The notes under the pieces are model-generated. The model was not told where the DNA came from and made no database searches. It saw only the letters and a list, made by a program, of their open reading frames with translations. From the NCBI RefSeq assembly GCF_900128995.1, contig NZ_FQUE01000008.1:1-64000 (forward strand): a stretch of 64,000 bases of DNA, read 5' to 3'. Positions 1-64,000 of the stretch are shown here, piece by piece (the first letter of the stretch is position 1; each line of letters starts with the position of its first letter). The position numbers and the translations under genes are program-made. This DNA is from Loktanella atrilutea (lineage in GTDB: Bacteria; Pseudomonadota; Alphaproteobacteria; Rhodobacterales; Rhodobacteraceae).

Positions 1-310
1 CGAGCGCGCGGAATGCGCTTTCATCGGTGTTGAGCAGCAAGAAACTGCCTGCGATGCCGCCGATGGCCGAGATGATCGAAAACGGTAGAAGACGGCGGAA
101 CGCTACTGCAATTTCGCGGCGGTACGCTGTAGTTGATGCAATCTGTCCGGGAAGCACAGACACGGCGCTCGTGGCGTTTGCAGTCACAGCTGGCAGTCCG
201 ACCGCAACGAGGGCGGAAAAGGTAAAGATTGTCCCCCCGCCAGCAAGGGCATTGACAGCTCCCGCCACAAGTCCGGAACCAGACAGCAGGAAGATATCAG
301 CGAAATTCAT
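1..310 (-). CDS. TauE/SafE-family membrane permease, N-terminal part (cut by window edge)
   Basis: Reading the minus strand from the ATG at 310 gives 103 residues before the window ends, so the C-terminus is missing. The protein starts MNFADIFLLSGSGLVAGAVN and contains the run AGGGTIFTFSALVAVGLPAV followed by TANATSAVSVLPG. This glycine-rich first helix with the N-ATSA-V loop is typical of the TauE/SafE (DUF81) permeases that export sulfite, sulfoacetate or other small anions. Hydrophobic helices are visible at about residues 5-25, 28-50 and 78-97. The start is well supported by an AGGAGG ribosome binding site just upstream (311-320). The substrate cannot be told from the sequence. The gene faces left, away from the mobilisation region. 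Confidence 0.85.
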   Translation of the reverse strand, partial: MNFADIFLLSGSGLVAGAVNALAGGGTIFTFSALVAVGLPAVTANATSAVSVLPGQIASTTAYRREIAVAFRRLLPFSIISAIGGIAGSFLLLNTDESAFRAL

Positions 311-637
311 GCCGCCTCCTAATCTAAGTGAACCGCTCTTTCCAGATAGCCTGCTCCGCCCTTGTGGTGATACTTTGAAGCATGCGAATGCCCCGAACCT
401 TAAGCGACGATCGCTATCTCACATTCAGGCTCTTAAATCACGATCCTGGACAAAACAGGGTCCTAAAATCGCAATCCCGAACAGATTGAGAGGAAGCTAT
501 GTCGTTAAATCGGGATTTTAGATAACTGACCAAGACAGGCTGCCCTAAAGGCGTTGCATGTCGTTAGAGCCTGTAATGCCAAAAGGTATTGGTCTGCACG
601 AACATTCACGGCTCAAATCGTGTTTTGGCGATAAATT
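311..637. other. Intergenic stretch with short inverted repeats and an orphan RBS-ATG
   Basis: No gene of normal size is visible between the TauE-like gene and the ribbon-helix-helix gene. The stretch is less GC-rich than the flanks. It has an imperfect inverted repeat (GATCCTG near 440, CAGGGTC near 457) that could be an operator for the TauE-like promoter. A well-formed ribosome binding site (AGAGGAAG) precedes ATG at 499, but that frame stops after 8 codons (MSLNRDFR), so it may be the beginning of a gene lost by rearrangement. Confidence 0.4.
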
Positions 638-814
638 TTAGGAAAGATCGTTCCGCGTCAGCCATTCTTCCAGCATCCTGCGTATCATTTCAGGGCGCGT
701 TGGAAAGTCGGTCTGAATCTTGCGGGCCGCGTCTATTCTCTTGACGAGATCGTCTGTCATTCGAACAGCGATCGGGGTGGTTTCTACCGATTTAGGGCGC
801 CCACGACCCGCCAT
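638..814 (-). CDS. Small ribbon-helix-helix DNA-binding protein (58 aa)
   Basis: The ATG at 814 opens a 58-residue protein, MAGRGRPKSVETTPIAVRMT... ending in EEWLTRNDLS. A basic N-terminal arm (GRGRPKS) is followed by a short strand (TPIAVRMT) and two helices (DDLVKRIDAARK and RPEMIRRMLEEWL). This is the ribbon-helix-helix pattern of Arc/CopG/MetJ-type repressors and plasmid accessory regulators. An AGGGGA ribosome binding site lies 7-8 bases upstream. It has no antitoxin-style extension and no toxin partner downstream. It diverges from the module beginning at 926, with a 12-bp palindrome at 834-845 between them, so it plausibly controls itself and that module. This is inference from position and fold. 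Confidence 0.75.
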   Translation of the reverse strand: MAGRGRPKSVETTPIAVRMTDDLVKRIDAARKIQTDFPTRPEMIRRMLEEWLTRNDLS

Positions 815-833
815 CACATTTTCCCCTTGATTA

Positions 834-845
834 CTTGTTTACAAG
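834..845. promoter_or_regulatory. 12-bp palindrome, candidate operator of the ribbon-helix-helix protein
   Basis: CTTGTTTACAAG is an inverted repeat (CTTGT/ACAAG with a TT centre) in the 111-bp divergent space between the RHH gene (start 814) and the gene at 926. Ribbon-helix-helix repressors commonly bind short palindromes of this size. The assignment is positional only. Confidence 0.45.
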
Positions 846-925
846 AATACATATTGCTCGCACACGGAAGCAAGAGATGGTGCTCTCGCCTCCGTGCTGA
901 CCTTAACGATCCTAAGGAGATCATC

Positions 926-1588
926 ATGGCTGATTACCTACCTACCACGCCCCTGAGCGTGTTCAAAACCCCCATCCCCAAATTTGATGCTGGGGTCGGC
1001 GCTGCAATCCCGGCAAACCTTGTTGCCTCGATGACGGCGTTCGACACCTGCCTCGCGCTGGTCATCCGGTCGATCGCGGCGAATGCCGACGTTGCGGGCT
1101 GGGCCGGCGATCCGGCGTTGTCGTCCCTCTCAGTGGAGGCTGCCGATGCGGAGGCCTGTGCGGATATGGCGCTGGACGCCTTCTACTGGCAGCCGGAGTC
1201 CGATCCCGACCTGAGCAATGCCGCCAGGCTGTTGCTGCTCTTGTTCGCAGACGACGGCCGCGACCTCGAGATGTTGGCGGCGCGGTCCGAGACTCTGCTC
1301 TACAACGCGATCGTCTGCAGCACTTGGCCCCTGCCCGGCAACAGCTACAAATCCGGGCGGATGGTGGTGGCCGCCGATCTGCTGGACCACCTGATCGCGC
1401 TGGCGCGGGATGATATGGGCACCAGCGAGATGCATGTCGATGGCTTGCGCTCTATCGGAATCCGTCCTGTCCGGGTCGACATCGACCGGATCGATACCTT
1501 CAGCACTGGCATGCAGGGGTCTGACCCACAGCCCTGTCTGGCACCGGCCCCTGTGCGGGATGTCATGCCGGACTTCGGGCCGGCCTGA
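926..1588 (+). CDS. Unknown 220-aa protein, first gene of the zinc-finger/AAA-protease module
   Basis: The ATG at 926 has a strong AAGGAG ribosome binding site at 914-919, which favours it over an upstream TTG at 827. The protein begins MADYLPTTPLSVFKTPIPKF and is mostly alpha-helical by eye, with alanine- and leucine-rich stretches (for example SNAARLLLLLFADDGRDLEM near residues 90-110) and an acidic overall character. There is no signal peptide, transmembrane helix or catalytic motif I recognise. GC and codon use match the two downstream genes. It is the first of three plus-strand genes (926, 1724, 2973) on a mobile-looking segment. I do not recognise the family. Confidence 0.7.
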   Translation: MADYLPTTPLSVFKTPIPKFDAGVGAAIPANLVASMTAFDTCLALVIRSIAANADVAGWAGDPALSSLSVEAADAEACADMALDAFYWQPESDPDLSNAARLLLLLFADDGRDLEMLAARSETLLYNAIVCSTWPLPGNSYKSGRMVVAADLLDHLIALARDDMGTSEMHVDGLRSIGIRPVRVDIDRIDTFSTGMQGSDPQPCLAPAPVRDVMPDFGPA

Positions 1589-1623
1589 CCGCACATTTCC
1601 ACCGCCTGCACACGCGTCACGCA

Positions 1624-1649
1624 CGGCATCCGGTCACCCCCGGATGCCG
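1624..1649 (+). other. 10-bp perfect hairpin between module genes 1 and 2
   Basis: CGGCATCCGG (1624-1633) and CCGGATGCCG (1640-1649) pair perfectly around the loop TCACCC. There is no following T-run, so this is not a standard intrinsic terminator. It could be an mRNA processing or attenuating structure, since a similar GC-rich hairpin (2918-2938) lies in the next gap of the same module. Confidence 0.5.
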
Positions 1650-1723
1650 ACGGCACACCTGTGCCGGATCACATCATCCTCGTCCGGTCCTTCACCATGA
1701 CCCCCTCTTCAAGGAGCGTTCCC

Positions 1724-2791
1724 ATGAACGATCACATCCCCACGTCCGCCGCAGCGGTTGCCGTCCCCGCCCACGCCTTGTCTTCGGAAGCGGAGCCCAG
1801 CACCGGCAGCCGTCGGCGCAGCCATCTGGCCGGACCGGTGTCCCCGGGCTGGGTCTTTGCCGCCGATCGGCACGGCTTCGACGTCATCGGCCGCATGCGC
1901 GACAAGGACCGCCTCGTGCTCTGCTGCCGGGCCTGCGACAGCCCCTTCGCGGTGCGGGTCAGTGTCGTGCGCGACGCCCGCCCCCTGTGCCATGCCTGCA
2001 TCCGGTCACGGCGCGCGGCAGCCGCCGCTCAGCTCGGGGCCTACCTCGTCGGGCCGACGCCTGACGACATGCGCGTCGGGTTCCTGGCCCTGTCCTGCGG
2101 CCACGTCGTGCGGCGCCAGTACCAGAGCATCGAGCGTGCCGCAGAGGTCGGCTTCTCCATCGACTGCCCGACGTGCAGGGAAGCGCGTTACGCGGAAGAG
2201 GCACGCGCGTTCGGCTGGACGCTGGACGGACCTGCCATGACCGGCGCCGACGGCTACCGCAGCTACCGGCACGGCTGCGGCCATCTGCAGGACATCAGCA
2301 TCGGCAACATGCTCTGGGGGGACTGCAGCTGTGCGGGCTGTGCCGCGACGTGGTCCGCCAAGCCGTCGTTCATCTACATGTTCGCGGTGGACCTGCCCGG
2401 TCTGCCGGTCGTGAAGCTGGGCCATTCGGCGCGACCCGGCAAACGGCTGCGGCACCAGCTCGACATCCGCTTCGATGTGCAGACCAGAATCCTGCGCGTC
2501 CTGCCGCTGGTGTCAGGCCATCTGGCGCAACGCGAAGAGAAAGCCTGCCACCGCCTCATGCACCGGGATCATCCGGAGATGGTGGTGCCCAAGGCCGTGT
2601 TCGGGCCCGCGATCAACACGCAGGGCGAGATCTACCACGCCGCAGCCGCATCTGTGATCCACGCCCTGATGGACGCCGTCGCCCTGCGCCATCCGTACCG
2701 CAGGACCTCCACCACGCAAGCAGGGCCATCTGCAGCCCTGCCTGGCCAGAAGCCCGGCAAGACCGGACGAAAGCCGAAGCGTCCGACCTGA
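1724..2791 (+). CDS. Zinc-finger protein with a C-terminal T5orf172/GIY-YIG-like nuclease domain (355 aa)
   Basis: The ATG at 1724 has AAGGAG 7 bases upstream, which decides the start over a GTG at 1661. The N-terminal half carries CxxC-type zinc-binding pairs (CCRACDSPF, LCHACI, then CGH...CPTC and CGH...CSCAGC). The C-terminal part, from about residue 216, reads FIYMFAVD...VVKLGHSARPGKRLRHQL. That matches the Y-(I/V)-Y...VKxGxSxxPxxRLxxL signature of T5orf172/Mug113 proteins, a GIY-YIG nuclease-like fold. A later REEKACHRL helix could supply the catalytic Glu. Multiple treble-clef-like fingers ahead of the domain suggest DNA binding. It sits between an unknown gene and an AAA+ protease gene on the same strand. 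The nuclease role is a family-based inference. Confidence 0.7.
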   Translation: MNDHIPTSAAAVAVPAHALSSEAEPSTGSRRRSHLAGPVSPGWVFAADRHGFDVIGRMRDKDRLVLCCRACDSPFAVRVSVVRDARPLCHACIRSRRAAAAAQLGAYLVGPTPDDMRVGFLALSCGHVVRRQYQSIERAAEVGFSIDCPTCREARYAEEARAFGWTLDGPAMTGADGYRSYRHGCGHLQDISIGNMLWGDCSCAGCAATWSAKPSFIYMFAVDLPGLPVVKLGHSARPGKRLRHQLDIRFDVQTRILRVLPLVSGHLAQREEKACHRLMHRDHPEMVVPKAVFGPAINTQGEIYHAAAASVIHALMDAVALRHPYRRTSTTQAGPSAALPGQKPGKTGRKPKRPT

Positions 2792-2917
2792 TGTGTCCCG
2801 CGCCGTGCGGGGCGATGCGCACGCCCTGCACGGCAGAACCTTGAGACGTCTGAGACCCTCACGGCGCGGCAGGCCCTCTGCATGGCCCCGGACGCCTGGC
2901 TTTGCGGCCTCTTTCTA

Positions 2918-2938
2918 CCCGCGCGCCCAACGCGCGGG
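2918..2938 (+). other. 8-bp GC hairpin between module genes 2 and 3
   Basis: CCCGCGCG (2918-2925) and CGCGCGGG (2931-2938) form a perfect stem with a 5-base loop CCCAA, upstream of the protease start at 2973. There is no T-run. It parallels the hairpin at 1624-1649 in the previous gap. Confidence 0.45.
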
Positions 2939-2972
2939 CCATCCCCCCACTTTGTCCCGATCGGATGTCACC

Positions 2973-5477
2973 ATGACCCATCAGCCCCGTTCCACCACAC
3001 CGCCCGTCACCCGGATGCCGGACGCATGCCGCAGCAAGGCCTGTGATCGGATGCGCACTGCACTCGCTGCAAAGACCGCCACGATCCCGCCTGCGACGGG
3101 GACCACATCCACGGCGCTCCTCGCTGGCCTGCGCCATGGCCCGGCGCATCCCGTCGACACCGGCCCCCACTCCATTGGCATGTCGGATGGTCCCCCCGCA
3201 TGGGTCGCGGTGGCTGAGCGTGCCCTGAACCTGCGCGAGCCCGACCGGAAGGCGCTGCGCGATGCCCGCCTCGTGTCGCAGTTCCGTGCCTTTGCGCTGT
3301 CCACGCAGGCCGAGTTCAGCGCGGGCCTGATCGCCGATCATCCGGATATGGACGGGACCGGTGCCGGTGGCGCCACCGGGGCAGAGGCGGACGGCATGAC
3401 GATTGCCTTCGATGGGACATCGCCAGCCATTCCGCTGGCCACCACGCTGACCGCGCCGCAGATCACCGCGATGATCACGACACAGGACGACCCCTGGGCC
3501 ATCGACCGGGACACCGGGACGTGCAGGCCGCCCTACGATCTCGATCTGACCGAGCTGCTGCCGCTGGCCCGTCTCTGCGCCGCCTGTGGCGATCAGGCCG
3601 GGATCGACGCTTTGTTGTCGGACGGCTGCGCCACCGTCATCATCTGCGCCGACGACGCCGAGATGACCGCGCTGTCGGACATGCTCTACACCGGTCTGCG
3701 GGCCACGCCCTATGCGGTTGGCTCGCCACACGCCACGCCGCAGCGGCGTGTCCACGTCGTGAGTGTCCCCGCAGAGTCCGGATCGGTGCAGACCGGCATG
3801 CTGGACCGGGCGCGGGACAAGCTGAAGGTTGCGGGCCCCCTCGTCATCCTGGCGACCAGGACGACCGCCCTGCCCCCGGTCCTGAACCACCTGCCGGTCC
3901 TTCGGCTGGCCGCGTTGGAGACGGAAGTGATCCTGTTCGCCCTGCGCGAACTACAGTCTGCGACGGGGGTGATCAGCACGGGCGCCGTGCGCGCGGCGCT
4001 GCCCCCCGCCGACGCTTTGGCGACATTGCCCCGTGACGTCCTCACACTGGCCTTCCGCGCCCGCGGTCCACTCCGCACCGCCGCGTGTCTCGCGGACCTG
4101 CGCGCGCAGCAGACCGCTACCGGTACAGACGACGGGGCCAAGGCAGGCCCTGATACCGGTGCCGGCGGCAACACCGCCGCCGGCCCCCTGCTCGACGACC
4201 TGCCCGGGCTGGGCGCCGCACGTGACCCGTTGCGCCAGATCGTGGGCGATCTGCGGGCCTATGCCGGTGGCACGCTGCCTTGGGCAGATGTGACCGGCGG
4301 CCTGATCCTCGCGGGACCGCCGGGGACAGGCAAGACCACCCTCGCGGCCGCCATCGCCTGCTCCGCCGGTGTGCCGCTTGTTGCCACGACCTGCAGCGAC
4401 TGGCATCTGAAGGGTCGGTTCTCCGAGATGCTGGCCGCGATGGCGGCGGCATTCGAGGAAGCCCGCGCCCGCGCACCTGCGGTCCTCTTCATCGACGAGA
4501 TCGACACCCTCGGCTCGCGCGCCGGGCGGAGCGATCACAATGCCTCCTACGACCGGCATGTCATCAATGCCATCCTCGCGCAGATCGACGGGACGCGGGG
4601 CCGTGACGGCGTGCTGATCATCGGGGCCACGAACTATCCCGACATGCTGGACCCGGCGCTCGTGCGGCCGGGGCGACTGGGCAAGACGATCCGCATCCTG
4701 CCCCCGCAGGAGCGCGAGCTGGCTGCGGTGTTCCGCTATCACCTCGGGCCCGATCTGCCGCAGATCGATCTCGGCCCTGTCGCCCGCGCGGCGGCAGGCG
4801 CCTCGATGGCCGAGGTCATGGGCATGGTGCAGGCGGCCCGCGCCACCGCGCGCAAGGCGGATCGCGTTATGACCGCCGCCGATCTGACGACCGCCGTCCG
4901 CGAACGGCATCCCCCGGTGTCCGACGCCCTGCGCCTGCGGATCGCGATCCACGAGGCCGGTCACGTCGTGGCGGCCCACGTCACGGGCAGCGCACAGCCT
5001 CGTTCGGTGACGCTGACGGGGACGGAAGGTCGCACCGCCCTGCGCGCCCTGCCGCATGCAAGCGACGCGCGGGCCGTTACGGCCAGCCTGATCCGCAGCC
5101 TCGCCGGGCGCGCGGCAGAGGAAGAGATCCTCGGCACCACCTCCGGCGGCGCCGGTGGCGGGCCTGGCTCCGATCTCGCCCAGGCCACGCACGAGGCGAT
5201 CACCGAGGTCCTGTCCCTCGGGCGCGACGACCGGCTGATCTGGTATTCGGCCACTGACGACCCCGCCGTTCTCTTCGCCCGCCACAAGGGTCTGCGCGAC
5301 ACTGTCGGCCGCCGCCTGCAGGCGGCATACGCCCGCGCCCGCAGCCTCGTCGGCGCCAACCGCACCGCCGTCGAGGCCATCGCGGCACATCTGGTCGTGG
5401 ACGGTCACCTTGACCGCGAGACCCTGCGCGATCTGCTGGTGTTCTGTGAAAGGCACGAGCCCGACACATCTGGATAA
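2973..5477 (+). CDS. FtsH-like AAA+ zinc metalloprotease without visible membrane helices (834 aa)
   Basis: The first good ATG of the coding frame is at 2973; sequence upstream to 2793 is open but looks non-coding. Residues about 1-420 form a divergent N-terminal region with no transmembrane helices, unlike classical FtsH. The ATPase domain has Walker A GPPGTGKT (448-455), Walker B VLFIDEID (504-511) and an arginine-finger region RPGRLGKTIRI. The C-terminal M41-type domain carries the zinc site HEAGH (660-664) and a third-ligand segment GSDLAQAT (Asp734), matching FtsH. The likely role is ATP-driven unfolding and proteolysis of soluble targets. It is the last gene of a module with a zinc-finger/GIY-YIG-like protein and next to a mobilisation cassette, so a role in element maintenance, regulation or defence is possible but unproven. 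Confidence 0.85.
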   Translation: MTHQPRSTTPPVTRMPDACRSKACDRMRTALAAKTATIPPATGTTSTALLAGLRHGPAHPVDTGPHSIGMSDGPPAWVAVAERALNLREPDRKALRDARLVSQFRAFALSTQAEFSAGLIADHPDMDGTGAGGATGAEADGMTIAFDGTSPAIPLATTLTAPQITAMITTQDDPWAIDRDTGTCRPPYDLDLTELLPLARLCAACGDQAGIDALLSDGCATVIICADDAEMTALSDMLYTGLRATPYAVGSPHATPQRRVHVVSVPAESGSVQTGMLDRARDKLKVAGPLVILATRTTALPPVLNHLPVLRLAALETEVILFALRELQSATGVISTGAVRAALPPADALATLPRDVLTLAFRARGPLRTAACLADLRAQQTATGTDDGAKAGPDTGAGGNTAAGPLLDDLPGLGAARDPLRQIVGDLRAYAGGTLPWADVTGGLILAGPPGTGKTTLAAAIACSAGVPLVATTCSDWHLKGRFSEMLAAMAAAFEEARARAPAVLFIDEIDTLGSRAGRSDHNASYDRHVINAILAQIDGTRGRDGVLIIGATNYPDMLDPALVRPGRLGKTIRILPPQERELAAVFRYHLGPDLPQIDLGPVARAAAGASMAEVMGMVQAARATARKADRVMTAADLTTAVRERHPPVSDALRLRIAIHEAGHVVAAHVTGSAQPRSVTLTGTEGRTALRALPHASDARAVTASLIRSLAGRAAEEEILGTTSGGAGGGPGSDLAQATHEAITEVLSLGRDDRLIWYSATDDPAVLFARHKGLRDTVGRRLQAAYARARSLVGANRTAVEAIAAHLVVDGHLDRETLRDLLVFCERHEPDTSG

Positions 5478-5797
5478 ATCGGACGTCCGGTGTGAAGTCA
5501 GCCCCGGCCGCTCGTTTGAATCCGGTTGGCCACCCACGCAGCAGCTGATACGCCTGACGCGGGTTTGCGTCTGAGCGACAGGCACGATGTGGATCCCGCT
5601 GCGGCCTGCGCTGCACTATGCCGTTATCTGTATTTGTGTGCGGCAACATCAAAGGCTCGATGCTCTCTAGGTTCTGAAGGGCGCAAACCGGGTTCTGTGA
5701 TCGCCGGCAACAATATTCCAGTATGATGACCGGATAGCTACCGTACTGATGGGCTCACCAACAAAACTAATCGGCATATCAGATGGAGGACATCTCA

Positions 5798-5878
5798 ATG
5801 AAAATCGTGATCAACGCGCTACTGGATATCGTAAACCTTTGTGTGAGAGATGATCGAATGTCAGATCATATTACCTAG
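5798..5878 (+). CDS. Possible 26-aa small protein or leader peptide
   Basis: A 27-codon frame starting MKIVINALLDIVNLCVRD follows a strong GGAGGA ribosome binding site seven bases upstream of ATG 5798. It is moderately hydrophobic with several charged residues. Nothing in the amino-acid sequence identifies it, and such a short frame may be chance. The well-spaced Shine-Dalgarno sequence is the only reason to list it. Confidence 0.25.
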   Translation: MKIVINALLDIVNLCVRDDRMSDHIT

Positions 5879-5966
5879 CAAGGCAGATAATATCCCGTGA
5901 CAGACGCGTTGAGAAATATCAGCTCGCAGGTCAAGGCAAGGCGGCACATGGCCTGCAGGGCACCAT

Positions 5967-5975
5967 TTATCCACA
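5967..5975 (+). promoter_or_regulatory. Perfect DnaA box
   Basis: TTATCCACA matches the consensus DnaA-binding 9-mer exactly on the plus strand. It lies in the 1.1-kb gene-poor gap, with an inverted second copy about 570 bp downstream. Confidence 0.5.
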
Positions 5976-6544
5976 GCGGATTTTTCCCCAACATGCATCA
6001 TGCGAGTTAGATACACGTCCTCGACCTGTCGGCCTACCAGGCGAATCTCTCAACAAACCTGGAGGAGGTGCCCGTGGTCTCGATCCCGTCCGATGGACAT
6101 CCGGGGGGTGATCGACGACCTGTGTCGGTGACAACAGTCCAACCGATCCGTCACCTCATCATCAGTGTCCCGGAGTACCGTTCGAACGGCGGCATTCTAC
6201 TACCTCTCATGTAGCTGCAAAGATCTGACAGGCTTCATTGCGCGCAAACCGGTGATTTGAAATCAGCGGTCGTCCCGGCATGCCAGCGATTGCGATCGGG
6301 CTGCCCCAGAGAGAGCCAAACCACAAAGCGGATACCTTCTACCTGTGTCGACCCGTGGCACGATGCTGCCGGTGACTCGATCATAGATCAAGTGCGGCGT
6401 CACGAATGATGGCTGACACACTGAGGCAGGTTGTTTGCAGTAAATACGGATCTGCGTGATCACGTCAAAAGGCAGCCGTCGCAGAGAGAATAGAATATCC
6501 ATTGCGCGTTAATTGCCCCGGATACGGCTCAGAAACATCAAGGA

Positions 6545-6553
6545 TGTGGATAA
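6545..6553 (-). promoter_or_regulatory. Perfect DnaA box, inverted copy
   Basis: TGTGGATAA on the plus strand is the exact complement of TTATCCACA. It lies about 70 bp upstream of the mobilisation accessory gene at 6623, facing the copy at 5967-5975. Confidence 0.5.
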
Positions 6554-6622
6554 CCCCGATGCATTTCTTGCAAAAATAGCAGCTTGCCTACACGTCTCTT
6601 TCGGCAGATGTGGAGTTTGAAG

Positions 6623-6958
6623 ATGCCTGACAAAAAAACCGACAGCGACGATCAAACCGAAAAACGGCGGACCATCACGATCAACCGTGCAGCCTCGGTA
6701 ATAAATGAGCTGGAGCTTCTTGCGCGGAGAAACAACTGCAGCAGCATACCGGATTTCCTCTTGCTGTGCGTCGCGGCGTTCGAGTCCGCAGTCGATCAGG
6801 AGACGTCGGCCGCGATCGGGCAGATGAACCGACAGATGAACGTGCTGACCCGGAAAGTCTTAGCGGACGAGATATCGCCCGAAAAGCTGACGTCGGCCCT
6901 TCACAGGTTTTCGACCGAACTGCGAAGACTGCCTGTCCGGTTGCGGGTGCAGCGCTGA
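6623..6958 (+). CDS. Mobilisation accessory protein, MobC-like (111 aa)
   Basis: The ATG at 6623 is preceded by GGAG at 6612-6615; an in-frame ATG at 6608 is the alternative. The protein begins with a charged tail (MPDKKTDSDDQTEKRR), then TITINRAASVINELELLARR, a strand-helix-helix start like that of relaxosome accessory (RHH/MobC) proteins. A helical C-terminal part (QMNRQMNVLTRKVLADEI) follows. The stop overlaps the relaxase start by one base (TGATG at 6956-6960), so the two are translationally coupled. Such proteins bind near oriT and help the relaxase open the strand. The family assignment rests on pattern and context. Confidence 0.6.
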   Translation: MPDKKTDSDDQTEKRRTITINRAASVINELELLARRNNCSSIPDFLLLCVAAFESAVDQETSAAIGQMNRQMNVLTRKVLADEISPEKLTSALHRFSTELRRLPVRLRVQR

Positions 6959-8433
6959 TGTATGCACACTTCGCTCCGAAAGACGGTCTGGAAAAGGCAA
7001 TCGCAGAATACCCGTTTGAGGATCTGCCATTGATCCTGGATGGTACAATCGCCCTCGGATCCGCAGACGAGGTCTACAAGACGCTGAAAATGCTGATGCG
7101 CCCGGGTGACAAATGCTACCTCGTAACGATCCACCTGCCTGTTGGCCGCGACATGACCGACGTGGCTGCCGTCAGGCTGATGCGGGCCGCGGTCAGGGAC
7201 AGGGGCGTCGATCCGGATACCATCCCCTACATTATCGCAAGACACGCGAATACGGGCAAAGCGCATTTTCATATGGTAATTCTCGGACGGACCTTTGCCG
7301 GACGACGGGTCATTGTCGACCTGACTGTTGCCACAACCCAAGCCTCTCATCGCCGTCAGGCGCTGGCTTACGGTTTGCCGTTGCCCGCATATTTTGATCT
7401 TGCAGCAGTCCCGACGTTTCGGCCACCGATCATCCTGCGGCGTGTGGACCATAAGCCAACCACAAAAGAGCGTCGTTCGTCACCCGGCGCTACACAGGAA
7501 ACCACTGTTGAAAAGGCAAGGCGGCACCGCCTCAACACCGATCTGATCCGAGTGTTCACCGAGGATCAGCCAACCGATCTGCAGGCGCTGAACATCGCGC
7601 TTGACCGGATCGGGGCAGGCTACGGGATTACCATGATCCCGGGAAAACGCGCCAAGGCGACCTTCGCCACCACAGACCAAGACCCGATCTTTCTCAACAC
7701 GCTTGGCCCGGCCTGGTATGTCAGCGCCCTTCAGGCCCGCATGGCTTTTGCTACACAGCTTCTCAATGTGCGCCCCGTTCTAGCGCTGCGCTTTCTGCTG
7801 CGCGCCCATCGTCTGAACCCAACACAGGATTTCCATCATGACCGACACAACGCCAACCATGCTGACAGAATTGACGCCCGAGGAACTGACACAAGCCCAA
7901 CTGGACCGCATGGAGGCGGCGATCACCCGCCTCCAACCGTTGCTCAACCTTCTGGAGAGGCCAGTCACCGGGGAGGAGGAGAACCTGATCAAACTCCTGT
8001 TCCAAGGCCTGGATACGGTGATCGCGGGTCAGGACGCGTTGCGGGTGCAGGTGTCGGATCTCGATCAGCTGATCCGGGACGTGATGGGGGAAGACGACTG
8101 ACGGCGCCAAACGGCTGGATCGCGAGGCTGTGTCGCACTGCACGGCAGTTCGGTGGGCGCCTGGTCAAAGTCGGGCGCAACAAAGCGCGCAATCGACTCG
8201 CCATGATCCGTTTCGCCGACGGCGGCCACAGTGTGCACCGCAAGTCGGGGCACCGGGTGTCAGTTCCAAGCCCAAATGTCATGGCATTCGCAGTAACATG
8301 GAAGACGGCCGCCACCATACCACCATCCGTTATCCCGGATGCAGCCTGGCTGGCAGAACCGCAGGTGGTCGCGGAACCTGAACTAACAGGCGCGTCATCA
8401 GATAACGAAGATCACGACACTCCAGGAATGTGA
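6958..8433 (+). CDS. Divergent relaxase / mobilisation nuclease (491 aa)
   Basis: Translation starts at ATG 6958 inside the stop of the accessory gene. The key motif is HANTGKAHFHMVILGRTF (about residues 99-116). Its H-x6-H-x-H spacing is the metal-binding three-histidine motif III of MOBP/MOBQ relaxases, which nick oriT and covalently carry the strand during conjugation. An N-terminal Tyr (Y2, also Y18 or Y41) would be the nucleophile, but the surrounding motif is not classical. The middle (about residues 290-390) becomes rich in H, R, G and P exactly where another gene (7838-8101) is encoded in a different frame. The last 100 residues look like ordinary protein again. No type IV secretion genes are in the window, so the element would be mobilised by another one. 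Confidence 0.65.
   Translation: MYAHFAPKDGLEKAIAEYPFEDLPLILDGTIALGSADEVYKTLKMLMRPGDKCYLVTIHLPVGRDMTDVAAVRLMRAAVRDRGVDPDTIPYIIARHANTGKAHFHMVILGRTFAGRRVIVDLTVATTQASHRRQALAYGLPLPAYFDLAAVPTFRPPIILRRVDHKPTTKERRSSPGATQETTVEKARRHRLNTDLIRVFTEDQPTDLQALNIALDRIGAGYGITMIPGKRAKATFATTDQDPIFLNTLGPAWYVSALQARMAFATQLLNVRPVLALRFLLRAHRLNPTQDFHHDRHNANHADRIDARGTDTSPTGPHGGGDHPPPTVAQPSGEASHRGGGEPDQTPVPRPGYGDRGSGRVAGAGVGSRSADPGRDGGRRLTAPNGWIARLCRTARQFGGRLVKVGRNKARNRLAMIRFADGGHSVHRKSGHRVSVPSPNVMAFAVTWKTAATIPPSVIPDAAWLAEPQVVAEPELTGASSDNEDHDTPGM
7838..8101 (+). CDS. 87-aa protein nested inside the relaxase gene in another frame
   Basis: The ATG at 7838 has AGGA upstream and opens an 87-residue frame lying wholly inside the relaxase reading frame but shifted. 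Its sequence (MTDTTPTMLTELTPEELTQA..., ending LDQLIRDVMGEDD) has normal acidic, helical composition and strong third-position GC, whereas the relaxase frame across the same bases is a low-quality R/G/P/H string. It is predicted to be mostly coiled or helical and acidic, with no known motif. The arrangement recalls mobB inside mobA on IncQ plasmids such as RSF1010, but I see no sequence relationship. A role as a relaxosome helper is inference. Confidence 0.65.
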   Translation: MTDTTPTMLTELTPEELTQAQLDRMEAAITRLQPLLNLLERPVTGEEENLIKLLFQGLDTVIAGQDALRVQVSDLDQLIRDVMGEDD

Positions 8434-8789
8434 CGGTCAACACACTGCGGGATGGGCTGCCATTGAACCCAGGTTGCAGGTCAGTGAGTCAAAAGGACTT
8501 CTCCCGCGCGGCGTGTCCCATCTCGCCACCTTTTCCGTCGTTGCCTGTTTATCTTCGACATTATCGTCCCCTTCAGCGCGGTAATCTGCCAACATCGCAC
8601 ACCAGATAGGACTTGGAACGCAGTCGCGCACAGCACGGCCGAAGGATTCACGGTTTGCATACCCTGCTATGGGAGTTGGCAAGCATCGCAGGTGATTGGG
8701 ACGCTGATTTACGAAGGGGGTGGATCAAACATCATCCACTTTCGACCCAGCGAACAGGTTTCAATCGCATGCCGCCATGCGAGCCGTGG
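8434..8789. other. Intergenic stretch between relaxase and TRAP genes
   Basis: No convincing gene is visible. A minus-strand open frame (8437-8682) lacks a ribosome binding site and resembles no family known to me. This stretch probably contains the right boundary of the accessory segment, but no flanking direct repeat could be identified by eye. Confidence 0.35.
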
Positions 8790-10118
8790 CTAAAGAAGTG
8801 CGGTCGCCGTAGCGGGTAAAAGGGCGACAATCAGCAGCACGACCAACATGACACCGATGAATGGCAGTGTGGCGGCGAAGATCTGTTCGACCGTGACATC
8901 AGGATCGTTCAGCGTGTTGTGAACTGTGAAGACCGAGATGCCGAAGGGAGGTGTCAGCAAGCCGATCTCGACTGCCAGCACGGTGATGATGCCAAAGTGG
9001 CTAAGGTCGATGCCGAGGCCCTGTGCGATCGGGGCCGCGATCGGGACCATGATCAGCAGGATCGACGTACTATCGAGGATCATACCCATCGCCAGGATGA
9101 TGACGGAATAAAAGAACAGGAAGCCCAGCGGGGAAAATCCGCCTGATCGCACCAAATCGGCGATTGCATTGGGCAGCCCCGCAATCGACAGCATGCGGGA
9201 ATAATAGCTGGCAGCAATCAGCAGAACGAGGATGGCGACCGAGATCGCGCCGGTCTGCTTCATCACTTGCCACATCTTGCCACCGCCAAGGCTGCGCCGC
9301 CAAAGCGCGATGACCAGCGCACCGAAGGCGCCGATGCCGCCCGCCTCGGTCGGCGTGAAGAAGCCGGAATAAAGACCGCCCAGCACAAGTATCACCAGCA
9401 GGATGATCGGGATCAGTTTTGCGAACATGGTGCCGGCTGACATTTCCGGCCCGGTGCGGTCCAGCCGTTTGGCGCGGGCCGCCGCGGGATCTGTATAGAC
9501 GAAGGCAGGAAAGGCGACTGACACCCCCATCAGCATCACGACGAAGCCGATCGCCAACAGGAGGCCGGGGATCAGGCCCGCGATGAACATGCCGCCGATG
9601 CTGACCTCGGCCAGAACGCCGTAGATGATCAGCAGCAGGCTGGGCGGGATCAGCATCCCCAGCACGGAACTGCCTGCGACGGTCCCTGCGGCAAAGGCGG
9701 GGCGATAGCCGTGGCGCGTCATCTCGGGCACAGCGACGCGGGTGAAGACGGCGGCAGAGGCGATGGAGACGCCAGTGACGGCGGCGAAGATCGTGTTCGC
9801 GGCAACGGTCGCGACGCCCAGACCGCAGAGCACGCGGCGCAGCAGCTCCTCGGCCACCTCGAACGTATCGCGGCCAACATTGGAAACACTGACCAGCAGG
9901 CCCATCAGAACGAACAGCGGGATCGTGGCGAAGAGGTAGTCCGCGATGCCGCTGTAGGCCGTCAACTCCAGCATTTTGAAGGCCAGCCCGCTGTTGTCGC
10001 GGATGATCCAGATACCGAGGAAGCCCACCGCGAACAGCGCGTAGGCAATCTGCAGCCCCAGCAGGACGAGTCCGACCAGCATGGCGATCAGCAGGAAACC
10101 GATGATCAGGGTCGTCAT
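8790..10118 (-). CDS. TRAP transporter large membrane subunit, DctM family (442 aa)
   Basis: This is the 12-helix channel subunit of a TRAP transporter, which imports organic acids using the sodium gradient with a periplasmic binding protein. The protein starts MTTLIIGFLLIAMLVGLVLL at ATG 10118, overlapping the small-subunit stop by four bases (ATGA). It shows the usual chain of long hydrophobic helices and the conserved segment GVSIASAAVFTRVAVPEM with the following GTVAGSSVLGMLIPPS, typical of DctM. Length is normal for the family. It is the last gene of a minus-strand operon beginning with a molybdenum hydroxylase at 15537, so the cargo is likely that enzyme's substrate. Confidence 0.93.
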   Translation of the reverse strand: MTTLIIGFLLIAMLVGLVLLGLQIAYALFAVGFLGIWIIRDNSGLAFKMLELTAYSGIADYLFATIPLFVLMGLLVSVSNVGRDTFEVAEELLRRVLCGLGVATVAANTIFAAVTGVSIASAAVFTRVAVPEMTRHGYRPAFAAGTVAGSSVLGMLIPPSLLLIIYGVLAEVSIGGMFIAGLIPGLLLAIGFVVMLMGVSVAFPAFVYTDPAAARAKRLDRTGPEMSAGTMFAKLIPIILLVILVLGGLYSGFFTPTEAGGIGAFGALVIALWRRSLGGGKMWQVMKQTGAISVAILVLLIAASYYSRMLSIAGLPNAIADLVRSGGFSPLGFLFFYSVIILAMGMILDSTSILLIMVPIAAPIAQGLGIDLSHFGIITVLAVEIGLLTPPFGISVFTVHNTLNDPDVTVEQIFAATLPFIGVMLVVLLIVALLPATATALL

Positions 10119-10678
10119 GCGGCACCGCCTGGCGCGCGCCACGTCATCGCGGCACGGTAGAGGCAGGCCAGCAGCGCCACGGCGCAGCCCAGCACCGTGA
10201 TTGCGCGGAACGGCAGGGTTGGAATGGTGAACACACCTTGCACGCCGAAGAATTCGGAGGTCTCAAAGGCCTTGATCGTGTTCGGCCATGACGCCCAGAG
10301 GATCAGCGCAAAGACCAGCGCGCCCACCAGCAGGAACAGGCTATCAAGGAGCCGTGCGGCACCGGGGCTGGCGCTTCCGATCCGGCGGATCAGGAAATCG
10401 GCGCGGGTCAGACGTCCCTGCATCACGGCAGCCGCAATCTGCAGAAAGACAATCGCGACGACGGACCGGCCCGCGATTTCCGCGACCCCTGTGATCGGCG
10501 CGTTGAAGAAGTTCCGCCCGATCACGTCCAGCACGATCATCACCATCATCAGGCCGATCCAGATCGTGCCAATGGCGGAAAAAAGGTTGGCAACGCTGCC
10601 CAAGGCAAAACCGATGGGTGCCGTGGCGAAGGCCGGAAGGGTGCCCGTGTCCGCCCTGATCTCGATATCCTCGGCCAT
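10115..10678 (-). CDS. TRAP transporter small membrane subunit, DctQ family (187 aa)
   Basis: This is the four-helix partner of the large TRAP subunit. The segment MMVMIVLDVIGRNFFNAPIT followed by GVAEIAGRSVVAIVFL is the standard DctQ pattern (VxxRxxFxxPxxGxxE). The ATG at 10678 has a GAGG ribosome binding site; an in-frame GTG at 10735, just after the binding-protein stop, is an alternative that would add 19 residues. The stop overlaps the DctM start. It acts in the inner membrane. Confidence 0.9.
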   Translation of the reverse strand: MAEDIEIRADTGTLPAFATAPIGFALGSVANLFSAIGTIWIGLMMVMIVLDVIGRNFFNAPITGVAEIAGRSVVAIVFLQIAAAVMQGRLTRADFLIRRIGSASPGAARLLDSLFLLVGALVFALILWASWPNTIKAFETSEFFGVQGVFTIPTLPFRAITVLGCAVALLACLYRAAMTWRAPGGAA

Positions 10679-10742
10679 CGCCCTCACCGTGTCATGAAAT
10701 GGGCCCGCCCCGTCATGGGGCAGGCCGTCGTTCACTGCTGCC

Positions 10743-11795
10743 TCATCGGTTCACATCCCAGTCGCGGCCCGGCGTCACACCGTTGTCGCGCAGCGCCTGG
10801 AAGTAGGCGGCCAGCACGGCCTTGCCGTCCTCGCCGGTCTGCTCCAGCCAAGGGGCCACGATGTCGGGCAGATTGGCGATCCACTTGGCCTTTTCTTCTG
10901 GTGCCAGTTCATGCACCTGAAGGCCGGCTGCCTGCATCTCGGCCATCGCTTTGGTCGCGAGTTCGGTGACGTAGTCACCGTGAGCGGTAGAGGTCGCCTT
11001 GGCCGCGGCCATGAAAGCGTCCTGCACCTCTGCGGGCAGACCGTCGTAGAAGTCCTTGTTGGCCGCGATCGCGCCGAAATACATCGACCCCAGCCCGACG
11101 CGGGTCAGGTCGGGTGCGACCTCGTAGACGCGGGTCGGCAGGATGCCCGACGCGAAGGACAGGGTGCCCTCGGTCACGCCGGTCTGGATGTTGGTGTAAT
11201 AGGTGGTCAGCGCCCCGTCGACGGGTGTGGCCCCCGTCCCCTGCAGCCAGTTTGCCGAGGTGCCGGGCGCGTTCAGCTTGCGGTTCTGCAGGTCTTCCAT
11301 CGTGTTGATCGGAAAATTCGCGTAGATGTCATAGCTGTCGGTGATCAGCGACGACAGCGGCACCATGTTCTGCGCCGTCCAGCTGTCGTGCAGGGCCGGC
11401 AGGTTGGCGGAGAGATCGTCGAAGATCTTGATCAGCAGCTTGTGGTCCTCGGTCGCGAAGGGCGTGAAGTAGGTCACGTTCTGCAAAGGCATCGCCGCCC
11501 CTTCCCAGACCGTACCGACCATGCCCACATCGACGATACCGTCGCTGACCGCCGCCCGCGTGTCGGTAAATTTGTAGAGTGTGCCGCCGTAGGATTCATT
11601 CCATTCGACCTTGTAGTCACCCTTTTCGGCAAGGATGCGGTCCACCTCGGGCTGGAACGTGTTCTTCATTGCGTAGACCCAGATGTTTGCCTCGGGGTGG
11701 CTGGACCCGATGTTGACTGTGACGGTGTCCTGCGCAAATGACGTGCCAGCCAAGAGCGTCAGGGCCGTGCTGGCGAAGAGTGTCCTGATAGTCAT
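10743..11795 (-). CDS. TRAP transporter periplasmic substrate-binding protein, DctP family (350 aa)
   Basis: The protein begins with a signal peptide (MTIRTLFASTALTLLAGTSF, cleavage near AFAQ-like SFAQ) and continues with IGSSHPEANIWVYAMKNTF, in line with the DctP fold. It includes the segment RKLNAPGTSANWLQGTGATP, where the carboxylate-binding arginine is normally found. A clear GGGAGG ribosome binding site precedes the ATG at 11795. The gene starts 33 bases after the hydroxylase large-subunit stop, so it is in the same operon. The ligand is unknown; the context suggests an aromatic, heterocyclic or other carboxylate that the hydroxylase oxidises. Confidence 0.92.
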   Translation of the reverse strand: MTIRTLFASTALTLLAGTSFAQDTVTVNIGSSHPEANIWVYAMKNTFQPEVDRILAEKGDYKVEWNESYGGTLYKFTDTRAAVSDGIVDVGMVGTVWEGAAMPLQNVTYFTPFATEDHKLLIKIFDDLSANLPALHDSWTAQNMVPLSSLITDSYDIYANFPINTMEDLQNRKLNAPGTSANWLQGTGATPVDGALTTYYTNIQTGVTEGTLSFASGILPTRVYEVAPDLTRVGLGSMYFGAIAANKDFYDGLPAEVQDAFMAAAKATSTAHGDYVTELATKAMAEMQAAGLQVHELAPEEKAKWIANLPDIVAPWLEQTGEDGKAVLAAYFQALRDNGVTPGRDWDVNR

Positions 11796-11828
11796 TCGTA
11801 TTCCTCCCTTATGGGCACGGGGGCCGGT

Positions 11829-14210
11829 TCAGTCTGTCAATTTTCCAAGTCCGCGCAGCACCCGCTCGGGCGTAAACGGCATCGCCGTCACCTCCCCCCC
11901 CAGCGGACGCAGCGCGTCATTGATCGCGTTCATCACGGCAGCGGCAGCGCCCGCCGTCCCCGCCTCGCCCGCGCCCTTGGCACCAAGGTCGCTTTCCAGC
12001 GTCGGCGTCTCGATGTGGGCGATGATCATATCGGGCATCTCGCCCGCCATCGGTACAAGGTAGTCAGCCATCGATCCGTTCAACAGCTGGCCCTCGGCGT
12101 CGTAATGCAGTTCTTCGAACAGGGCGGCGCCCAGCCCCTGCACAATGCCGCCCCGAATCTGTTCGTCGACCAGCTGTGGATTGATGACGCGACCGCAATC
12201 CTCTACGCACCAGTGGTTCAGCAGCTTGACGGCGCCGGTGTCGGTGTCGACCTCCACATAGGAGGCCTGCACGCCGTTGGTGAAGGCAAAGGGGTAATCG
12301 GCCGGCGTGTAGTGCCGGGTCTGCACCAACTCGCGAGGCAGGCCCTTTGGCAGGGTATCGCCCCGGAAATAGACGATGCGACCCAATTCGCCGAGCGGCA
12401 TGCGGTCGGCCCCATCGGCCTTGTCCACCACCGCGCCATCGCGAATGTCGAGCGTATCGGGCGCACATTGCAGCATCGCACCTGCGACCTCCAGGATAGC
12501 GCCCCGCAGGGCGCGTGCGGCCTGCAACGCGGCTTCTCCACCGATGCCCGCCCCGCGAGAGGCCCAAGTGCCGCCGCCGTAGGGCGTGGACTGGGTGTCA
12601 CCGGTGATGATGCGGACCTCGCTGGGCAGGACGCCGACGCCTTCGGCTACGATCTGCGACAGCATAGCCTCAGTCCCCTGCCCCTGCTCGGTGACGGAGG
12701 ATGCGGCGACGATGCTGCCGTCCGGGTCCATCCGCACGGTGCAGCCGTCCTGCGCCGAAATCCGCGCACCGCCGATGCCATACATGAAGGGCGACGGGTT
12801 CGTCAGTTCGATGAAGCTGGCGATGCCGATACCGCGCACGACTCCGCGCGATTTAGCGTCGGCCTGATCGGCGCGCAGTGCGTCGTAGTCCATCAGGGCG
12901 ATCAGCTTGTCGAGGCTCGCATGATGCGACAGCCCCTCGAACCGCAACTTTGCGGGAGAAACGACCGGGTATGCATCGTCGGCAAAGAGGTTGCGACGGC
13001 GAATCTCGACCGGATCAAGGCCCAGCTTGGCAGCCGCCATGTCCACCAGACCTTCTGTCACCGTAACGGCAATGGGGTGGCCCACGGCGCGATACTGACT
13101 GGTCGGCGTCTTGTTCTGAAACACGACGGTCGTCTTGGCGCGGTAGTCCTTGAAGTCGTAGGGCCCGCCACACAGGTTCACGACCTGATTGCCCTCGATG
13201 GCAGAGGTGCGGGGATAGACAGAATAGGCCCCGATCGCTGTCCAGTCGTCGATGTCGAAGGCGAGGATCTTACCGTCCTTGTCTACCGCAATCCGCCCCC
13301 AGATTTCGTGATCCCGGGCGTGGATGTCGGTGGTAAAACTTTCCAGACGGTCGGCGATGAACTTGACCGGCCGCGCCATGATCTTAGCGATGGCCGCCGT
13401 CGCGATCTCGTCTGGATAGATATGGACCTTGATGCCATAGGACCCGCCGACGTCACCGCAGACCACCCGGACGCGGGATTCCGGCAGGTCGAGGTGCTGC
13501 GCCAGCACGACCTGGATCATGTGCGGGGCCTGCGTGGCGTGCCAAGCGATCATCTGCCCTTCGCCGGGATTCCAGTCGACAAGGATGGACCGAGGTTCCA
13601 GCGTGACGCCCGTGTGCCGCCCGGTCTGGAAATGCGCCTCGACCACCGTGTGCGCGGCAGCAAAGACAGCGTCCACGTCACCTTCGTCGTGCCGTCGCTG
13701 AAAGGCGAGGTTGTCGCCCATCTCCGGGTGCAGGACCGGCGTGGCCTGGTCCAGCGCGGTCATCATATCGGTGACCTCTGCCAAGGTCTCGTAGTCCACG
13801 TCGACCAACGCCGCGCCATCCTCTGCCGCCGCGCGGGATGTCGCGACGACCGCCGCGACGGGTTCACCTACCCAGCACGCGCGGTCGGTGGCAATGGCGT
13901 GTTCGGGCGGCGACTTCAGCCCCTTGAGGTGCGCAAGTGTGCCGACCCACGGCGTGCAGACCGCCGCGATGTCGGCCCCGGTGAAGACCCGCAGCACGCC
14001 CTTGACGGCAAGTGCCCCGGTCGCGTCGATCCCGGTGATCTTCGCATGGGCATGGGGGCAACGCACGAAGACGACATGCACCATGCGCGGCAACACCATG
14101 TCATCAACGTATTGCCCTCGTCCCTGCACCAGACGCTTCGCGTTCGGGCGCGGCACCGTCTTGCCGATGTAGCTGTTGGGCCGGTTCGGATTGCCGAAAG
14201 GGGAATTCAT
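11829..14210 (-). CDS. Molybdopterin-binding large subunit of a xanthine dehydrogenase/CoxL-family hydroxylase (793 aa)
   Basis: This is the catalytic subunit of a three-subunit molybdenum hydroxylase. It begins MNSPFGNPNRPNSYIGKTVP and has the family's N-terminal RLVQGRGQYVDDM segment, the VRVVCGDVGGSYGIK molybdopterin region and the C-terminal KGAGEAGTAG motif. The last contains the catalytic Glu (about E749), which deprotonates the water-derived ligand. The active-site loop reads TSQYRAVGHP rather than the AYRCSFR of true aerobic CO dehydrogenase, so it is not a form I CODH. Its stop lies 33 bases before the TRAP binding-protein gene, and its start overlaps the 2Fe-2S subunit (ATGA). The substrate is unknown. 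Confidence 0.92.
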   Translation of the reverse strand: MNSPFGNPNRPNSYIGKTVPRPNAKRLVQGRGQYVDDMVLPRMVHVVFVRCPHAHAKITGIDATGALAVKGVLRVFTGADIAAVCTPWVGTLAHLKGLKSPPEHAIATDRACWVGEPVAAVVATSRAAAEDGAALVDVDYETLAEVTDMMTALDQATPVLHPEMGDNLAFQRRHDEGDVDAVFAAAHTVVEAHFQTGRHTGVTLEPRSILVDWNPGEGQMIAWHATQAPHMIQVVLAQHLDLPESRVRVVCGDVGGSYGIKVHIYPDEIATAAIAKIMARPVKFIADRLESFTTDIHARDHEIWGRIAVDKDGKILAFDIDDWTAIGAYSVYPRTSAIEGNQVVNLCGGPYDFKDYRAKTTVVFQNKTPTSQYRAVGHPIAVTVTEGLVDMAAAKLGLDPVEIRRRNLFADDAYPVVSPAKLRFEGLSHHASLDKLIALMDYDALRADQADAKSRGVVRGIGIASFIELTNPSPFMYGIGGARISAQDGCTVRMDPDGSIVAASSVTEQGQGTEAMLSQIVAEGVGVLPSEVRIITGDTQSTPYGGGTWASRGAGIGGEAALQAARALRGAILEVAGAMLQCAPDTLDIRDGAVVDKADGADRMPLGELGRIVYFRGDTLPKGLPRELVQTRHYTPADYPFAFTNGVQASYVEVDTDTGAVKLLNHWCVEDCGRVINPQLVDEQIRGGIVQGLGAALFEELHYDAEGQLLNGSMADYLVPMAGEMPDMIIAHIETPTLESDLGAKGAGEAGTAGAAAAVMNAINDALRPLGGEVTAMPFTPERVLRGLGKLTD

Positions 14211-14707
14211 GCCGCACCCCCGTCCGTGCGGGCCCGCGCCACGCTTTCAATTGCGTCGACAATGGCCTCGTATCCGGTGCAGCGGCAATAGTTGCCAGAC
14301 AGGTGTTCGCGGATCGTGGCCCGGTCGGGCGCGCCGCCCGCGTCCAGCAGATCGGCGGCGGCGACCAGCATGCCCGGCGTGCAGAAGCCGCATTGAAGTG
14401 CGTTGCGGGCAACGAAGGCGGCCTGCAGGTCGCTGACGCTGCCATTGTCGCTCAGGCCCTCGATCGTCCAGACGTCTGCCCCGTCGGCCTGTGCGGCCAG
14501 CATCAGGCAGCCGCGCACCGCCTGACCATCGACCCGCACGGTGCAGGCCCCGCAGACGCCGTGTTCGCAGCTGGCATGCGCCCCCGTAAGCCCCAGATCG
14601 AGGCGCAGGAAATCGACGAGGTGGCGGCCGGCCGGCACGCGGGCCTCGACCTCTTCTCCATTTACGGTCAGGGCGATGTCGATGCGGTCGGTGAAAGTGG
14701 CGGTCAT
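14207..14707 (-). CDS. 2Fe-2S small subunit of the molybdenum hydroxylase, CoxS family (166 aa)
   Basis: This subunit carries two [2Fe-2S] clusters that pass electrons from molybdenum to FAD. The plant-ferredoxin-type cluster uses C47, C52, C55 and C67 (SCEHGVCGACT...GC). The second, alpha-helical cluster uses LQCGFCTPGM and NYCRCTGY. Length is normal. Both ends overlap neighbours by four bases (ATGA), so the subunits are translated together. Confidence 0.95.
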   Translation of the reverse strand: MTATFTDRIDIALTVNGEEVEARVPAGRHLVDFLRLDLGLTGAHASCEHGVCGACTVRVDGQAVRGCLMLAAQADGADVWTIEGLSDNGSVSDLQAAFVARNALQCGFCTPGMLVAAADLLDAGGAPDRATIREHLSGNYCRCTGYEAIVDAIESVARARTDGGAA

Positions 14708-15537
14708 GCGGACTCTCCGTTCAGGTCGGCAATTGCACGTTCCAGCAGAACCCCGGCCAGATGGCGGCGGTAGGCGGCACTGGCCTGCGTGTCGGACGGC
14801 GGATCAAGGGCGTCGCGCAGGGCTGCGACCGCGCCCGCCACATCGCCCGCATCGAGCTTGTCCATCGCCGCCGTCGCCAGTTCCGGGTGCGTCCCGACCG
14901 AGATACAGACGATCCGGTGGCCTGCCTTTCGACGCACGACGCAGAGACCGGCCAAGGCATAATCACCGATCCTACGGGCCAATTCATGGATCACCTGTCC
15001 CTCGCCCTCCTCGGCTACCGGCAGGCTGAGTGCGGTCAGGATCTCGCCCTCGCGCAGCATCGTTTCGAACACGCCAGTGAAGAAGTCGGCGGCGGGAATG
15101 TCGCGCGCACCGTCCGGTCCGTCCACGTGGACCATCGCATCCAGTGCCAGCACACAAGCGGGAAATTCGGCGGCCGGATCCGCGTGGGCCAAGGCGCCGC
15201 CGATGGTGCCACGATTGCGGATCGCAGCGTGGGCGATCAGGTCCGTTGCCTTGCGCAACAAGGGTGCATGTTGCGCGATCAGAGTATCGGTCGCCACTTC
15301 TGCATGTCGGGTCAGGGCACCGATCCGCAGACGGTCGCCTTCCCGCGTGACGCCTTTCAGCGCGGCAATATGATTGATGTCGACCAGCAGGTCGCCGCTG
15401 CTGAGACGCATGTTCATCGCCGCGACAAGGCTTTGCCCGCCCGCCAGCACGCGCGCCATTCCGTCGCCCTGCGCCAGAAGATCCAGCGCATGACGCAAAT
15501 CCACAGCGCGGGCATAGCCACCAACCGATGCTTTCAC
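14704..15537 (-). CDS. FAD-binding medium subunit of the molybdenum hydroxylase, CoxM family (277 aa)
   Basis: The subunit binds FAD through ARVLAGGQSLVAAMNMR and through RNRGTIGGALAHADPAAEFP, the two hallmark CoxM motifs. I place the start at GTG 15537 because a very purine-rich ribosome binding site (GAGAGGGGGGA) lies just upstream and homologues begin near this point. An in-frame ATG at 15627 would run through the palindromic operators at 15581-15617. It is the first gene of the operon CoxM-CoxS-CoxL-TRAP and diverges from a TetR gene. Confidence 0.9.
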   Translation of the reverse strand: MKASVGGYARAVDLRHALDLLAQGDGMARVLAGGQSLVAAMNMRLSSGDLLVDINHIAALKGVTREGDRLRIGALTRHAEVATDTLIAQHAPLLRKATDLIAHAAIRNRGTIGGALAHADPAAEFPACVLALDAMVHVDGPDGARDIPAADFFTGVFETMLREGEILTALSLPVAEEGEGQVIHELARRIGDYALAGLCVVRRKAGHRIVCISVGTHPELATAAMDKLDAGDVAGAVAALRDALDPPSDTQASAAYRRHLAGVLLERAIADLNGESA

Positions 15538-15580
15538 CGTATCCCCCCTCTCGTTCGCGTCGCGCCCTCCAGCACGATTG

Positions 15581-15596
15581 TTGATCAACCGATCAA
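15581..15596. promoter_or_regulatory. TetR-type operator, copy 1
   Basis: TTGATCAACCGATCAA is a perfect inverted repeat (TTGATC-4-GATCAA) between the hydroxylase operon start (15537) and the TetR gene (15674). Its centre is 21 bp from that of a second palindrome at 15602-15617, so both lie on the same face of the helix. It is likely the binding site of the divergent TetR protein. Confidence 0.75.
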
Positions 15597-15601
15597 CCTT
15601 A

Positions 15602-15617
15602 TTGATCATACGATCAT
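15602..15617. promoter_or_regulatory. TetR-type operator, copy 2
   Basis: TTGATCATACGATCAT repeats the TGATC-4-GATCA inverted arrangement of the copy at 15581-15596, with a different 4-base centre. Two sites two helical turns apart suggest cooperative binding of two dimers. Confidence 0.7.
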
Positions 15618-15673
15618 TAGTTGGCACAATATTGCAAGTGGTTTTTCTGGGCCAATCGTATCAAGGAGCAACC

Positions 15674-16282
15674 ATGGATAACGAGACCGCCCCAGATCGC
15701 CGCCGCCTGCCCCCCGATGAGCGCCGACGCCAGATCGTGGATGGAGCCGTGGCGTTCTTTGCCGACGTCGGGCTCGACGGCAACACGCGGGATCTGGCCA
15801 AACGGCTGGGCGTCACGCAGTCCCTGCTGTTCAACTACTTCGCGTCCAAATCCGACCTGCTCGAAGCGGTCTATGAACACGTCTACCTCAACCGTTTGTC
15901 CGACGACTGGCCGAGCCTTCTGACGGACCGCGACCGGTCAATCCGCGACCGCGTGCTGCAGTTCTACGACGTCTACAGCAAACTGATCTTTCAGTATGAA
16001 TGGATGCGAATCTTCATGTTCTCGGGCTTAGCAGGCGCGGAATTGAATCGGCGCTATCTGGATCATTTGCGGCAGGTCATCTTCATCCCCCTGCTGGCCG
16101 AAATGCAGGCGGCGTCCCCCCATCCAGACGCGGTTCAGATGGAGGATCTGTGGAACCTGCACGGCGGCATCGTCTATATCGGCATCCGCCAGCACATCTA
16201 TCAGGTCCCCTGCCCGGAGAACCCGACCGAAGCGATCACACGCGCCGTCGATCGTTTTCTGACTGCATTTGAGCTGACGTAA
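15674..16282 (+). CDS. TetR-family transcriptional regulator (202 aa)
   Basis: The ATG at 15674 follows AAGGAG at 15663-15668. The N-terminal helix-turn-helix reads RRQIVDGAVAFFADVGLDGN then TRDLAKRLGVTQSLLFNYF and SKSDLLEAVYEHVY, the standard TetR DNA-binding domain. The C-terminal ligand/dimer domain is helical. The gene diverges from the molybdenum hydroxylase/TRAP operon with two tandem palindromes between them, so it is very probably the local repressor responding to the pathway substrate or product. Confidence 0.92.
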   Translation: MDNETAPDRRRLPPDERRRQIVDGAVAFFADVGLDGNTRDLAKRLGVTQSLLFNYFASKSDLLEAVYEHVYLNRLSDDWPSLLTDRDRSIRDRVLQFYDVYSKLIFQYEWMRIFMFSGLAGAELNRRYLDHLRQVIFIPLLAEMQAASPHPDAVQMEDLWNLHGGIVYIGIRQHIYQVPCPENPTEAITRAVDRFLTAFELT

Positions 16283-17168
16283 GCCGACGTGACTACAGGA
16301 CCCTTTATCGTAGTTTAAACGATTTTGCCTTAGACAGCGCGTCATTTGCTGCATCGCATTTTCAACAAAATAGGTTGAGGTCGCCTTGAAATGACGCCAG
16401 GCCATATCCGCCGTTGCCTTTTCATCTTAGCGGTTGCCATTCAAATAGAATCGATCCGATTTTCAATTTTGTAAAGACTATTTCTAAAGCGGTAACCTCA
16501 TGCAAAGTAATTCGACTTGATGACGGCTGGCCGGGCACGAATTTTCAGAAAACTGGTTAATCTATGAACGGATGCAGGATCAGATCCGAATAAGCCGAGC
16601 GATACGGCGCGGGCAGTTCGGCAACAATTGCAGTGGCAGTATCCCAAAACGCCGTGCCGCCGTTGGAAGCTCGAGTGAACGCGGACGAGCCCTTCACACA
16701 TAGCAAAACGCTGGACCATCGCACCGGAAAGCCTTTTCGGAATTTTGGTCACCGTGGGGTAATCGTAGCCATGTAAGACGCGCGTGCAAAATATCGGCGC
16801 ACGGCCCATTGATAGTCCGGGACCGTCGCAAATTCCTAGGAAAGTCGCCTGAACTACGTCTGAGCACAGTAAAGTAAGTTGCCAGACGGGCAAAACCACT
16901 TCGTCGTGCGGCCTCTTGCGACCGGCCAACGCTGCACTCTGCCATTGATTTGAACGGTTGTTGCTGACCAAGGCCGATTTACAGTAGAACAGTTTCGTCA
17001 TATCATGTTGTCACACTGCGACGTGATCGTCGGTTAAAAACTTATTATTATCAACGCTTTGCACACAATTGAATATGCTGTCCGATCCCTACCGTCGGAG
17101 CCAATCCCCCCATCTAGCCCATGTAAACAAGGGCTTTCAGAGATCCGAAGTCGAGGCTCGACGACGAG
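16283..17168. other. Gene-poor, lower-GC stretch
   Basis: About 0.9 kb with no convincing gene. A minus-strand open frame at 16498-17001 (167 codons) has unusual composition (many Cys, Ser, Arg), no ribosome binding site and no recognisable motif. Base composition is markedly less GC-rich than the operons on both sides. Together with the recombinase remnant just downstream, this suggests decayed foreign DNA. Confidence 0.45.
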
Positions 17169-17209
17169 GTGCACATTTGGGTGCACACGGCGGTGCACAA
17201 CGCGTGCAC
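17169..17209. repeat. Four GTGCAC palindromes at 11-12 bp pitch
   Basis: GTGCAC occurs at 17169, 17181, 17193 and 17204, giving start-to-start spacings of 12, 12 and 11 bases. The array ends 14 bases before the ATG of the recombinase remnant at 17224. Near-helical phasing of a palindrome directly upstream of a gene suggests multimeric protein binding, either as an operator or as recombinase arm-type sites. Confidence 0.65.
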
Positions 17210-17223
17210 GAAAGGGCCAGTTC

Positions 17224-17605
17224 ATGCCCCGCAATCGGAACCTGCCACCCCATCTCGAACGCCGACGGTCCGGCTATTTTCTGGCGCAGGTGCTTCCCCT
17301 GCCCTCAGATCCAAAGACCAAACTGGACCCCACCGAAAAAGTCGTTCCTCTGCTTTTCGCTTCGCACCCATCTCCCGCGCGAAGCGAAGGTCCTGGCCCG
17401 TCGTCTGACAGCCATGAGCGACACGGTCTTCGCCGCTGCTGCGGAAACGACCATGACGATTGCGCCCCATATCCGGGCCAGACTGCTTAAGACCCTCGTC
17501 CGGTTAGAGATCAAAGCGTTCGAAGGTGCGCGCGCCGTGTCCGGCTATTGCACCGCGGATGGACGAACGCCGCAAACGATTGCTGGTTCGGCCGGATGTA
17601 ATTAG
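17224..17605 (+). pseudogene. Frameshifted, truncated tyrosine-recombinase (phage-type integrase) remnant
   Basis: The ATG at 17224 opens MPRNRNLPPHLERRRSGYF, resembling the N-terminal domain of Rhodobacteraceae phage-type integrases. The homology then moves to another frame: WRRCFPCPQ, followed by SLRTHLPREAKVLARRLTAMS and the helical MTIAPHIRARLLKTLVRLEI. That is the usual 'PREARRLARRLS' arm-binding region. The frame stops at 17605, and no catalytic R-H-R-Y domain follows before the VOC gene. It is therefore a broken relic with at least one frameshift and a lost C-terminus, marking an old integration event. Confidence 0.6.
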
Positions 17606-17683
17606 CTGACCATCTACTTGCGGAAAATTGCACCCTGACGATGGCCTGAACGCAGCGCCATAGGGACGTCCGAAGCGCTCCGT

Positions 17684-18475
17684 TCATGGTGCTGCCGCTG
17701 GGGCGCGCTTGCCGACGAACATGACCTTCGCGCCCTGCGGGTCGTCCGCCTGGATCATCCAGTCGCCCTGGTCACCCGGCAGTTCCATCGGACCCTCCCG
17801 CACTTTGCCGCCGCCCGACTCGACCGCCGCCTTTGTCGTGTCGATGTCGGCGACGGCGAATGCGACGTGCCAGGCTGGCGGGGTACCCGGCACGGGGGCA
17901 TCCATCATCGCTCCGAACATGTCAACGTCGTCCCGGCCGATGAAGGTATAGTCGCCCATGCCGGGCATCGGCATCGCGCCTGTCTTGGTCCAGCCGAAGA
18001 GCGCGCCGTAGAAATCCAGCGCAGCCTTCTGGTCGGAGGTCACAAGCTCGTTCCAGCAGCAATGGCCGGGCGCCATCTGGTCGAAGGCGGTGCTGTCGGC
18101 GTCGCTGTCGCCACGCATCAGATAGAACATCGCGCCCTGCGGGTCGGCAACGAAGGCGAAACGCCCGACGCCGGGAATGTCCTGTGGCGCCATGTGGATG
18201 CTGCCGCCCAGCCTTTCGACTTTCGCAGCCATGGCGTCCACGTCCGAGACACCGAAATAGATTGTCCAGATCGGGGCGAACGACGCGCCGTCCGGCGCCT
18301 TCATCACGCCGCCGACGCCAGCGCCGTCGGCGGCAAAGGTGCGGTAGTCCCGCTCCATTCCGCCTGACGGCTTGTCGAAGGTCCAGCCCATGACCTTGCC
18401 ATAGAAGTCCTGGGCCGCATCCGGCGCGTCGGTCATCAGTTCATACCAGACCGGAGTTCCGTCGCGATTGGTCAT
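17684..18475 (-). CDS. Two-domain VOC (glyoxalase/bleomycin-resistance fold) protein (263 aa)
   Basis: The protein has two successive VOC repeats. The first starts GTPVWYELMTDAPDAAQDFY, with VGRFAFVADPQGAMFYLM at its end. The second starts HCCWNELVTSDQKAALDFYG and ends QADDPQGAKVMFVG. Such tandem VOC proteins are cytosolic metal-dependent enzymes or binding proteins, and the reaction cannot be named from sequence. The ATG at 18475 overlaps the stop of the DUF1428 gene by four bases. The two probably belong to a small unit with the DUF899 gene upstream, divergent from a MarR regulator. Confidence 0.88.
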   Translation of the reverse strand: MTNRDGTPVWYELMTDAPDAAQDFYGKVMGWTFDKPSGGMERDYRTFAADGAGVGGVMKAPDGASFAPIWTIYFGVSDVDAMAAKVERLGGSIHMAPQDIPGVGRFAFVADPQGAMFYLMRGDSDADSTAFDQMAPGHCCWNELVTSDQKAALDFYGALFGWTKTGAMPMPGMGDYTFIGRDDVDMFGAMMDAPVPGTPPAWHVAFAVADIDTTKAAVESGGGKVREGPMELPGDQGDWMIQADDPQGAKVMFVGKRAPAAAP

Positions 18476-18843
18476 TTGCCGTCTCCCTTGCGTCCCATTT
18501 CGAAGATCGGAGCGAAGCCGCCGAAGATCATGCGCTTTCCATCGAACGGCATGTCAGCGGGCGGCGTCATGCTTTCATCTTCCATCATCTTCTTCTCGGC
18601 GGCATCGGCCGTCGCCCGGTCCGGCCAGACGATCCATGAGAACACGACCGACTCATTTTCCTTGGCCAAAACCGCGCGGCGAAAGTCGGTGACCTTGCCG
18701 TCCCGCACGTCCTCACCCCAGGCCTCCATGATCTCGAGGGCACCGTAGCCCTTGAACATGTCGGCTGCCTCGGCCGCCATCTTCCGGTAGTCTTCCTTGC
18801 GATCGTCAGGGACCGGGATCAGAAATCCGCTGATATAAGTCAT
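18472..18843 (-). CDS. DUF1428-family protein (123 aa)
   Basis: The sequence MTYISGFLIPVPDDRKEDYR, then ADMFKGYGALEIMEAWGEDV and FSWIVWPDRATADAA, with the C-terminal DMPFDGKRMIFGGFAPIF, is the complete DUF1428 pattern, a small ferredoxin-like (ABM-type) fold of unknown function. The start at 18843 has AAAGGA upstream. Its 3' end overlaps the VOC gene (ATGA). The VOC/DUF1428/DUF899/MarR combination suggests a stress- or xenobiotic-linked set, which is inference. Confidence 0.9.
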   Translation of the reverse strand: MTYISGFLIPVPDDRKEDYRKMAAEAADMFKGYGALEIMEAWGEDVRDGKVTDFRRAVLAKENESVVFSWIVWPDRATADAAEKKMMEDESMTPPADMPFDGKRMIFGGFAPIFEMGRKGDGK

Positions 18844-18955
18844 GGTTGGCGTTCCTTTCGATGTGAGGTGGTCGGATATGTGTGACCGGATCAACTCCTG
18901 TTGCAGCGGTTGGAGCGATTCCGCTCTTGCATGCAGCTTGTGACTTGGCGCCTCG

Positions 18956-19651
18956 TCAGTCGTCGAGCTTCGGATACCAGTTCTCGCCGCGTCCTTCGGG
19001 TGTCGTGTCGAGGAGGATCCAAAGCGGGTTCATGTCGGGTGCGTTGTGGGGGTCCTGGCCGGGGTCGGCGATTTCCATACCACCCTCGGCGCTGTAGAAA
19101 TGGCGGACAGTGCCGTTCTTTTTCTGAAACACCGTGTAGGCGGGCGCGTCGGCGTCACGCTCACCGACGTAATCCGCCGTGTAATCACCCGATGGGTCGG
19201 AATAGAAGGTCAGCCCGGTCCAGCCGCGGTCCTTGGCGTAGGCGAGGATGCGCGAGATCGGCGAACGGGCGACGACGCCAAGTGCAACGCGCTTCTTGAT
19301 GTGCCGGGCCTCGCCGTCCCACGCATCAAGTTGGGCTGAACACATCGGACAGCCCTGCTTGCGGTCCGGGCCATACATCATCGAGTAAAGGATCAGCGTG
19401 TCGTGATCACCGAACATGCCGCTCAGCTTGACGGGTCCGTCCTCGCTCTCGAAGAGATAATCCTGGGTGATTTCAGCGCCGGGCGGCAAGGCGCGCCGCT
19501 GTGCGGCGACGCGCTGGATATGACGCCGCAACTCGATTTCTTCGGCCAGTAGCGCAGTGCGTGCCGCGCGATACGCTGTGCTTTCACCCGGCCATTGCGC
19601 CGGCGCCGCGCGGGCCAGATCTTTCGCAGGTTTCAAGGGGTCAGTCGCCAT
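18956..19651 (-). CDS. DUF899 thioredoxin-fold protein (231 aa)
   Basis: The N-terminal helix region RTALLAEEIELRRHIQRVAA leads into a thioredoxin-like domain containing YSMMYGPDRKQGCPMCSAQL. Its CPMC motif is typical of the DUF899 family, distantly peroxiredoxin/thioredoxin-like. The C-terminus GMEIADPGQDPHNAPDMNPL and LLDTTPEGRGENWYPKLDD is highly conserved in the family. GGAAGGAAG precedes ATG 19651. It diverges from a MarR gene with palindromes between them. The biochemical role is unknown; thiol redox chemistry is plausible from the fold. Confidence 0.9.
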   Translation of the reverse strand: MATDPLKPAKDLARAAPAQWPGESTAYRAARTALLAEEIELRRHIQRVAAQRRALPPGAEITQDYLFESEDGPVKLSGMFGDHDTLILYSMMYGPDRKQGCPMCSAQLDAWDGEARHIKKRVALGVVARSPISRILAYAKDRGWTGLTFYSDPSGDYTADYVGERDADAPAYTVFQKKNGTVRHFYSAEGGMEIADPGQDPHNAPDMNPLWILLDTTPEGRGENWYPKLDD

Positions 19652-19670
19652 CGAATCTTCCTTCCGTTGA

Positions 19671-19689
19671 CAATATTGTTGATATCAAC
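19671..19689. promoter_or_regulatory. Adjacent palindromes, candidate MarR operator
   Basis: CAATATTG (19671-19678) and GTTGATATCAAC (19678-19689) are perfect palindromes sharing a base, in the 50-bp space between the divergent DUF899 and MarR genes. A further AAATATTGTT lies at about 19707-19716. MarR dimers bind palindromes of this kind, so the site probably controls both genes. Confidence 0.6.
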
Positions 19690-19701
19690 GTATATCACCT
19701 G

Positions 19702-20184
19702 ATGTCAAATATTGTTCCCGTCCAAGCCACTTTCGGCATGACCTTGCGGGTCCGCGACACGTGCCTATGCCTTCACACGCAGCGTGCCGCCCGCGCCATC
19801 GCCCGCAGATTCGACGAGGCCTTGCGGCCGGTAGACCTCAGAAACGGCCAATTCTCTCTGCTGATCTCGTTGAACCGGCCCGAACCGCCGACGCTGGGGT
19901 CAGTCGCACAGCTTCTCGCAATGGACCGCACGACGTTGACGGCGAACCTCAAGCCGCTGGAACGGCGTGGCTTGCTTGCGATAACCCCTGATCCAGAGGA
20001 CCGCCGCGCCCGTCGATTGACCCTGACCGCCGACGGCCTCGCGCTGCTGGAACGGGCCATTCCGATCTGGAACACGACCCACGAGGCGATCGAGACCGAG
20101 CTCGAGACCGACGCCGATCGCCTTCGCAGCGATCTGACTGCGCTCACGGCGGCGACCGCTGCGAAACCGGCACGCGGGACGTGA
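19702..20184 (+). CDS. MarR-family transcriptional regulator (160 aa)
   Basis: The winged helix is clear: LRNGQFSLLISLNRPEPPTL, then SVAQLLAMDRTTLTANLKPL as recognition helix region, and ERRGLLAITPDPEDRRARRL as the wing. No good ribosome binding site is seen. ATG 19702 is the first start after the palindromes, and ATG 19738 (MTLRVRDTC...) is an equally good candidate that matches family N-termini. The LRVRDTCLCLHTQRAARA segment with two Cys may allow redox sensing, in keeping with the thioredoxin-fold neighbour. It likely represses itself and the DUF899 set. Confidence 0.88.
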   Translation: MSNIVPVQATFGMTLRVRDTCLCLHTQRAARAIARRFDEALRPVDLRNGQFSLLISLNRPEPPTLGSVAQLLAMDRTTLTANLKPLERRGLLAITPDPEDRRARRLTLTADGLALLERAIPIWNTTHEAIETELETDADRLRSDLTALTAATAAKPARGT

Positions 20185-20609
20185 CCATCATCCGGAGCAT
20201 ATGTGGTTTCGAAGTTCCTAACTGACCGCAGCAAGCTCCAACACGCACGTCTTTGCCGCAAACGCCTGATAGAGATCACGGACCCTGCTGGCTGAGTTCG
20301 GGAAGGTCCAGTCCAGTGCGTATGCGTAGAGCAAGTTTTTTCCGCTCGCATATGTCCGCGGAATAGCTTTCGAAAAAGAAGGCTCCAATCCGACCTCGTC
20401 GCGCATGTCGCCAAGATCCGCATATCTGATCAGCACGGTTTGCGGACACACCCAACGTTTTTGCCCTGACCCTCTTCCGGTCGACCTCGCAGACCCGCAC
20501 AATCGTTTTCGGAAGAAGCGCCTTGGCGGGACGGCCTGTTGCGCTAGTTGCCTGCAGCAAGCCAGTTTCAACGTCGTCGGTGCCATCGCTGTAAGGAGCC
20601 ATACCCCTC
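20185..20609 (-). other. Intergenic stretch with a possible gene remnant on the minus strand
   Basis: A minus-strand open frame at 20218-20586 ends in a stretch that looks protein-like: QTVLIRYADLGDMRDEVGLE followed by PSFSKAIPRTYASGKNLLYA and YALDWTFPNSASRVRDLYQA. Its first third is low-quality and there is no ribosome binding site. It may be the C-terminal relic of a lost gene. The family was not recognised. The rest should contain the promoter of the osmF-type operon at 20610. Confidence 0.35.
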
Positions 20610-21518
20610 ATGAATATTCGTCATCTTCTCGCCGCCGTCAGCGCCTCGGCCATTCTGGCCACGACGGCACAGGCCGATATCACAGTCTCCTCCAAGATCG
20701 ACACGGAAGGCGGATTGCTGGGCAACATCATTGCCCTGGCCCTCGAAAACGCGGGCCTGCCGGTCGAGCGGCGACTGCAGCTGGGCGGCACGCAGGTGGT
20801 GCGCGAGGCGCTTCTGTCGGACCAGATCGACATCTACCCCGAATACACCGGCAACGCGGCCTTCTTCTTCAACGAAGCGGACAGCGATGTCTGGAAGAAC
20901 GCCGAGGCCGCGCATGACCGTGCGGCGGAACTCGATGCTGCACAGAACGACGTCACGTGGCTCGACTCCGCGCCGGCCAACAACACTTGGGCGATTGCCG
21001 TGACCGGCCCCTTGGCAGAAGACAACGACCTGTCGACGATGTCGGACTTCGGCGCCTGGGTCGCCGGTGGCGGCGAGGTGAAGCTTGCAGCCTCGACGGA
21101 ATTCGTGTCCTCGCCCGCCGTGCTGCCCGCCATGCAGACGACCTATGGCTTCACCCTTTCGCCCGACCAGACGGTCATCCTGTCGGGCGGTGACACCGCC
21201 GCGACGATCCAGGCCGCGGCGCGCGGCACCTCTGGCGTGAACGCCGCGATGGTCTATGGGACCGACGGCGGTGTGGGTGCGACGGGCCTCGTGGTGATGG
21301 AGGACGACAAGGGCGTGCAGCCGGTCTACGAGCCGACCCCCATCGTCCGGGCCGAGGTGCTGACCGAATATCCGGCCATCGCAGACGTCCTCAACCCGAT
21401 CTTCGGCGGGCTGGACATGAAGACGCTGCAGGACCTCAACGGCCGCATCCAGGTCGGCGGTGAACCGGCAGAGGCCGTGGCCCGCGACTACCTGACGACG
21501 ACGGGCGTGCTGAACTGA
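20610..21518 (+). CDS. osmF: Osmoprotectant/betaine-type ABC substrate-binding protein, OsmF/YehZ family (302 aa)
   Basis: A signal peptide (MNIRHLLAAVSASAILATTA, cleavage at AQA) is followed by ITVSSKIDTEGGLLGNIIAL. The segment LSDQIDIYPEYTGNAAFFF is the D-(I/L)-YPEYTG signature of OpuC/OsmF quaternary-amine binding proteins. Its length equals E. coli OsmF (YehZ). It is the first gene of a binding protein-permease-ATPase-permease operon in the same order as yehZYXW. The likely role is low-affinity import of glycine betaine or a related compound. The ligand is not proven by the sequence. Confidence 0.9.
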   Translation: MNIRHLLAAVSASAILATTAQADITVSSKIDTEGGLLGNIIALALENAGLPVERRLQLGGTQVVREALLSDQIDIYPEYTGNAAFFFNEADSDVWKNAEAAHDRAAELDAAQNDVTWLDSAPANNTWAIAVTGPLAEDNDLSTMSDFGAWVAGGGEVKLAASTEFVSSPAVLPAMQTTYGFTLSPDQTVILSGGDTAATIQAAARGTSGVNAAMVYGTDGGVGATGLVVMEDDKGVQPVYEPTPIVRAEVLTEYPAIADVLNPIFGGLDMKTLQDLNGRIQVGGEPAEAVARDYLTTTGVLN

Positions 21519-21529
21519 TCGGCACCGCG

Positions 21530-22698
21530 ATGTCTGCAAGGACATCCGCCGGACCACTGTCGATGCCCGGGGTACTCTTCGCGATCCTCGGGCTCGCAGC
21601 CCTGACCACGCCGTTCATGACGCTGGCGGCCAACCGGATCGTCGCGGGCGACGGTGTCGCGGCGTGGCGTCTTGCCAGCCCCGGGGCGACCGTCCCGGGG
21701 CTTCTTTGCATCGTCACGGGCCTTTTGCTGGGCCTTTGGGGCGCCCGACCCCGCTTGCGGCTTGCGGGGGCCGCGACTGGTCTCGCCGGGCTGGTCTGGC
21801 TGCTGATGGCCGGGGCAGAGGCGCTGCTGACAGACGCCGGCACCTATGCGCGCGTGTCGCCCGACGTCGGGTTCTGGTGCCTGCTGACGATCCTTGCCCT
21901 GCTGATGGCGGACGCCATATCGGCCCTGTCACCGGGCCCGCTCGCCAGAGCGGCCTTGCTGGTCGTGGTACTCGCGACGCTCGCACTGGTTTTCTGGTCA
22001 GGCGTCCTGTCCGACCTGTCCGTGATGAAGGAATTTGCGGTCCGTCAGCAGGCCTTTGTCCGCGCGACGCTGCAGCACCTTGGCCTTGCCTTCGGATCAC
22101 TGGCTGCCGCTGCCGTCATCGGATTTCCCGTCGGGATCCTCTGCCATCGCAACGGCCGCCTGCGGGACGGCGTGCTGCCGGTCCTCAGCTTTCTGCAGAC
22201 AATTCCCTCGCTCGCGATGTTCGGCCTGATGATCCCGATTCTGGGCTGGGTGGGCCATACGGTGCCGGGGGCGCAGGCCATCGGAATTGCCGGGATCGGC
22301 TTCGCGCCGGCTTTCATCGCGCTGGTGCTCTATGCCCTGCTGCCGGTCGTGGCCAATACGGTTGCCGGTCTGGGCGCAGCCCCCCCTGCAGCGCTGGAGG
22401 CAGCCCGCGGCATGGGCATGACGCCGGTGCAGCGCCTGCGGCGGGTCGAACTGCCTCTGGGGCTGCCTGTCATCCTGACGGGCCTGCGCATCGTGCTGGT
22501 CCAGAACATCGGCCTTGCGGTCATCGCAGGGCTGATCGGCGGCGGCGGCTACGGCACCTTCGTGTTCCAGGGCCTGAACCAGACGGCGACGGACCTTATC
22601 CTGCTGGGCGCCCTGCCGACGGTCCTTCTCGCCCTCGTGGCCGCCATCGTCATGGATATCCTCGTCGATCTGACCCGCAAGACACCGGAGCCCGCGCC

Positions 22699-22702
<4 letters not shown>
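21530..22702 (+). CDS. yehY: ABC transporter permease, YehY-like (390 aa)
   Basis: This permease has an N-terminal block of extra hydrophobic helices (residues about 10-165) and then the ordinary OpuCB-type permease domain. The EAA loop reads ALEAARGMGMTPVQRLRRVE followed by LPLGLPVILTGLRIVLVQN. The total length matches E. coli YehY (about 385 aa), which has the same extra helices. The start codon at 21530 is 12 bases after the osmF stop with only a weak ribosome binding site. It overlaps the ATPase gene by four bases (ATGA). Confidence 0.9.
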
Positions 22703-23630
<928 letters not shown>

Positions 23631-23634
<4 letters not shown>

Positions 23635-24365
23635 AGGCGGGGCAGATCCTGCGCGGTGGCATGGTGCTGCTTCTCGTCGCTCTGGTGCTTCGCCCGGAAT
23701 GGTTCTACGCGGTGCTGGCGCCCTTCGCACCGACGGGCGGGCCGGTCATCTACGAACGTGCCTCGCTGCTGTCGCTGTCGCTCAGCCATCTGGGTCTGGT
23801 CGCGGGGGCCTCCGGCCTGGCGACGGTGGTGGCGGTGACGCTGGCGATCCTCGTGACGCGGCCGCTCGGCGCCCCCTTCCGGCCGCTGTCGCGGACGATC
23901 ACGAACATGGGGCAGACCTTTCCGCCCGTGGCCGTTCTGGCGCTGGCCGTCCCGATTCTCGGTTTCGGCGCGGGTCCGACGCTGGTGGCGCTTTTCCTCT
24001 ATGGCCTGCTGCCGATCTTCGAGAATGCGATGACGGGTCTGTCGACCCTGCCGCCCGCGACCATGGACGCGGCGCGCGGTATCGGGCTGAACCGCTGGCA
24101 GTTGCTGCTGCGGGTCGAACTGCCGCTGGCGCTGCCGGTGATCCTGACCGGGATCCGGCTGTCCATCGTCATCGCCCTCGGCACCGCAACGATCGGGTCG
24201 ACCGTGGCCGCCCGGACATTGGGCGAGGTCATCATCGCCGGCCTGCTGACGAACAACACCGCCTTCGTGATTCAGGGCGGCCTGATCGTCGGGCTGTTCG
24301 CCGTCATCATCTACGACGCCCTCGTCCGACTGGAAGCCTACTGCGCACGGCGGACGGGCCAGTAG
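23631..24365 (+). CDS. yehW: ABC transporter permease, YehW-like (244 aa)
   Basis: Translation starts with GTG at 23631 inside the ATPase stop. About six helices and an EAA loop (MDAARGIGLNRWQLLLRVEL, then PLALPVILTGIRLSIVIALG) identify an OpuCB/OpuCD-type permease. The length is the same as YehW. It forms the hetero-dimeric channel with the YehY-like subunit, which explains two permease genes around one ATPase. The next gene is convergent, 53 bp away. Confidence 0.92.
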
Positions 24366-24418
24366 GGCCGGGCCGACCCGTCACCATTTCCATCGCGGTC
24401 GCGCCTCCCGGCCCCCTG

Positions 24419-25417
24419 TCAAAAGGGCAGCAGGCGGCAGGGAACGCGGATGGTTTCCATGTTCGCCGCTCTTTCTCCGACCAGTGCGAATGCCGTTTCC
24501 AGCATCTTGCCGACATCCTGTTCCACCATCCCGACATTCCCCGGCAGGAACGATCCAAAGGGATCGAAATCGAAACACCCGTACCGGACCCGGCTTCGGG
24601 CCGCGCCAAGGCCCGCATGCCATTGCACCACCCCTTCGAGAGAGATCGTCGAGTTGACGAACAGGCCCGTCGGACCCTCCGGCGCGAAATCGTCGAGCAG
24701 TGATCGCGCCGTCTGCGCGGAATAGCCCCGGGCCATGATATGATCCTCCGGGATCGCGATCCCGCGGTCGGCATGCGCCGCCTCGAACCCGGCGATCCGG
24801 GCAGAGGTGTTGTGATCCTCCCGCCGTCCGCCGACGAAGCGCAGCGGCCCGGCCCAGCCCAGATCGCTGGCGCAGCGGTCCATGATCAGATGGGTCAGGT
24901 CCCGCGCCGCCGCGTGGTTGTCGGAAATGACCGACGGCGCCAGCGTTCCCGGCAGATCGAGGTTGATCGACTGCACGCCTGATGCCTTGCAGAAGGCAGA
25001 AATGCGGTCGGGGTCCGTCGCCCCGGTCGAGATGAGGCATTCCGCCTGATAGGACACCAGCTCCTTCGCGGCCTCGAACTCCAGCTCCGGATCGCGCTGG
25101 GTGCAGGTCACGACGGGAAACAGGTTGCGGTCCCGCGCCATCGCCTCGAACTCTTCCGCGATGTGACCGAAGTAGCGGTTGTCGTATTTTGGCACGATCA
25201 TCCCGATGATGTGCGACCGCTCGCGCCGCAGCAGGCTGGCCTGTGCATTGACCGCATAACCCTCCTGCTCTGCAATGCGCAGCACGCGGTCGGCGAGCGA
25301 CCGGCTGAGCCTGCGCTTTTGCCATGACCCGTTCAGGACGGCGCTGACGGCACTGGGCGACGCCCCCGCCAACGCCGCGATGTCGTAGATCGTCGTCCGC
25401 TTCGCGTCGTTGCGCAT
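24419..25417 (-). CDS. LacI-family transcriptional regulator (332 aa)
   Basis: The N-terminal helix-turn-helix TTIYDIAALAGASPSAVSAV with the hinge-helix region VLRIAEQEGYAVNAQASLLR is typical of LacI/GalR repressors. The remainder is a periplasmic-binding-protein-like sensor domain (HIIGMIVPKYDNRYFGHIAE...). A GAGGAGG ribosome binding site supports ATG 25417. The gene diverges from the sugar ABC operon, and a perfect 20-bp palindrome lies between them (25476-25495). The inducer is probably the imported pentitol or pentulose or a phosphorylated product. Confidence 0.93.
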   Translation of the reverse strand: MRNDAKRTTIYDIAALAGASPSAVSAVLNGSWQKRRLSRSLADRVLRIAEQEGYAVNAQASLLRRERSHIIGMIVPKYDNRYFGHIAEEFEAMARDRNLFPVVTCTQRDPELEFEAAKELVSYQAECLISTGATDPDRISAFCKASGVQSINLDLPGTLAPSVISDNHAAARDLTHLIMDRCASDLGWAGPLRFVGGRREDHNTSARIAGFEAAHADRGIAIPEDHIMARGYSAQTARSLLDDFAPEGPTGLFVNSTISLEGVVQWHAGLGAARSRVRYGCFDFDPFGSFLPGNVGMVEQDVGKMLETAFALVGERAANMETIRVPCRLLPF

Positions 25418-25475
25418 CCTGCCTCCTCAATCATCCCGAAAGATATCTTGACCGAGTTCAATCGATGCAGCAAGT

Positions 25476-25495
25476 TTGCACAATCGATTGTGCAA
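25476..25495. promoter_or_regulatory. Perfect 20-bp palindromic LacI-type operator
   Basis: TTGCACAATCGATTGTGCAA is a perfect 20-bp palindrome with the central CG typical of LacI-family operators. It lies 58 bp upstream of the regulator start and about 145 bp upstream of the binding-protein gene, so it can control both directions. Confidence 0.85.
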
Positions 25496-25638
25496 CGAAT
25501 CAATCGACGACATCGCGGAGCGATCCGTTGGGAGGATGCCAAGGATATCGTTGATGGCCGCCCGGTCGCATGACCGGACGCCAGCGCCGCGATCCTGTGC
25601 CGCAGCGATGTGAAAACTGGGATCGGAGGAGATATCTC

Positions 25639-26679
25639 ATGAAGACTTCAATGACATTGACGGCCGCTTCGGCGCTGGCCGTGGCTTTCTGCGCCACCGG
25701 GGCTGCAGCGCAGACCGTCGCATTCCTGATGCCCGATCAGGCGTCGACCCGCTACGAGGAGCATGACTGGCCGGGCTTCCAGGACGCGATGAAGACCGAA
25801 TGCCCCGACTGCCAGCTCGTCTACCAGAACGCCAACGGCGACGTGGCGCTGCAGCAGCAGCAGTTCAACTCGGTCATCGCGCAGGGGGCCAAGGTCGTCG
25901 TGCTCGACCCGGTCGATTCGGCAGCCGCCGCGGCGCTGGTGGAAATCGCCCACAGCCAGGACGTGAAGGTCATCGCCTACGACCGCCCAATCCCGGATTC
26001 GCCCGCTGACTTCTACGTGTCCTTCGACAACGAGGGCATCGGGTACGCCATCGCCCAGTCGCTGGTCGACAAGCTGAAGGCGGACGGCGTGGCGGACGGC
26101 GCGGGCGTTCTGCAGATCAACGGATCGCCCACCGACGCGGCCGCCGGTCTGATCCGCGACGGCATCGACCGGGCGCTGGACGGATCGGTCTACAAGACCT
26201 TGTCCGAATACGACACGCCGGACTGGGCACCGCCCAAGGCGCAGGAATGGGCCGCCGGCCAGATCACGCGCTTCGGCGCCGACATCAAGGGCATCGTGGC
26301 CGCCAACGACGGCACCGGCGGTGGTGCCATCGCCGCGCTGAAGGCCGCGGGCGTCGACCCCCTGCCCCCGGTCACCGGCAACGACGCGACCATCGCGGCG
26401 CTGCAGCTGATCATCGCGGGCGACCAGTACAACACGATCTCCAAACCCTCGGAAATCGTGGCGGAGGCCGCGGCCAAGGTCGCCAAGACCCTGCTGGACG
26501 GCGGCACGCCCGAGGCTTCGACCACCCTCTACGACACCCCCTCGCAGCTTTTCGTGCCGGCGGTCGTGACGCAGGAAAACATCAAGGCCGAGATCTTCGA
26601 CAAGGGCATCCAGACCCCCGAGGAGGTCTGCACCGGCGAATACGCAGAGCCCTGCAAGACCATGGGCATCATGCAGTAA
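25639..26679 (+). CDS. Sugar ABC transporter periplasmic binding protein, XylF-like (346 aa)
   Basis: A signal peptide (MKTSMTLTAASALAVAFCAT, cleavage at AAAQ) precedes a type I periplasmic sugar-binding fold. The segment QQQFNSVIAQGAKVVVLDPV and the later GIVAANDGTGGGAIAALKAA resemble D-xylose binding protein XylF. A GGAGGAGA ribosome binding site precedes ATG 25639. It is the first gene of a five-gene plus-strand operon (binding protein, ATPase, permease, SDR, FGGY kinase) under the LacI regulator. The SDR and kinase suggest the ligand is a pentitol such as ribitol, arabitol or xylitol rather than xylose itself. Confidence 0.88.
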   Translation: MKTSMTLTAASALAVAFCATGAAAQTVAFLMPDQASTRYEEHDWPGFQDAMKTECPDCQLVYQNANGDVALQQQQFNSVIAQGAKVVVLDPVDSAAAAALVEIAHSQDVKVIAYDRPIPDSPADFYVSFDNEGIGYAIAQSLVDKLKADGVADGAGVLQINGSPTDAAAGLIRDGIDRALDGSVYKTLSEYDTPDWAPPKAQEWAAGQITRFGADIKGIVAANDGTGGGAIAALKAAGVDPLPPVTGNDATIAALQLIIAGDQYNTISKPSEIVAEAAAKVAKTLLDGGTPEASTTLYDTPSQLFVPAVVTQENIKAEIFDKGIQTPEEVCTGEYAEPCKTMGIMQ

Positions 26680-26734
26680 ACATCGACGGGTGCGGCGCAA
26701 GGCGCGCCGCACCCCTTCCTTGGGAGGGGACATC

Positions 26735-27538
26735 ATGGAACAGGCATCTGCCGCGCATGCGCCCGGCGAACTGATCCTGCGCCTGCGGGGCGTGGGCAAG
26801 AAATTCGGCGCCGTGACGGCGCTGGAAGACATCGACCTCGATGTCCACGCGGGCGAGGTCGTGGCCCTCGTCGGCGACAACGGGGCCGGCAAGTCGACGC
26901 TGGTCAAGGTGCTGGCCGGCGTGCACCAGCCCACCTCGGGCACGATCGAGGTGCAGGGCAAGGCCGTCACCCTCGACACCCCCGGCAAGGCGCTGGAGCT
27001 TGGCATCGCCACGGTCTTTCAGGATCTGGCCCTGTGCGAGAACCTCGATGTCGTCGCCAACCTCTTTCTCGGGCACGAGATTTCGCCCTGGCGGATGGAC
27101 GAGGTGCAGATGGAGGTCCGCGCCTGGACCCTGCTGCAGGAACTCGCCGCCCGCATCCCCTCGGTGCGCGAACCCATCGCGTCCCTGTCCGGCGGCCAGC
27201 GCCAGACCGTCGCCATCGCGCGGTCGCTGCTGCTGGAACCGCAGATCATCATGCTGGACGAACCGACCGCCGCCCTTGGGGTCGCCCAGACCGCCGAGGT
27301 GCTGAACCTGATCGAACGGGTCCGCGCACGCGGTCACGGGGTGATCCTGATCTCGCACAACATGGAAGACGTCCGCGCCGTCGCCGACCGTATCGTGGTG
27401 CTGCGGCTGGGCAAGAACAACGGCGTCTATACCGCCGAGACCTCGCATCAGGAACTGGTCGCGGCGATCACCGGGGCGAACGAGAACGCCGTCTCGCGCC
27501 GCGCCGCACGCAAACTCGAGGAAGTGGATCAGGGCTGA
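26735..27538 (+). CDS. Sugar ABC transporter ATP-binding protein, single nucleotide-binding domain (267 aa)
   Basis: ATG 26735 follows GGGAGGGGA. Walker A is GDNGAGKST, the signature is LSGGQRQTVAIARSLLLEP and Walker B is IIMLDEPTAALGV, with the switch His in ISHNMEDVRAVADRI. Unlike the two-domain XylG/RbsA ATPases, it has only one domain, like FrcA. It therefore presumably works as a homodimer. The stop overlaps the permease start by one base (TGATG). Confidence 0.93.
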   Translation: MEQASAAHAPGELILRLRGVGKKFGAVTALEDIDLDVHAGEVVALVGDNGAGKSTLVKVLAGVHQPTSGTIEVQGKAVTLDTPGKALELGIATVFQDLALCENLDVVANLFLGHEISPWRMDEVQMEVRAWTLLQELAARIPSVREPIASLSGGQRQTVAIARSLLLEPQIIMLDEPTAALGVAQTAEVLNLIERVRARGHGVILISHNMEDVRAVADRIVVLRLGKNNGVYTAETSHQELVAAITGANENAVSRRAARKLEEVDQG

Positions 27539-28794
27539 TGGCACAGGACATGCAAACCAAGGCAACAGGTGCACGGCTCGATCAGGGCGACAGTCGCGTC
27601 CGCCACGACACGGGGCTGTCCGGGGCCCTGCGCGGCTTCGTCGATCGGGTCAGTTCCGGCGATCTGGGAATGCTGCCGGTCGTCGTCGGCCTCGTGCTGA
27701 TCTCGGTCGTGTTCAGCCTGCTGAACCCCGTCTTCCTCGCCCCGGCCAACCTCGTCAACGTGCTCTTCGATGCCGCCGCCGTCGGGTTCATCGCCCTCGG
27801 CGTGGTCTGCGTCCTGCTGCTGGGAGAGATCGATCTGTCCATCGGTTCAATGAGCGGTCTGTCCTCCGCCATCATCGGCGTGCTCTGGATCAACACGGGC
27901 CTGCCGCTGGCCGTGGCCATCGCCGGATCGCTCGCCATGGGCGCGCTTGTCGGCGTGGTCTACGGCGTCCTGCGCAACAAGTTCGAGATGCCAAGCTTCG
28001 TGGCGACGCTCTCCGGCCTGCTGGCGCTTCTCGGCCTGCAACTCTACATCCTCGGGCCCACGGGGTCGATCAACCTGCCCTTCAGCTCGCCGCTAGTCCG
28101 CTTCGGACAGATCCTGATCATGCCGGCGTGGCTGTCGTATCTGGTCGCCATCCTGCCGGGCGTGCTAATTGTCATCGGGGCGGTCCGCACCAATGCGCAG
28201 CGCACGGCGGCGAACCTGTCCTCGCCCGGGATTAGCATCGCTATCGCCAAGGCGGCCGTCCTCACCCTCGGCCTCGTCTTCGCGGTCTACTACCTCGAGC
28301 TCAGCCGCGGCGTGCCGTGGATGTTCGGCGTCTTCGTAATGTTCGTCGTGCTATTGGATTACGCGCTGGTGCGCACCCAGTGGGGCCGGTCAATGTTCGC
28401 CGTCGGCGGCAACGCCGAAGCCGCGCGCCGGTCCGGCATCAATGTGCAGCGCATCCGCATGTCCGCCTTCATGGTCTGTTCGACCTTCGCGGCGCTGGGC
28501 GGTGTCTTCGCCGCTGCCCGCCTCGCCTCGGCCAGCCAGCAGGCCGGATCCGGCGACGTGAACCTGAACGCCATCGCCGCGGCGGTGATCGGCGGCACCT
28601 CGCTTTTCGGCGGGCGCGGGTCGGCGTGGTCGGCGCTGCTCGGCGTGCTCGTCATCATGGCGATCTCGAACGGGTTGACGCTGCTGAACCTGTCGTCCTC
28701 GCTGCGCTACATGATCACGGGGGGTGTCCTTGCCGTCGCCGTCATCGTCGACAGCCTTGCCCGCCGGTCCCGCGCCAGCCACGGCCGCGCGTAA
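27538..28794 (+). CDS. Sugar ABC transporter permease, XylH/RbsC family (418 aa)
   Basis: An N-terminal cytoplasmic tail of about 45 residues is followed by ten or so helices. The signatures are [19 protein letters not shown] (the GxIDLSVG motif of this family) and [20 protein letters not shown] (EAA-like coupling loop). [20 protein letters not shown] is near the C-terminus. The start ATG 27538 overlaps the ATPase stop. Confidence 0.93.
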
Positions 28795-28810
28795 ATCACA
28801 GGATAAGAAA

Positions 28811-29539
28811 ATGACGAACCGCATGGACAACAAGACCGCTGCCATCACCGGCGCGGCATCGGGGATCGGGCTGGAATGCGCCCGCATCCTGATCGAGGAA
28901 GGCGCGCAGGTCGTCCTGATCGACCGCGCCGCCGACCGCCTTCACGCCCTGTGCGAAGAGTTGGGCGACAATGCCAAACCCTTGGTGATCGACCTACTCG
29001 ACGGGCCACAGGTCAGCGGCATGGTCCCGAAGATCGAGGCGCTCGTCGGCCCGCTCGACATCTTCCATGCCAATGCCGGGGCTTACGTCGGCGGTCCGGC
29101 GGCAGAGGGCGACCCGGACGTCTGGGACCGGATGCTGAACCTGAACATTAACGCCGCCTTCCGCAGCGTGCAGGCGGTGCTGCCCGGCATGATCGACCGC
29201 AAGAGCGGTGACGTGATCTTCACCAGTTCCGTCGCCGGCGTGGTCCCCGTGGTGTGGGAGCCGATCTACACCGCCTCCAAATTCGCCGTGCAGGCCTTTC
29301 TGCACGCGACACGCCGACAGGTATCCCAATACGGCATCCGCATGGGTGCCGTCCTCCCGGGGCCAGTCGTCACGGCCTTGCTGGACGACTGGCCGAAGGA
29401 GAAGATGGAGGAGGCGCTGGCCAACGGATCGCTGATGCAACCGCGAGAGGTGGCAGAGGCCGTTCTGTTCATGCTGACCCGCCCCCGCGGCGTGGTGATC
29501 CGCGACATGGTCATCCTGCCCAACAGCGTCGACCTGTGA
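28811..29539 (+). CDS. Short-chain dehydrogenase, polyol (ribitol-type) dehydrogenase-like (242 aa)
   Basis: The NAD-binding motif is TGAASGIG near residue 14. The catalytic set is N (LNINAA), S (FTSSVAG), and Y-x3-K (YTASK). The frame has AGGA upstream of ATG 28811; ATG 28823 is an alternative. It lies between a XylH-like permease and an FGGY kinase. This gene order fits oxidation of a pentitol to a pentulose, e.g. ribitol to D-ribulose, before phosphorylation. The substrate is inferred from context only. Confidence 0.85.
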
Positions 29540-29556
29540 CGGGACGGGGGACCGGC

Positions 29557-31206
29557 ATGACTCAGCAAACGGACAAGACCGACGGCTACCTGCTCGGCGT
29601 CGATGTCGGCACCGGCAGCGCACGCGCGGGCGTCATCGCGACCGACGGAACCCTCGTCGGCACCGACAGCCACGCCATTGTCCTGCACCGTGACGGCGAC
29701 TGCGTCGAGCAATCAAGCGAGGACATCTGGCAGGCCGTCGCACAGGCTGTCCGCGGTGCCGTCGCCAAGGCCGGTATCGCGCCGGGCGACATCCGCGGGA
29801 TCGGCTTCGACGCCACCTGCTCGCTGGTCGTCCTCGGCTCGAACGGGGTGCCACTGCCGGTGGGCGATCCCTCTCACCCGGAACGGAACATCATGGTCTG
29901 GATGGATCACCGCGCGCTTGAACAGGCCGAGCGCATCAATGCCACAGGCCACCGCGTCCTCGATTACGTCGGCGGCCGCATCTCGCCAGAGATGGAAACG
30001 CCGAAGCTTCTCTGGCTGAAGGAAAACCGCCCCGACATCTACGCCGCCGCATGGCAGTTCATGGATCTGACCGACTACCTGACGTGGCGGGCCACCGGCG
30101 ATCTGGCCCGTTCGGTCTGCACGGTCACGTGCAAGTGGACCTATCTGGCGCACGAGGATCGCTGGGACGCCGACTATTTCCGGACCGTCGGGCTGGCGGA
30201 CCTGGCGGAGGACGGGTTTCGCCGCATCGGAACGCGGATCGTGCCCGCCGGCACGGCCCTCGCGAGCGGCCTGACGGCGGCGGCTGCAGATGACCTTGGA
30301 CTGCCGGCGGGAACACCTGTCGGCGCGGGCCTGATCGACGCCCATGCGGGCGGCATCGGGTCCGTCGGTGCCGCAGGCGGCGGCGGGGCCACCGCCAACA
30401 TGGCCTATGTCTTCGGCACTTCGTCCTGCACCATGACCAGCACAACCGCGCCCGTCTTCGTGCCCGGCGTCTGGGGGCCCTATCATTCGGCGATGGTGCC
30501 GGGTCTCTGGCTGAACGAGGGCGGCCAGTCCGCCGCCGGTGCCGCCATAGAACAACTGCTTCTTCACCACCCGATGGCACCCGAGGCGTCGGCCATGGCC
30601 GATGCGGCCGGCCTGTCCCTCCCCGCCTTTCTGGCACGGCAGGCAGAGAAGACGCTGGCCGGGTCGCAGGATGCCGCCCAGCTTGCGGGCCGCATCCATG
30701 TCGTGCCGGAATTCCTCGGCAACCGCGCGCCCTTTGCCGAACCGGACACGCGTGCCGTCATCGCGGGCCTTGGCATGGCGCGCGATCTCGACAGCCTCGT
30801 CGCGCTTTACATCGCGGGTCTGTGCGGCATCGGCTATGGCCTGCGCCAGATCATCGACGCGCAGACCCGCGCCGGTGCGCCGGTCGCACGGATCATCATC
30901 AGCGGCGGGGCCGGTCGCAGCGCGCTGGTGCGCCAGATCCTCGCCGATGCCACCGGGGTCGAACTGACCTCTCCCGCCACGGCAGAGCCGGTGCTGCTGG
31001 GCGCCGCGATCCTCGGCAGCGTGGCGGCGGGCGTCCATCCCGACATTCCCGCCGCCATGGCCCGCATGTCGTCCTTCGCCGCACGTTTCGCGCCGCAGGG
31101 CGGGGCCGTGCGCGACCTGCATCAGGCCCGGTTCGACACCTTCACGCAGCTTCAGTCGGTGGCGCGCAGGATCGCGGGTCAGCAGGGCGAGCCGCCGAGG
31201 GCATAG
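29557..31206 (+). CDS. FGGY-family carbohydrate kinase, probable D-ribulokinase (549 aa)
   Basis: The N-terminal ATPase-fold motif is GVDVGTGSARAGV, the middle contains the substrate region MVWMDHRALEQAERIN, and the second half has FGTSSCTMTSTT and IISGGAGRSALVRQILADAT. This corresponds to the FGGY pattern. A length near 550 residues and the MDHRA segment fit the D-ribulokinase (FGGY/YDR109C) branch better than xylulokinase. It would phosphorylate the pentulose made by the upstream SDR and feed the pentose phosphate pathway. The gene starts 17 bases after the SDR stop. Confidence 0.88.
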   Translation: MTQQTDKTDGYLLGVDVGTGSARAGVIATDGTLVGTDSHAIVLHRDGDCVEQSSEDIWQAVAQAVRGAVAKAGIAPGDIRGIGFDATCSLVVLGSNGVPLPVGDPSHPERNIMVWMDHRALEQAERINATGHRVLDYVGGRISPEMETPKLLWLKENRPDIYAAAWQFMDLTDYLTWRATGDLARSVCTVTCKWTYLAHEDRWDADYFRTVGLADLAEDGFRRIGTRIVPAGTALASGLTAAAADDLGLPAGTPVGAGLIDAHAGGIGSVGAAGGGGATANMAYVFGTSSCTMTSTTAPVFVPGVWGPYHSAMVPGLWLNEGGQSAAGAAIEQLLLHHPMAPEASAMADAAGLSLPAFLARQAEKTLAGSQDAAQLAGRIHVVPEFLGNRAPFAEPDTRAVIAGLGMARDLDSLVALYIAGLCGIGYGLRQIIDAQTRAGAPVARIIISGGAGRSALVRQILADATGVELTSPATAEPVLLGAAILGSVAAGVHPDIPAAMARMSSFAARFAPQGGAVRDLHQARFDTFTQLQSVARRIAGQQGEPPRA

Positions 31207-31325
31207 CCCTGTCACCGCGCCGGTCATCCAGCGCCACGGCCGTCCCATACGATCCCAAGGTGGCACCCCGTTGCCAAGCCCGGCCCGACGCCTTAACCCG
31301 GCAGCCAGCAAACAGGAGCTGCACC

Positions 31326-31970
31326 ATGGGTGAAATCACGCTCGTCCGTCACGGGCAGGCCAATTCCGCCGCCACGACAGAGGCGGAATACGACCGCCTG
31401 TCCGACCTTGGCCACAGCCAGGCGAAATGGCTGGGCGACTGGATGCGCGACCATGACCGGCCCTATGACGTCGTCCTGTCCGGTACCCTGCGGCGCCAGC
31501 GGGAAACCGTCGCCGGCATGGGCTTTCCAGACGCGGCCACCGACGACCGTCTGAACGAGATCGCCTACTACGACCTGACACACGAGATGAAGGCGGTCCA
31601 CGGCACCGACCGCGCCGGCCCCGAGGATTTCGTCACCCATTTCCCCGCCACCCTGACCGCCTGGCGGGCAGGAGAGATCGGCGGCGCCGAATACTACGAC
31701 GACTTCCGCGCCCGCGTGAAGGATGTCATGGACATGGCGGCACAGCCGGGCCGGCGCGTGCTGTGCGTCTCCTCCGGCGGGATCATCGCGCAGGCGATTT
31801 CCGATGTCCTCGGCCTCGACATCCCGCAGATGGCGCGCATCGCCCTGCCGATCCTGAACACCTCCGTCCACCGGATCCAGATCACCGACCACGGGCCGCT
31901 CGTGACCTGCTACAACAGTGCACCGCACCTCGATACCGCCGCACGCGCGGACCAGCGCACCTTTTACTGA
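31326..31970 (+). CDS. Histidine phosphatase (phosphoglycerate-mutase-like) superfamily protein (214 aa)
   Basis: The catalytic RHG motif is at LVRHGQAN near the N-terminus (residue 8-10), with the partner residues in VLCVSSGGIIAQAISDVL, where the usual H of the second motif is replaced by Ser (CVSSGG instead of VxHGG). The family acts on phosphoesters with a phosphohistidine intermediate. An AGGAG ribosome binding site precedes ATG 31326. The GST-like gene begins 10 bases after the stop. The substrate is unknown, and loss of the second histidine may reduce activity. Confidence 0.85.
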   Translation: MGEITLVRHGQANSAATTEAEYDRLSDLGHSQAKWLGDWMRDHDRPYDVVLSGTLRRQRETVAGMGFPDAATDDRLNEIAYYDLTHEMKAVHGTDRAGPEDFVTHFPATLTAWRAGEIGGAEYYDDFRARVKDVMDMAAQPGRRVLCVSSGGIIAQAISDVLGLDIPQMARIALPILNTSVHRIQITDHGPLVTCYNSAPHLDTAARADQRTFY

Positions 31971-31980
31971 AAGCACACCC

Positions 31981-32598
31981 ATGCTGACCCTGCATTACAA
32001 TCCCCTGACCGTCGCCCCCGTCGTCGCCATCGTGATGGAGGAGCTGGAACTGGACTACACGCCGGTGCTCGTCGACTTCCGCGCGGCGCAGCAGACCTCT
32101 CCCGCCTACCTGGCCCTGAACCCCAAGGGACGGGTGCCGACGCTGGAAACCCCGCACGGCGTCATCACCGAGACCGGTGCGATCCTCGACTGGCTCGCCG
32201 CCGTGCATGGCCCGCACCTCGTCCCCGACGACCCCTTTCAGGCGGCCCGGATGAGAGAGACGATGTATTACCTCGCCTCCACCCTGCATGTGAACTACGC
32301 CCACGCCCTGCGCGGCGCCCGCTGGGCCGATCTGGAAACCTCCTGGGCCGACATGTCCGCCAAGGCGCCGCACACGATGGCGGCGTCGCTGGCCTACCTC
32401 GAAGGACACCTCGACTTCGCCCCCTTCGCCATTGGCACGGGCCTGACGCTGGCCGATCCGTGGCTTTTCGTCCTGACGGGTTTCGCGACGCGGCTGAACA
32501 TCGACCTTGCGCAGTTTCCGAACCTGTCGGCCCATCAGGTGCTGATGAACGACCGCTACGCCGTCCGGGCCGCGCGCAACAAGGGGATGCTGGCATGA
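31981..32598 (+). CDS. Glutathione S-transferase-like protein (205 aa)
   Basis: The N-terminal thioredoxin fold (MLTLHYNPLTVAPVVAIVME, then NPKGRVPTLETPHGVITETG, the cis-Pro VP and E-T/S glutathione-binding residues) and the helical C-terminal domain fit the cytosolic GST family. No obvious catalytic Cys or Ser is seen in the first helix (NPLTVAP), so the chemistry is unclear. It is tightly spaced after the phosphatase gene and overlaps the saccharopine dehydrogenase start by four bases. Confidence 0.85.
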   Translation: MLTLHYNPLTVAPVVAIVMEELELDYTPVLVDFRAAQQTSPAYLALNPKGRVPTLETPHGVITETGAILDWLAAVHGPHLVPDDPFQAARMRETMYYLASTLHVNYAHALRGARWADLETSWADMSAKAPHTMAASLAYLEGHLDFAPFAIGTGLTLADPWLFVLTGFATRLNIDLAQFPNLSAHQVLMNDRYAVRAARNKGMLA

Positions 32599-33635
32599 CA
32601 CACCTTTGGGTCCGCGCGGAATCCCGCGATCACGAGGCGCGCGTCGGTATCATGCCGCTGGGCGTGACGGAACTGGTCCGGCAGGGCATGCGCGTCACGG
32701 TCGAGGACAGCACGCAGCGCATCGTCCCCACCGCCGACTACGCCGCCGCCGGGGCAGAGATCGCGCCGGAAGGGTCGTGGCCGGAAGCCCCGCTTGACGC
32801 GCTGATCTTCGGCCTCAAGGAACTGCCCGCCGACGGCACGCCCTTGCGCCACACGCACATCATGTTCGGCCATGCCTACAAGGGCCAGCCCGACGGGCGC
32901 GTCCTGCTCGACCGGTTCCGGGCGGGCGGCGGGCGTCTGCTGGACCTTGAATACCTGATAGAGGAAGGCGGCCGCCGCGTCGCCGCCTTCGGCTACTGGG
33001 CGGGCTACGCAGGGGCCGCCGTCAGCCTGATGTGCTGGATGGCGCAGCAGCGCGGTCAGGTCATGGGACCGGTCCGCGCCGTCCCGTCGCAATCGCATCT
33101 GCTGGCCGACCTGCAGGGCGATCTCGTGCAGCTCGGCACGCAGCGTCCGACCGCACTCATCATCGGGGCGCTGGGGCGCGTCGGCACCGGGGCGGCCGAC
33201 CTGTGCCGCGACATGGGGGTCGCCACGACCAAATGGGACATGGCCGAAACCGCCTCCGGCGGGCCGTTCCCCGAAATCCTGCAGCACGAGATGTTCTTCA
33301 ACTGCATCCTCGCCCGTCCCGGCACGCCCGTCTTCGTGCCCGCCAGCGCCAAGGTCGCCGACCGCCGCCTGAGTGTGATCGGCGACATCGCCTGCGACCC
33401 CGACAGCGATTTTTCCCCGATCAAGGTCTACGACCGCGTGACGACATGGGACGCCCCCGCCCTGCGGGTCCACGACTCACCGGTCCTCGACGTCACCGCC
33501 ATCGACAACCTGCCGTCGCTGATGCCGCTCGAATCCTCTCAGGACTTCGCCGACCAGTTGCTGCCGCACCTGGCGACGCCAGAGTCGGACGTCTGGGAAC
33601 GCGCGGCAGAAATCTTCCGCCGCGCGATGGCCTAG
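32595..33635 (+). CDS. Saccharopine dehydrogenase (NAD+, L-lysine-forming) family (346 aa)
   Basis: The protein starts THLWVRAESRDHEARVGIMP, containing the substrate-binding R-E-x-x-x-x-E-x-R-x-x-(L/I) pattern shared by alanine dehydrogenase and Lys1-type saccharopine dehydrogenases. The NAD-binding region is ALIIGALGRVGTGAADLCRD. FGHAYKGQPDG and GRLLDLEYLIEEGGRRVAAF match Lys1. It likely interconverts saccharopine and lysine plus 2-oxoglutarate in lysine metabolism. Its stop overlaps the stop of the convergent SDR gene at the tetranucleotide CTAG. Confidence 0.88.
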   Translation: MTHLWVRAESRDHEARVGIMPLGVTELVRQGMRVTVEDSTQRIVPTADYAAAGAEIAPEGSWPEAPLDALIFGLKELPADGTPLRHTHIMFGHAYKGQPDGRVLLDRFRAGGGRLLDLEYLIEEGGRRVAAFGYWAGYAGAAVSLMCWMAQQRGQVMGPVRAVPSQSHLLADLQGDLVQLGTQRPTALIIGALGRVGTGAADLCRDMGVATTKWDMAETASGGPFPEILQHEMFFNCILARPGTPVFVPASAKVADRRLSVIGDIACDPDSDFSPIKVYDRVTTWDAPALRVHDSPVLDVTAIDNLPSLMPLESSQDFADQLLPHLATPESDVWERAAEIFRRAMA

Positions 33636-34372
33636 CTCTTGGGGCGAAAGATGCCGTAGTAGGCCCAGTCCGGCAGGAACTGCCCCAGCCGGAACAGCCA
33701 CGAGAACATGACCGGAAAGCTCTTCTTGAACCGGGTCGGGTTGTTCATGTGGTCGAATATCTCGGTCGCGGCGTCCTCGGGCTCCATGATGAACGGCATG
33801 TTGAAATCGTTCTTCTCGGTCAGCTGGGTCTTGACGAAGCCGGGATTGACGACCTGCACATCGACCCCGGTCTTGCGCAGGTCTGCGTACATGCACTCTG
33901 CCAGCGACATGATCGCAGCCTTCGACGCCGTATATCCGATGGTCCCCGGCAGCCCCCGGAACGCCGTCAGGCTGGAGGTCACGACGATGTGCCCCCGGTC
34001 ACGGGCGGTGAAATCCTTCATCACGCTGCCGATCACCCGGCTGGCACCGACGTAGTTCACGTCCGCCATCTGCTCTGCCTGCCTGTTGTCCCATTCGGAC
34101 GACCGCATCGGCCAGTAGACGCCCGCCAGATAGACCAGTCCGTCGATCTCTCCCACCTGCTTGCGCGCGGCCTCGACCGAGTCCAGATCCGACACGTCCA
34201 CCGTCACCCATGACGCCCGGCCCGGCAGTTCGGCGACCAGCGACCGCAACCGATCCTCCGACCGGGCAGAGACGATGACCTCGACGCCGACGCGGCTCAG
34301 CTTGTGCGCCAGCGCGCGGCCCAGACCCTCGCTCGCGCCCACGATCCAGTATCTCTTGCCTTGCCAGTCCAC
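33632..34372 (-). CDS. Short-chain dehydrogenase of the FAD-oxidase/DUF1365 cluster (246 aa)
   Basis: The start is GTG 34372, decided by AGGAGAGAG seven bases upstream and by the family N-terminus (DWQGKRYWIVGASEGLGRAL). The cofactor motif is GASEGLG. The catalytic residues are S (VVTSSLTA) and Y-x3-K (GYTASK). The C-terminus has an extra hydrophobic patch (FSWLFRLGQFLPDWAYYGIF) that may touch the membrane. It is the last gene of the four-gene cluster starting at 37688, and its stop overlaps that of saccharopine dehydrogenase. Confidence 0.88.
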   Translation of the reverse strand: MDWQGKRYWIVGASEGLGRALAHKLSRVGVEVIVSARSEDRLRSLVAELPGRASWVTVDVSDLDSVEAARKQVGEIDGLVYLAGVYWPMRSSEWDNRQAEQMADVNYVGASRVIGSVMKDFTARDRGHIVVTSSLTAFRGLPGTIGYTASKAAIMSLAECMYADLRKTGVDVQVVNPGFVKTQLTEKNDFNMPFIMEPEDAATEIFDHMNNPTRFKKSFPVMFSWLFRLGQFLPDWAYYGIFRPKS

Positions 34373-34400
34373 GTCGCTCTCTCCTGTCGGTTGGTCCCCT

Positions 34401-35630
34401 TCAGATAGCCCCGGACCCGCGTTCCTCAAGCGGCGTGGCCCACAACAGGGCAATTGCCAGCAGTTTCAGGCCGCAAGGCACGCCTGCGTAAAGCCACGTC
34501 AGCAGCGTCAGGGCCCCCGCCGGGCTGTCGCCGCCGGACACGAACCCTGCCTGTTCCAGTAGTGGCAGCAGCACGACGGCGGCAAAGGCCAGCGTCAGCT
34601 TGTTGACGAGGCTCCACAGCCCGAACCCCTGCCCGCCGTTGGGCGACACGACCGCCATCCGCCGCGCGAACATGGCGGGCAGCAGCGTCAGGTCGGCCCC
34701 GATGCTGGCCCCCGACAGCACGCAGACGATGGCAAAGGCCACCTGATCCCCCGCCCCCAGCCGCAGGGTGTAGCCGAAGGACACGACCGCCAGCGCCATC
34801 GCCGCCAGCAACACCCGTTTCGCGCCGAACCGCCGCGCAAGGGCCGACCAGAATGGCGAGGAACAGGCCGCGGCGAGGAAGAACAGCACTAGCAGTGGCC
34901 CCTCCCACCCCGGCGCCTGCAGGCGACCGTCGACATAGAACAGGAACAGGGTCGATGACACCGCCAGCGGCGTCGCGTTCACCAGCGCCAGCAGCAGCAG
35001 CCGGCGCGTGATGCCGTCCGATAGGATCGTGCGGATCGGCGTCGCCTCGGCCACCGTCCGGCCCCGCCACTCCGGCCACATGACGACCGCCGCGACCAGC
35101 GCGAGCACCGCAAAGCCCCAGGCAAAGACGGCAAAGGGCGCGGCCACGGCGCCCATCAGCAGCGTCGGCGCGATGGCGGCGGCGCAGATGCCCAGCAAAG
35201 CCCCCGTCTCGCGCCAGGCCGCCAGCCTGACGTGGCCGTCGTCGCCCGTTCCCGCCTTGGCGATGCCCTGCGCATAGAAGTTGATCGTCAGGAAGGAAAA
35301 TGCGCTGAACAGCGCGGTGATCGTGATCCCGAACCACCACAACGGCGCGACCGGCGGCGGCACCGCGAAAAGGCCCAGCATCGCCAGCGCCAGCAGCACG
35401 ACGCCCCCCGTCACCGCCAGCGCCTTGCGCCGGTCCAGCCGCTCGCTGACCCAGCCCAGCGCCGGGTCCTGCACCACGTCCACCAGCCGCAAGGCCGCCA
35501 GCAGCGCGCCCAGCGCCGTCAGGCTGACGCCATAGGTGTCGGCATAGTATTTCGGCGCGTAGATGTAGATCGGCAGCCCGGCCGCGTTGACAATCGCCGC
35601 AAACAGCGCGAAGGCGGGCAGCCGCGTCAA
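34401..35630 (-). CDS. MFS/GPH-type transporter of the FAD-oxidase/DUF1365 cluster (409 aa)
   Basis: About twelve hydrophobic helices are visible, and the segment LVDVVQDPALGWVSERLDRR matches the D-P-x-x-G motif of the glycoside-pentoside-hexuronide (MFS_2) symporters. I place the start at TTG 35630, which overlaps the DUF1365 stop and has GAGG upstream. Members in related bacteria start at the same point (LTRLPAFALFAAIV). The substrate is unknown; the cluster suggests a lipid-related or polyol-like compound. Confidence 0.85.
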   Translation of the reverse strand: MTRLPAFALFAAIVNAAGLPIYIYAPKYYADTYGVSLTALGALLAALRLVDVVQDPALGWVSERLDRRKALAVTGGVVLLALAMLGLFAVPPPVAPLWWFGITITALFSAFSFLTINFYAQGIAKAGTGDDGHVRLAAWRETGALLGICAAAIAPTLLMGAVAAPFAVFAWGFAVLALVAAVVMWPEWRGRTVAEATPIRTILSDGITRRLLLLALVNATPLAVSSTLFLFYVDGRLQAPGWEGPLLVLFFLAAACSSPFWSALARRFGAKRVLLAAMALAVVSFGYTLRLGAGDQVAFAIVCVLSGASIGADLTLLPAMFARRMAVVSPNGGQGFGLWSLVNKLTLAFAAVVLLPLLEQAGFVSGGDSPAGALTLLTWLYAGVPCGLKLLAIALLWATPLEERGSGAI

Positions 35631-36382
35631 CTGACCTCGTCCGTCGGCGGCTTGGACCAGCGCCGGAACGTCGCGCCCTTCCACCACAGCTTGACCGCCT
35701 GCCAGTGAATCAGCGCCAGCACCCGCCGCGACCCGAAGGGCCGCCGCAGGATGGCGCGGATGATCCTCCCGTTCGTCAGCGGCCGCCGCGCCCCGCTCAG
35801 CGTCGCGACCAGACCGCCTTCACCCCGGGTATAGTCGATGCGGATGTCGATGGCCTCTGACGTGATGTCAAAACGGAACACATATCCGCCTGAAATCGGC
35901 TGAAAAGGCGAGACATGAAATATCTTCTCCGCCGTCAGCCGCGTTTCCGCGGTGATCGGCGCAAGGTCCGGCGTGCGGCACAGATAGGAATGACGGTCGC
36001 CAAAGGTATTGCCCACCTCTGCAATCACGCAGCGCAGCACGCCCGCATCGTCATGGATCAGCCAGAAGCTGACCGGATTGAACACATGCCCCAGCACCCG
36101 CGGCTGCGCCAGCAGGTCGATCCTTCCGGTCAGGTCGACCCCGTTCGCCTTCAACACCTGCCGCACCCATTCCGCACCCCGCCCGTCCTTGATGGCCCCG
36201 CCGTGGTCGCGGTCGTGCAGCGCCATGACCCCGCGCCGGTTTCGGCCGAACAGTGCCGGCCCCCGCACCGCCGCCTCTGCATCGCAGATCACGTAGTCGA
36301 TGGAATAGCGAAAGGCGTTCTTCACCGCCCCCTTGCGCCCGTGAAAGGTCTGGCCGGCGACATGATCGATGCCAGAGCTCAT
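35627..36382 (-). CDS. DUF1365 family protein (251 aa)
   Basis: The segment LGHVFNPVSFWLIHDDAG is the DUF1365 hallmark (NPVSF-W), with HDRDHGG nearer the N-terminus and KIFHVSPFQPISGGYVFRFD in the middle. The ATG at 36382 is preceded by a GGAG. These proteins occur next to FAD oxidases and often cyclopropane-fatty-acid synthase-like genes, and are linked to fatty-acyl modification. The biochemical step is not certain. It lies 7 bases downstream of the FAD oxidoreductase gene. Confidence 0.9.
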   Translation of the reverse strand: MSSGIDHVAGQTFHGRKGAVKNAFRYSIDYVICDAEAAVRGPALFGRNRRGVMALHDRDHGGAIKDGRGAEWVRQVLKANGVDLTGRIDLLAQPRVLGHVFNPVSFWLIHDDAGVLRCVIAEVGNTFGDRHSYLCRTPDLAPITAETRLTAEKIFHVSPFQPISGGYVFRFDITSEAIDIRIDYTRGEGGLVATLSGARRPLTNGRIIRAILRRPFGSRRVLALIHWQAVKLWWKGATFRRWSKPPTDEVS

Positions 36383-36389
36383 CGCCCGC

Positions 36390-37688
36390 TCACTCCGCCG
36401 CCAGTTCCAGCCGCTCGTTCGCATTCAGCGCGGTCACGACGTCATAAGCCGACGACAGCCCGTCCTCGTGAAAGCCGTTCTTCATCCAGGCCCCGCAGAA
36501 CCACGTCCGGTTCGCGCCGTTCATCGCCTGTGCCCGCGCCTGCGCCGCCAGCGCCGCCGTGTCGTAGACCGGGTGTCGCAGGGTGGTCTGGTCCCAGATC
36601 AGTTCCTCGCGGATCGGGCGCGTGGTGTTCAGCGTGACCATGAAGTTCTGCTCACCCAGCCAGGGCTGCAGCGAGTTCATCCAGTAGGTCAGGTCGATCT
36701 GGTCGCTGCGCTTGTCATGGGTCTCGGTATAGATCCACGACGCCCAGACCTTGCGCCGCCGCGGCATGATGGCCGTGTCCGAATGCAGCACCACGCTGTT
36801 GGGCTGGTAGCGGATCGCGCCCAGCACGGCACGCTCGTCCGGCGTCGGATCGGCCAGCAGCGCCAGCGTGTCGTCGGAATGGCTGGCAAAGACCACCTCG
36901 TCGAAATCCTCCCACTCCGACCCCGTCCCGCGCACCTGCACCCCCGACGGCCTGCGCCGCACGCCTGCAACCGGCGTTCCCAGCCTGACATCGACGCCGC
37001 GCCGGTCCAGATCGGCGGCCAGACGCTGCACGTACTGGGTGCTGCCACCCTCTACCGTGTACCACTGGTGCTGGCCCGTGGCGCCCAGCAGCGCGTGATT
37101 GTCGAAGAAGCTCAGCAGCGCGAAGGCAGGGAAGTCGAGGATCTTCTCCTTCGGCGTGGACCAGATCGCGCCAGAGAACGGCAGCAGGTAGTGATCGCGG
37201 AAATAATCCGACAGGCCCAGCTTGGCCAGCAGCCCCCCGATGGTCAGATCCGTGTCCCGGCAGGCCGCCAGCCCGTGCTTGTTGAAATGCAGCACGTCGC
37301 GCACCATCCGCAGGAAATACGGATTGCCCGCGTTGCGCCGCTGCGCGAACAGCGCGTCGAGAGAGGTCAGCGCATATTCCAGCCGCCCGCCGCCAAATGA
37401 CGCGCCGAAGCTCATGTTGCTTTTCACCACCGGCACCGACAGGTGGTCGAACAGCGCCGCCAGATGTGGATAGTTCGCGTAGTTGAACACGATGAACCCG
37501 GTATCGACGGCCACATCGCCCTTTGGCCCTGCCATCCGCGTCCGCGCATGGCCTCCCAGCCGCGGACAGGCCTCGAACAGCACGACCCGGTGATCCCGTG
37601 CCAGCGCATGGGCCGCGCCCATGCCTGAAATGCCGGCACCGATCACGGCCACCTTGCGCGGCAGATTGGTCGAGGTCTCGAATGGCAT
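36390..37688 (-). CDS. FAD-dependent amine-oxidase-like oxidoreductase (432 aa)
   Basis: The N-terminal dinucleotide-binding motif is VAVIGAGISGMGAAHALA, followed by LGGHARTR. The remainder fits the flavin amine-oxidase superfamily (GFIVFNYANYPHLAALFDHL, C-terminal FCGAWMKNGFHEDGLSSAYD for FAD binding). It is the first gene of the oxidase-DUF1365-MFS-SDR cluster. In Rhodobacter sphaeroides a similar set is known as part of the singlet-oxygen (RpoE-ChrR) response, from memory. I see no convincing RpoE-type promoter upstream here. Confidence 0.9.
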   Translation of the reverse strand: MPFETSTNLPRKVAVIGAGISGMGAAHALARDHRVVLFEACPRLGGHARTRMAGPKGDVAVDTGFIVFNYANYPHLAALFDHLSVPVVKSNMSFGASFGGGRLEYALTSLDALFAQRRNAGNPYFLRMVRDVLHFNKHGLAACRDTDLTIGGLLAKLGLSDYFRDHYLLPFSGAIWSTPKEKILDFPAFALLSFFDNHALLGATGQHQWYTVEGGSTQYVQRLAADLDRRGVDVRLGTPVAGVRRRPSGVQVRGTGSEWEDFDEVVFASHSDDTLALLADPTPDERAVLGAIRYQPNSVVLHSDTAIMPRRRKVWASWIYTETHDKRSDQIDLTYWMNSLQPWLGEQNFMVTLNTTRPIREELIWDQTTLRHPVYDTAALAAQARAQAMNGANRTWFCGAWMKNGFHEDGLSSAYDVVTALNANERLELAAE

Positions 37689-37785
37689 GCAGGCGTCTCC
37701 GTCGCGGGCGTGAGTGCTTATGGCACAGGCACGCAGGGGCGGGTAAAAAGGTTGCTGGTATGCCGCGTGGTCAACTGTCGCAGCT

Positions 37786-38166
37786 TCAGTTCCAGGCCAG
37801 CGGGGTCAGCACCTGCCCCACCTGCATGAAGCCGTCGCCGTTCCGGTCGAAATAGAAGGTCTTGCCCGGATAGGCGCCGCGCACGACGTACTGGCCGTCT
37901 TCCAGCGTCAGGATGCCCGGCCGCCCGGTCGACGAGTCACCACAGACCGCCCGGCCCTGCTGGCAGGGCACGAACTTGTAGGTCTGGATCGTGCGCAACG
38001 GGTTCGGATCACGGGTAATCGCCGAAATCGCGACGCCGTCGGTAAAGGGTGTGTCGCCGAACGCATCGGTCGCGGCAGCCCCGATGGCGCGGGGCCCATC
38101 GCCGAAAGAGGTTGAACAGGCGCCAAGGGCCACAAGGGCAAGGGCGATCAGCGGCTTCATCATCAT
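37786..38166 (-). CDS. Small lipoprotein (126 aa)
   Basis: The signal sequence MMMKPLIALALVALGACSTS contains a lipobox (LGAC), so it is probably lipid-anchored in the envelope. The mature part has two further Cys (CQQGRAVC) and ends with an EF-hand-like or acidic loop (YFDRNGDGFMQVG). An AAGGAC ribosome binding site favours the first of three consecutive ATGs. It lies 21 bases after rmuC. The function is unknown. Confidence 0.8.
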   Translation of the reverse strand: MMMKPLIALALVALGACSTSFGDGPRAIGAAATDAFGDTPFTDGVAISAITRDPNPLRTIQTYKFVPCQQGRAVCGDSSTGRPGILTLEDGQYVVRGAYPGKTFYFDRNGDGFMQVGQVLTPLAWN

Positions 38167-38187
38167 GTCAGTCCTTTTCCGTCCACG

Positions 38188-39351
38188 TCAGTCTTGGCCG
38201 CTGGCCCGCCGCGGCGCAAGAGGCAAAGGCGCGCTCTCCACCACCGGGACCACTTCCTCGAAATCGAAGTTGTCCAGCCGGTCCGCCCGCTTGCCCGCCC
38301 GCGTCGCCGCCGTCAGCACGCCCGCCACGTCCTCGCCCGCCTGCCGCAGGTGCGTCTCCAGCTTGCCGGCCTTCTCTGTGATGATCTCCACGTCGCGGTG
38401 CAGCTGCTTCAGCGCCGTGCGGATCGCCCCCGCCTGTTCGCGCATTCGCGCGTCCTTCAGGATCGCACGCATCGTGTTCAGCGTGGCCATGCATGTGGTG
38501 GGCGACACGATCCAGACCCGCGCATCGAAGCCCGCACGCACCACCTCCGGCAGGCGGGCATGCAGTTCCGCATAGACCGCCTCGGACGGCAGGAACATGA
38601 TGGCGCCATCCGCCGTCTCGCCCTCGATGATGTATTTCTCACTGATGTCGCGGATATGTTTGCGCACCGCATAGGCCAGCGCCCGCAGGGCATTGGCTTG
38701 GTTGTCACGCCCTTCGGCGGCGGTCAGCGCTTCCCAGGCTTCCAGCGGGAACTTGGCATCGATGACGAGCGGCCCCGGCGGGTTCGGCAGGTGCACGATG
38801 CAGTCCGCCCGCTTCCCGTTCGACAGCGTGTGCTGCAGGGTAAAGCTGTCCGCGGGCAGCGCCTTGCCCACGATGTCGGTCAACTGGATCTCGCCGAACA
38901 GGCCCCGCCGCTGCTTGTTCGACAGGATGTCCTGCAACGACAGCACGTCGCCCGACAGCTTCTCGATATTGGTCTGGGCGCGGTCGATGGTGGCCAGCCG
39001 TTCCTGCAGCGCCGTCAGCTGCTTGGCGGATTTCTCCGCCGATCCGGTCAGCGTCTCCTTCATGCGCTCCTGCACCTCCGCCAGCCGCCGCTCCATGGTG
39101 CCAAGGACATGGGTCTGCGCCACGCTCTGCGCCTCGGCCACGGTGCTGATGTTGGCAGCCAGCTGAGTCTGCCCGGTGCCCAGCGCCTGCATGTAATCCG
39201 ACAGCTGCCCCATCTGGCCGGTCAGGTCGCGCATCGCCTGCCCCTGCCGCCGCGATCGCCACAAAGCCGCCAGCACGATCAGCAGCACCGCCCCCGCGAG
39301 CAACATGGCAGGATCGGTCAGCGCGTAATTCTGGTCGCCCAGCCGGATCAT
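38188..39351 (-). CDS. rmuC: RmuC family DNA recombination protein (387 aa)
   Basis: An N-terminal membrane helix (AMLLAGAVLLIVLAALW) is followed by a long coiled coil (about residues 45-140) and the RmuC nuclease-like domain. The latter includes KQRRGLFGEIQLTDIVGKAL, PLVIDAKFPLEAW (D...K catalytic region) and WIVSPTTCMATLNTMRAIL. RmuC limits inversions and rearrangements during recombination. The start ATG 39351 overlaps the mutL stop (ATGA), so the two genome-stability genes are coupled. Confidence 0.93.
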   Translation of the reverse strand: MIRLGDQNYALTDPAMLLAGAVLLIVLAALWRSRRQGQAMRDLTGQMGQLSDYMQALGTGQTQLAANISTVAEAQSVAQTHVLGTMERRLAEVQERMKETLTGSAEKSAKQLTALQERLATIDRAQTNIEKLSGDVLSLQDILSNKQRRGLFGEIQLTDIVGKALPADSFTLQHTLSNGKRADCIVHLPNPPGPLVIDAKFPLEAWEALTAAEGRDNQANALRALAYAVRKHIRDISEKYIIEGETADGAIMFLPSEAVYAELHARLPEVVRAGFDARVWIVSPTTCMATLNTMRAILKDARMREQAGAIRTALKQLHRDVEIITEKAGKLETHLRQAGEDVAGVLTAATRAGKRADRLDNFDFEEVVPVVESAPLPLAPRRASGQD

Positions 39352-41180
39352 GTGCGCCCGAACAGCCGTTCGATATCGGTCATCGACAGGGTGACGGAGG
39401 TCGGCCGCCCATGGTTGCACTGCCCGGAAAGGGGCGTCGCCTCCATCTCTCGCAGCAGGGCGTTCATCTCCGGCCCCGACATGCGCCGCCCTGTCCGGAC
39501 AGACCCGTGGCAGGCCATCCGGCTCAGGATCGCGTCGATCCGCGCGCGCAGCGGCGCCGTATCGCCCCCGTCCTGCAACGCGTCCAGCACGTCGAGGATC
39601 AGCCGCTTCGCATCCACCGTGCCAAGGATCGCCGGCGTCTCGCGCACTGCGATCGCACCGCCGCCAAAAGGTTCGATGCTCAGCCCCAACCCGGCCAGAT
39701 CCTCGGCCACCGCCAGCAGCTGGTCCGCCTCCGCCGGTGTCAGATCGACGATCTCCGGGATCAGCAGGGCCTGCGCCGGCACGCCCTTGTCCGCCATCTG
39801 CGCCTTCAGGCGCTCGTAGACCAGCCGCTCGTGCGCCGCATGGGCATCGACGATGACCAGCCCCTCTGCCGTCTGCGACAGGATGTAGTTCTCGTGCAAC
39901 TGCGCCCGCGCCGCCCCCAGCGGCAGGCGTTCCGCCCCGCCCTGATCCTCCGCCACCGGCTCGATCCGGGCAGAGGGTTGTTCCGCGAACCCCGATTGAA
40001 AGGTCATCGATGCCGCCGTGAACCGCGGTGACACCGAAGGCCGGTCCATCTGATAGACCCGCGCCGGACCCTGCGGCGCGGCCTGCGGCGTCATCGCCCC
40101 CAGCACCGCGTGACCGACGGTCGTGGCGCTGCGGTGCCCGGCGCCCGCCAGCGCATGACGGATTCCCGACACGATCAGCCCGCGGACGACGGCGGGATCG
40201 CGGAAGCGCACCTCCGACTTCGCCGGATGCACGTTGACGTCGACCAGCGTCGGGTCGCAGTCGACGAACAGGCAGGCCACCGGATGCCGGTCACGCGACA
40301 TCACGTCCATATAGGCCGCCCGCAAGGCACCCAGCAGCATCCGGTCCCGCACCGGTCGCCCGTTCACGTTCAGATACTGCGCCACCGCCGCGCCCTTGGA
40401 ATAGGTCGGCAGCGCCGCGGCGCCCGTCAGGTGGAACCCCTCCCGTTCCGCGTCCAGCGGCAGGGCGTTGTCGTTAAAGTCGCGGCCCAGCACCATGCGC
40501 AGCCGCCCCCGCAGGGCGTCGAACAGGTCGCCCGTCTCACCGTCGGCGCGGAACAGCGTCCGGCTGTCGCCCCCGGTCGCGTCGCGCAGCACGAAGGTCA
40601 CGAAGGGCTCCGCCATCGCCAGCCGGCGCACCACGTCCACCACGGCCTGCGTCTCTGCGCGGTCAGTGCGCAGGAACTTCAGCCGCGCCGGGGTGGCAAA
40701 GAACAGGTCGGCCAGATCGACCTGCGTGCCCTTCGTCAGCGCCGCCGGCGTCACCGGACCCATCCGACCGCCCGTCACCTGCACCGTCGCGGCCCCCGCG
40801 CCGGATCGGCTGGTGATCGTCAGCCGTCCCACGGCGCCCAGTGATGGCAGCGCCTCGCCCCGGAACCCGAAGGAGTGGATGTTCAAAAGGTCCGTGCCGT
40901 CGATCTTGGATGTGGCATGCCGCGACAGCGCCAGCGGCAGGTCGTCGGCGGCGATGCCGCAACCGTCGTCCACCACCCGGATCAGGGTCTTGCCGCCGTC
41001 CGCGATCGTCACCTCGATCCGGGTCGCGCCCGCGTCGATGCTGTTCTCGACCAGCTCCTTCACGGCAGAGGCCGGCCGCTCCACAACCTCTCCGGCCGCG
41101 ATGCGATTGATGGCGGCTTCGTCCAGCTGGCGGATCACCGGCCGCTGGACATCGCGCATCTGGGGTGCAGTCAAAGTCAT
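39348..41180 (-). CDS. mutL: DNA mismatch repair protein MutL (610 aa)
   Basis: The N-terminal GHKL ATPase motifs are all present: IAAGEVVERPASAVKELVEN with SIDAGA, VVDDGCGI, and FGFRGEALPSLG. The linker is followed by a C-terminal dimerisation domain (ARAQLHENYILSQTAEGLVI and RMACHGSVRTGRRM). The ACHGSVR element and GQCNHGRPTS near the C-terminus are typical of MutL with a metal site. It couples MutS recognition to downstream repair. No strong ribosome binding site is visible before ATG 41180. Confidence 0.97.
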   Translation of the reverse strand: MTLTAPQMRDVQRPVIRQLDEAAINRIAAGEVVERPASAVKELVENSIDAGATRIEVTIADGGKTLIRVVDDGCGIAADDLPLALSRHATSKIDGTDLLNIHSFGFRGEALPSLGAVGRLTITSRSGAGAATVQVTGGRMGPVTPAALTKGTQVDLADLFFATPARLKFLRTDRAETQAVVDVVRRLAMAEPFVTFVLRDATGGDSRTLFRADGETGDLFDALRGRLRMVLGRDFNDNALPLDAEREGFHLTGAAALPTYSKGAAVAQYLNVNGRPVRDRMLLGALRAAYMDVMSRDRHPVACLFVDCDPTLVDVNVHPAKSEVRFRDPAVVRGLIVSGIRHALAGAGHRSATTVGHAVLGAMTPQAAPQGPARVYQMDRPSVSPRFTAASMTFQSGFAEQPSARIEPVAEDQGGAERLPLGAARAQLHENYILSQTAEGLVIVDAHAAHERLVYERLKAQMADKGVPAQALLIPEIVDLTPAEADQLLAVAEDLAGLGLSIEPFGGGAIAVRETPAILGTVDAKRLILDVLDALQDGGDTAPLRARIDAILSRMACHGSVRTGRRMSGPEMNALLREMEATPLSGQCNHGRPTSVTLSMTDIERLFGRT

Positions 41181-41252
41181 GCCACAAGGGATAGCATGAC
41201 CGCCCGCGATTCTGCGAGCGGGAATTGCAAGCTGCCGTGGCGGCCGGGCGTT

Positions 41253-41271
41253 GAATTTTCGTAGAAAATTC
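41253..41271. repeat. GAATTTTCGTAGAAAATTC palindromic element
   Basis: Eight-base arms (GAATTTTC/GAAAATTC) around a GTA centre form a perfect inverted repeat in the gap upstream of mutL and downstream of the M16 gene. The same ATTTTCGTAGAAAAT core occurs twice in the larger inverted repeat at 53647-53695, so it is a dispersed element. Confidence 0.7.
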
Positions 41272-41303
41272 GTGACCCCGCCCGCTGCCGCGCCCTGCGG
41301 CTG

Positions 41304-42614
41304 TCAGTTTGCCGCCGCCAGCCCCTCCGGTTCGCCCACCACGACGAAGTGCAGGCGGTCGGGCTGCAGCAGCGTCGCCGCCAGACGGTTCACGTCGTCC
41401 AGCGTCACGGCCGCCAGCATCTCGTTGCGGTTCTCGACGTATTCCGGCGGCAGGTCGATCACCTGCATGCCGACGAGGATGCTCGCAATCTCGGCATTCC
41501 CGTCGAAGCGCAGGGGATAGGCGCCGGTCAGGTAGGTCTTGATCTTGTCCAGCTCCTCCTGCGTGACGCCGTCGCGGGCGATGCGGGCCCATTCCGCGCG
41601 GATCACCTCGATCGCCTCTGCCACCGTCGCGTTCGAGGACGCGACCTGCCCCATCCACAGGTCGGCGTGGAATTTCGGCACGAGGAAGGTGCTGACGCCA
41701 TAGGTCAGCCCGCGCTTTTCGCGCACCTCGTTCATCAGCCGCGATTCGAAGCCCGCGCCGCCCAGGATCTCGTTCAGCACGTAGGCCGCCATGTAATCCG
41801 GGTCGTCGCGGCGCAGGCCCGGCTGGCCGAACAGCGCGACCGACTGCGGCGTGTCGAAGGGGATCACCGTCGTGCCGCCGTCCAGCATGTCCTCCACCTC
41901 CGGCGGCAGCGCGGGGCCGCTCTCCGGCAGGTCGCCCAGCAGATCGTCCAGCAGCGGACCAAGGTCCGCGGGCGTGATGTCCCCCACCACGCCGACATAT
42001 ACCCGGTCGCGCACCAGCGCATTGTCATGGGCCGTCACGATGTCGTCGCGGGTCAGGGCGGTCACGCTCTCGACCGTGCCGCTCAGGGGTGAGCCATAGG
42101 GATGGTCGCCAAAGGCCGCCTTGTCGAAGGCGGCGCTGGCGATGTCGCCGGGCGACTTCGCGTCGCTGGCGATGTTGGACAGCACCTGCTGGCGCACCCG
42201 GTCGATCGCGCTCTGGTCAAAGCGGGGGTTCACGATGGCGTCGCGCAGCAACGCCACCGCTTCGTCGCGATTGTCGGTCAGCATCTGCGCGCTGATCGAC
42301 ACCATGTCGTCGCCCGCGTCGAACCCGAAGCCCGCCGCCAGATCCTCGCGGGCGGTCTGGAACGCCTGCGCGTCCAGATCGCCCGCACCTTCCTCCAGCG
42401 TCGCCATCATCAGATTGGTGGCGCCGCGCTTGCCGGGTTCGTCCAGCGCCGCGCCACCGCGGACCCGAATTTCCAGCGCGGTGAAGGGAATGTTGTGATC
42501 CTCCACCAGCCAGGCCTCGATCCCGCCGGGAGACGTCACCTGCTGGATGTCGATCGCGGCATTGGCGGCACTCGCGGCCAGCGCCACGCAGAACGTCATG
42601 GCGAAACGGATCAT
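41304..42614 (-). CDS. M16-family peptidase, non-catalytic partner subunit (436 aa)
   Basis: A signal peptide (MIRFAMTFCVALAASAANAA) precedes an M16 fold. The HxxEH zinc site is missing where it should be (LMMATLEEGAGDLDAQ). The conserved R/Y substrate-binding region of the alternative subunit is present (MNEVREKRGLTYGVSTF). It therefore resembles the non-catalytic half of two-subunit M16 proteases. It overlaps the active M16 gene by four bases and probably forms a heterodimer in the periplasm. Confidence 0.9.
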   Translation of the reverse strand: MIRFAMTFCVALAASAANAAIDIQQVTSPGGIEAWLVEDHNIPFTALEIRVRGGAALDEPGKRGATNLMMATLEEGAGDLDAQAFQTAREDLAAGFGFDAGDDMVSISAQMLTDNRDEAVALLRDAIVNPRFDQSAIDRVRQQVLSNIASDAKSPGDIASAAFDKAAFGDHPYGSPLSGTVESVTALTRDDIVTAHDNALVRDRVYVGVVGDITPADLGPLLDDLLGDLPESGPALPPEVEDMLDGGTTVIPFDTPQSVALFGQPGLRRDDPDYMAAYVLNEILGGAGFESRLMNEVREKRGLTYGVSTFLVPKFHADLWMGQVASSNATVAEAIEVIRAEWARIARDGVTQEELDKIKTYLTGAYPLRFDGNAEIASILVGMQVIDLPPEYVENRNEMLAAVTLDDVNRLAATLLQPDRLHFVVVGEPEGLAAAN

Positions 42615-44110
42615 CGGGCTTGCTCCTTGTCGGCCACGACCCAGCCGGTCACGGATTGGTTCAGGTCAAAGACCTCTGCCGCGGCGGCCTTCACGTCCTC
42701 CGCCGTCACCTCCTGCAGGACCTGCGGCCAGGCCTCCACGTCCTGCACGGTCAGGCCCTGCGTCAGTGCCGCCCCATAGCGCTGCGCCCGCCCCTGCACG
42801 TCGTCGAGCGCGTAGATCTCGCGCGCCTTCATCTGGTTGCGGATGCGGTCCATCGCGGCGGGGTCGATGTCGTTCGCCATGAAATCGGCAACCACCTTGT
42901 CCATCGCCGCCTCCGCCTCCGACAGGCTTACGCCCGTCCCGGGCACCACCGACAGCGCAAAGGTCGAGGTGTCGAGGCTGGAGGGATCGTAACCCGCGCT
43001 GGTGTAGACGGCGGTCTGCGTGTCGAACTGCAACGCGCGCCCCAGCTCGGAGGTGAAGGACGACCCGCCCAGCAGCTCCGCCAGATAGACCAGCGCCGCG
43101 GCGGTCTTCTGGTCGCCGGTGTTGCGCTCGGTCGCAAGGTAGCTGCGCACCAGATAGGGCTGGCTCACGCGCGCATCGGTATAGGTGATCCGGCGCGGCG
43201 CGGTCTGCGGCGGCTCCTGCGGGCGCAGGCGCGGCGGCAGGTCGGGCTCCGGCGGGATCACGCCGTAGTATTTCGCGGCCAGCGCCATCACGTCATCGGG
43301 CTGCACGTCGCCCGCCACGATCAGGATCGCATTGTTGGGGGAATAGTTCAGCCCGTAAAACGCCAGCGCATCCTCCAGGCTCAGTTCCTCCATCTCGTGC
43401 TTCCAGCCGATGACGGGCACGCCATAGCGCAGGTTCTGGTACTGCGCCGCCATGAACTGCTCGCGCGCCAGCGCACCCGGATTGTTCTCGGTCCGCTGGT
43501 TGCGCTCTTCCAGAATGACGTTCCGCTCCGTCACGATGTCGCCCTCGGACAGCTTGAGGTTCGTCATCCGGTCGCTTTCCATCTCCATCATCAGGGGCAG
43601 ACGGTCGGCCGCGACGCGCTGGAAATAGGCGGTGTAGTCGTAGCTGGTAAAGGCATTGTCCGATCCGCCGTTCGCCGCCACGGTGGCGGAAAACTCGCCC
43701 GGCGCCAGCTTGTCGGTGCCCTTGAACAGCAGGTGTTCCAGAAAGTGCGCGACGCCGGACTGGCCCACCAGCTCGTCCGCGGACCCGGCGCGGTACCAGA
43801 CCATCTGCACCACGACCGGCGCGCGGTGATCCTCGATCACCACCACGTCCATCCCGTTGTCGAGGCTGAAGGTCGTCACGTCGTCGCCGATCCTGACCGG
43901 CGCGGTGACGCTGACCGTCTTGTCCCCTTCGGTAAAGCTGCGCGCCGCGACACCGGCATCGGCGACCTGCGTCCCTTCCGCCGTCGCGGCCAGCGCCTGC
44001 GTGGTCTGGGCCTGCGTGGTCTGCGCCTGCGTGCTCTGAGCCTGCGTGGTCTGAGCCTGCAGGGGCGTCAGCCCGAGGATCAGGAAGGGAACGGCCAACA
44101 TGCGTGTCAT
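42611..44110 (-). CDS. M16-family zinc metallopeptidase, catalytic subunit (499 aa)
   Basis: The signal peptide is MTRMLAVPFLILGLTPLQAQ. A short tandem repeat (TTQAQ/STQAQ, residues about 21-40) follows. The zinc motif HFLEH (122-126) with the distal Glu in the ERNVILEERNQRTENN region is intact. It therefore carries catalysis, paired with the downstream HxxEH-less subunit. The start ATG 44110 has AGGA upstream. The envelope role is unknown; such pairs degrade signal or short peptides. Confidence 0.92.
   Translation of the reverse strand: MTRMLAVPFLILGLTPLQAQTTQAQSTQAQTTQAQTTQALAATAEGTQVADAGVAARSFTEGDKTVSVTAPVRIGDDVTTFSLDNGMDVVVIEDHRAPVVVQMVWYRAGSADELVGQSGVAHFLEHLLFKGTDKLAPGEFSATVAANGGSDNAFTSYDYTAYFQRVAADRLPLMMEMESDRMTNLKLSEGDIVTERNVILEERNQRTENNPGALAREQFMAAQYQNLRYGVPVIGWKHEMEELSLEDALAFYGLNYSPNNAILIVAGDVQPDDVMALAAKYYGVIPPEPDLPPRLRPQEPPQTAPRRITYTDARVSQPYLVRSYLATERNTGDQKTAAALVYLAELLGGSSFTSELGRALQFDTQTAVYTSAGYDPSSLDTSTFALSVVPGTGVSLSEAEAAMDKVVADFMANDIDPAAMDRIRNQMKAREIYALDDVQGRAQRYGAALTQGLTVQDVEAWPQVLQEVTAEDVKAAAAEVFDLNQSVTGWVVADKEQAR
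43995..44060. repeat. 15-bp minisatellite in the M16 gene
   Basis: Four full copies of a 15-bp unit (GCCTGCGTGGTCTGN on the plus strand, with single-base differences) plus a partial copy encode the repeated TTQAQ peptide just after the signal peptide. Copy number is in frame and could vary between strains without breaking the gene. Confidence 0.85.
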
Positions 44111-44231
44111 GGAAATCCTGCGGGTCTGGAAAGCTTGGCGCGAACGTAACCCAACACCGCCCGACTGCAATCGGTCATACGGCCTTGTGAAGGCGCGTCA
44201 GCGCCACGATCGCACCGTCGAAGCGGCAGCC

Positions 44232-44687
44232 TCAGTTCTGCGGCGGCACCGTCGGCACCGCGACACCCGCCGCGCGATAGCGTTGCGTCTCGGCATAGGG
44301 GTCGATGGCCTGCGCGCTCTGGGCGCGCGAATACCGCACGCGGCCCCGCCCGCGCAGCCGCGCCTCCTCGGTCGCGGCCGCGACACGCACGTTCGCTTCG
44401 GTGCCATAGCGGCCCGCCTGTGCGACCAGCGCGCCGTCGCTGGCGGGGATCGCCCCCGTCACGCCGGACTGCGTGCCGCCCAGCGCGGCAATCGCCTGCC
44501 CCGTCGGATTGGGGTCCGTGGGGTTGGTCCCGCCCGGCGTCGGCACCGGCAGGGCGTTGGTTTCCGGAATCGTCAGCGGCCGCGTGGGCAGCACCGCGAA
44601 TTCGTCAGGACCGGTCTGGCCATTGTCTCCGCCGCTGCACGCCACCAGCGTGGCCAGGGCCGTCAGTCCGATCAGTGTCCGCAGCAT
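44232..44687 (-). CDS. DUF3035-type lipoprotein (151 aa)
   Basis: The protein begins MLRTLIGLTALATLVACSGG with a lipobox ending in Cys. It continues with PDEFAVLPTRPLTIPETNAL and PVPTPGGTNPTDPNP, the conserved DUF3035 region of alphaproteobacterial lipoproteins. The ATG at 44687 follows GAGGGCGG. Its function is unknown. It sits immediately downstream of lspA, which processes such lipoproteins. Confidence 0.85.
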   Translation of the reverse strand: MLRTLIGLTALATLVACSGGDNGQTGPDEFAVLPTRPLTIPETNALPVPTPGGTNPTDPNPTGQAIAALGGTQSGVTGAIPASDGALVAQAGRYGTEANVRVAAATEEARLRGRGRVRYSRAQSAQAIDPYAETQRYRAAGVAVPTVPPQN

Positions 44688-44754
44688 GTCCGCCCTCAAT
44701 CTGTCACTTCGCATCGTTCTAGACCACGGCGCGCCCCGCGTCACGCCCATCCGG

Positions 44755-45237
44755 TCAATCCTTGGTCCGCTTTGCCTTTGGCGTCTTGCCGTCGGGCAGG
44801 AACGCCAGCCCCAGCGCGCCTGCAAAGATCGCCACATCCGCCACGTTGAACGCATAGGGGTTGTCGAAACCGCAGCAGGACATGTTGATGAAGTCCGCCA
44901 CCGCCCCGTACAGCAGCCGGTCCACAACGTTGCCCAGCGCGCCGCCGATCAGCAGCCCTGCCGCGATGTAGGTATAGGTCGATCCCCCGGACCGCCACAG
45001 CCAGACCAGCACCGCGGCCGAGATCGCGACAGCGATTCCGATCAGCACCCAGCGCATGTCCGCCCCGGCCCCGAGGCCGAAGTTAACGCCCCGGTTCCAC
45101 GCCATCTGGAACACCAGCAGCGGCGGGATCACGTCGATTTCCTGACGGGTCATCAGGTTCATCCCGTGAACGACGGCATATTTCGTCGCCTGATCCAGAA
45201 GGAACGTCCAGAACCCCGCCCAGAAAACCAATCGCAT
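44755..45237 (-). CDS. lspA: Lipoprotein signal peptidase LspA (160 aa)
   Basis: This inner-membrane aspartyl peptidase removes lipoprotein signal peptides. Four helices are visible, with FLLDQATKYAV, AWNRGVNFGL, and the two catalytic Asp motifs GNVVDRLLYGAVADF and FNVADVAIFAG. The length is normal. It starts 9 bases after the purH stop. Downstream are lipoprotein and signal-peptide-bearing peptidase genes. Confidence 0.95.
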   Translation of the reverse strand: MRLVFWAGFWTFLLDQATKYAVVHGMNLMTRQEIDVIPPLLVFQMAWNRGVNFGLGAGADMRWVLIGIAVAISAAVLVWLWRSGGSTYTYIAAGLLIGGALGNVVDRLLYGAVADFINMSCCGFDNPYAFNVADVAIFAGALGLAFLPDGKTPKAKRTKD

Positions 45238-45246
45238 ATCGTGACC

Positions 45247-46833
45247 CTAGTGTCTGAAGTGGCGCATGCCGGTGAAGACCATGGCGATCCCGGCGTCGTC
45301 CGCCGCCGCGATCACCTCGTTGTCGCGCATCGACCCGCCCGGCTGGATGACGCAGGTGGCACCGGCTGCCGCCGCCTCCATCAGCCCGTCCGCAAAGGGA
45401 AAGAACGCATCCGATGCCACGGCCGACCCGATGGTCAGCGGCTTGTCCAGCCCCATCGCCTCCGCCATGCGCTCGGACTTCTTCGCGGCGATCAGGGCAG
45501 AGTCCAGACGGCTCATCTGCCCCGCCCCCACGCCCACCGTCGCGCCGTCCTTGACGTAGACGATGGCGTTGGACTTGACGTGCTTCGCCACTTTCCACGC
45601 GAACTGCAGGTCGGCCATCTGGGCGTCCGTCGGCTGCACCTTCGTCACGACCCGCAGATCGTCGGCGGGGACGTGGCCGGTGTCCTTGTCCTGCACCAGC
45701 ATGCCGCCCGCGACCTGACGATAGGTCAGCTGCGCCGCCTTGGGGTCGGGCAGGCTATCCGTCGTCAACAGGCGCAGGTTCTTCTTGGCCGCGAACACCG
45801 CCTTCGCCGCATCCGAGGCACCCGGTGCGATCACGACCTCGGTGAAGATTTCCACGATGGCCTGCGCCGTCTCCTCGTCCAGGGCCGTGTTCAGCGCCAC
45901 GATCCCACCGAAGGCAGAGGTGCGGTCGCAGTCGAAGGCCTTCCGATAAGCCTCCAGCAGCGTCGCCCCCCGCGCCACACCGCAGGGGTTCGCATGCTTG
46001 ATGATCGCAACGGCAGGACCCTCTGCGGGGTCAAACTCCGCCACCAGTTCGAAGGCTGCATCGGTGTCGTTGATGTTGTTGTAGGACAGTGCCTTGCCCT
46101 GATGCTGCTCGGCGGTGGCAACCCCGGGCCGCCCGGTGCCATCCGCATAGAAGCTCGCCGTCTGATGCGGGTTCTCCCCATAGCGCAGCTCCTGCCGCAG
46201 CTCTCCCGCAAAGGCACGGCGGCGCGGGGTCGCAAGGTCGATGGCACCCGCCATCCACGTGCTGACGGCGGCGTCATAGGCCCCGGTGCGGGCATATGCG
46301 GTCTGCGCCAGCCGCTGCCGGAACGCCAGCGTGGTCTGCCCGTCGTTGGCGTCCAGTTCCGCCAGCAGGACGTCGTAGTCGGCCACGTCCACGACCGTGC
46401 TGACGAAGGCATGGTTCTTCGCCGCCGCCCGGATCATCGCCGGGCCGCCGATGTCGATGTTCTCGATGCAGTCGGCGTAATCGCCGCCCTGCGACACCGT
46501 CTCCTCGAACGGATAGAGGTTCACCACCAGCAGGTCGATCGGCGCGATCCCGTGATCCTCCATCGCCTTGACGTGGCCCGCATCGTCGCGCAGCGCCAGC
46601 AATCCGCCGTGCACCATCGGGTGCAGCGTCTTGACCCGACCGTCCATCATCTCGGGAAAGCCGGTGACCTCGGCCACGTCCGTCACGTCCAGCCCTGCGT
46701 CCCGCAGCGCCTTGGCGGTGCCGCCGGTGGACAGCAGGACGACGCCTCTGTCGGCCAAGGCCCGGCCCAGGTCGATCAGGCCGGTCTTGTCGGATACGCT
46801 CAGCAGCGCGCGGCGGATGGGTTGCAAGGTCAT
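45247..46833 (-). CDS. purH: Bifunctional AICAR transformylase / IMP cyclohydrolase PurH (528 aa)
   Basis: It catalyses the last two steps of IMP synthesis. The N-terminal IMP cyclohydrolase domain shows [35 protein letters not shown] and [18 protein letters not shown]. The transformylase domain has [20 protein letters not shown] (catalytic K-H) and [20 protein letters not shown] with DAFFPFADG. The length is exactly typical. Its start overlaps the heparinase-like gene's stop (ATGA). Confidence 0.97.
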
Positions 46834-48596
46834 GTGTCGTCCCCAAGGTCGTTGTCATCATCGCCGCGGTGCGGGGCGAGGTCGCGGACGACATCGGGCG
46901 TGTCCTGCGCCTTGGCCAGCGACCAGCGGATGCGCGTCGCATAGGCCATCGCGGCGCCGGATAAAACCACCTGTCGCGCCGCGCGCGGCTTCAATCGCCC
47001 GGTTTCAAGGTAAACCGACGCATCCAGAGTCAGATCCGCGTGCCCGTCGTGGCGCAGCACCCAGATTTCGCCCGACTTCAGCGCCATCGACACCGCCGCC
47101 CCGCCCAGATCGACCGTCGCATCGACGTCCGGATGCAGGTGAAAGCGGATCGCAAAGGGAATCCCCTGCAGCTGCGTCGCATCCAGCGCCCGGTCGAACC
47201 GCTGCTTGTCAGCGGCGTCGAGCGTGGTCAGCAGATCCTCGCCCGCCAGCCCGCGCCCGTCCGTCGTCATCTCCAGCGTGCGCGCATGGGTCAGGCCGTG
47301 GGTGATGCGAAACCCGTCGTGCGACAGCTCTGCCCGGCGCCCGTCGTTCAGTTCCGTCACGATGCAGTTCACCACATCGGGCAGATCGACCAGCATTTCC
47401 TGCGACACGCCGCCGGCGGTCAATGCGGGCCCGAGGCGGGAGGAGGAATAGCCGCCGATCCCCAGCGTCGAATGGCTCGGCGTCGCCCGCCCCGCCCGCC
47501 GCCAGTCCGCGCCGAAACTCACACCGGACCCGCAATTCACGATCAGCGGTCGCCGCCCCGACGTCAGCTCGAACGCGAGGGTCGAGGCATGGGCATTGAT
47601 CGACGCCGCCCCCTCTGGCGGACGGGCCGCATCGGCGATCAGTGTCGTGCGCCCCGCCGCCAGCCGCGCAAAACCCATGCACTGCGCGTCGCCGGTCTGG
47701 CGTTTGCCGGTGCTTTGCGACAGCGCGTGATCCAGCCGCCCGTCCGGCCCACGCCCGCCGCCGTGGAACCGCGCAAGGCCCCCGTCCGCATGGCGCAGCG
47801 CCCGCAGCGTCGGGCCGATCCGGGCCACGGCCTGCGTGATCGCCATCGGCACCGTCTGCCCGCTGGACGTGATCGCCGACTGCGCCCAGTGCAAAAGGGT
47901 CAGGATATCCAGCAGTTCTTCCGGGTTGCGCGTAGCGATGCCGCCGTCCGGCCTGATCTGCGTCGCACAGTCCTCGGCCAGCGCCTTGATCGCTGGGGCG
48001 GTCAGCCGCTCCATCCCCTCCAGCGACAGCCCGGCATAGATCATGCCCGCCAGCGCCTCGAACCGCGCCAGACCCGGGCGCGTCGACCGCCAGCGCCGCG
48101 ACAGGAACAGCGTCTGCTGCCCCAGCGACCGGAACAGCCGGTCCTGCGCCGCCCTGTCCTGCCCCCGCAGCAGGAACACCCCGTGGGAAATCCACCGAAT
48201 CAGCCGCCGCCCGGTCAGCTCCGGCGTCCAGCCGGGGCCGCTGCCGTCACCCCATGTGGCGATCCACTCGCCCACCCAGGCCTGCGCCGCGTGCCGCGCA
48301 CGCGCATCGCCGACGGCGGCCAGATCGTCCAGCCAGCCGAAGCCGTGCAATTCCTGATCGACCATCGCCCGGTCGCCCTCGACCTGCCAGATCGACCCGC
48401 CGGGGGCGGTCGTCAGCACGCCTGCGAACAGGAAGTTCCCTGCCAGCAACTGCCGCCCGCGGGCGAACAGCCCGATGCTGCGCGGTTCGGGTTGAGAGAC
48501 GAAGCCCGTCGCAGGCCGTGCGCGCGCCGCCCACCGCGCGTGCGCACGGTGCATGAAGTCCCGGTTCCGGGCCCGCCATGGTTGCCGATCGGCCAA
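46830..48596 (-). CDS. Heparinase II/III-like protein (about 588 aa)
   Basis: A helical N-terminal domain ([20 protein letters not shown], then [20 protein letters not shown]) is followed by a beta-rich half with [20 protein letters not shown] and LIVNCGSG. This matches the alginate-lyase/heparinase II-III fold common in this position beside rsmB in Rhodobacteraceae. There is no signal peptide. I choose TTG 48596 (AGAGG upstream) because it gives the usual N-terminal length; ATG 48554 is the alternative. A role in envelope or capsule polysaccharide turnover is inferred from the family. Confidence 0.85.
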
Positions 48597-48664
48597 GCTG
48601 CTGCCTCTGCGTTGCGGTGTCGCAATCTTCTTGGCCGCGACGTTAACGCGGGGCGCGCGTCCTG

Positions 48665-49936
48665 TCACGCGGGCTTTGTCAGCACCGCCATGTAGAAGCC
48701 GTCCATCCCGCCGATCTCGCTCCAGTAATCGGGCCGCAGCCGCAGCCCGCCCTCCTCTGTGATCCACGACGGGTCGATCCCCGGCCGATCCAGCGCCGCG
48801 CGATCGACGCCCAGCCCCGGATGCCGCGCCAGCGCCTCGTCCACCTGCACCTCGCCCTCGTCCGGCAACAAGGAGCAGGTGCAGAACAGCAGCCGCCCAC
48901 CGGGCTTTAGAAGCGTCAGCGCATGGTCGATCATCGCCCCCTGCTGGTCGATCAGATCGCCGAACTCCGCCCCGTCCTTGGCATAGGGCAGGTCCGGGTG
49001 GCGGCGCATCGTCCCCGTGGCGCTGCAGGGCGCGTCCAGCAGGACCGCGTCCCATGCCCCCGTCACGTCGAAGGCGTCCGCCACCTCGCATATCGCGTTC
49101 AGCCCCACCCGCGTCAGGTTCTGCGCTACCCGCGCCATGCGGGAGGCGGAGGCATCCACCGCCGTCACCTCGGCCCCCCGCGCCGCGAGTTGCAGCGTCT
49201 TGCCCCCCGGCGCCGCGCACAGGTCCAGCACCCGCAGGCCCGCAATCTCGCCCAGCAACCGCACCGGCACCGCGGCAGCCGCATCCTGCACCCACCAGTC
49301 GCCCGCGTCATAGCCCGGCAGCACCGTGACCTGCCCCGGCTCCATCACCCGCACCGACCCTGTCGGCAGCACCATGCCCCCCACCGCGGCGGCGACCGCC
49401 GCGGCGTCGCCCTTGGGCGTCAGGTCCAGCGGCGGCGTGGTGGCCTGCACCGCCTCCATCGCCTCGATATCCTTGCGGCCCCATGCGGCGACCAGCGGCT
49501 GGCGCAGCCAGCCCGGCAGCAGCGGCGGCGCCATCTTCGCCCAGGCATCAGGCCCCTCGTCCGCCACCTTGCGCAGCACCGCGTTCACAAGACCCTTCAG
49601 CCGCGCCGTATGATGGTTGCGCCCGACGATCTCGACATAGCTGTTGACGACGCCATGCGCCGCACCCCCCTGCGCGATCTCCAGCGTGCCCAGCCGCAGC
49701 GCATTCTGCACATACAGGGGCGGCTCCTTGCTCAGGAACGGCTTCAGCATCCGGTCGGCGCGGTCCAGCATCCGCAGGGTATCCGTCGCCAGCCGCTGCG
49801 CCCTTGCGCGATCCTCTGGTGCGAGATGATCCAGCGCCCCGCCGCCCAGAAGTTCGGACAAGAGCCGCCCCTCTTCGATGACCTGTTGCAGCAGATGATG
49901 CGCGGCGCGGCGCGGGGCGAGGCCGGTCTGATCCAT
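48665..49936 (-). CDS. rsmB: 16S rRNA (cytosine-5)-methyltransferase, RsmB/NOL1 family (423 aa)
   Basis: The N-terminal NusB-like helical domain (PRRAAHHLLQQVIEEGRLLS) is followed by a Rossmann methyltransferase domain. VLDLCAAPGGKTLQLAA binds SAM, LLDAPCSATGTMRRHPDLPY has the catalytic TC/PC-type Cys of motif IV, and LLFCTCSLLPDEGEVQVDEA has the second Cys. This is the standard RsmB layout. It begins the minus-strand run rsmB-heparinase-purH-lspA. Confidence 0.93.
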   Translation of the reverse strand: MDQTGLAPRRAAHHLLQQVIEEGRLLSELLGGGALDHLAPEDRARAQRLATDTLRMLDRADRMLKPFLSKEPPLYVQNALRLGTLEIAQGGAAHGVVNSYVEIVGRNHHTARLKGLVNAVLRKVADEGPDAWAKMAPPLLPGWLRQPLVAAWGRKDIEAMEAVQATTPPLDLTPKGDAAAVAAAVGGMVLPTGSVRVMEPGQVTVLPGYDAGDWWVQDAAAAVPVRLLGEIAGLRVLDLCAAPGGKTLQLAARGAEVTAVDASASRMARVAQNLTRVGLNAICEVADAFDVTGAWDAVLLDAPCSATGTMRRHPDLPYAKDGAEFGDLIDQQGAMIDHALTLLKPGGRLLFCTCSLLPDEGEVQVDEALARHPGLGVDRAALDRPGIDPSWITEEGGLRLRPDYWSEIGGMDGFYMAVLTKPA

Positions 49937-50003
49937 GGGGAAACCCTTGTCTGGTGTTCCCAGCGGGGTATATCACGGGGCACCCCCCGGCAAGGACAAG
50001 ACC

Positions 50004-50177
50004 ATGACCGACCCATCCGACCTGCCCCCCGCCGCCCAGCGCGCTCTGGCCGAGGCCGCCGCGCGACGCAAGGAGCAAGAAGGCAAGACCCTGCCGCGAG
50101 AGATCGGCGGCCGTGACGGTCCAGAGCCGGTCCGCTACGGCGACTGGGAAAACAAGGGACTCGCGATCGACTTCTAG
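50004..50177 (+). CDS. DUF1674 / SDHAF4-like protein (57 aa)
   Basis: The short protein ends REIGGRDGPEPVRYGDWENK followed by GLAIDF, which is the invariant DUF1674 tail (GPEPTRYGDWExKGxxxDF) known from mitochondrial SDHAF4, a succinate dehydrogenase assembly factor. AAGGA precedes ATG 50004. It diverges from rsmB, and its stop overlaps that of the convergent gene at the tetranucleotide CTAG (50174-50177). Confidence 0.9.
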   Translation: MTDPSDLPPAAQRALAEAAARRKEQEGKTLPREIGGRDGPEPVRYGDWENKGLAIDF

Positions 50178-50530
50178 CGGATGCGCAGGGTCGCGTCGTC
50201 GCCGGCCCCCCGGTCCGCGGTGAAGCGGATCAGATCGCCATTCAGATCGACCCGCTGGCAATTCAACGGAAACTCCCGGTCGCCCCAAGCCATCTCGCGG
50301 CAGAAATAACCGTCCTGCCAGATCCACGACCCCGTCACCGTGCCGCCCATGGCCTCGCCTGAAATGCGCCCGTCCTCGGTGACGCGCAGCGCCACACCCA
50401 GCAGCCGCTGGGTCAGGCTGTGCCCCTGCACCAGTGCGACGAAATCCGCGCGATCCGTCACGACGCGCGCATCCTGCGCCGCAGCCGTCATGGGGGCCGC
50501 GATCAGCAGTGCGGCGATCAGCGTCTTCAT
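50174..50530 (-). CDS. Periplasmic protein of unknown function (118 aa)
   Basis: The signal peptide MKTLIAALLIAAPMTAAAQ is clear (cleavage at AAAQ). The mature part has two Cys (YFCREM and LNCQRV), suggesting a disulphide, and a small beta-rich domain (GSWIWQDGYFCREMAWGDRE). ATG 50530 follows GGAG. I know similar short proteins only as hypothetical. It overlaps the DUF1674 stop on the other strand. Confidence 0.75.
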   Translation of the reverse strand: MKTLIAALLIAAPMTAAAQDARVVTDRADFVALVQGHSLTQRLLGVALRVTEDGRISGEAMGGTVTGSWIWQDGYFCREMAWGDREFPLNCQRVDLNGDLIRFTADRGAGDDATLRIR

Positions 50531-50578
50531 GGGCACTCCTCCGGCACCGTAACCTAGCGCCCGGCCTCCGGGATCAAG

Positions 50579-51388
50579 TCACAGCCCCAGCACATCCATC
50601 ATGTCGTAATGCCCCGGATCGCGGTCCTGCCCCCACAGCGCCGCCTTCAGCGCCCCGCGGACAAAGACGCCGCGGTCGGTCGCCACGTGCCGCAGGGTGA
50701 TCCGCTCGCCGTCGGCGGCGAACAGCACGTCATGCTCGCCCACGATGTCGCCGCCCCGGATCGCGGAAAACCCGATGTCGCCGCGCCGGCGGGCGCCGGT
50801 CACGCCGTCACGCCCCGACTGACGCACCTCGCCCAGATCGACGCCCCGCCCCGCCGCCGCCGCCTCGCCCAGCATCAGCGCGGTGCCAGAGGGCGCATCG
50901 ACCTTGTGCCGGTGATGCGCCTCCACGATCTCGATGTCGAAATCCGCGTCCAGCGCCGCGGCCACCTTGCGCGTCAGCTGCACCAGCAGGTTGACCCCAA
51001 GGCTCATGTTACCCGCCCGCACGATCACGGCATGATGCGCGGCGCGGTCGATCGCCTCGATATCGACCGCCGACAGGCCGGTCGTCCCGATCACATGCAC
51101 CGCCCGCGCCTGTGCTGCCAGCCCGGCGAAGGCCACGGTGGCCGCGGGCGCGGTAAAGTCGATGACGGCCTGTGCCTTGGCGAAGGCTGCGACCGGATCG
51201 TCCGTCACCGCCACGCCCAGCGCGGGGACGCCCATCGCGGTGCCCACGTCCTGCCCGACCCAACCGTGGCCCTCCCGCTCCAGCGCGGCGACCAGCCGGC
51301 AGGCGTCAGAGGCGGCGACCGCCTTCACCAGCATCTGCCCCATCCGGCCAGAGGCCCCCGTGATCACGATTCCCGGTGTGTCCGCCAT
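50579..51388 (-). CDS. dapB: 4-hydroxy-tetrahydrodipicolinate reductase DapB (269 aa)
   Basis: It catalyses an NAD(P)H-dependent step in lysine and diaminopimelate synthesis. The cofactor motif is [13 protein letters not shown], the second is [13 protein letters not shown]. The active-site segment [20 protein letters not shown] carries the catalytic His and Lys. ATG 51388 follows AGGGGA. It diverges from rbfA. Confidence 0.96.
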
Positions 51389-51487
51389 GTCCGTCCCCTG
51401 CGCCAGTTTCCGCCAAGCCATACCCCCCCGAAGCCCGTCGGAAAAGGCTTGCTTGGAATTGGCGGCGCACGGCGTTACATGCAGGCC

Positions 51488-51946
51488 ATGGCAAAGACAT
51501 CATCCTCCGGGGGCGGCGCCCCCAACCAGCGGCAGTTGCGGCTTGGCGAACTGATCCGCCGCCGCCTGTCAGAACTCCTGCAACGGGGCGAGATCCACGA
51601 TCCCGACCTCTCTCGCATGATGATCACCGTGGGCGAGGTGCGCTGCTCGTCGGACCTCTCGGTCGCCACCGCCTTCGTCCTGCCGCTTGGCGGCGACAAC
51701 AAGGAAGAGGCGCTGCTGGCCCTGCGCAAGTCCCGGCACGAGATCCGGCGCGAGGTCGCCAAGGTCCTCAACATCAAGTACGCGCCGGAAATCCGGTTCG
51801 AGATCGACGATACCTTCGACCGGATGGACGCCACCCGCGCCCTGTTCGAGCGTGACGACGTGAAGGCGGACCTCGCGGCCCCCGACGGGCCAGATGCGGA
51901 CGGCGCTGATGCAACCGCAGCCAGGGCCGGGGACGACGACGCATGA
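51488..51946 (+). CDS. rbfA: Ribosome-binding factor A, RbfA (152 aa)
   Basis: RbfA acts in 30S subunit maturation. The sequence [20 protein letters not shown] and [20 protein letters not shown], with [27 protein letters not shown] and the end [17 protein letters not shown], is a complete RbfA. An acidic tail follows. ATG 51488 (MAK...) fits homologues; the in-frame ATG 51479 adds three residues. Neither has a strong ribosome binding site. It overlaps the next gene by four bases and lies ahead of truB, as in many bacteria. Confidence 0.95.
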
Positions 51947-52665
51947 TCCGTGCGCTGGCCTGCGTGCTGGCGCTGATCGCGGGCAAGGCGACAGCGGTGA
52001 CCTGCAACGACGCCACCTTCGACGGCCACAGCTTCACCGCCTGCACCGTGGATGCCACGACAGAGGACCTGCGCCTGTTCCACCGGGACGCCTCGGGGCA
52101 GGTACTGGGGGGCTGGAACGCCCTCTCCACCCAGATCGCGCCGCAGTCGCTCGCCTTCGCGATGAACGCCGGCATGTACCACGACGACCGCCGCGCCGTC
52201 GGGCTGTTCATCAAGGACGGCGTCGAAACCGCGCCGCTGGTCACCCAGAAGGGGCCGGGCAACTTCGGTCTGCTGCCCAACGGCGTGTTCTGCCTCACCG
52301 ACACCTCCGCCCGCGTGATCGAGACGCTGGCCTACGACCGGCAACGCCCCGCCTGTCGCGACGCCTCGCAATCGGGGCCGATGCTGGTCATCGGCGGCAA
52401 GCTGCACCCCCGCTTTCTGGCCGACAGCCCGTCGGTCCATATCCGCAACGGCGTCGGCACCAGCGCCGACGGGCACACCGCGATCTTCGCCATCTCGAAC
52501 GACCCGGTAAACTTCCACACCTTCGCCCGCTTCTTCCGCGACGTGGCCAAGACGCCCGACGCGCTGTTCTTCGACGGCAGCATCTCACGGCTCTACGCGC
52601 CCGCCCTGCACCGGGCGGATTTCGGCTTCGCCGCCCTCGGGCCCATGGTCGGTGTCGTGCAATAG
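51943..52665 (+). CDS. Phosphodiester glycosidase family protein (240 aa)
   Basis: The N-terminal segment [20 protein letters not shown] is a signal peptide. The domain contains AFAMNAGMYHDDRRAVGLFI and FCLTDTSARVIE, with the pattern seen in NAGPA-type phosphodiester glycosidases (DUF2233/YigE). Close to the C-terminus ALFFDGSISRLYAP supplies the conserved DG motif. It is probably an exported enzyme cleaving a sugar phosphodiester. It is embedded between rbfA (ATGA overlap) and truB. Confidence 0.85.
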   Translation: MIRALACVLALIAGKATAVTCNDATFDGHSFTACTVDATTEDLRLFHRDASGQVLGGWNALSTQIAPQSLAFAMNAGMYHDDRRAVGLFIKDGVETAPLVTQKGPGNFGLLPNGVFCLTDTSARVIETLAYDRQRPACRDASQSGPMLVIGGKLHPRFLADSPSVHIRNGVGTSADGHTAIFAISNDPVNFHTFARFFRDVAKTPDALFFDGSISRLYAPALHRADFGFAALGPMVGVVQ

Positions 52666-52722
52666 CTTGACCCCGCCCCGCCCTGCGCCTAGCAGGCGCG
52701 TTCAGATCGAACGGAGGCCCCC

Positions 52723-53628
52723 ATGGGACGGCGCAAATCGGGACGCAACATTTCGGGCTGGCTGATCGTGGACAAGCCCGCGGGCCTGACCTCGACCACC
52801 GTCGTGAACAAGGTGCGCTGGGCGCTGAACGCCAACAAGGCGGGCCACGCCGGCACGCTCGACCCGGACGCGACCGGCGTGCTGGCGATCGCGCTGGGCG
52901 AGGCGACGAAGACCGTCCCCTACATCACCGACGCGCTGAAGGCCTATGTCTTCACCATCCGCTTCGGTCAGGCCACCAACACCGACGACGCCGAAGGCGA
53001 GGTGATCGCGGAAAGCGACCTGCGCCCCACGGACGACGAGATCAAGGCGGCTCTGGGTCGCTTCGTCGGCGACATCATGCAAGTGCCGCCGCAGTTCTCC
53101 GCCGTCAAGATCGACGGGGAACGCGCCTACAAGCGCGCCCGCGACGGCGAGACGATGGAGATCGCGGCCCGGCCCTTGTGGGTCGAGAGCCTTCTGCTGG
53201 ACGACCGCCCCGATGCCGATCACGTCACGCTGGAAATGGTCTGCGGCAAGGGTGGCTACGTCCGCTCCATCGCCCGCGATCTGGGCGAGGCGCTGGGCTG
53301 CCATGCGCATGTGCGCGAACTGCGGCGCATCTGGTCGGGGCCGTTCAAGGCCGCGGACGGGCTGACGCTGGAACAGATCGATGCCATCGCGCGCACGGAT
53401 GAACTCGACACCCATGTCGAGCCGCTGGAGGTGGGCCTGGCCGACCTGCCCCGCGTCACCTGCCCCACCGCCAGCCTGACCGCCCTGCGCAACGGCAACG
53501 CCGCGACGGTGATCGCCTCGGGCATCGACTATGGCACAGAGGTCTGGGCCGCCCACGAGGGCCGCGCCGTTGCCGTCGGCCGCCTGATGGGCAGCGAGTT
53601 GCACCCCGCCCGCGTCTTCGTCGCCTGA
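52723..53628 (+). CDS. truB: tRNA pseudouridine-55 synthase TruB (301 aa)
   Basis: The catalytic Asp is in [14 protein letters not shown] (D47). Further TruB motifs are [34 protein letters not shown], and [16 protein letters not shown]. The protein modifies U55 of most tRNAs. ATG 52723 follows a GGAGG sequence. It is in the conserved order rbfA-...-truB with a strong inverted repeat after it (53647). Confidence 0.97.
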
Positions 53629-53646
53629 TCGTGGCCACGACGTGGT

Positions 53647-53695
53647 GATTTTTCGTAGAAAAATCGAAGGGGAAACGATTTTTCTACGAAAAATC
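53647..53695. repeat. 20-bp perfect inverted repeat with nested palindromes
   Basis: GATTTTTCGTAGAAAAATCG (53647-53666) pairs perfectly with 53676-53695 around a 9-base loop. Each arm is itself a palindrome (GATTTTTC-GTA-GAAAAATC), so the DNA can form either one long hairpin or two short ones. It sits 18 bp after truB. It could act as a transcription terminator, but the same core also occurs at 41253-41271, upstream of mutL. Confidence 0.8.
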
Positions 53696-53736
53696 CCCCC
53701 GGCGGCACCGCCACGCATTCCCGGCATCGCCATTCC

Positions 53737-54270
53737 ATGACCGCAACCGTCGCGCGCACCCATACCGCTGCCGACGGCACGACCTCTCGGGCGGTCTATT
53801 CGTCCTGCGAAGCCTACCGCTACCGCCTCGACCGGCGCTGGGGCGCCGCCCCGCCGCTGGTCTGGATCATGCTGAACCCATCCACGGCGACCGAGGCGGC
53901 AAACGATCCCACCATCGCCCGGTGCGAGACCCGGGCCCGCATGCAAGGCTTCGGCGGGCTGCGGATCGTGAACCTCTTCGCCTTTCGTGCCACCGCCCCT
54001 GCCGAACTGAAACGGAGCGCCGATCCCGTCGGTCCGCAGAACGATGCCCATCTGCTGGCCGCCTGCGACCTCGGCCCGTCCCCCGGTGGCGTGATCGTCG
54101 CCGGCTGGGGCGTTCACGGCACGCACCGCGACCGGGCCGCGCAGGTCTCTCGGTTACTGCGTGACAGCGGCGTGCAGATCCATACACTGGGCCTCACCCG
54201 ACACGGCCAACCGCGGCATCCGCTCTATGTCGCCTACGCCACAACACCAAGGCCCTGGCCCCATGATTGA
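53737..54270 (+). CDS. DUF1643 family protein (177 aa)
   Basis: The run VWIMLNPSTATEAANDPTIA followed by RGC-like RCETRARMQGFGGLRIVNLF is the DUF1643 signature (LNPSxAxxxxxDPTxxRC). GVIVAGWGVHGTHRDR follows. The function is unknown. It is often adjacent to metabolic or phage-derived genes. It overlaps the start of the following hydrolase (54263) by eight bases. Confidence 0.9.
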   Translation: MTATVARTHTAADGTTSRAVYSSCEAYRYRLDRRWGAAPPLVWIMLNPSTATEAANDPTIARCETRARMQGFGGLRIVNLFAFRATAPAELKRSADPVGPQNDAHLLAACDLGPSPGGVIVAGWGVHGTHRDRAAQVSRLLRDSGVQIHTLGLTRHGQPRHPLYVAYATTPRPWPHD

Positions 54271-55150
54271 CGGCTTCACACGTTCCTTCGTCAAGACCGG
54301 CGACGTCACCCTGTCCGTCCACCGGGCCGGCGCCGGCGCGCCGCTGATCCTGCTGCACGGCTATCCGCAGAACCATCACTGCTGGGCCCCGGTCGCGCCA
54401 CGCTTCGCGCAACACTTCGACACGATCGTCCCCGATCTGCGCGGCTACGGCGACAGCGACGCCCCCGCCGACGACGCCGCCCACACGACCTATTCCAAGC
54501 GCCGGATGGCCGCCGACATCATCGGCCTGATGGACGCCCTTGGCCTCGAACGTGCCCATGTCATCGGCCACGACCGCGGCGCGCGGGTCGCCTACCGCCT
54601 CGCCCTCGACCACCCGGACCGGATCGATCGCCTCGGCATCATCGAGATCGTCCCGACCGGCGATTTCTGGGACAGCTGGACCGCCGATCTCGCGCTCAAG
54701 GCCTATCACTGGACCTTCCTCGCCCAGCCCGCCCCCCTGCCCGAGCGGATGATCGGCGCCGACCCCGCAGCCTACGCCGACTGGACGCTGACGCAATGGA
54801 CACAGGACAAGTCCCTTGCCGTCTTCGCGCCCGCGGCGCTGGACAGCTACCGGCGGCAGATGGCGGACCCCGCGCGCCTGCACGCGATGTGCGCCGACTA
54901 CCGCGCGGGCGCCACCACCGACCGCCGGCTGGACCGGAACAGCCGCGATGCGGGCACCCGGATCGCGGCACCGCTGCATTTCCTCTGGGCCGAGGGCGGC
55001 TTTCCCGCCCAGACCGGCGACCCCCTCGCGCTCTGGCAAGGTTGGGCGACACAGGTGACCGGCAACGCCTGCCGCGCCGGTCATTTCGTGATGGAGGAGA
55101 ACCCGGAGGCCGTCGTGGCGGCATTCATGACCCACCTGACCGGAAATTAA
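54263..55150 (+). CDS. Alpha/beta hydrolase resembling fluoroacetate (haloacetate) dehalogenase (295 aa)
   Basis: The nucleophile motif GHDRGAR places D104, R105 and R108. H149 and W150 (YHWTFLAQP), a Tyr in CADYRA (213) and the catalytic His in RAGHFV (274) all match the fluoroacetate dehalogenase layout I know (D104, R105, R108, H149, W150, Y212, H271). At the position of the triad acid (D128) this protein has Glu (IIEIVPTG). The fold is the alpha/beta hydrolase with an HGYPQNH oxyanion loop near residue 32. A haloacid substrate is plausible but not proven. Epoxide hydrolases share much of this pattern. Confidence 0.75.
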   Translation: MIDGFTRSFVKTGDVTLSVHRAGAGAPLILLHGYPQNHHCWAPVAPRFAQHFDTIVPDLRGYGDSDAPADDAAHTTYSKRRMAADIIGLMDALGLERAHVIGHDRGARVAYRLALDHPDRIDRLGIIEIVPTGDFWDSWTADLALKAYHWTFLAQPAPLPERMIGADPAAYADWTLTQWTQDKSLAVFAPAALDSYRRQMADPARLHAMCADYRAGATTDRRLDRNSRDAGTRIAAPLHFLWAEGGFPAQTGDPLALWQGWATQVTGNACRAGHFVMEENPEAVVAAFMTHLTGN

Positions 55151-55213
55151 CCTTTTCTTTATTGGCAACGTGTAAATCGAGTCCGACGGTGTTAAAAGAA
55201 TTTCAACACTTCT

Positions 55214-55233
55214 GGATCGGGGGCGATCCTTTT
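55214..55233 (+). promoter_or_regulatory. Small hairpin plus T-run in the RTX gene leader
   Basis: GGATCG-GGGG-CGATCC is followed at once by TTTT, then the GAGG ribosome binding site and ATG at 55249. This looks like a weak terminator or attenuator between promoter and start, or the end of the upstream transcript. Confidence 0.4.
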
Positions 55234-55248
55234 CGTTGAGGCACCATC

Positions 55249-56379
55249 ATGCTTGCACTTCTCGGCTTCGTCGGCCTTGCCATGTCGTCCTTCGTCATGC
55301 TGGGGCGGTCAGACGATTCCTCTGACGACGCCCCCGCGCAGGATGACAGCCTGACCGCATCCGGCGACACCGGTCTGACAGAGGTGTCGCCGGGCCTGTT
55401 CCAGCTTCTGTCCGACACCAACGGCGATGCGGGCGCCGGCGGCGTGCTGTCAGACGACGACGGCGCAAGCAGCGACCGGGCCGCACCGAGCGACACCGAC
55501 ATGACAGAGGTCGCGCCGGGGCTGTTCCAGCGCCTGTCCGACACGAACGGCGATGCAGGGGCCGGTGGCCTGTCCGATACCGACGGCGATGCCGGTGCGG
55601 GCGGCGTGATGGCCGATGCGGCCATGCTGCCCTTCGCCGCCGGCGTCGCAGCCGACAGCGCCTTCGATACCGACGACCATGGCGACGACCTTCTTCCCGA
55701 TCTCGTCCCCGCCGCTGATCCGGCTGCCGACGCGGCACCGGGCGACACCGCGCCCACGGACGAAGCGACCGCCACGATGCTGCGCCGGTCGGGCAGCGAC
55801 GGCAATGACCGGATCGACGGCGACGCCGCCGACGAGGAGATCTACGGCGGCGCCGGCCATGACGCGATCACCGGCAACCTCGGCCGCGACATCCTCTTCG
55901 GCGAGGACGGCGACGACAGCCTGAACGGCGGCAGCGGCGACGACCTGCTGCTGGGCGGCGACGGCGACGACATCCTCGAGGGCGGTTGGGGCGACGACAG
56001 CCTGACCGGCGGCGAAGGGGACGACCTGCTGAACGGCGGTGGCGGCAACGACGTCCTCGACGGCCGCGATGCGGACGGCGGCTTCGACTACCTCAACGGC
56101 GGGGCCGGCGACGATCTGCTGCTGGCCGGTGCGGGCGATCACCTGAACGGCGGCGACGGGGCGGATGCCTTCGGCCTGACCGGCGACGGCGCCAACACCA
56201 TCGACGACTTCGACGCCGCGCACGACGTGCTGGAAGTCACCTATCAGGGCACCCCGCCGGTGCTGCGCACGACGGTCGACGACGACGGCCTGACGCTGCT
56301 GGCCGATGACACCGTCGTCGCGCATCTTGCGGGCGTGACCGAACTTGACCTGTCCAGCGTCGTGCTGACGGCCGCCTGA
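55249..56379 (+). CDS. RTX-type calcium-binding repeat protein (376 aa)
   Basis: The N-terminal segment [20 protein letters not shown] is a hydrophobic anchor. A linker of about 150 residues is very acidic. From about residue 182, nonapeptide repeats GGxGxDxLx (for example [20 protein letters not shown], then [18 protein letters not shown]) form a calcium-binding beta roll, ending with an [10 protein letters not shown] segment like the C-terminal domains of type I-secreted proteins. The linker contains a tandem duplication ([20 protein letters not shown] and [20 protein letters not shown]). No type I secretion genes are adjacent. GAGG precedes the ATG. Confidence 0.88.
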
Positions 56380-56516
56380 ATTCCGGCTTTCCTTTTGCGG
56401 CGAACCCGCCTATAGGCACCCATCCGCGCGGGCCCTTCGGCCTGCCGGACCCTCCAAGGGCCTTTCTGGACGACATCCCGGATCGCGCCATTCACCCTTT
56501 GACCAAGGAGACCCCG

Positions 56517-56786
56517 ATGTCGATCACGCCCGACGAAAAAGCCCGCCTGATGAAGGAATACGCGACCAAGGAAGGCGACACCGGTTCGCCCGAAGTTCAG
56601 GTCGCCATCCTGTCCTCGCGAATCGCGACCCTGACAGAGCACTTCAAGACCCACAAGAAGGACAACCACGGTCGCCGTGGCCTTCTCAAGATGGTGGCCC
56701 TGCGCCGCAAGCTGCTGGACTACACCCGTGGCAAGGACGAGGCCCGCTATCAGGACCTGATCAAGCGTCTGGGCCTGCGTCGCTGA
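56517..56786 (+). CDS. rpsO: 30S ribosomal protein S15 (89 aa)
   Basis: The protein [20 protein letters not shown] with [20 protein letters not shown] and [19 protein letters not shown] is a complete S15 with the family's usual 89 residues. AAGGAG before ATG 56517 supports the start. A clean terminator follows at 56813-56838. pnp lies 2 kb downstream on the same strand, separated here by a membrane-protein gene and a GreA-like gene rather than directly adjacent. Confidence 0.98.
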
Positions 56787-56812
56787 CCAGCCCCGACCCG
56801 ATCGCACGACGG

Positions 56813-56838
56813 ACGCCCGCCTCTTCGGCGGGCGTTTT
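56813..56838 (+). terminator. Intrinsic terminator of rpsO
   Basis: ACGCCCGCC (56813-56821) and GGCGGGCGT (56827-56835) form a perfect 9-bp stem with loop TCTTC followed by TTTT. Confidence 0.9.
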
Positions 56839-57163
56839 GCGTTTCAGGGCCCGGTCTTTGCCCTGTACGAAAGCTCCATTCACCTGCGGTTTATGACCGG
56901 TAAACCGGCGGTCAAATCAGCGTGAAGCCACCGGCTGTGCCGGTCGAAATGGCCGGGAATCGCGCAAAACCGCTGCAATTTCGATCAAAGCTACTGCGAA
57001 CCGCAGGAATGTGCGACCTCGGGGCACAGTCCGGCGACAGCCTGCGCCGGGAACGGGCCTGATCCTCTCGATCGGCACCGTCAGTGGTTTCCCAAGTCGC
57101 GTCTTACCGAAAAGTCAAATGTGGCCTGCCCATCTTCGGACGGTCACGCGAACTCTTGAATGA
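56839..57163. other. Intergenic stretch between rpsO terminator and membrane-protein gene
   Basis: About 320 bp without a gene. A GACCGG-TAAA-CCGG-type short repeat lies near 56895-56912, but no promoter or RNA family could be named. It must contain the promoter of the 57164 gene. Confidence 0.4.
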
Positions 57164-57931
57164 ATGGACATGCAGATCATGGACTTTACAGATGTGCTCT
57201 CACAGTTTCTCAGTGACCCGAAAACCGGATACCGGACCGGACTTCGATTTTTCCACTTCATCGGCCTCGCAATGGGCCTCGGCGGCGCCACGCTGCTTGA
57301 CCTGATGCTGCTCCGCTTCTTCGTGCGGGGCCGGATCACCGAAGACACCTATGGCGTCTTCGCCTTCGCGTCCCGCATCGTCGACATCGGCCTGCGTCTG
57401 CTGTGGATCACCGGACTCGGCTTCCTGTTCCTCTATGCGCTGACGCAGCCGGAACTGCTGACCAACCCCAAGGTGCACGCCAAGCTCGCCATCGTCGCGA
57501 TCCTGACGGTAAACGGCTTCTTCATCCACCAGATCATCCTGCCCAGCGTGCGGCGGCAGATCGGACGGACCCTGTTCAACGGTGTCGGCGCCACGCGCCG
57601 CGCGATTTTCGTCACCTCCGGCGCGATCTCGGTCGTGTCGTGGTACATGCCGGTGGCGCTCGGCGCCTTCCCTCAACTGAACTTCCACGTCTCCAGTACG
57701 ACGCTGCTGACCGGATATTTCGCGCTGATCGTCGTGGTGGCGCTGGCGATGCAGGCGCTGATCTACCTGCTGCACCGCTTCGTGCCCGAATTCGACACGC
57801 CCCTGTCGCAGGCCGCGGCGCAGGTGCAGCAGTTCCGCCGGACGGTCGTCATTCCCAGCGTGGATACCGGCCCCCGCGATCTTGGCGGCGCGCCTGCACG
57901 GGCCCGGGCGCTGCGGCAGTCGGGCGGCTGA
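57164..57931 (+). CDS. Five- to six-helix integral membrane protein, unknown function (255 aa)
   Basis: Hydrophobic helices run at about residues 28-50, 72-95, 102-122, 140-165 and 175-200. The first contains GLRFFHFIGLAMGLGGATLL with a His that could bind haem or metal. No further motif identifies it. The start is uncertain: ATG 57164, 57170 and 57179 are all in frame, and none has a good ribosome binding site. It lies between the rpsO terminator and a strong hairpin at 57947. Confidence 0.75.
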   Translation: MDMQIMDFTDVLSQFLSDPKTGYRTGLRFFHFIGLAMGLGGATLLDLMLLRFFVRGRITEDTYGVFAFASRIVDIGLRLLWITGLGFLFLYALTQPELLTNPKVHAKLAIVAILTVNGFFIHQIILPSVRRQIGRTLFNGVGATRRAIFVTSGAISVVSWYMPVALGAFPQLNFHVSSTTLLTGYFALIVVVALAMQALIYLLHRFVPEFDTPLSQAAAQVQQFRRTVVIPSVDTGPRDLGGAPARARALRQSGG

Positions 57932-57946
57932 CCCCGCACCAGGGCC

Positions 57947-57972
57947 GACGCCCGCCGTCACCGGCGGGCGTC
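57947..57972 (+). terminator. Strong hairpin after the membrane-protein gene
   Basis: GACGCCCGCCG (57947-57957) and CGGCGGGCGTC (57962-57972) form a perfect 11-bp stem with a 4-base loop, 16 bp after the stop at 57931. No T-run follows, so it may be a weak terminator or an mRNA 3'-end stabiliser between convergent genes. Confidence 0.55.
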
Positions 57973-58089
57973 GCGCGCACGACTCGGGCCATTCGCCCAA
58001 ATCCATAAGAAGATGAAGTACTTCTGACCGCAGCGATCGTTCGCGATTTCATTGGATAAAATCGCCCGATGTTTCGCATGCGATACATA

Positions 58090-58584
58090 TTATGTAAAAT
58101 AGCGGATCGCCGTGACCTCCAGCTCCACCGTGCCGCCGGGCTTCGTCCAGTCCACCAGATCGCCCACCCGCGCCCCGAGCAGCGCCTTCCCCAAGGGCGA
58201 GAACGGCGCGATCCGATGCGCTGCGGGATCGGCCTCGTCCTCGCCCACGATATGCCAGTCGGTGTGACGGTCGTTTTCGTCCGCGACGGTAACGCAGGCG
58301 CCAAAGGCCACGACCTCCGGATCCTGCTCTGCCGGATCGACGACGATTGCGCGGTTGATGCGCCCTTCGAGGAACCTGATGTCACGTTCCGCCATCGCGC
58401 GCGGCAGCTTGGCGTCCAGACTGTCGCGCGGCAGGTCAGACAGCCGCGCATGCTCCGCCCGCAGGCGCCCCTGCAACTGCGCAAGCCCCGCGGGCGTGAC
58501 GTAGTTTGGATGCGGGCTTTGCGGCAAGTCGTCCAGCCGGTCGGCCTGCGGCCCGTCGTCTTCTTTGGTGAAAGCCTTGTTCAT
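58090..58584 (-). CDS. GreA/GreB-fold transcript cleavage factor-like protein (164 aa)
   Basis: The N-terminal coiled-coil (TPAGLAQLQGRLRAEHARLS... RAMAERDIRFLEGRINRAIV) and C-terminal FKBP-like domain (FGACVTVADENDRHTDWHIV and SPLGKALLGARVGDLVDW) are those of GreA/GreB. The acidic tip of true GreA, DLKENAEYHAA-type, is not seen. The equivalent region reads DLPRDSLDAKLPRAMAERDI, so catalytic stimulation of RNA cleavage may be altered. It lies upstream of pnp, divergently. Confidence 0.85.
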   Translation of the reverse strand: MNKAFTKEDDGPQADRLDDLPQSPHPNYVTPAGLAQLQGRLRAEHARLSDLPRDSLDAKLPRAMAERDIRFLEGRINRAIVVDPAEQDPEVVAFGACVTVADENDRHTDWHIVGEDEADPAAHRIAPFSPLGKALLGARVGDLVDWTKPGGTVELEVTAIRYFT

Positions 58585-58787
58585 AAGCGGGTCAACCCTC
58601 CAGCGGGGGCGCGGTTCCCCCGGCGTAATCCCCTTTCAATTCGGCGCCTTTTGCTGTAAGGCCCCGCCATCTGTGACGTAACGCACCAGACCCCGGCGTT
58701 GTGCAAAGGACAGGGGTCGGCGGCAATGGGGCCGCCAATCAACGGGCCAGCCGGACCGCCGGTCAGGCCCAATATGAAAGACGATAG

Positions 58788-60920
58788 ATGTTTCATGAAG
58801 TAAAGAAATCCATGCAGTGGGGCGAAGAGACCCTGACGCTGGAAACCGGCAAGGTCGCCCGTCAGGCCGACGGCTCCGTCATCGCCACCCTGGGCGAGAC
58901 CTCCGTCATGGCCAACGTGACCTTCGCCCGCAAGCAGAAGCCCGGTCAGGACTTTTTCCCGCTGACCGTGCACTACCAAGAGAAATACTACGCTGCCGGC
59001 AAGGTGCCCGGCGGCTTCTTCAAGCGTGAAGCCCGCCCGACCGAGAAAGAGACCCTGACCGCGCGCCTGATCGACCGTCCGATCCGCCCGCTGTTCGTCC
59101 CCGGCTTCAAGAACGAAGTGCTGGTGATGTGCACCGTGCTGAGCCACGACATGGTCAACGATCCCGACATGGTCGCGATGATCGCCGCCTCCGCCGCACT
59201 GACGATCTCCGGCGCGCCGTTCCGCGGCCCGATCGCCGCCTGCCGCGTGGGCTTCGTGGATGGCGAATACATCCTGAACCCCGAAATCGACGACATGCAC
59301 AACCTGCGCAACAACCCCGAGCAGCGGCTCGATCTGGTTGTCGCCGGGACCAAGGATGCCGTCATGATGGTGGAATCCGAGGCCTACGAGCTGACCGAGG
59401 ACGAGATGCTGGGCGCCGTGACCTTCGCGCACGAGCAGATCCAGCCGGTCATCGACCTGATCATCGATCTGGCCGAAGAGTCCGCCAAGGAACCCTTCGA
59501 CTTCGAGCCTGCCGACTACTCCGAGCTGTCCGCCGCCGTGAAGGCCGCGGGCGAGGACAAGATGCGGGCCGCCTATGCGATCACCGACAAGCAGGAACGC
59601 ACCGCTGCCGTCGCCAAGGCGAAGGAGGACATCATCGCCTCCCTCACCGAGGAACAGCAGGAAGACGGCAACCTCGGCCCCGCGCTGAAGAAGCTGGAAT
59701 CCAACGTGCTGCGCGGCGATGTCGTCAAGAACGGCCGCCGCATCGACGGTCGTGCCCTCGACGAAATCCGCCCGATCGTGTCCGAGGTCGGCATTCTGCC
59801 CCGGACCCACGGTTCGGCGCTGTTCACCCGCGGCGAGACGCAGGGTCTGGTCGTGACCACGCTGGGCACCGGCGACGACGAGCAGATGATCGACGCGCTG
59901 ACCGGCATGTACAAGACCAACTTCATGCTGCACTACAACTTCCCGCCCTACTCGGTCGGTGAAGTGGGCCGCGTGGGCTCCCCCGGTCGCCGCGAGATCG
60001 GCCACGGCAAGCTGGCGTGGCGTGCGTTGCAGGCCGTGCTGCCCGCCGCGACCGACTTCCCCTACACCATCCGCATCGTGTCAGAGATCACCGAATCCAA
60101 CGGCTCCTCCTCCATGGCGTCGGTCTGCGGTGGTTCGCTGTCGATGATGGACGCGGGCGTTCCGCTGAAGTCCGCCGTGGCCGGTGTGGCCATGGGTCTG
60201 GTGATGGAAGACGACGGCTCCTACGCCGTTCTGTCCGACATCCTGGGTGACGAAGACCACCTCGGCGACATGGACTTCAAGGTCGCTGGCACCGAGAACG
60301 GCATCACGTCGCTGCAGATGGACATCAAGATCGCCGGCATCACGCCCGAGATCATGAAGAAGGCGCTGGAGCAGGCGAAGGCTGGCCGGATGCATATCCT
60401 TGGCGAGATGGGCAAGGCCCTGACCGGGGCCGGTCAGTTCAGCGTCCACGCGCCCAAGATCGAGACCATGCAGATCGCCACCGACAAGATCCGTGAAGTC
60501 ATCGGGTCCGGCGGCAAGGTCATCCGCGAGATCGTGGAAGTCTCCGGTGCCAAGGTCGACATCAACGACGACGGCGTGATCAAGATCGCGTCCAACGACG
60601 CGGACAAGATCAAGAAGGCCTACGACATGATCTGGTCGATCGTGGCCGAGCCGGAAGAGGGCAAGATCTACAAGGGCACGGTCGTGAAGCTCGTCGACTT
60701 CGGCGCCTTCGTGAACTTCTTCGGCAAGAAGGACGGCCTCGTCCATGTGTCCCAGATCGAGAACCGCCGCCTGAACCATCCGTCGGATGTGCTGAAGGAA
60801 GGTCAGGACGTCTGGGTCAAGCTGCTGGGCTTCGACGATCGCGGCAAGGTCCGCCTGTCGATGAAGATGGTCGACCAGACCACCGGCACCGAGATGACGG
60901 AAGAAGCCGCCGAAGGCTGA
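58788..60920 (+). CDS. pnp: Polyribonucleotide nucleotidyltransferase PNPase (710 aa)
   Basis: It is a 3'-5' phosphorolytic exoribonuclease of the degradosome. Two RNase PH-like domains (starting [20 protein letters not shown] and [20 protein letters not shown]) are followed by a KH domain ([17 protein letters not shown]) and an S1 domain ([20 protein letters not shown]). The length is normal. The ribosome binding site is weak. A clear terminator follows the stop. In enterobacteria the gene is autoregulated through its leader, but no such structure was proven here. Confidence 0.98.
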
Positions 60921-60941
60921 TTTCGTCCTCTACAGACAGGA

Positions 60942-60973
60942 ATGCCCCGGGCCGCAAGGCCCGGGGCATTTTT
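60942..60973 (+). terminator. Intrinsic terminator of pnp
   Basis: AATGCCCCGG and CCGGGGCATT form a GC-rich stem extended by a CC/GG pairing near the loop (one bulged base), followed by TTT. It lies 21 bp after the pnp stop and touches the end of the convergent glycosyltransferase gene. Confidence 0.85.
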
Positions 60974-61863
60974 CATTGTGGCAGGAAGCCGGGGATGCCC
61001 GGATAGCGGCGCCGGAACAGCGCCATGTCGCGCCGGTACTGCCAGACCGCGCGCGCGTTGCGCGACAGGCTGGACAGGCGGACCGGCTTCCACGGTTTGT
61101 GCGGCCCGTGGAAATGCACGATCAGCGCGCGCCTTGCCGCGCCCGTCATCGGCAGCCCCGCCTGATGGCCACGCTGCATCACGGCCCTGCCCCATGACGC
61201 GTTCCAGACCGGGTCGAGGTGCGTGATCCGGTCGCGGAAGACGACGTTGATATGGTCCTGATCGAACAGAGGATAACTCTGGACCGCCGCCGTGTCTTCC
61301 ATCCGCTCGACAAGGCCGGGGGTCGCCCGGATGCGGTCGTTGTCCATCAGCAGCACGCCGGAGTTGACGTAATCCGCAAGGACGAAGCCCGCGGGCATGA
61401 TCGCGGCCTGCCGGTCGCGTCCCGCGGAAGGCCGGCCCCGGCTGATCTTCTTCATGATCTGGAAATCGCGCACCCCGGCCAGCGGGTTGCCGCGCAGATC
61501 CAGCCCGGCGGCGGCGGTCACGTCGCCCTGCACGAGGATGTCGCCGTCGAGGTAGAGCACGCGCCCTCCGGTCAGGCGCGGCAGGAACAGGCGCCCCAGC
61601 GCGGTCGTGGTGATGAAACTCTTCTGGTTGTAGCGGCCCGCCAGCCACTCGGGGGGCATGACCTCTGACCGGACGCGCGCGGCCGGGTGGTTTGCCGCGA
61701 CTTGCGCCACCCAGTCCCACATCTGTGGCGTCAGGCTCACCCCGGCAAACAGCACCCGTGCCCCGTGGACGGCATGGCGCAGCACGGCGTCCATCGCGCG
61801 CAGGGTGGGCAGGATCATGCCCGGGTCGCAGACGAAGGCGACGGTCAGCGGCGGCAGGGTCAT
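60973..61863 (-). CDS. Glycosyltransferase family 8-like protein (296 aa)
   Basis: The DxD motif is in GRVLYLDGDILVQGDV (LDGDI), preceded by YNQKSFITTTALGRLFLPRL and followed by NSGVLLMDNDRIRAT and YPLFDQDHINVVF. The C-terminal HFHGPHKPWK motif is a hallmark of GT8 galactosyl/glucosyltransferases. It probably adds a hexose to a surface glycan. The stop overlaps the pnp terminator on the other strand. It starts one base before the MAF-like gene's stop. Confidence 0.9.
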   Translation of the reverse strand: MTLPPLTVAFVCDPGMILPTLRAMDAVLRHAVHGARVLFAGVSLTPQMWDWVAQVAANHPAARVRSEVMPPEWLAGRYNQKSFITTTALGRLFLPRLTGGRVLYLDGDILVQGDVTAAAGLDLRGNPLAGVRDFQIMKKISRGRPSAGRDRQAAIMPAGFVLADYVNSGVLLMDNDRIRATPGLVERMEDTAAVQSYPLFDQDHINVVFRDRITHLDPVWNASWGRAVMQRGHQAGLPMTGAARRALIVHFHGPHKPWKPVRLSSLSRNARAVWQYRRDMALFRRRYPGIPGFLPQ

Positions 61864-61864
61864 G

Positions 61865-62749
61865 TCAGTCCTTTGGCGCGGCGCGCAGCAGGTCGTCGAA
61901 GGGAACGCCGATATCCAGCAATGCCGACACCGGCGAGGCGCAGGTCAGTGCGACCCCGACCGCGGCCGCGTGATCACGGGCGAGGGCGAAGCCCGCGAGG
62001 CTGCGGTCCAGCCCGGTGACGAGGCCGCTGGGGGCCGTGTCGCCCGCGATTTCGTAGAACCGGGGCGCTGCGGCGTTGTTCAGGTCGATGCCCGCCAGGA
62101 CGATCCGCGCGGGCCGGGCGGCCAGCGCGATCTGCAGCGCGGAATAGGCGACGGTGCCGACGATGACCACGCCCGCGTCGGGGTCGCGCGACAGGGCGGC
62201 ACCGTCGCGGCGCAGCAGCACGGGGTCGAGCGCGGGATCGTCGAGGCTGCGGCGGGGGGCGTTCACGGGTTTCGCGAGGTTGTCGATCAGCGCCACGGGC
62301 CGCGTCGTCAGCAGGCCGGGATCGACCGTCGCGATGGCGCGGAGTGCGGCGGGGGACAGCAGCCACGGCAGGTCGTCCGGCAGGCCGGGCAGCATCGCAT
62401 GATGGCGAAAGACGAAGCGCTCGTCCTCGATGGCGAGGGCGAGCGGCGCGATCCGGTCGGCCAGGGTCGCGGCGCCGTTGAGCAGGATCGCGCTGCGCGA
62501 CGGCAGGGCCTCGATCCGCTGGTCGCGGAGGGAGGGGCCGCTGCCGACGATGGCCAGCACATCCGCATCCCGCGGCATCAGCTGGACCGGCCCGCGCAGC
62601 GTCAGCAGCGGACGCCTGCGCCACGTCACGGCGCCGGTCGGCCGGTCGATGGCCAGATGCGGCCACAGATCCTGCCGGTGCGCCGTCGCGGGGCCAGTCA
62701 GCAGCGCGCCCAGCTTGACCAGCCGACGCGAGAGGGGGCGGTCGCTCAT
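61865..62749 (-). CDS. DUF115/MAF-like (6-hydroxymethylpterin-pyrophosphokinase-like fold) protein (294 aa)
   Basis: The segment ADVLAIVGSGPSLRDQRIEA is the DUF115/MAF signature (IVGxGPSL), seen in motility-associated glycosyl-modifying factors and MptE-type kinases. Later IVLAGIDLNNAAAPRFYEIA fits the same fold. ATG 62749 follows GGAAGG. It lies immediately upstream of the GT8-like gene, suggesting both handle the same surface glycan or glycosylated protein. This is inference. Confidence 0.65.
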   Translation of the reverse strand: MSDRPLSRRLVKLGALLTGPATAHRQDLWPHLAIDRPTGAVTWRRRPLLTLRGPVQLMPRDADVLAIVGSGPSLRDQRIEALPSRSAILLNGAATLADRIAPLALAIEDERFVFRHHAMLPGLPDDLPWLLSPAALRAIATVDPGLLTTRPVALIDNLAKPVNAPRRSLDDPALDPVLLRRDGAALSRDPDAGVVIVGTVAYSALQIALAARPARIVLAGIDLNNAAAPRFYEIAGDTAPSGLVTGLDRSLAGFALARDHAAAVGVALTCASPVSALLDIGVPFDDLLRAAPKD

Positions 62750-62891
62750 GCGGACCTTCCCGCACGGGATCGCCCGCCTGCCGTGAATTCGCGCGTCGTC
62801 GTCATGCCTGCAGCTGTCCTCCATCATATCCGGCCTTCGCACTAGCAGAGAAGCCAGGCGTCGAGAAGGCCGCCGGAGTCCGGTCGGCGGA

Positions 62892-63089
62892 TCAGAGCGG
62901 TGTGGCCGGATACCCTACTGCCGCCAGCGCCTGTCGCAGATCGGCGTCACGGGCCTGCGACTGCACCGTCACTTTGCGGGCCGGCATGTCGAAGGTCAGG
63001 CTGGCCGCGGGGTCGAGGGTCTGGACCGTGCGCTCGACGGTTGCCTTGCAATGGCCGCAGCTCATGTCGGGAATCGAATAGGTGGTCAT
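62892..63089 (-). CDS. copZ: Copper chaperone, CopZ-like heavy-metal-associated domain protein (65 aa)
   Basis: It is a single HMA domain, MTTYSIPDMSCGHCKATVER, with the metal-binding pair C11 and C14. It delivers Cu(I) to a P-type ATPase such as the divergent copA. AGGAG precedes ATG 63089. A CueR-type promoter (63114-63144) with a 19-bp spacer drives it. Confidence 0.92.
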   Translation of the reverse strand: MTTYSIPDMSCGHCKATVERTVQTLDPAASLTFDMPARKVTVQSQARDADLRQALAAVGYPATPL

Positions 63090-63113
63090 CGCGCTCTCCT
63101 GTGCTTTGGCCTT

Positions 63114-63144
63114 CATATGGGACCTTCCGGCGCGGGAAGGTCAA
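63114..63144 (-). promoter_or_regulatory. CueR-type promoter for copZ
   Basis: On the minus strand TTGACC (63139-63144) and CATATG (63114-63119) are separated by exactly 19 bp, the unusual spacing that MerR-family activators correct. The spacer contains the palindrome ACCTTCC-6-GGAAGGT, as in the E. coli copA operator. Confidence 0.85.
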
Positions 63145-63168
63145 ATGCACTTGATCGTGAGGAAGGCC

Positions 63169-63199
63169 TTGACCTTCCCCTGACTGGAACCCCCATATC
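63169..63199 (+). promoter_or_regulatory. CueR-type promoter for copA
   Basis: TTGACC (63169-63174) and CATATC (63194-63199) are separated by exactly 19 bp, with a spacer half-palindrome (ACCTTCC...GGAACCC). It is the mirror-image partner of the copZ promoter, so one Cu(I)-sensing regulator would switch on both. Confidence 0.85.
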
Positions 63200-63230
63200 G
63201 AAGATCGCACCGAACCCCGCGAGGCCACCT

Positions 63231-64000
63231 ATGTCCCAGACCGCTTCTGTCACACTTTCCGTCACCGGCATGTCCTGTGCGTCCTGCGTGGGACGGGTGC
63301 AGCGGGCGCTGGCGGCCGAACCGGGGGTATCGGGGGCCGAGGTCAACCTTGCGACCGAAACGGCCCGGGTCACCGGCGCCGTCCCCGCCATGCGGCTGGC
63401 GCAGGTGCTGGCCGAGGCGGGCTATCCGGCGCGTGATGCAGTGATCGACCTGTCGGTCACAGAGATGAGTTGCGCGTCCTGCGTGGGCCGCGTCGAACGC
63501 GCGCTGCGGGCCGTGCCGGGCGTGACGGACGCCTCCGTCAACCTCGCGACGGAGACCGCGCAGGTGCGCTATATCGACGGGGCGGTGACGCCCGCCGACC
63601 TGACGCGCGCGGCGACGGATGCAGGCTATCCCGCGCGTGTCGCGGGCGGCACGGGTGGTGACGCCACGACGGATCGCGCGTCCCGCAAGGATGCAGAGGC
63701 GCGGGATCTGACCCGCCGCCTGTCGATCGCCGCGGCGCTGACATTGCCGGTTTTCGTGACAGAGATGGGCGGCCACCTGTTCCCGCCCCTGCACCGGCTG
63801 GTCGCCGACAGTATCGGGATGCAGACCGCATGGGTGATCCAGTTCGTGCTGACGACCCTCGTGCTGGTCTGGCCGGGGCGGTCGTTCTACGCCCGTGGCG
63901 TGCCCGCGCTGCTGCGCGGGGCGCCGGACATGAACAGCCTCGTGGCGCTGGGGACAGTGGCGGCCTGGGGCTATTCGACGGTCGCCACCTTCGCGCCCGG
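63231..64000 (+). CDS. copA: Copper-exporting P-type ATPase CopA, N-terminal part (cut by window edge)
   Basis: ATG 63231 opens two tandem heavy-metal-associated domains, each with the MSCASC metal-binding motif (residues 14-19 and about 82-87). The first transmembrane helices follow (about residues 163-182, 200-218), with GGHLFPPLHRLVAD between them, the P1B-1 layout. The catalytic DKTGT and CPC motifs lie beyond the window end. It is under the CueR-type promoter at 63169-63199 and divergent from copZ. Confidence 0.95.
   Translation, partial: MSQTASVTLSVTGMSCASCVGRVQRALAAEPGVSGAEVNLATETARVTGAVPAMRLAQVLAEAGYPARDAVIDLSVTEMSCASCVGRVERALRAVPGVTDASVNLATETAQVRYIDGAVTPADLTRAATDAGYPARVAGGTGGDATTDRASRKDAEARDLTRRLSIAAALTLPVFVTEMGGHLFPPLHRLVADSIGMQTAWVIQFVLTTLVLVWPGRSFYARGVPALLRGAPDMNSLVALGTVAAWGYSTVATFAP

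Follow-up and report, generated by a model that had tools for sequence, protein, structure and literature searches.

A four-gene cassette of RHH regulator, nuclease and AAA protein on mobile DNA as a possible anti-invader system

The stretch analyzed here, 64,000 nucleotides of a Loktanella atrilutea contig (the window), carries a unit of 4 genes: a divergently transcribed ribbon-helix-helix (RHH) regulator, a gene of no assigned family (gene 1), a nuclease candidate (gene 2), and a AAA protein (gene 3). Judged from sequence comparisons, the best reading may be that of a modular nuclease cassette directed against invaders, undescribed so far, with a AAA motor as its gate. We put the probability that it is an RHH-regulated cassette on mobile DNA attacking foreign or competing DNA at roughly 40%.

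Layout, linkage, and genomic setting

Genes 1, 2, and 3 are open frames on the forward strand at 926..1588, 1724..2791, and 2973..5477, all conserved in relatives. The co-directional trio described in the initial annotation is therefore real, but as a module of 3 genes it was incomplete, because a fourth gene had been overlooked on the reverse strand (638..814). This 58-amino-acid open frame encodes a CopG-like RHH regulator, scoring 84 bits against an RHH profile that includes the frame itself among its seeds, and at plasmid loci the neighbor of the cassette is annotated "ribbon-helix-helix protein, CopG family." The recurring layout has the RHH gene pointing away from gene 1, which is followed by the nuclease and then the AAA protein. 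The divergent intergenic region between the RHH gene and gene 1 (815..925) is likely a shared operator/promoter, and inspection of its sequence revealed a small palindrome, CTTGTTTACAAG; a common operator motif did not emerge from 89 divergent regions, whose palindromes were not alike between loci.

Linkage was counted over 80 named loci, restricted each time to those with enough flank. Gene 1 adjoins the nuclease in 69/75, a protease relative is present at 59/68 (missing in 9/68), and an RHH relative occupies the same place at 50 of 71, the RHH profile being absent from the other 21. Profiles for the RHH protein, for gene 1, and for the nuclease matched nothing across 20 control stretches. 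The suggested check of gene-neighbor conservation thus found the trio adjacent in most relatives, and a scattered, never adjacent arrangement did not occur. A search for the protease in 394 genomes, with 2 candidates scored per genome, gave a match in 389. From the scores, we read most of these genomes as carrying only matches of the housekeeping FtsH kind, so that relatives of gene 3 are undercounted in this search.

Cassette loci, which recur within one bacterial group, are found on plasmids or next to serine recombinases at tRNA-Met genes. The earlier idea of a regulated protease/nuclease cassette on mobile DNA is well supported by the adjoining RHH gene, the conserved gene order, and the proximity of relatives to recombinases and relaxases. 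For the window itself, the evidence of mobile DNA is a relaxase-like gene (6958-8433, forward strand) 1.5 kb downstream of gene 3, which matches Pfam Relaxase at E 1.6e-4 and 22.4 bits, below the curated cut-off of 24.6. Its start overlaps an open frame for a small protein (6623-6958, same strand), both genes lying outside the cassette, and no convincing att-type direct repeats were seen flanking the window element.

This setting invites the alternative that the cassette is a DNA-processing module of its host element, controlling replication, excision, or transfer. The relaxase-like gene pair (6623..8433), which begins 1.1 kb downstream of gene 3, agrees with such a role, as do a serine recombinase within 9 kb downstream at 13 of 48 named loci (those whose downstream DNA extends for 4.5 kb or more) and the occurrence of NikA-like and Mob_Pre proteins among the neighbors (4/150 and 3/150, respectively). 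The recombinase is, however, absent from that stretch in 35/48 loci, and the settings vary, from the vicinity of plasmid repA/repB through that of a relaxase gene to recombinase/tRNA-Met islands, so the cassette is not bound to one transfer or replication system and we regard this alternative as unlikely. Among the first 25 neighbor families listed, an enrichment of defense genes around the cassette is no more than suggestive. DruE3 (Druantia III), MzaC/MzaE (Mza), and type I R-M genes lie near 3 loci; in the control set, too, there were PADLOC matches, a type III R-M system among them.

Gene 2 and the exchangeable nuclease slot

Gene 2 (355 aa) is a zinc-finger GIY-YIG nuclease candidate of the T5orf172 type, as indicated by profiles, alignment, and a structure model. 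The Cys-pair fingers reported initially are present as 3 zinc-type units in residues 68-206 (1925..2341), which look alike in the model and have the ligand sets C68/C71/C89/C92, C125/H127/C148/C151, and H183/C185/C203/C206. These Cys and His residues are invariant in 55 aligned rows, except that C68 is kept in at least 90%, and the units are likely to be DNA binding. The GIY-YIG region follows at residues 213-322 (2360..2689), where alignment shows Y218, K231, G233, R241, and E272 to be invariant and H276 to be conserved in at least 90% of the same 55 rows; we take Y218, R241, and E272 to be the Tyr, Arg, and catalytic Glu of the GIY-YIG family. Nuclease activity is proposed from these conserved residues.

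The family assignment made from the letters alone holds through the relatives of gene 2 more than through the window protein, which matches neither T5orf172 nor MUG113 in Pfam at E 0.1; among 33 aligned rows, 12 match T5orf172 and 7 match MUG113, with a best E of 0.00016. The AF2 model (pLDDT 86.3) has a β-β-α-β-α arrangement at 215-282 and additional helices up to 322. The GIY-YIG domain is backed by sequence profiles and viral models; a comparison of the entire gene 2 model with solved structures returned no match at E <= 0.001. Named best matches among the viral models include phage CapR/zinc/T5orf172 and homing-endonuclease proteins, and gene 2 also matches the PHROG 681 endonuclease (E 2.9e-8).

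The nuclease slot is filled by different, unrelated protein families. At 9 loci (L101, L103, L104, L109, L112-L114, L116, and L124) a PD-(D/E)XK-like protein replaces the GIY-YIG protein while the families of gene 1 and of the protease are unchanged. A D ... QxK motif is invariant in all 9 of these proteins, and in the 5/9 scanned against Pfam PDDEXK_5 (cut-off 26.1 bits), L113 reached 26.4, L112 25.4, L103 18.9, and L109 16.3 bits, with no match for L101. In a protease tree of 99 rows, loci with the PD-(D/E)XK-like protein occupy at least 3 separate places, and a single clade was rejected; the slot protein of L147 is a GIY-YIG protein.

These observations also bear on whether the cassette is a selfish homing element, built around a homing endonuclease with the remaining genes as its regulators or passengers. 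The viral and PHROG matches favor this, and PD-(D/E)XK is likewise a known homing-endonuclease fold. The constant company of an RHH protein, gene 1, and a large AAA protein would be unexpected for a homing gene, however, as would a slot protein that changes while its company stays, and a scan of viral contigs with a single short pattern found a relative of gene 2 in 1 contig (L205). Homing is thus, in our assessment, improbable. The same design counts against the anti-invader reading to the extent that zinc units combined with T5orf172, as in gene 2, are typical of homing endonucleases (PMC10448857). A precedent of design for an anti-invader nuclease is Odn, a T5orf172 nuclease that phage ICP1 uses against its satellite PLE; it shares this domain with gene 2, and zinc units are not named for it in the available part of its description (PMC8263062). 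Unlike either, the cassette nucleases reside on bacterial plasmids and islands with fixed partner genes.

Gene 3, a soluble FtsH-like protein

Gene 3 (834 aa) is a soluble AAA metalloprotease similar to FtsH by profiles, alignment, model, and hydropathy. Its AAA domain spans residues 442-640 (4296..4892; Pfam AAA, 8.6e-32) with intact Walker A and B motifs, and its M41 peptidase domain spans residues 651-826 (4923..5450; Peptidase_M41, 8e-11) with an intact HEAGH at 660-664, in agreement with the motifs first noticed. R565 and R568 are invariant, as is D734; we take the 2 arginines to be arginine fingers and the aspartate to be the third zinc ligand. The absence of membrane helices also stands: by Kyte-Doolittle hydropathy in 19-residue windows there is no N-terminal membrane anchor, and the maximum of 1.65, never reaching 1.8, lies within the AAA domain. 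The AAA and M41 domains with their active-site residues are thus common to FtsH and gene 3, whereas in place of a membrane-type stretch gene 3 has an N-domain of about 200 residues. Alignment to FtsH chains is limited to about 395-829, and the NCBIfam FtsH score of 177.4 bits lies below the equivalog cut-off of 600.

The N-domain (residues 190-385; 3540..4127) is modeled as an alpha/beta part followed by a helical one and is possibly a degenerate AAA module. The tandem AAA protein Rix7 aligns over residues 194-646, and a profile comparison between the N-domain and the AAA domain of gene 3 was negative. Free-standing relatives of the N-domain, which score 22 and 63 bits against the profile of gene 3, occur in L090 (the same locus as L181) and L097, each together with a AAA gene that lacks the peptidase; a peptidase-less AAA gene is also present in L082, making 3 such loci in all. 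In the AAA slot the motor is retained more strictly than the peptidase, as Walker motifs are kept in 47/47 aligned proteases and HExxH in 43/47, the zinc site being lost in 4. With nuclease and motor both interchangeable, the initial picture of a nuclease/protease cassette was correct in kind and too narrow.

That gene 3 is a soluble FtsH variant for stress protein quality control, with accidental neighbors, is very improbable: its linkage to a nuclease, gene 1, and an RHH gene makes this hard to hold, and the slot protein is exchanged and HExxH lost in relatives. Linkage to a nuclease and the loss of the zinc site in 4/47 relatives likewise set gene 3 apart from FtsH/M41 proteins in general.

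Among known defense systems, IetAS combines a AAA ATPase with a subtilisin-type protease, so that both functions occur in one system, as in the cassette. Gene 3 matches PADLOC IetA models (E 7.4e-20) through the AAA domain alone, genes 1 and 2 match no PADLOC model, and IetS, required alongside IetA, had no match in the 5 proteins scanned. The cassette differs in its AAA-fused metallopeptidase and in having a nuclease, gene 1, and an RHH gene. ATPase-nuclease defense pairs such as PARIS share an ATPase and a nuclease effector with the cassette, but their ATPase is of another family, and the cassette has a peptidase and a zinc-unit nuclease. PMC10924106 and PMC12322248 deal with the profile of an extracellular domain in ietA and with a reference that addresses FtsH in the adsorption of phages. 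Among the literature matches listed, no title or abstract opening describes the gene set of the cassette.

Gene 1 and a proposed mechanism

Gene 1 (220 aa) is fast evolving. Pfam, PHROGs, and PADLOC gave nothing for the window protein, and NCBIfam gave a single, chance-level match (E 0.1); the sole Pfam match among its relatives is DUF2218 in 2/48 aligned rows (best E 0.0011). Of the solved chains, designed helical proteins and FtsZ come closest, with weak E values. Gene 1 is tied to the slot protein: it lies next to the protease in 93/98 loci with a recognized slot protein versus 0/12 loci without one, counts that include duplicates and use a gene 1 profile built solely from GIY-YIG loci. Twelve protease loci lack both gene 1 and a recognized slot protein; 6 of these are plasmids outside Rhodobacterales, 3 of which carry a metallophosphoesterase gene nearby. 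No protease relatives were found in viral contigs with single-protein patterns.

Under the anti-invader reading, the RHH protein would repress the divergent promoter and gene 1 would be the partner of the nuclease, most likely keeping it inactive, although a role as inhibitor or adaptor is a guess. Once an invader is sensed, the AAA protein would pull gene 1 off and free the nuclease, also degrading gene 1 where the peptidase is active, and the zinc units would select the DNA to be cut. A broader formulation, which we offer more tentatively, is that the cassettes form a hitherto undescribed family of immunity systems on mobile elements, where a DNA nuclease would be gated by a soluble machine of the FtsH type, possibly with tandem AAA modules. 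Here nuclease (GIY-YIG, PD-(D/E)XK, or a third protein) and motor (FtsH-type or Lon-like AAA) would be plug-in parts linked by a fast-evolving adaptor or inhibitor, gene 1.

If true, a protease family known for membrane quality control would also be connected with how mobile elements control their DNA nucleases, and Rhodobacterales, which are important marine bacteria, would gain a clade-specific system. The cassettes would also amount to a natural swap experiment, with related regulator, partner, and motor combined with 2 or 3 unrelated slot proteins, and would make it testable whether AAA unfoldases serve as on-switches of DNA-cutting effectors.

The same parts could instead form an addiction module, in which the nuclease acts as toxin, the antitoxin is gene 1, the RHH protein, or both, and the AAA protease serves as turnover factor, such that loss of the element harms or kills the cell. 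An RHH regulator, a small partner gene, a protease, and a mobile context all suit such a module, as does the tie of gene 1 to the slot protein. Tandem zinc units, on the other hand, suggest choice of target over general toxicity, and toxin-antitoxin pairs do not usually comprise 4 genes including one for a large AAA protein, which leaves addiction a rather unlikely explanation. At L040-L042, L084, and L160 the AAA gene is absent while nuclease, gene 1, and RHH gene are retained, and this dispensability suits an activator better than an antitoxin. As a separate observation that bears on neither side of the addiction question, the genome of the window holds a broken second copy of the cassette.

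The cassette and its conservation

At the start of the window, which is part of G000:C35 (a contig of 169,818 bases in a genome of 4.2 Mb), the three genes reported in the initial annotation at 926, 1724 and 2973 are all open frames in one shared direction: gene 1 (926-1588), gene 2, the zinc-unit GIY-YIG nuclease candidate (1724-2791), and gene 3, the soluble FtsH-like AAA-M41 protein (2973-5477). A fourth cassette gene was overlooked there, a ribbon-helix-helix (RHH) ORF of 58 codons running from 814 to 638 on the minus strand. It scores 84 bits against a profile built from the RHH genes of related loci, but window sequences were among the profile seeds, so its own scores are not independent evidence. 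Independent support comes from a like gene at the same position elsewhere and from plasmid records labelling it 'ribbon-helix-helix protein, CopG family'; this label stands beside the cassette in six of eight inspected plasmid records and in one further record, and is absent from two of the eight. Downstream of the cassette (6623-8433), a small protein gene overlaps (TGATG) a relaxase-like gene, which matches Pfam Relaxase at E 1.6e-4, under the curated cut-off.

Within the family, gene 2 was detected in 27 of 394 genomes, 3 of these weakly, and a class-wide draw of 385 genomes contained it only in the window's own genome. It also occurs in 17 plasmid records, where a relative of gene 3 (hereafter, protease) adjoins it in 5 of the 8 inspected. 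Scanning 84,980 species genomes with a pattern yielded 82 gene 2 relatives, from which 80 loci were kept as named loci; nearly all of the relatives' titles carry genera that we take to be Rhodobacterales. The named rows of a 99-row protease tree are mostly Paracoccaceae or Roseobacteraceae, with one Devosiaceae.

The genes are adjacent in most relatives. Where a named locus offers sufficient flank, gene 1 is upstream of gene 2 in 69/75, an RHH gene is likewise upstream in 50/71, and a protease lies downstream in 56/68 by the script rule, or 59/68 including the overlapping-frame loci L134, L137 and L142; the protease of L149, among those counted, is split into two fragments. A stricter count gave 65/75, 49/69 and 56/68, respectively. 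Several loci are represented twice, once as a named locus and once under an unnamed handle, and some of the unnamed loci were used as profile seeds. When seven profiles were run on 20 control stretches of 14 kb from the same genomes, the single match at E <= 1 was to the protease profile, with none to the RHH, gene 1, nuclease or serine-recombinase profiles. The association of the cassette genes is real, beyond chance.

Exchange in the nuclease and AAA slots

In nine protease relatives lacking gene 2, gene 1 is present and the slot is filled by a different protein of ~185 residues with a D ... QxK motif invariant in 9/9; the RHH profile matched in 6/9 of these loci. Five of the nine slot proteins were scanned against Pfam PDDEXK_5 (cut-off 26.1), giving 26.4 bits for L113, 25.4 for L112, weaker matches for L103 and L109, and no match for L101. 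A third slot protein, present in L108 with a remnant in L102, has DUF7830 as its sole match (E 2.3e-4, under cut-off) and may be a CoiA-like nuclease.

PD-(D/E)XK-type loci fall in four separate places in the 99-row tree, a quick tree with long branches, one of them joined by the PD row L109, and with row L147 mislabelled. A more careful tree of 50 rows places the PD type in three places and rejects a single clade (AU p 2e-67); its rows were picked after seeing the 99-row tree, leaving out long branches (L109 was one of those dropped), and a simpler model was used. Across 110 loci with a protease above 400 bits, duplicates included, gene 1 was found in 93 of the 98 that have any of the three slot proteins and in 0 of the 12 that have none, using a gene 1 profile built from GIY-YIG loci; two of the five misses (L176 and L184) start at a contig end.

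The AAA slot varies as well. In L090 (the same as L181) and L097, the nuclease is followed by a free-standing N-domain relative and an AAA protein that has no M41 match. In L082 (6,300-10,200), RHH, gene 1 and nuclease precede a gene of 85 aa and then an AAA gene of 390 aa that lacks the peptidase, an arrangement that may be a separate subtype. We read the peptidase-less AAA type as possibly Lon-like, from motifs rather than from a profile result. Close gene 3 relatives in L128-L130 and L132 keep the Walker motifs but no longer have the HExxH zinc site. On plasmids of Rhizobium, Bosea and Methylorubrum (L120, L121 and L122), more distant AAA-M41 relatives have metallophosphoesterase genes close by, with DUF6634 also nearby in L121 and L122 and a 3'-5' exonuclease gene in L122; these loci may represent a sister layout that uses other phosphoesterases.

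With gene order, linkage, exchanges and conserved residues observed, roles can be proposed. The RHH protein would repress, gene 1 would encode the nuclease's partner and probable inhibitor, the zinc units would read the target, and the AAA protein would act as the machine freeing the nuclease. Both the lost HExxH sites and the AAA variants lacking a peptidase speak for unfolding as the more important activity, ahead of proteolysis. An AAA protein acting as antitoxin is argued against by L040, L041, L042, L084 and L160, where the AAA gene is absent and the nuclease retained. Addiction, element processing and homing are rival readings. None of the papers brought up by literature searches describes this gene set, which is a new combination of known parts with repeated exchanges and a predicted function.

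Mobile and possible defence surroundings

A serine recombinase (>200 bits) occurs in 18/80 named loci. Of the 48 whose downstream DNA extends for 4.5 kb or more, 13 have it within 9 kb. Among 29 loci selected for holding a recombinase match, a few of them duplicates, a tRNA-Met (CAT) gene overlaps the recombinase 3' end in 21 (L036, L078, L079, L087, L089, L091, L101, L104, L139, L145, L148, L150, L151, L173, L183-L185, L187, L188, L201 and L204). The last ~41 bases of the recombinase coincide with the end of the tRNA gene on the opposite strand, and the full-length recombinases among those listed end in ...GFEPTTFRL or a close variant. This overlap is a recurrent integration site carrying the cassette. 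An IMG/VR contig classed viral (L205, 55,562 bases) holds gene 1, a GIY-YIG gene, a protease and a serine recombinase, and may be an integrated element, not a phage.

Up to three proteins per side were taken from 35 loci (156 in total, 150 scanned, the L082 AAA gene included). Their Pfam domains include Recombinase (9), NikA-like (4) and Mob_Pre (3), figures for the neighbour set alone. PADLOC families matched by one or more proteins numbered 134 for the neighbours versus 14 for 150 of 167 control proteins, counts of heavily overlapping families rather than of genes; the control matches included mads_3 in 9 members, mads_8 in 7, a type III R-M system and SspA/DndA models. One-by-one checks of ten hand-picked large neighbours identified DruE3 (L085), MzaC and MzaE (L095) and a type I restriction protein (L081), with no match for the six others. 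A defence neighbourhood is thus suggested, short of proof.

The window's own genome also holds, by eye, a broken second copy of the cassette (L073, G000:C29:15000-32000, at ~6,700-9,400). Its RHH frame is intact and gene 1 is damaged, and the 3' end of its GIY-YIG gene runs into coding sequence resembling a type I R-M methylase, followed by specificity-subunit-like sequence.
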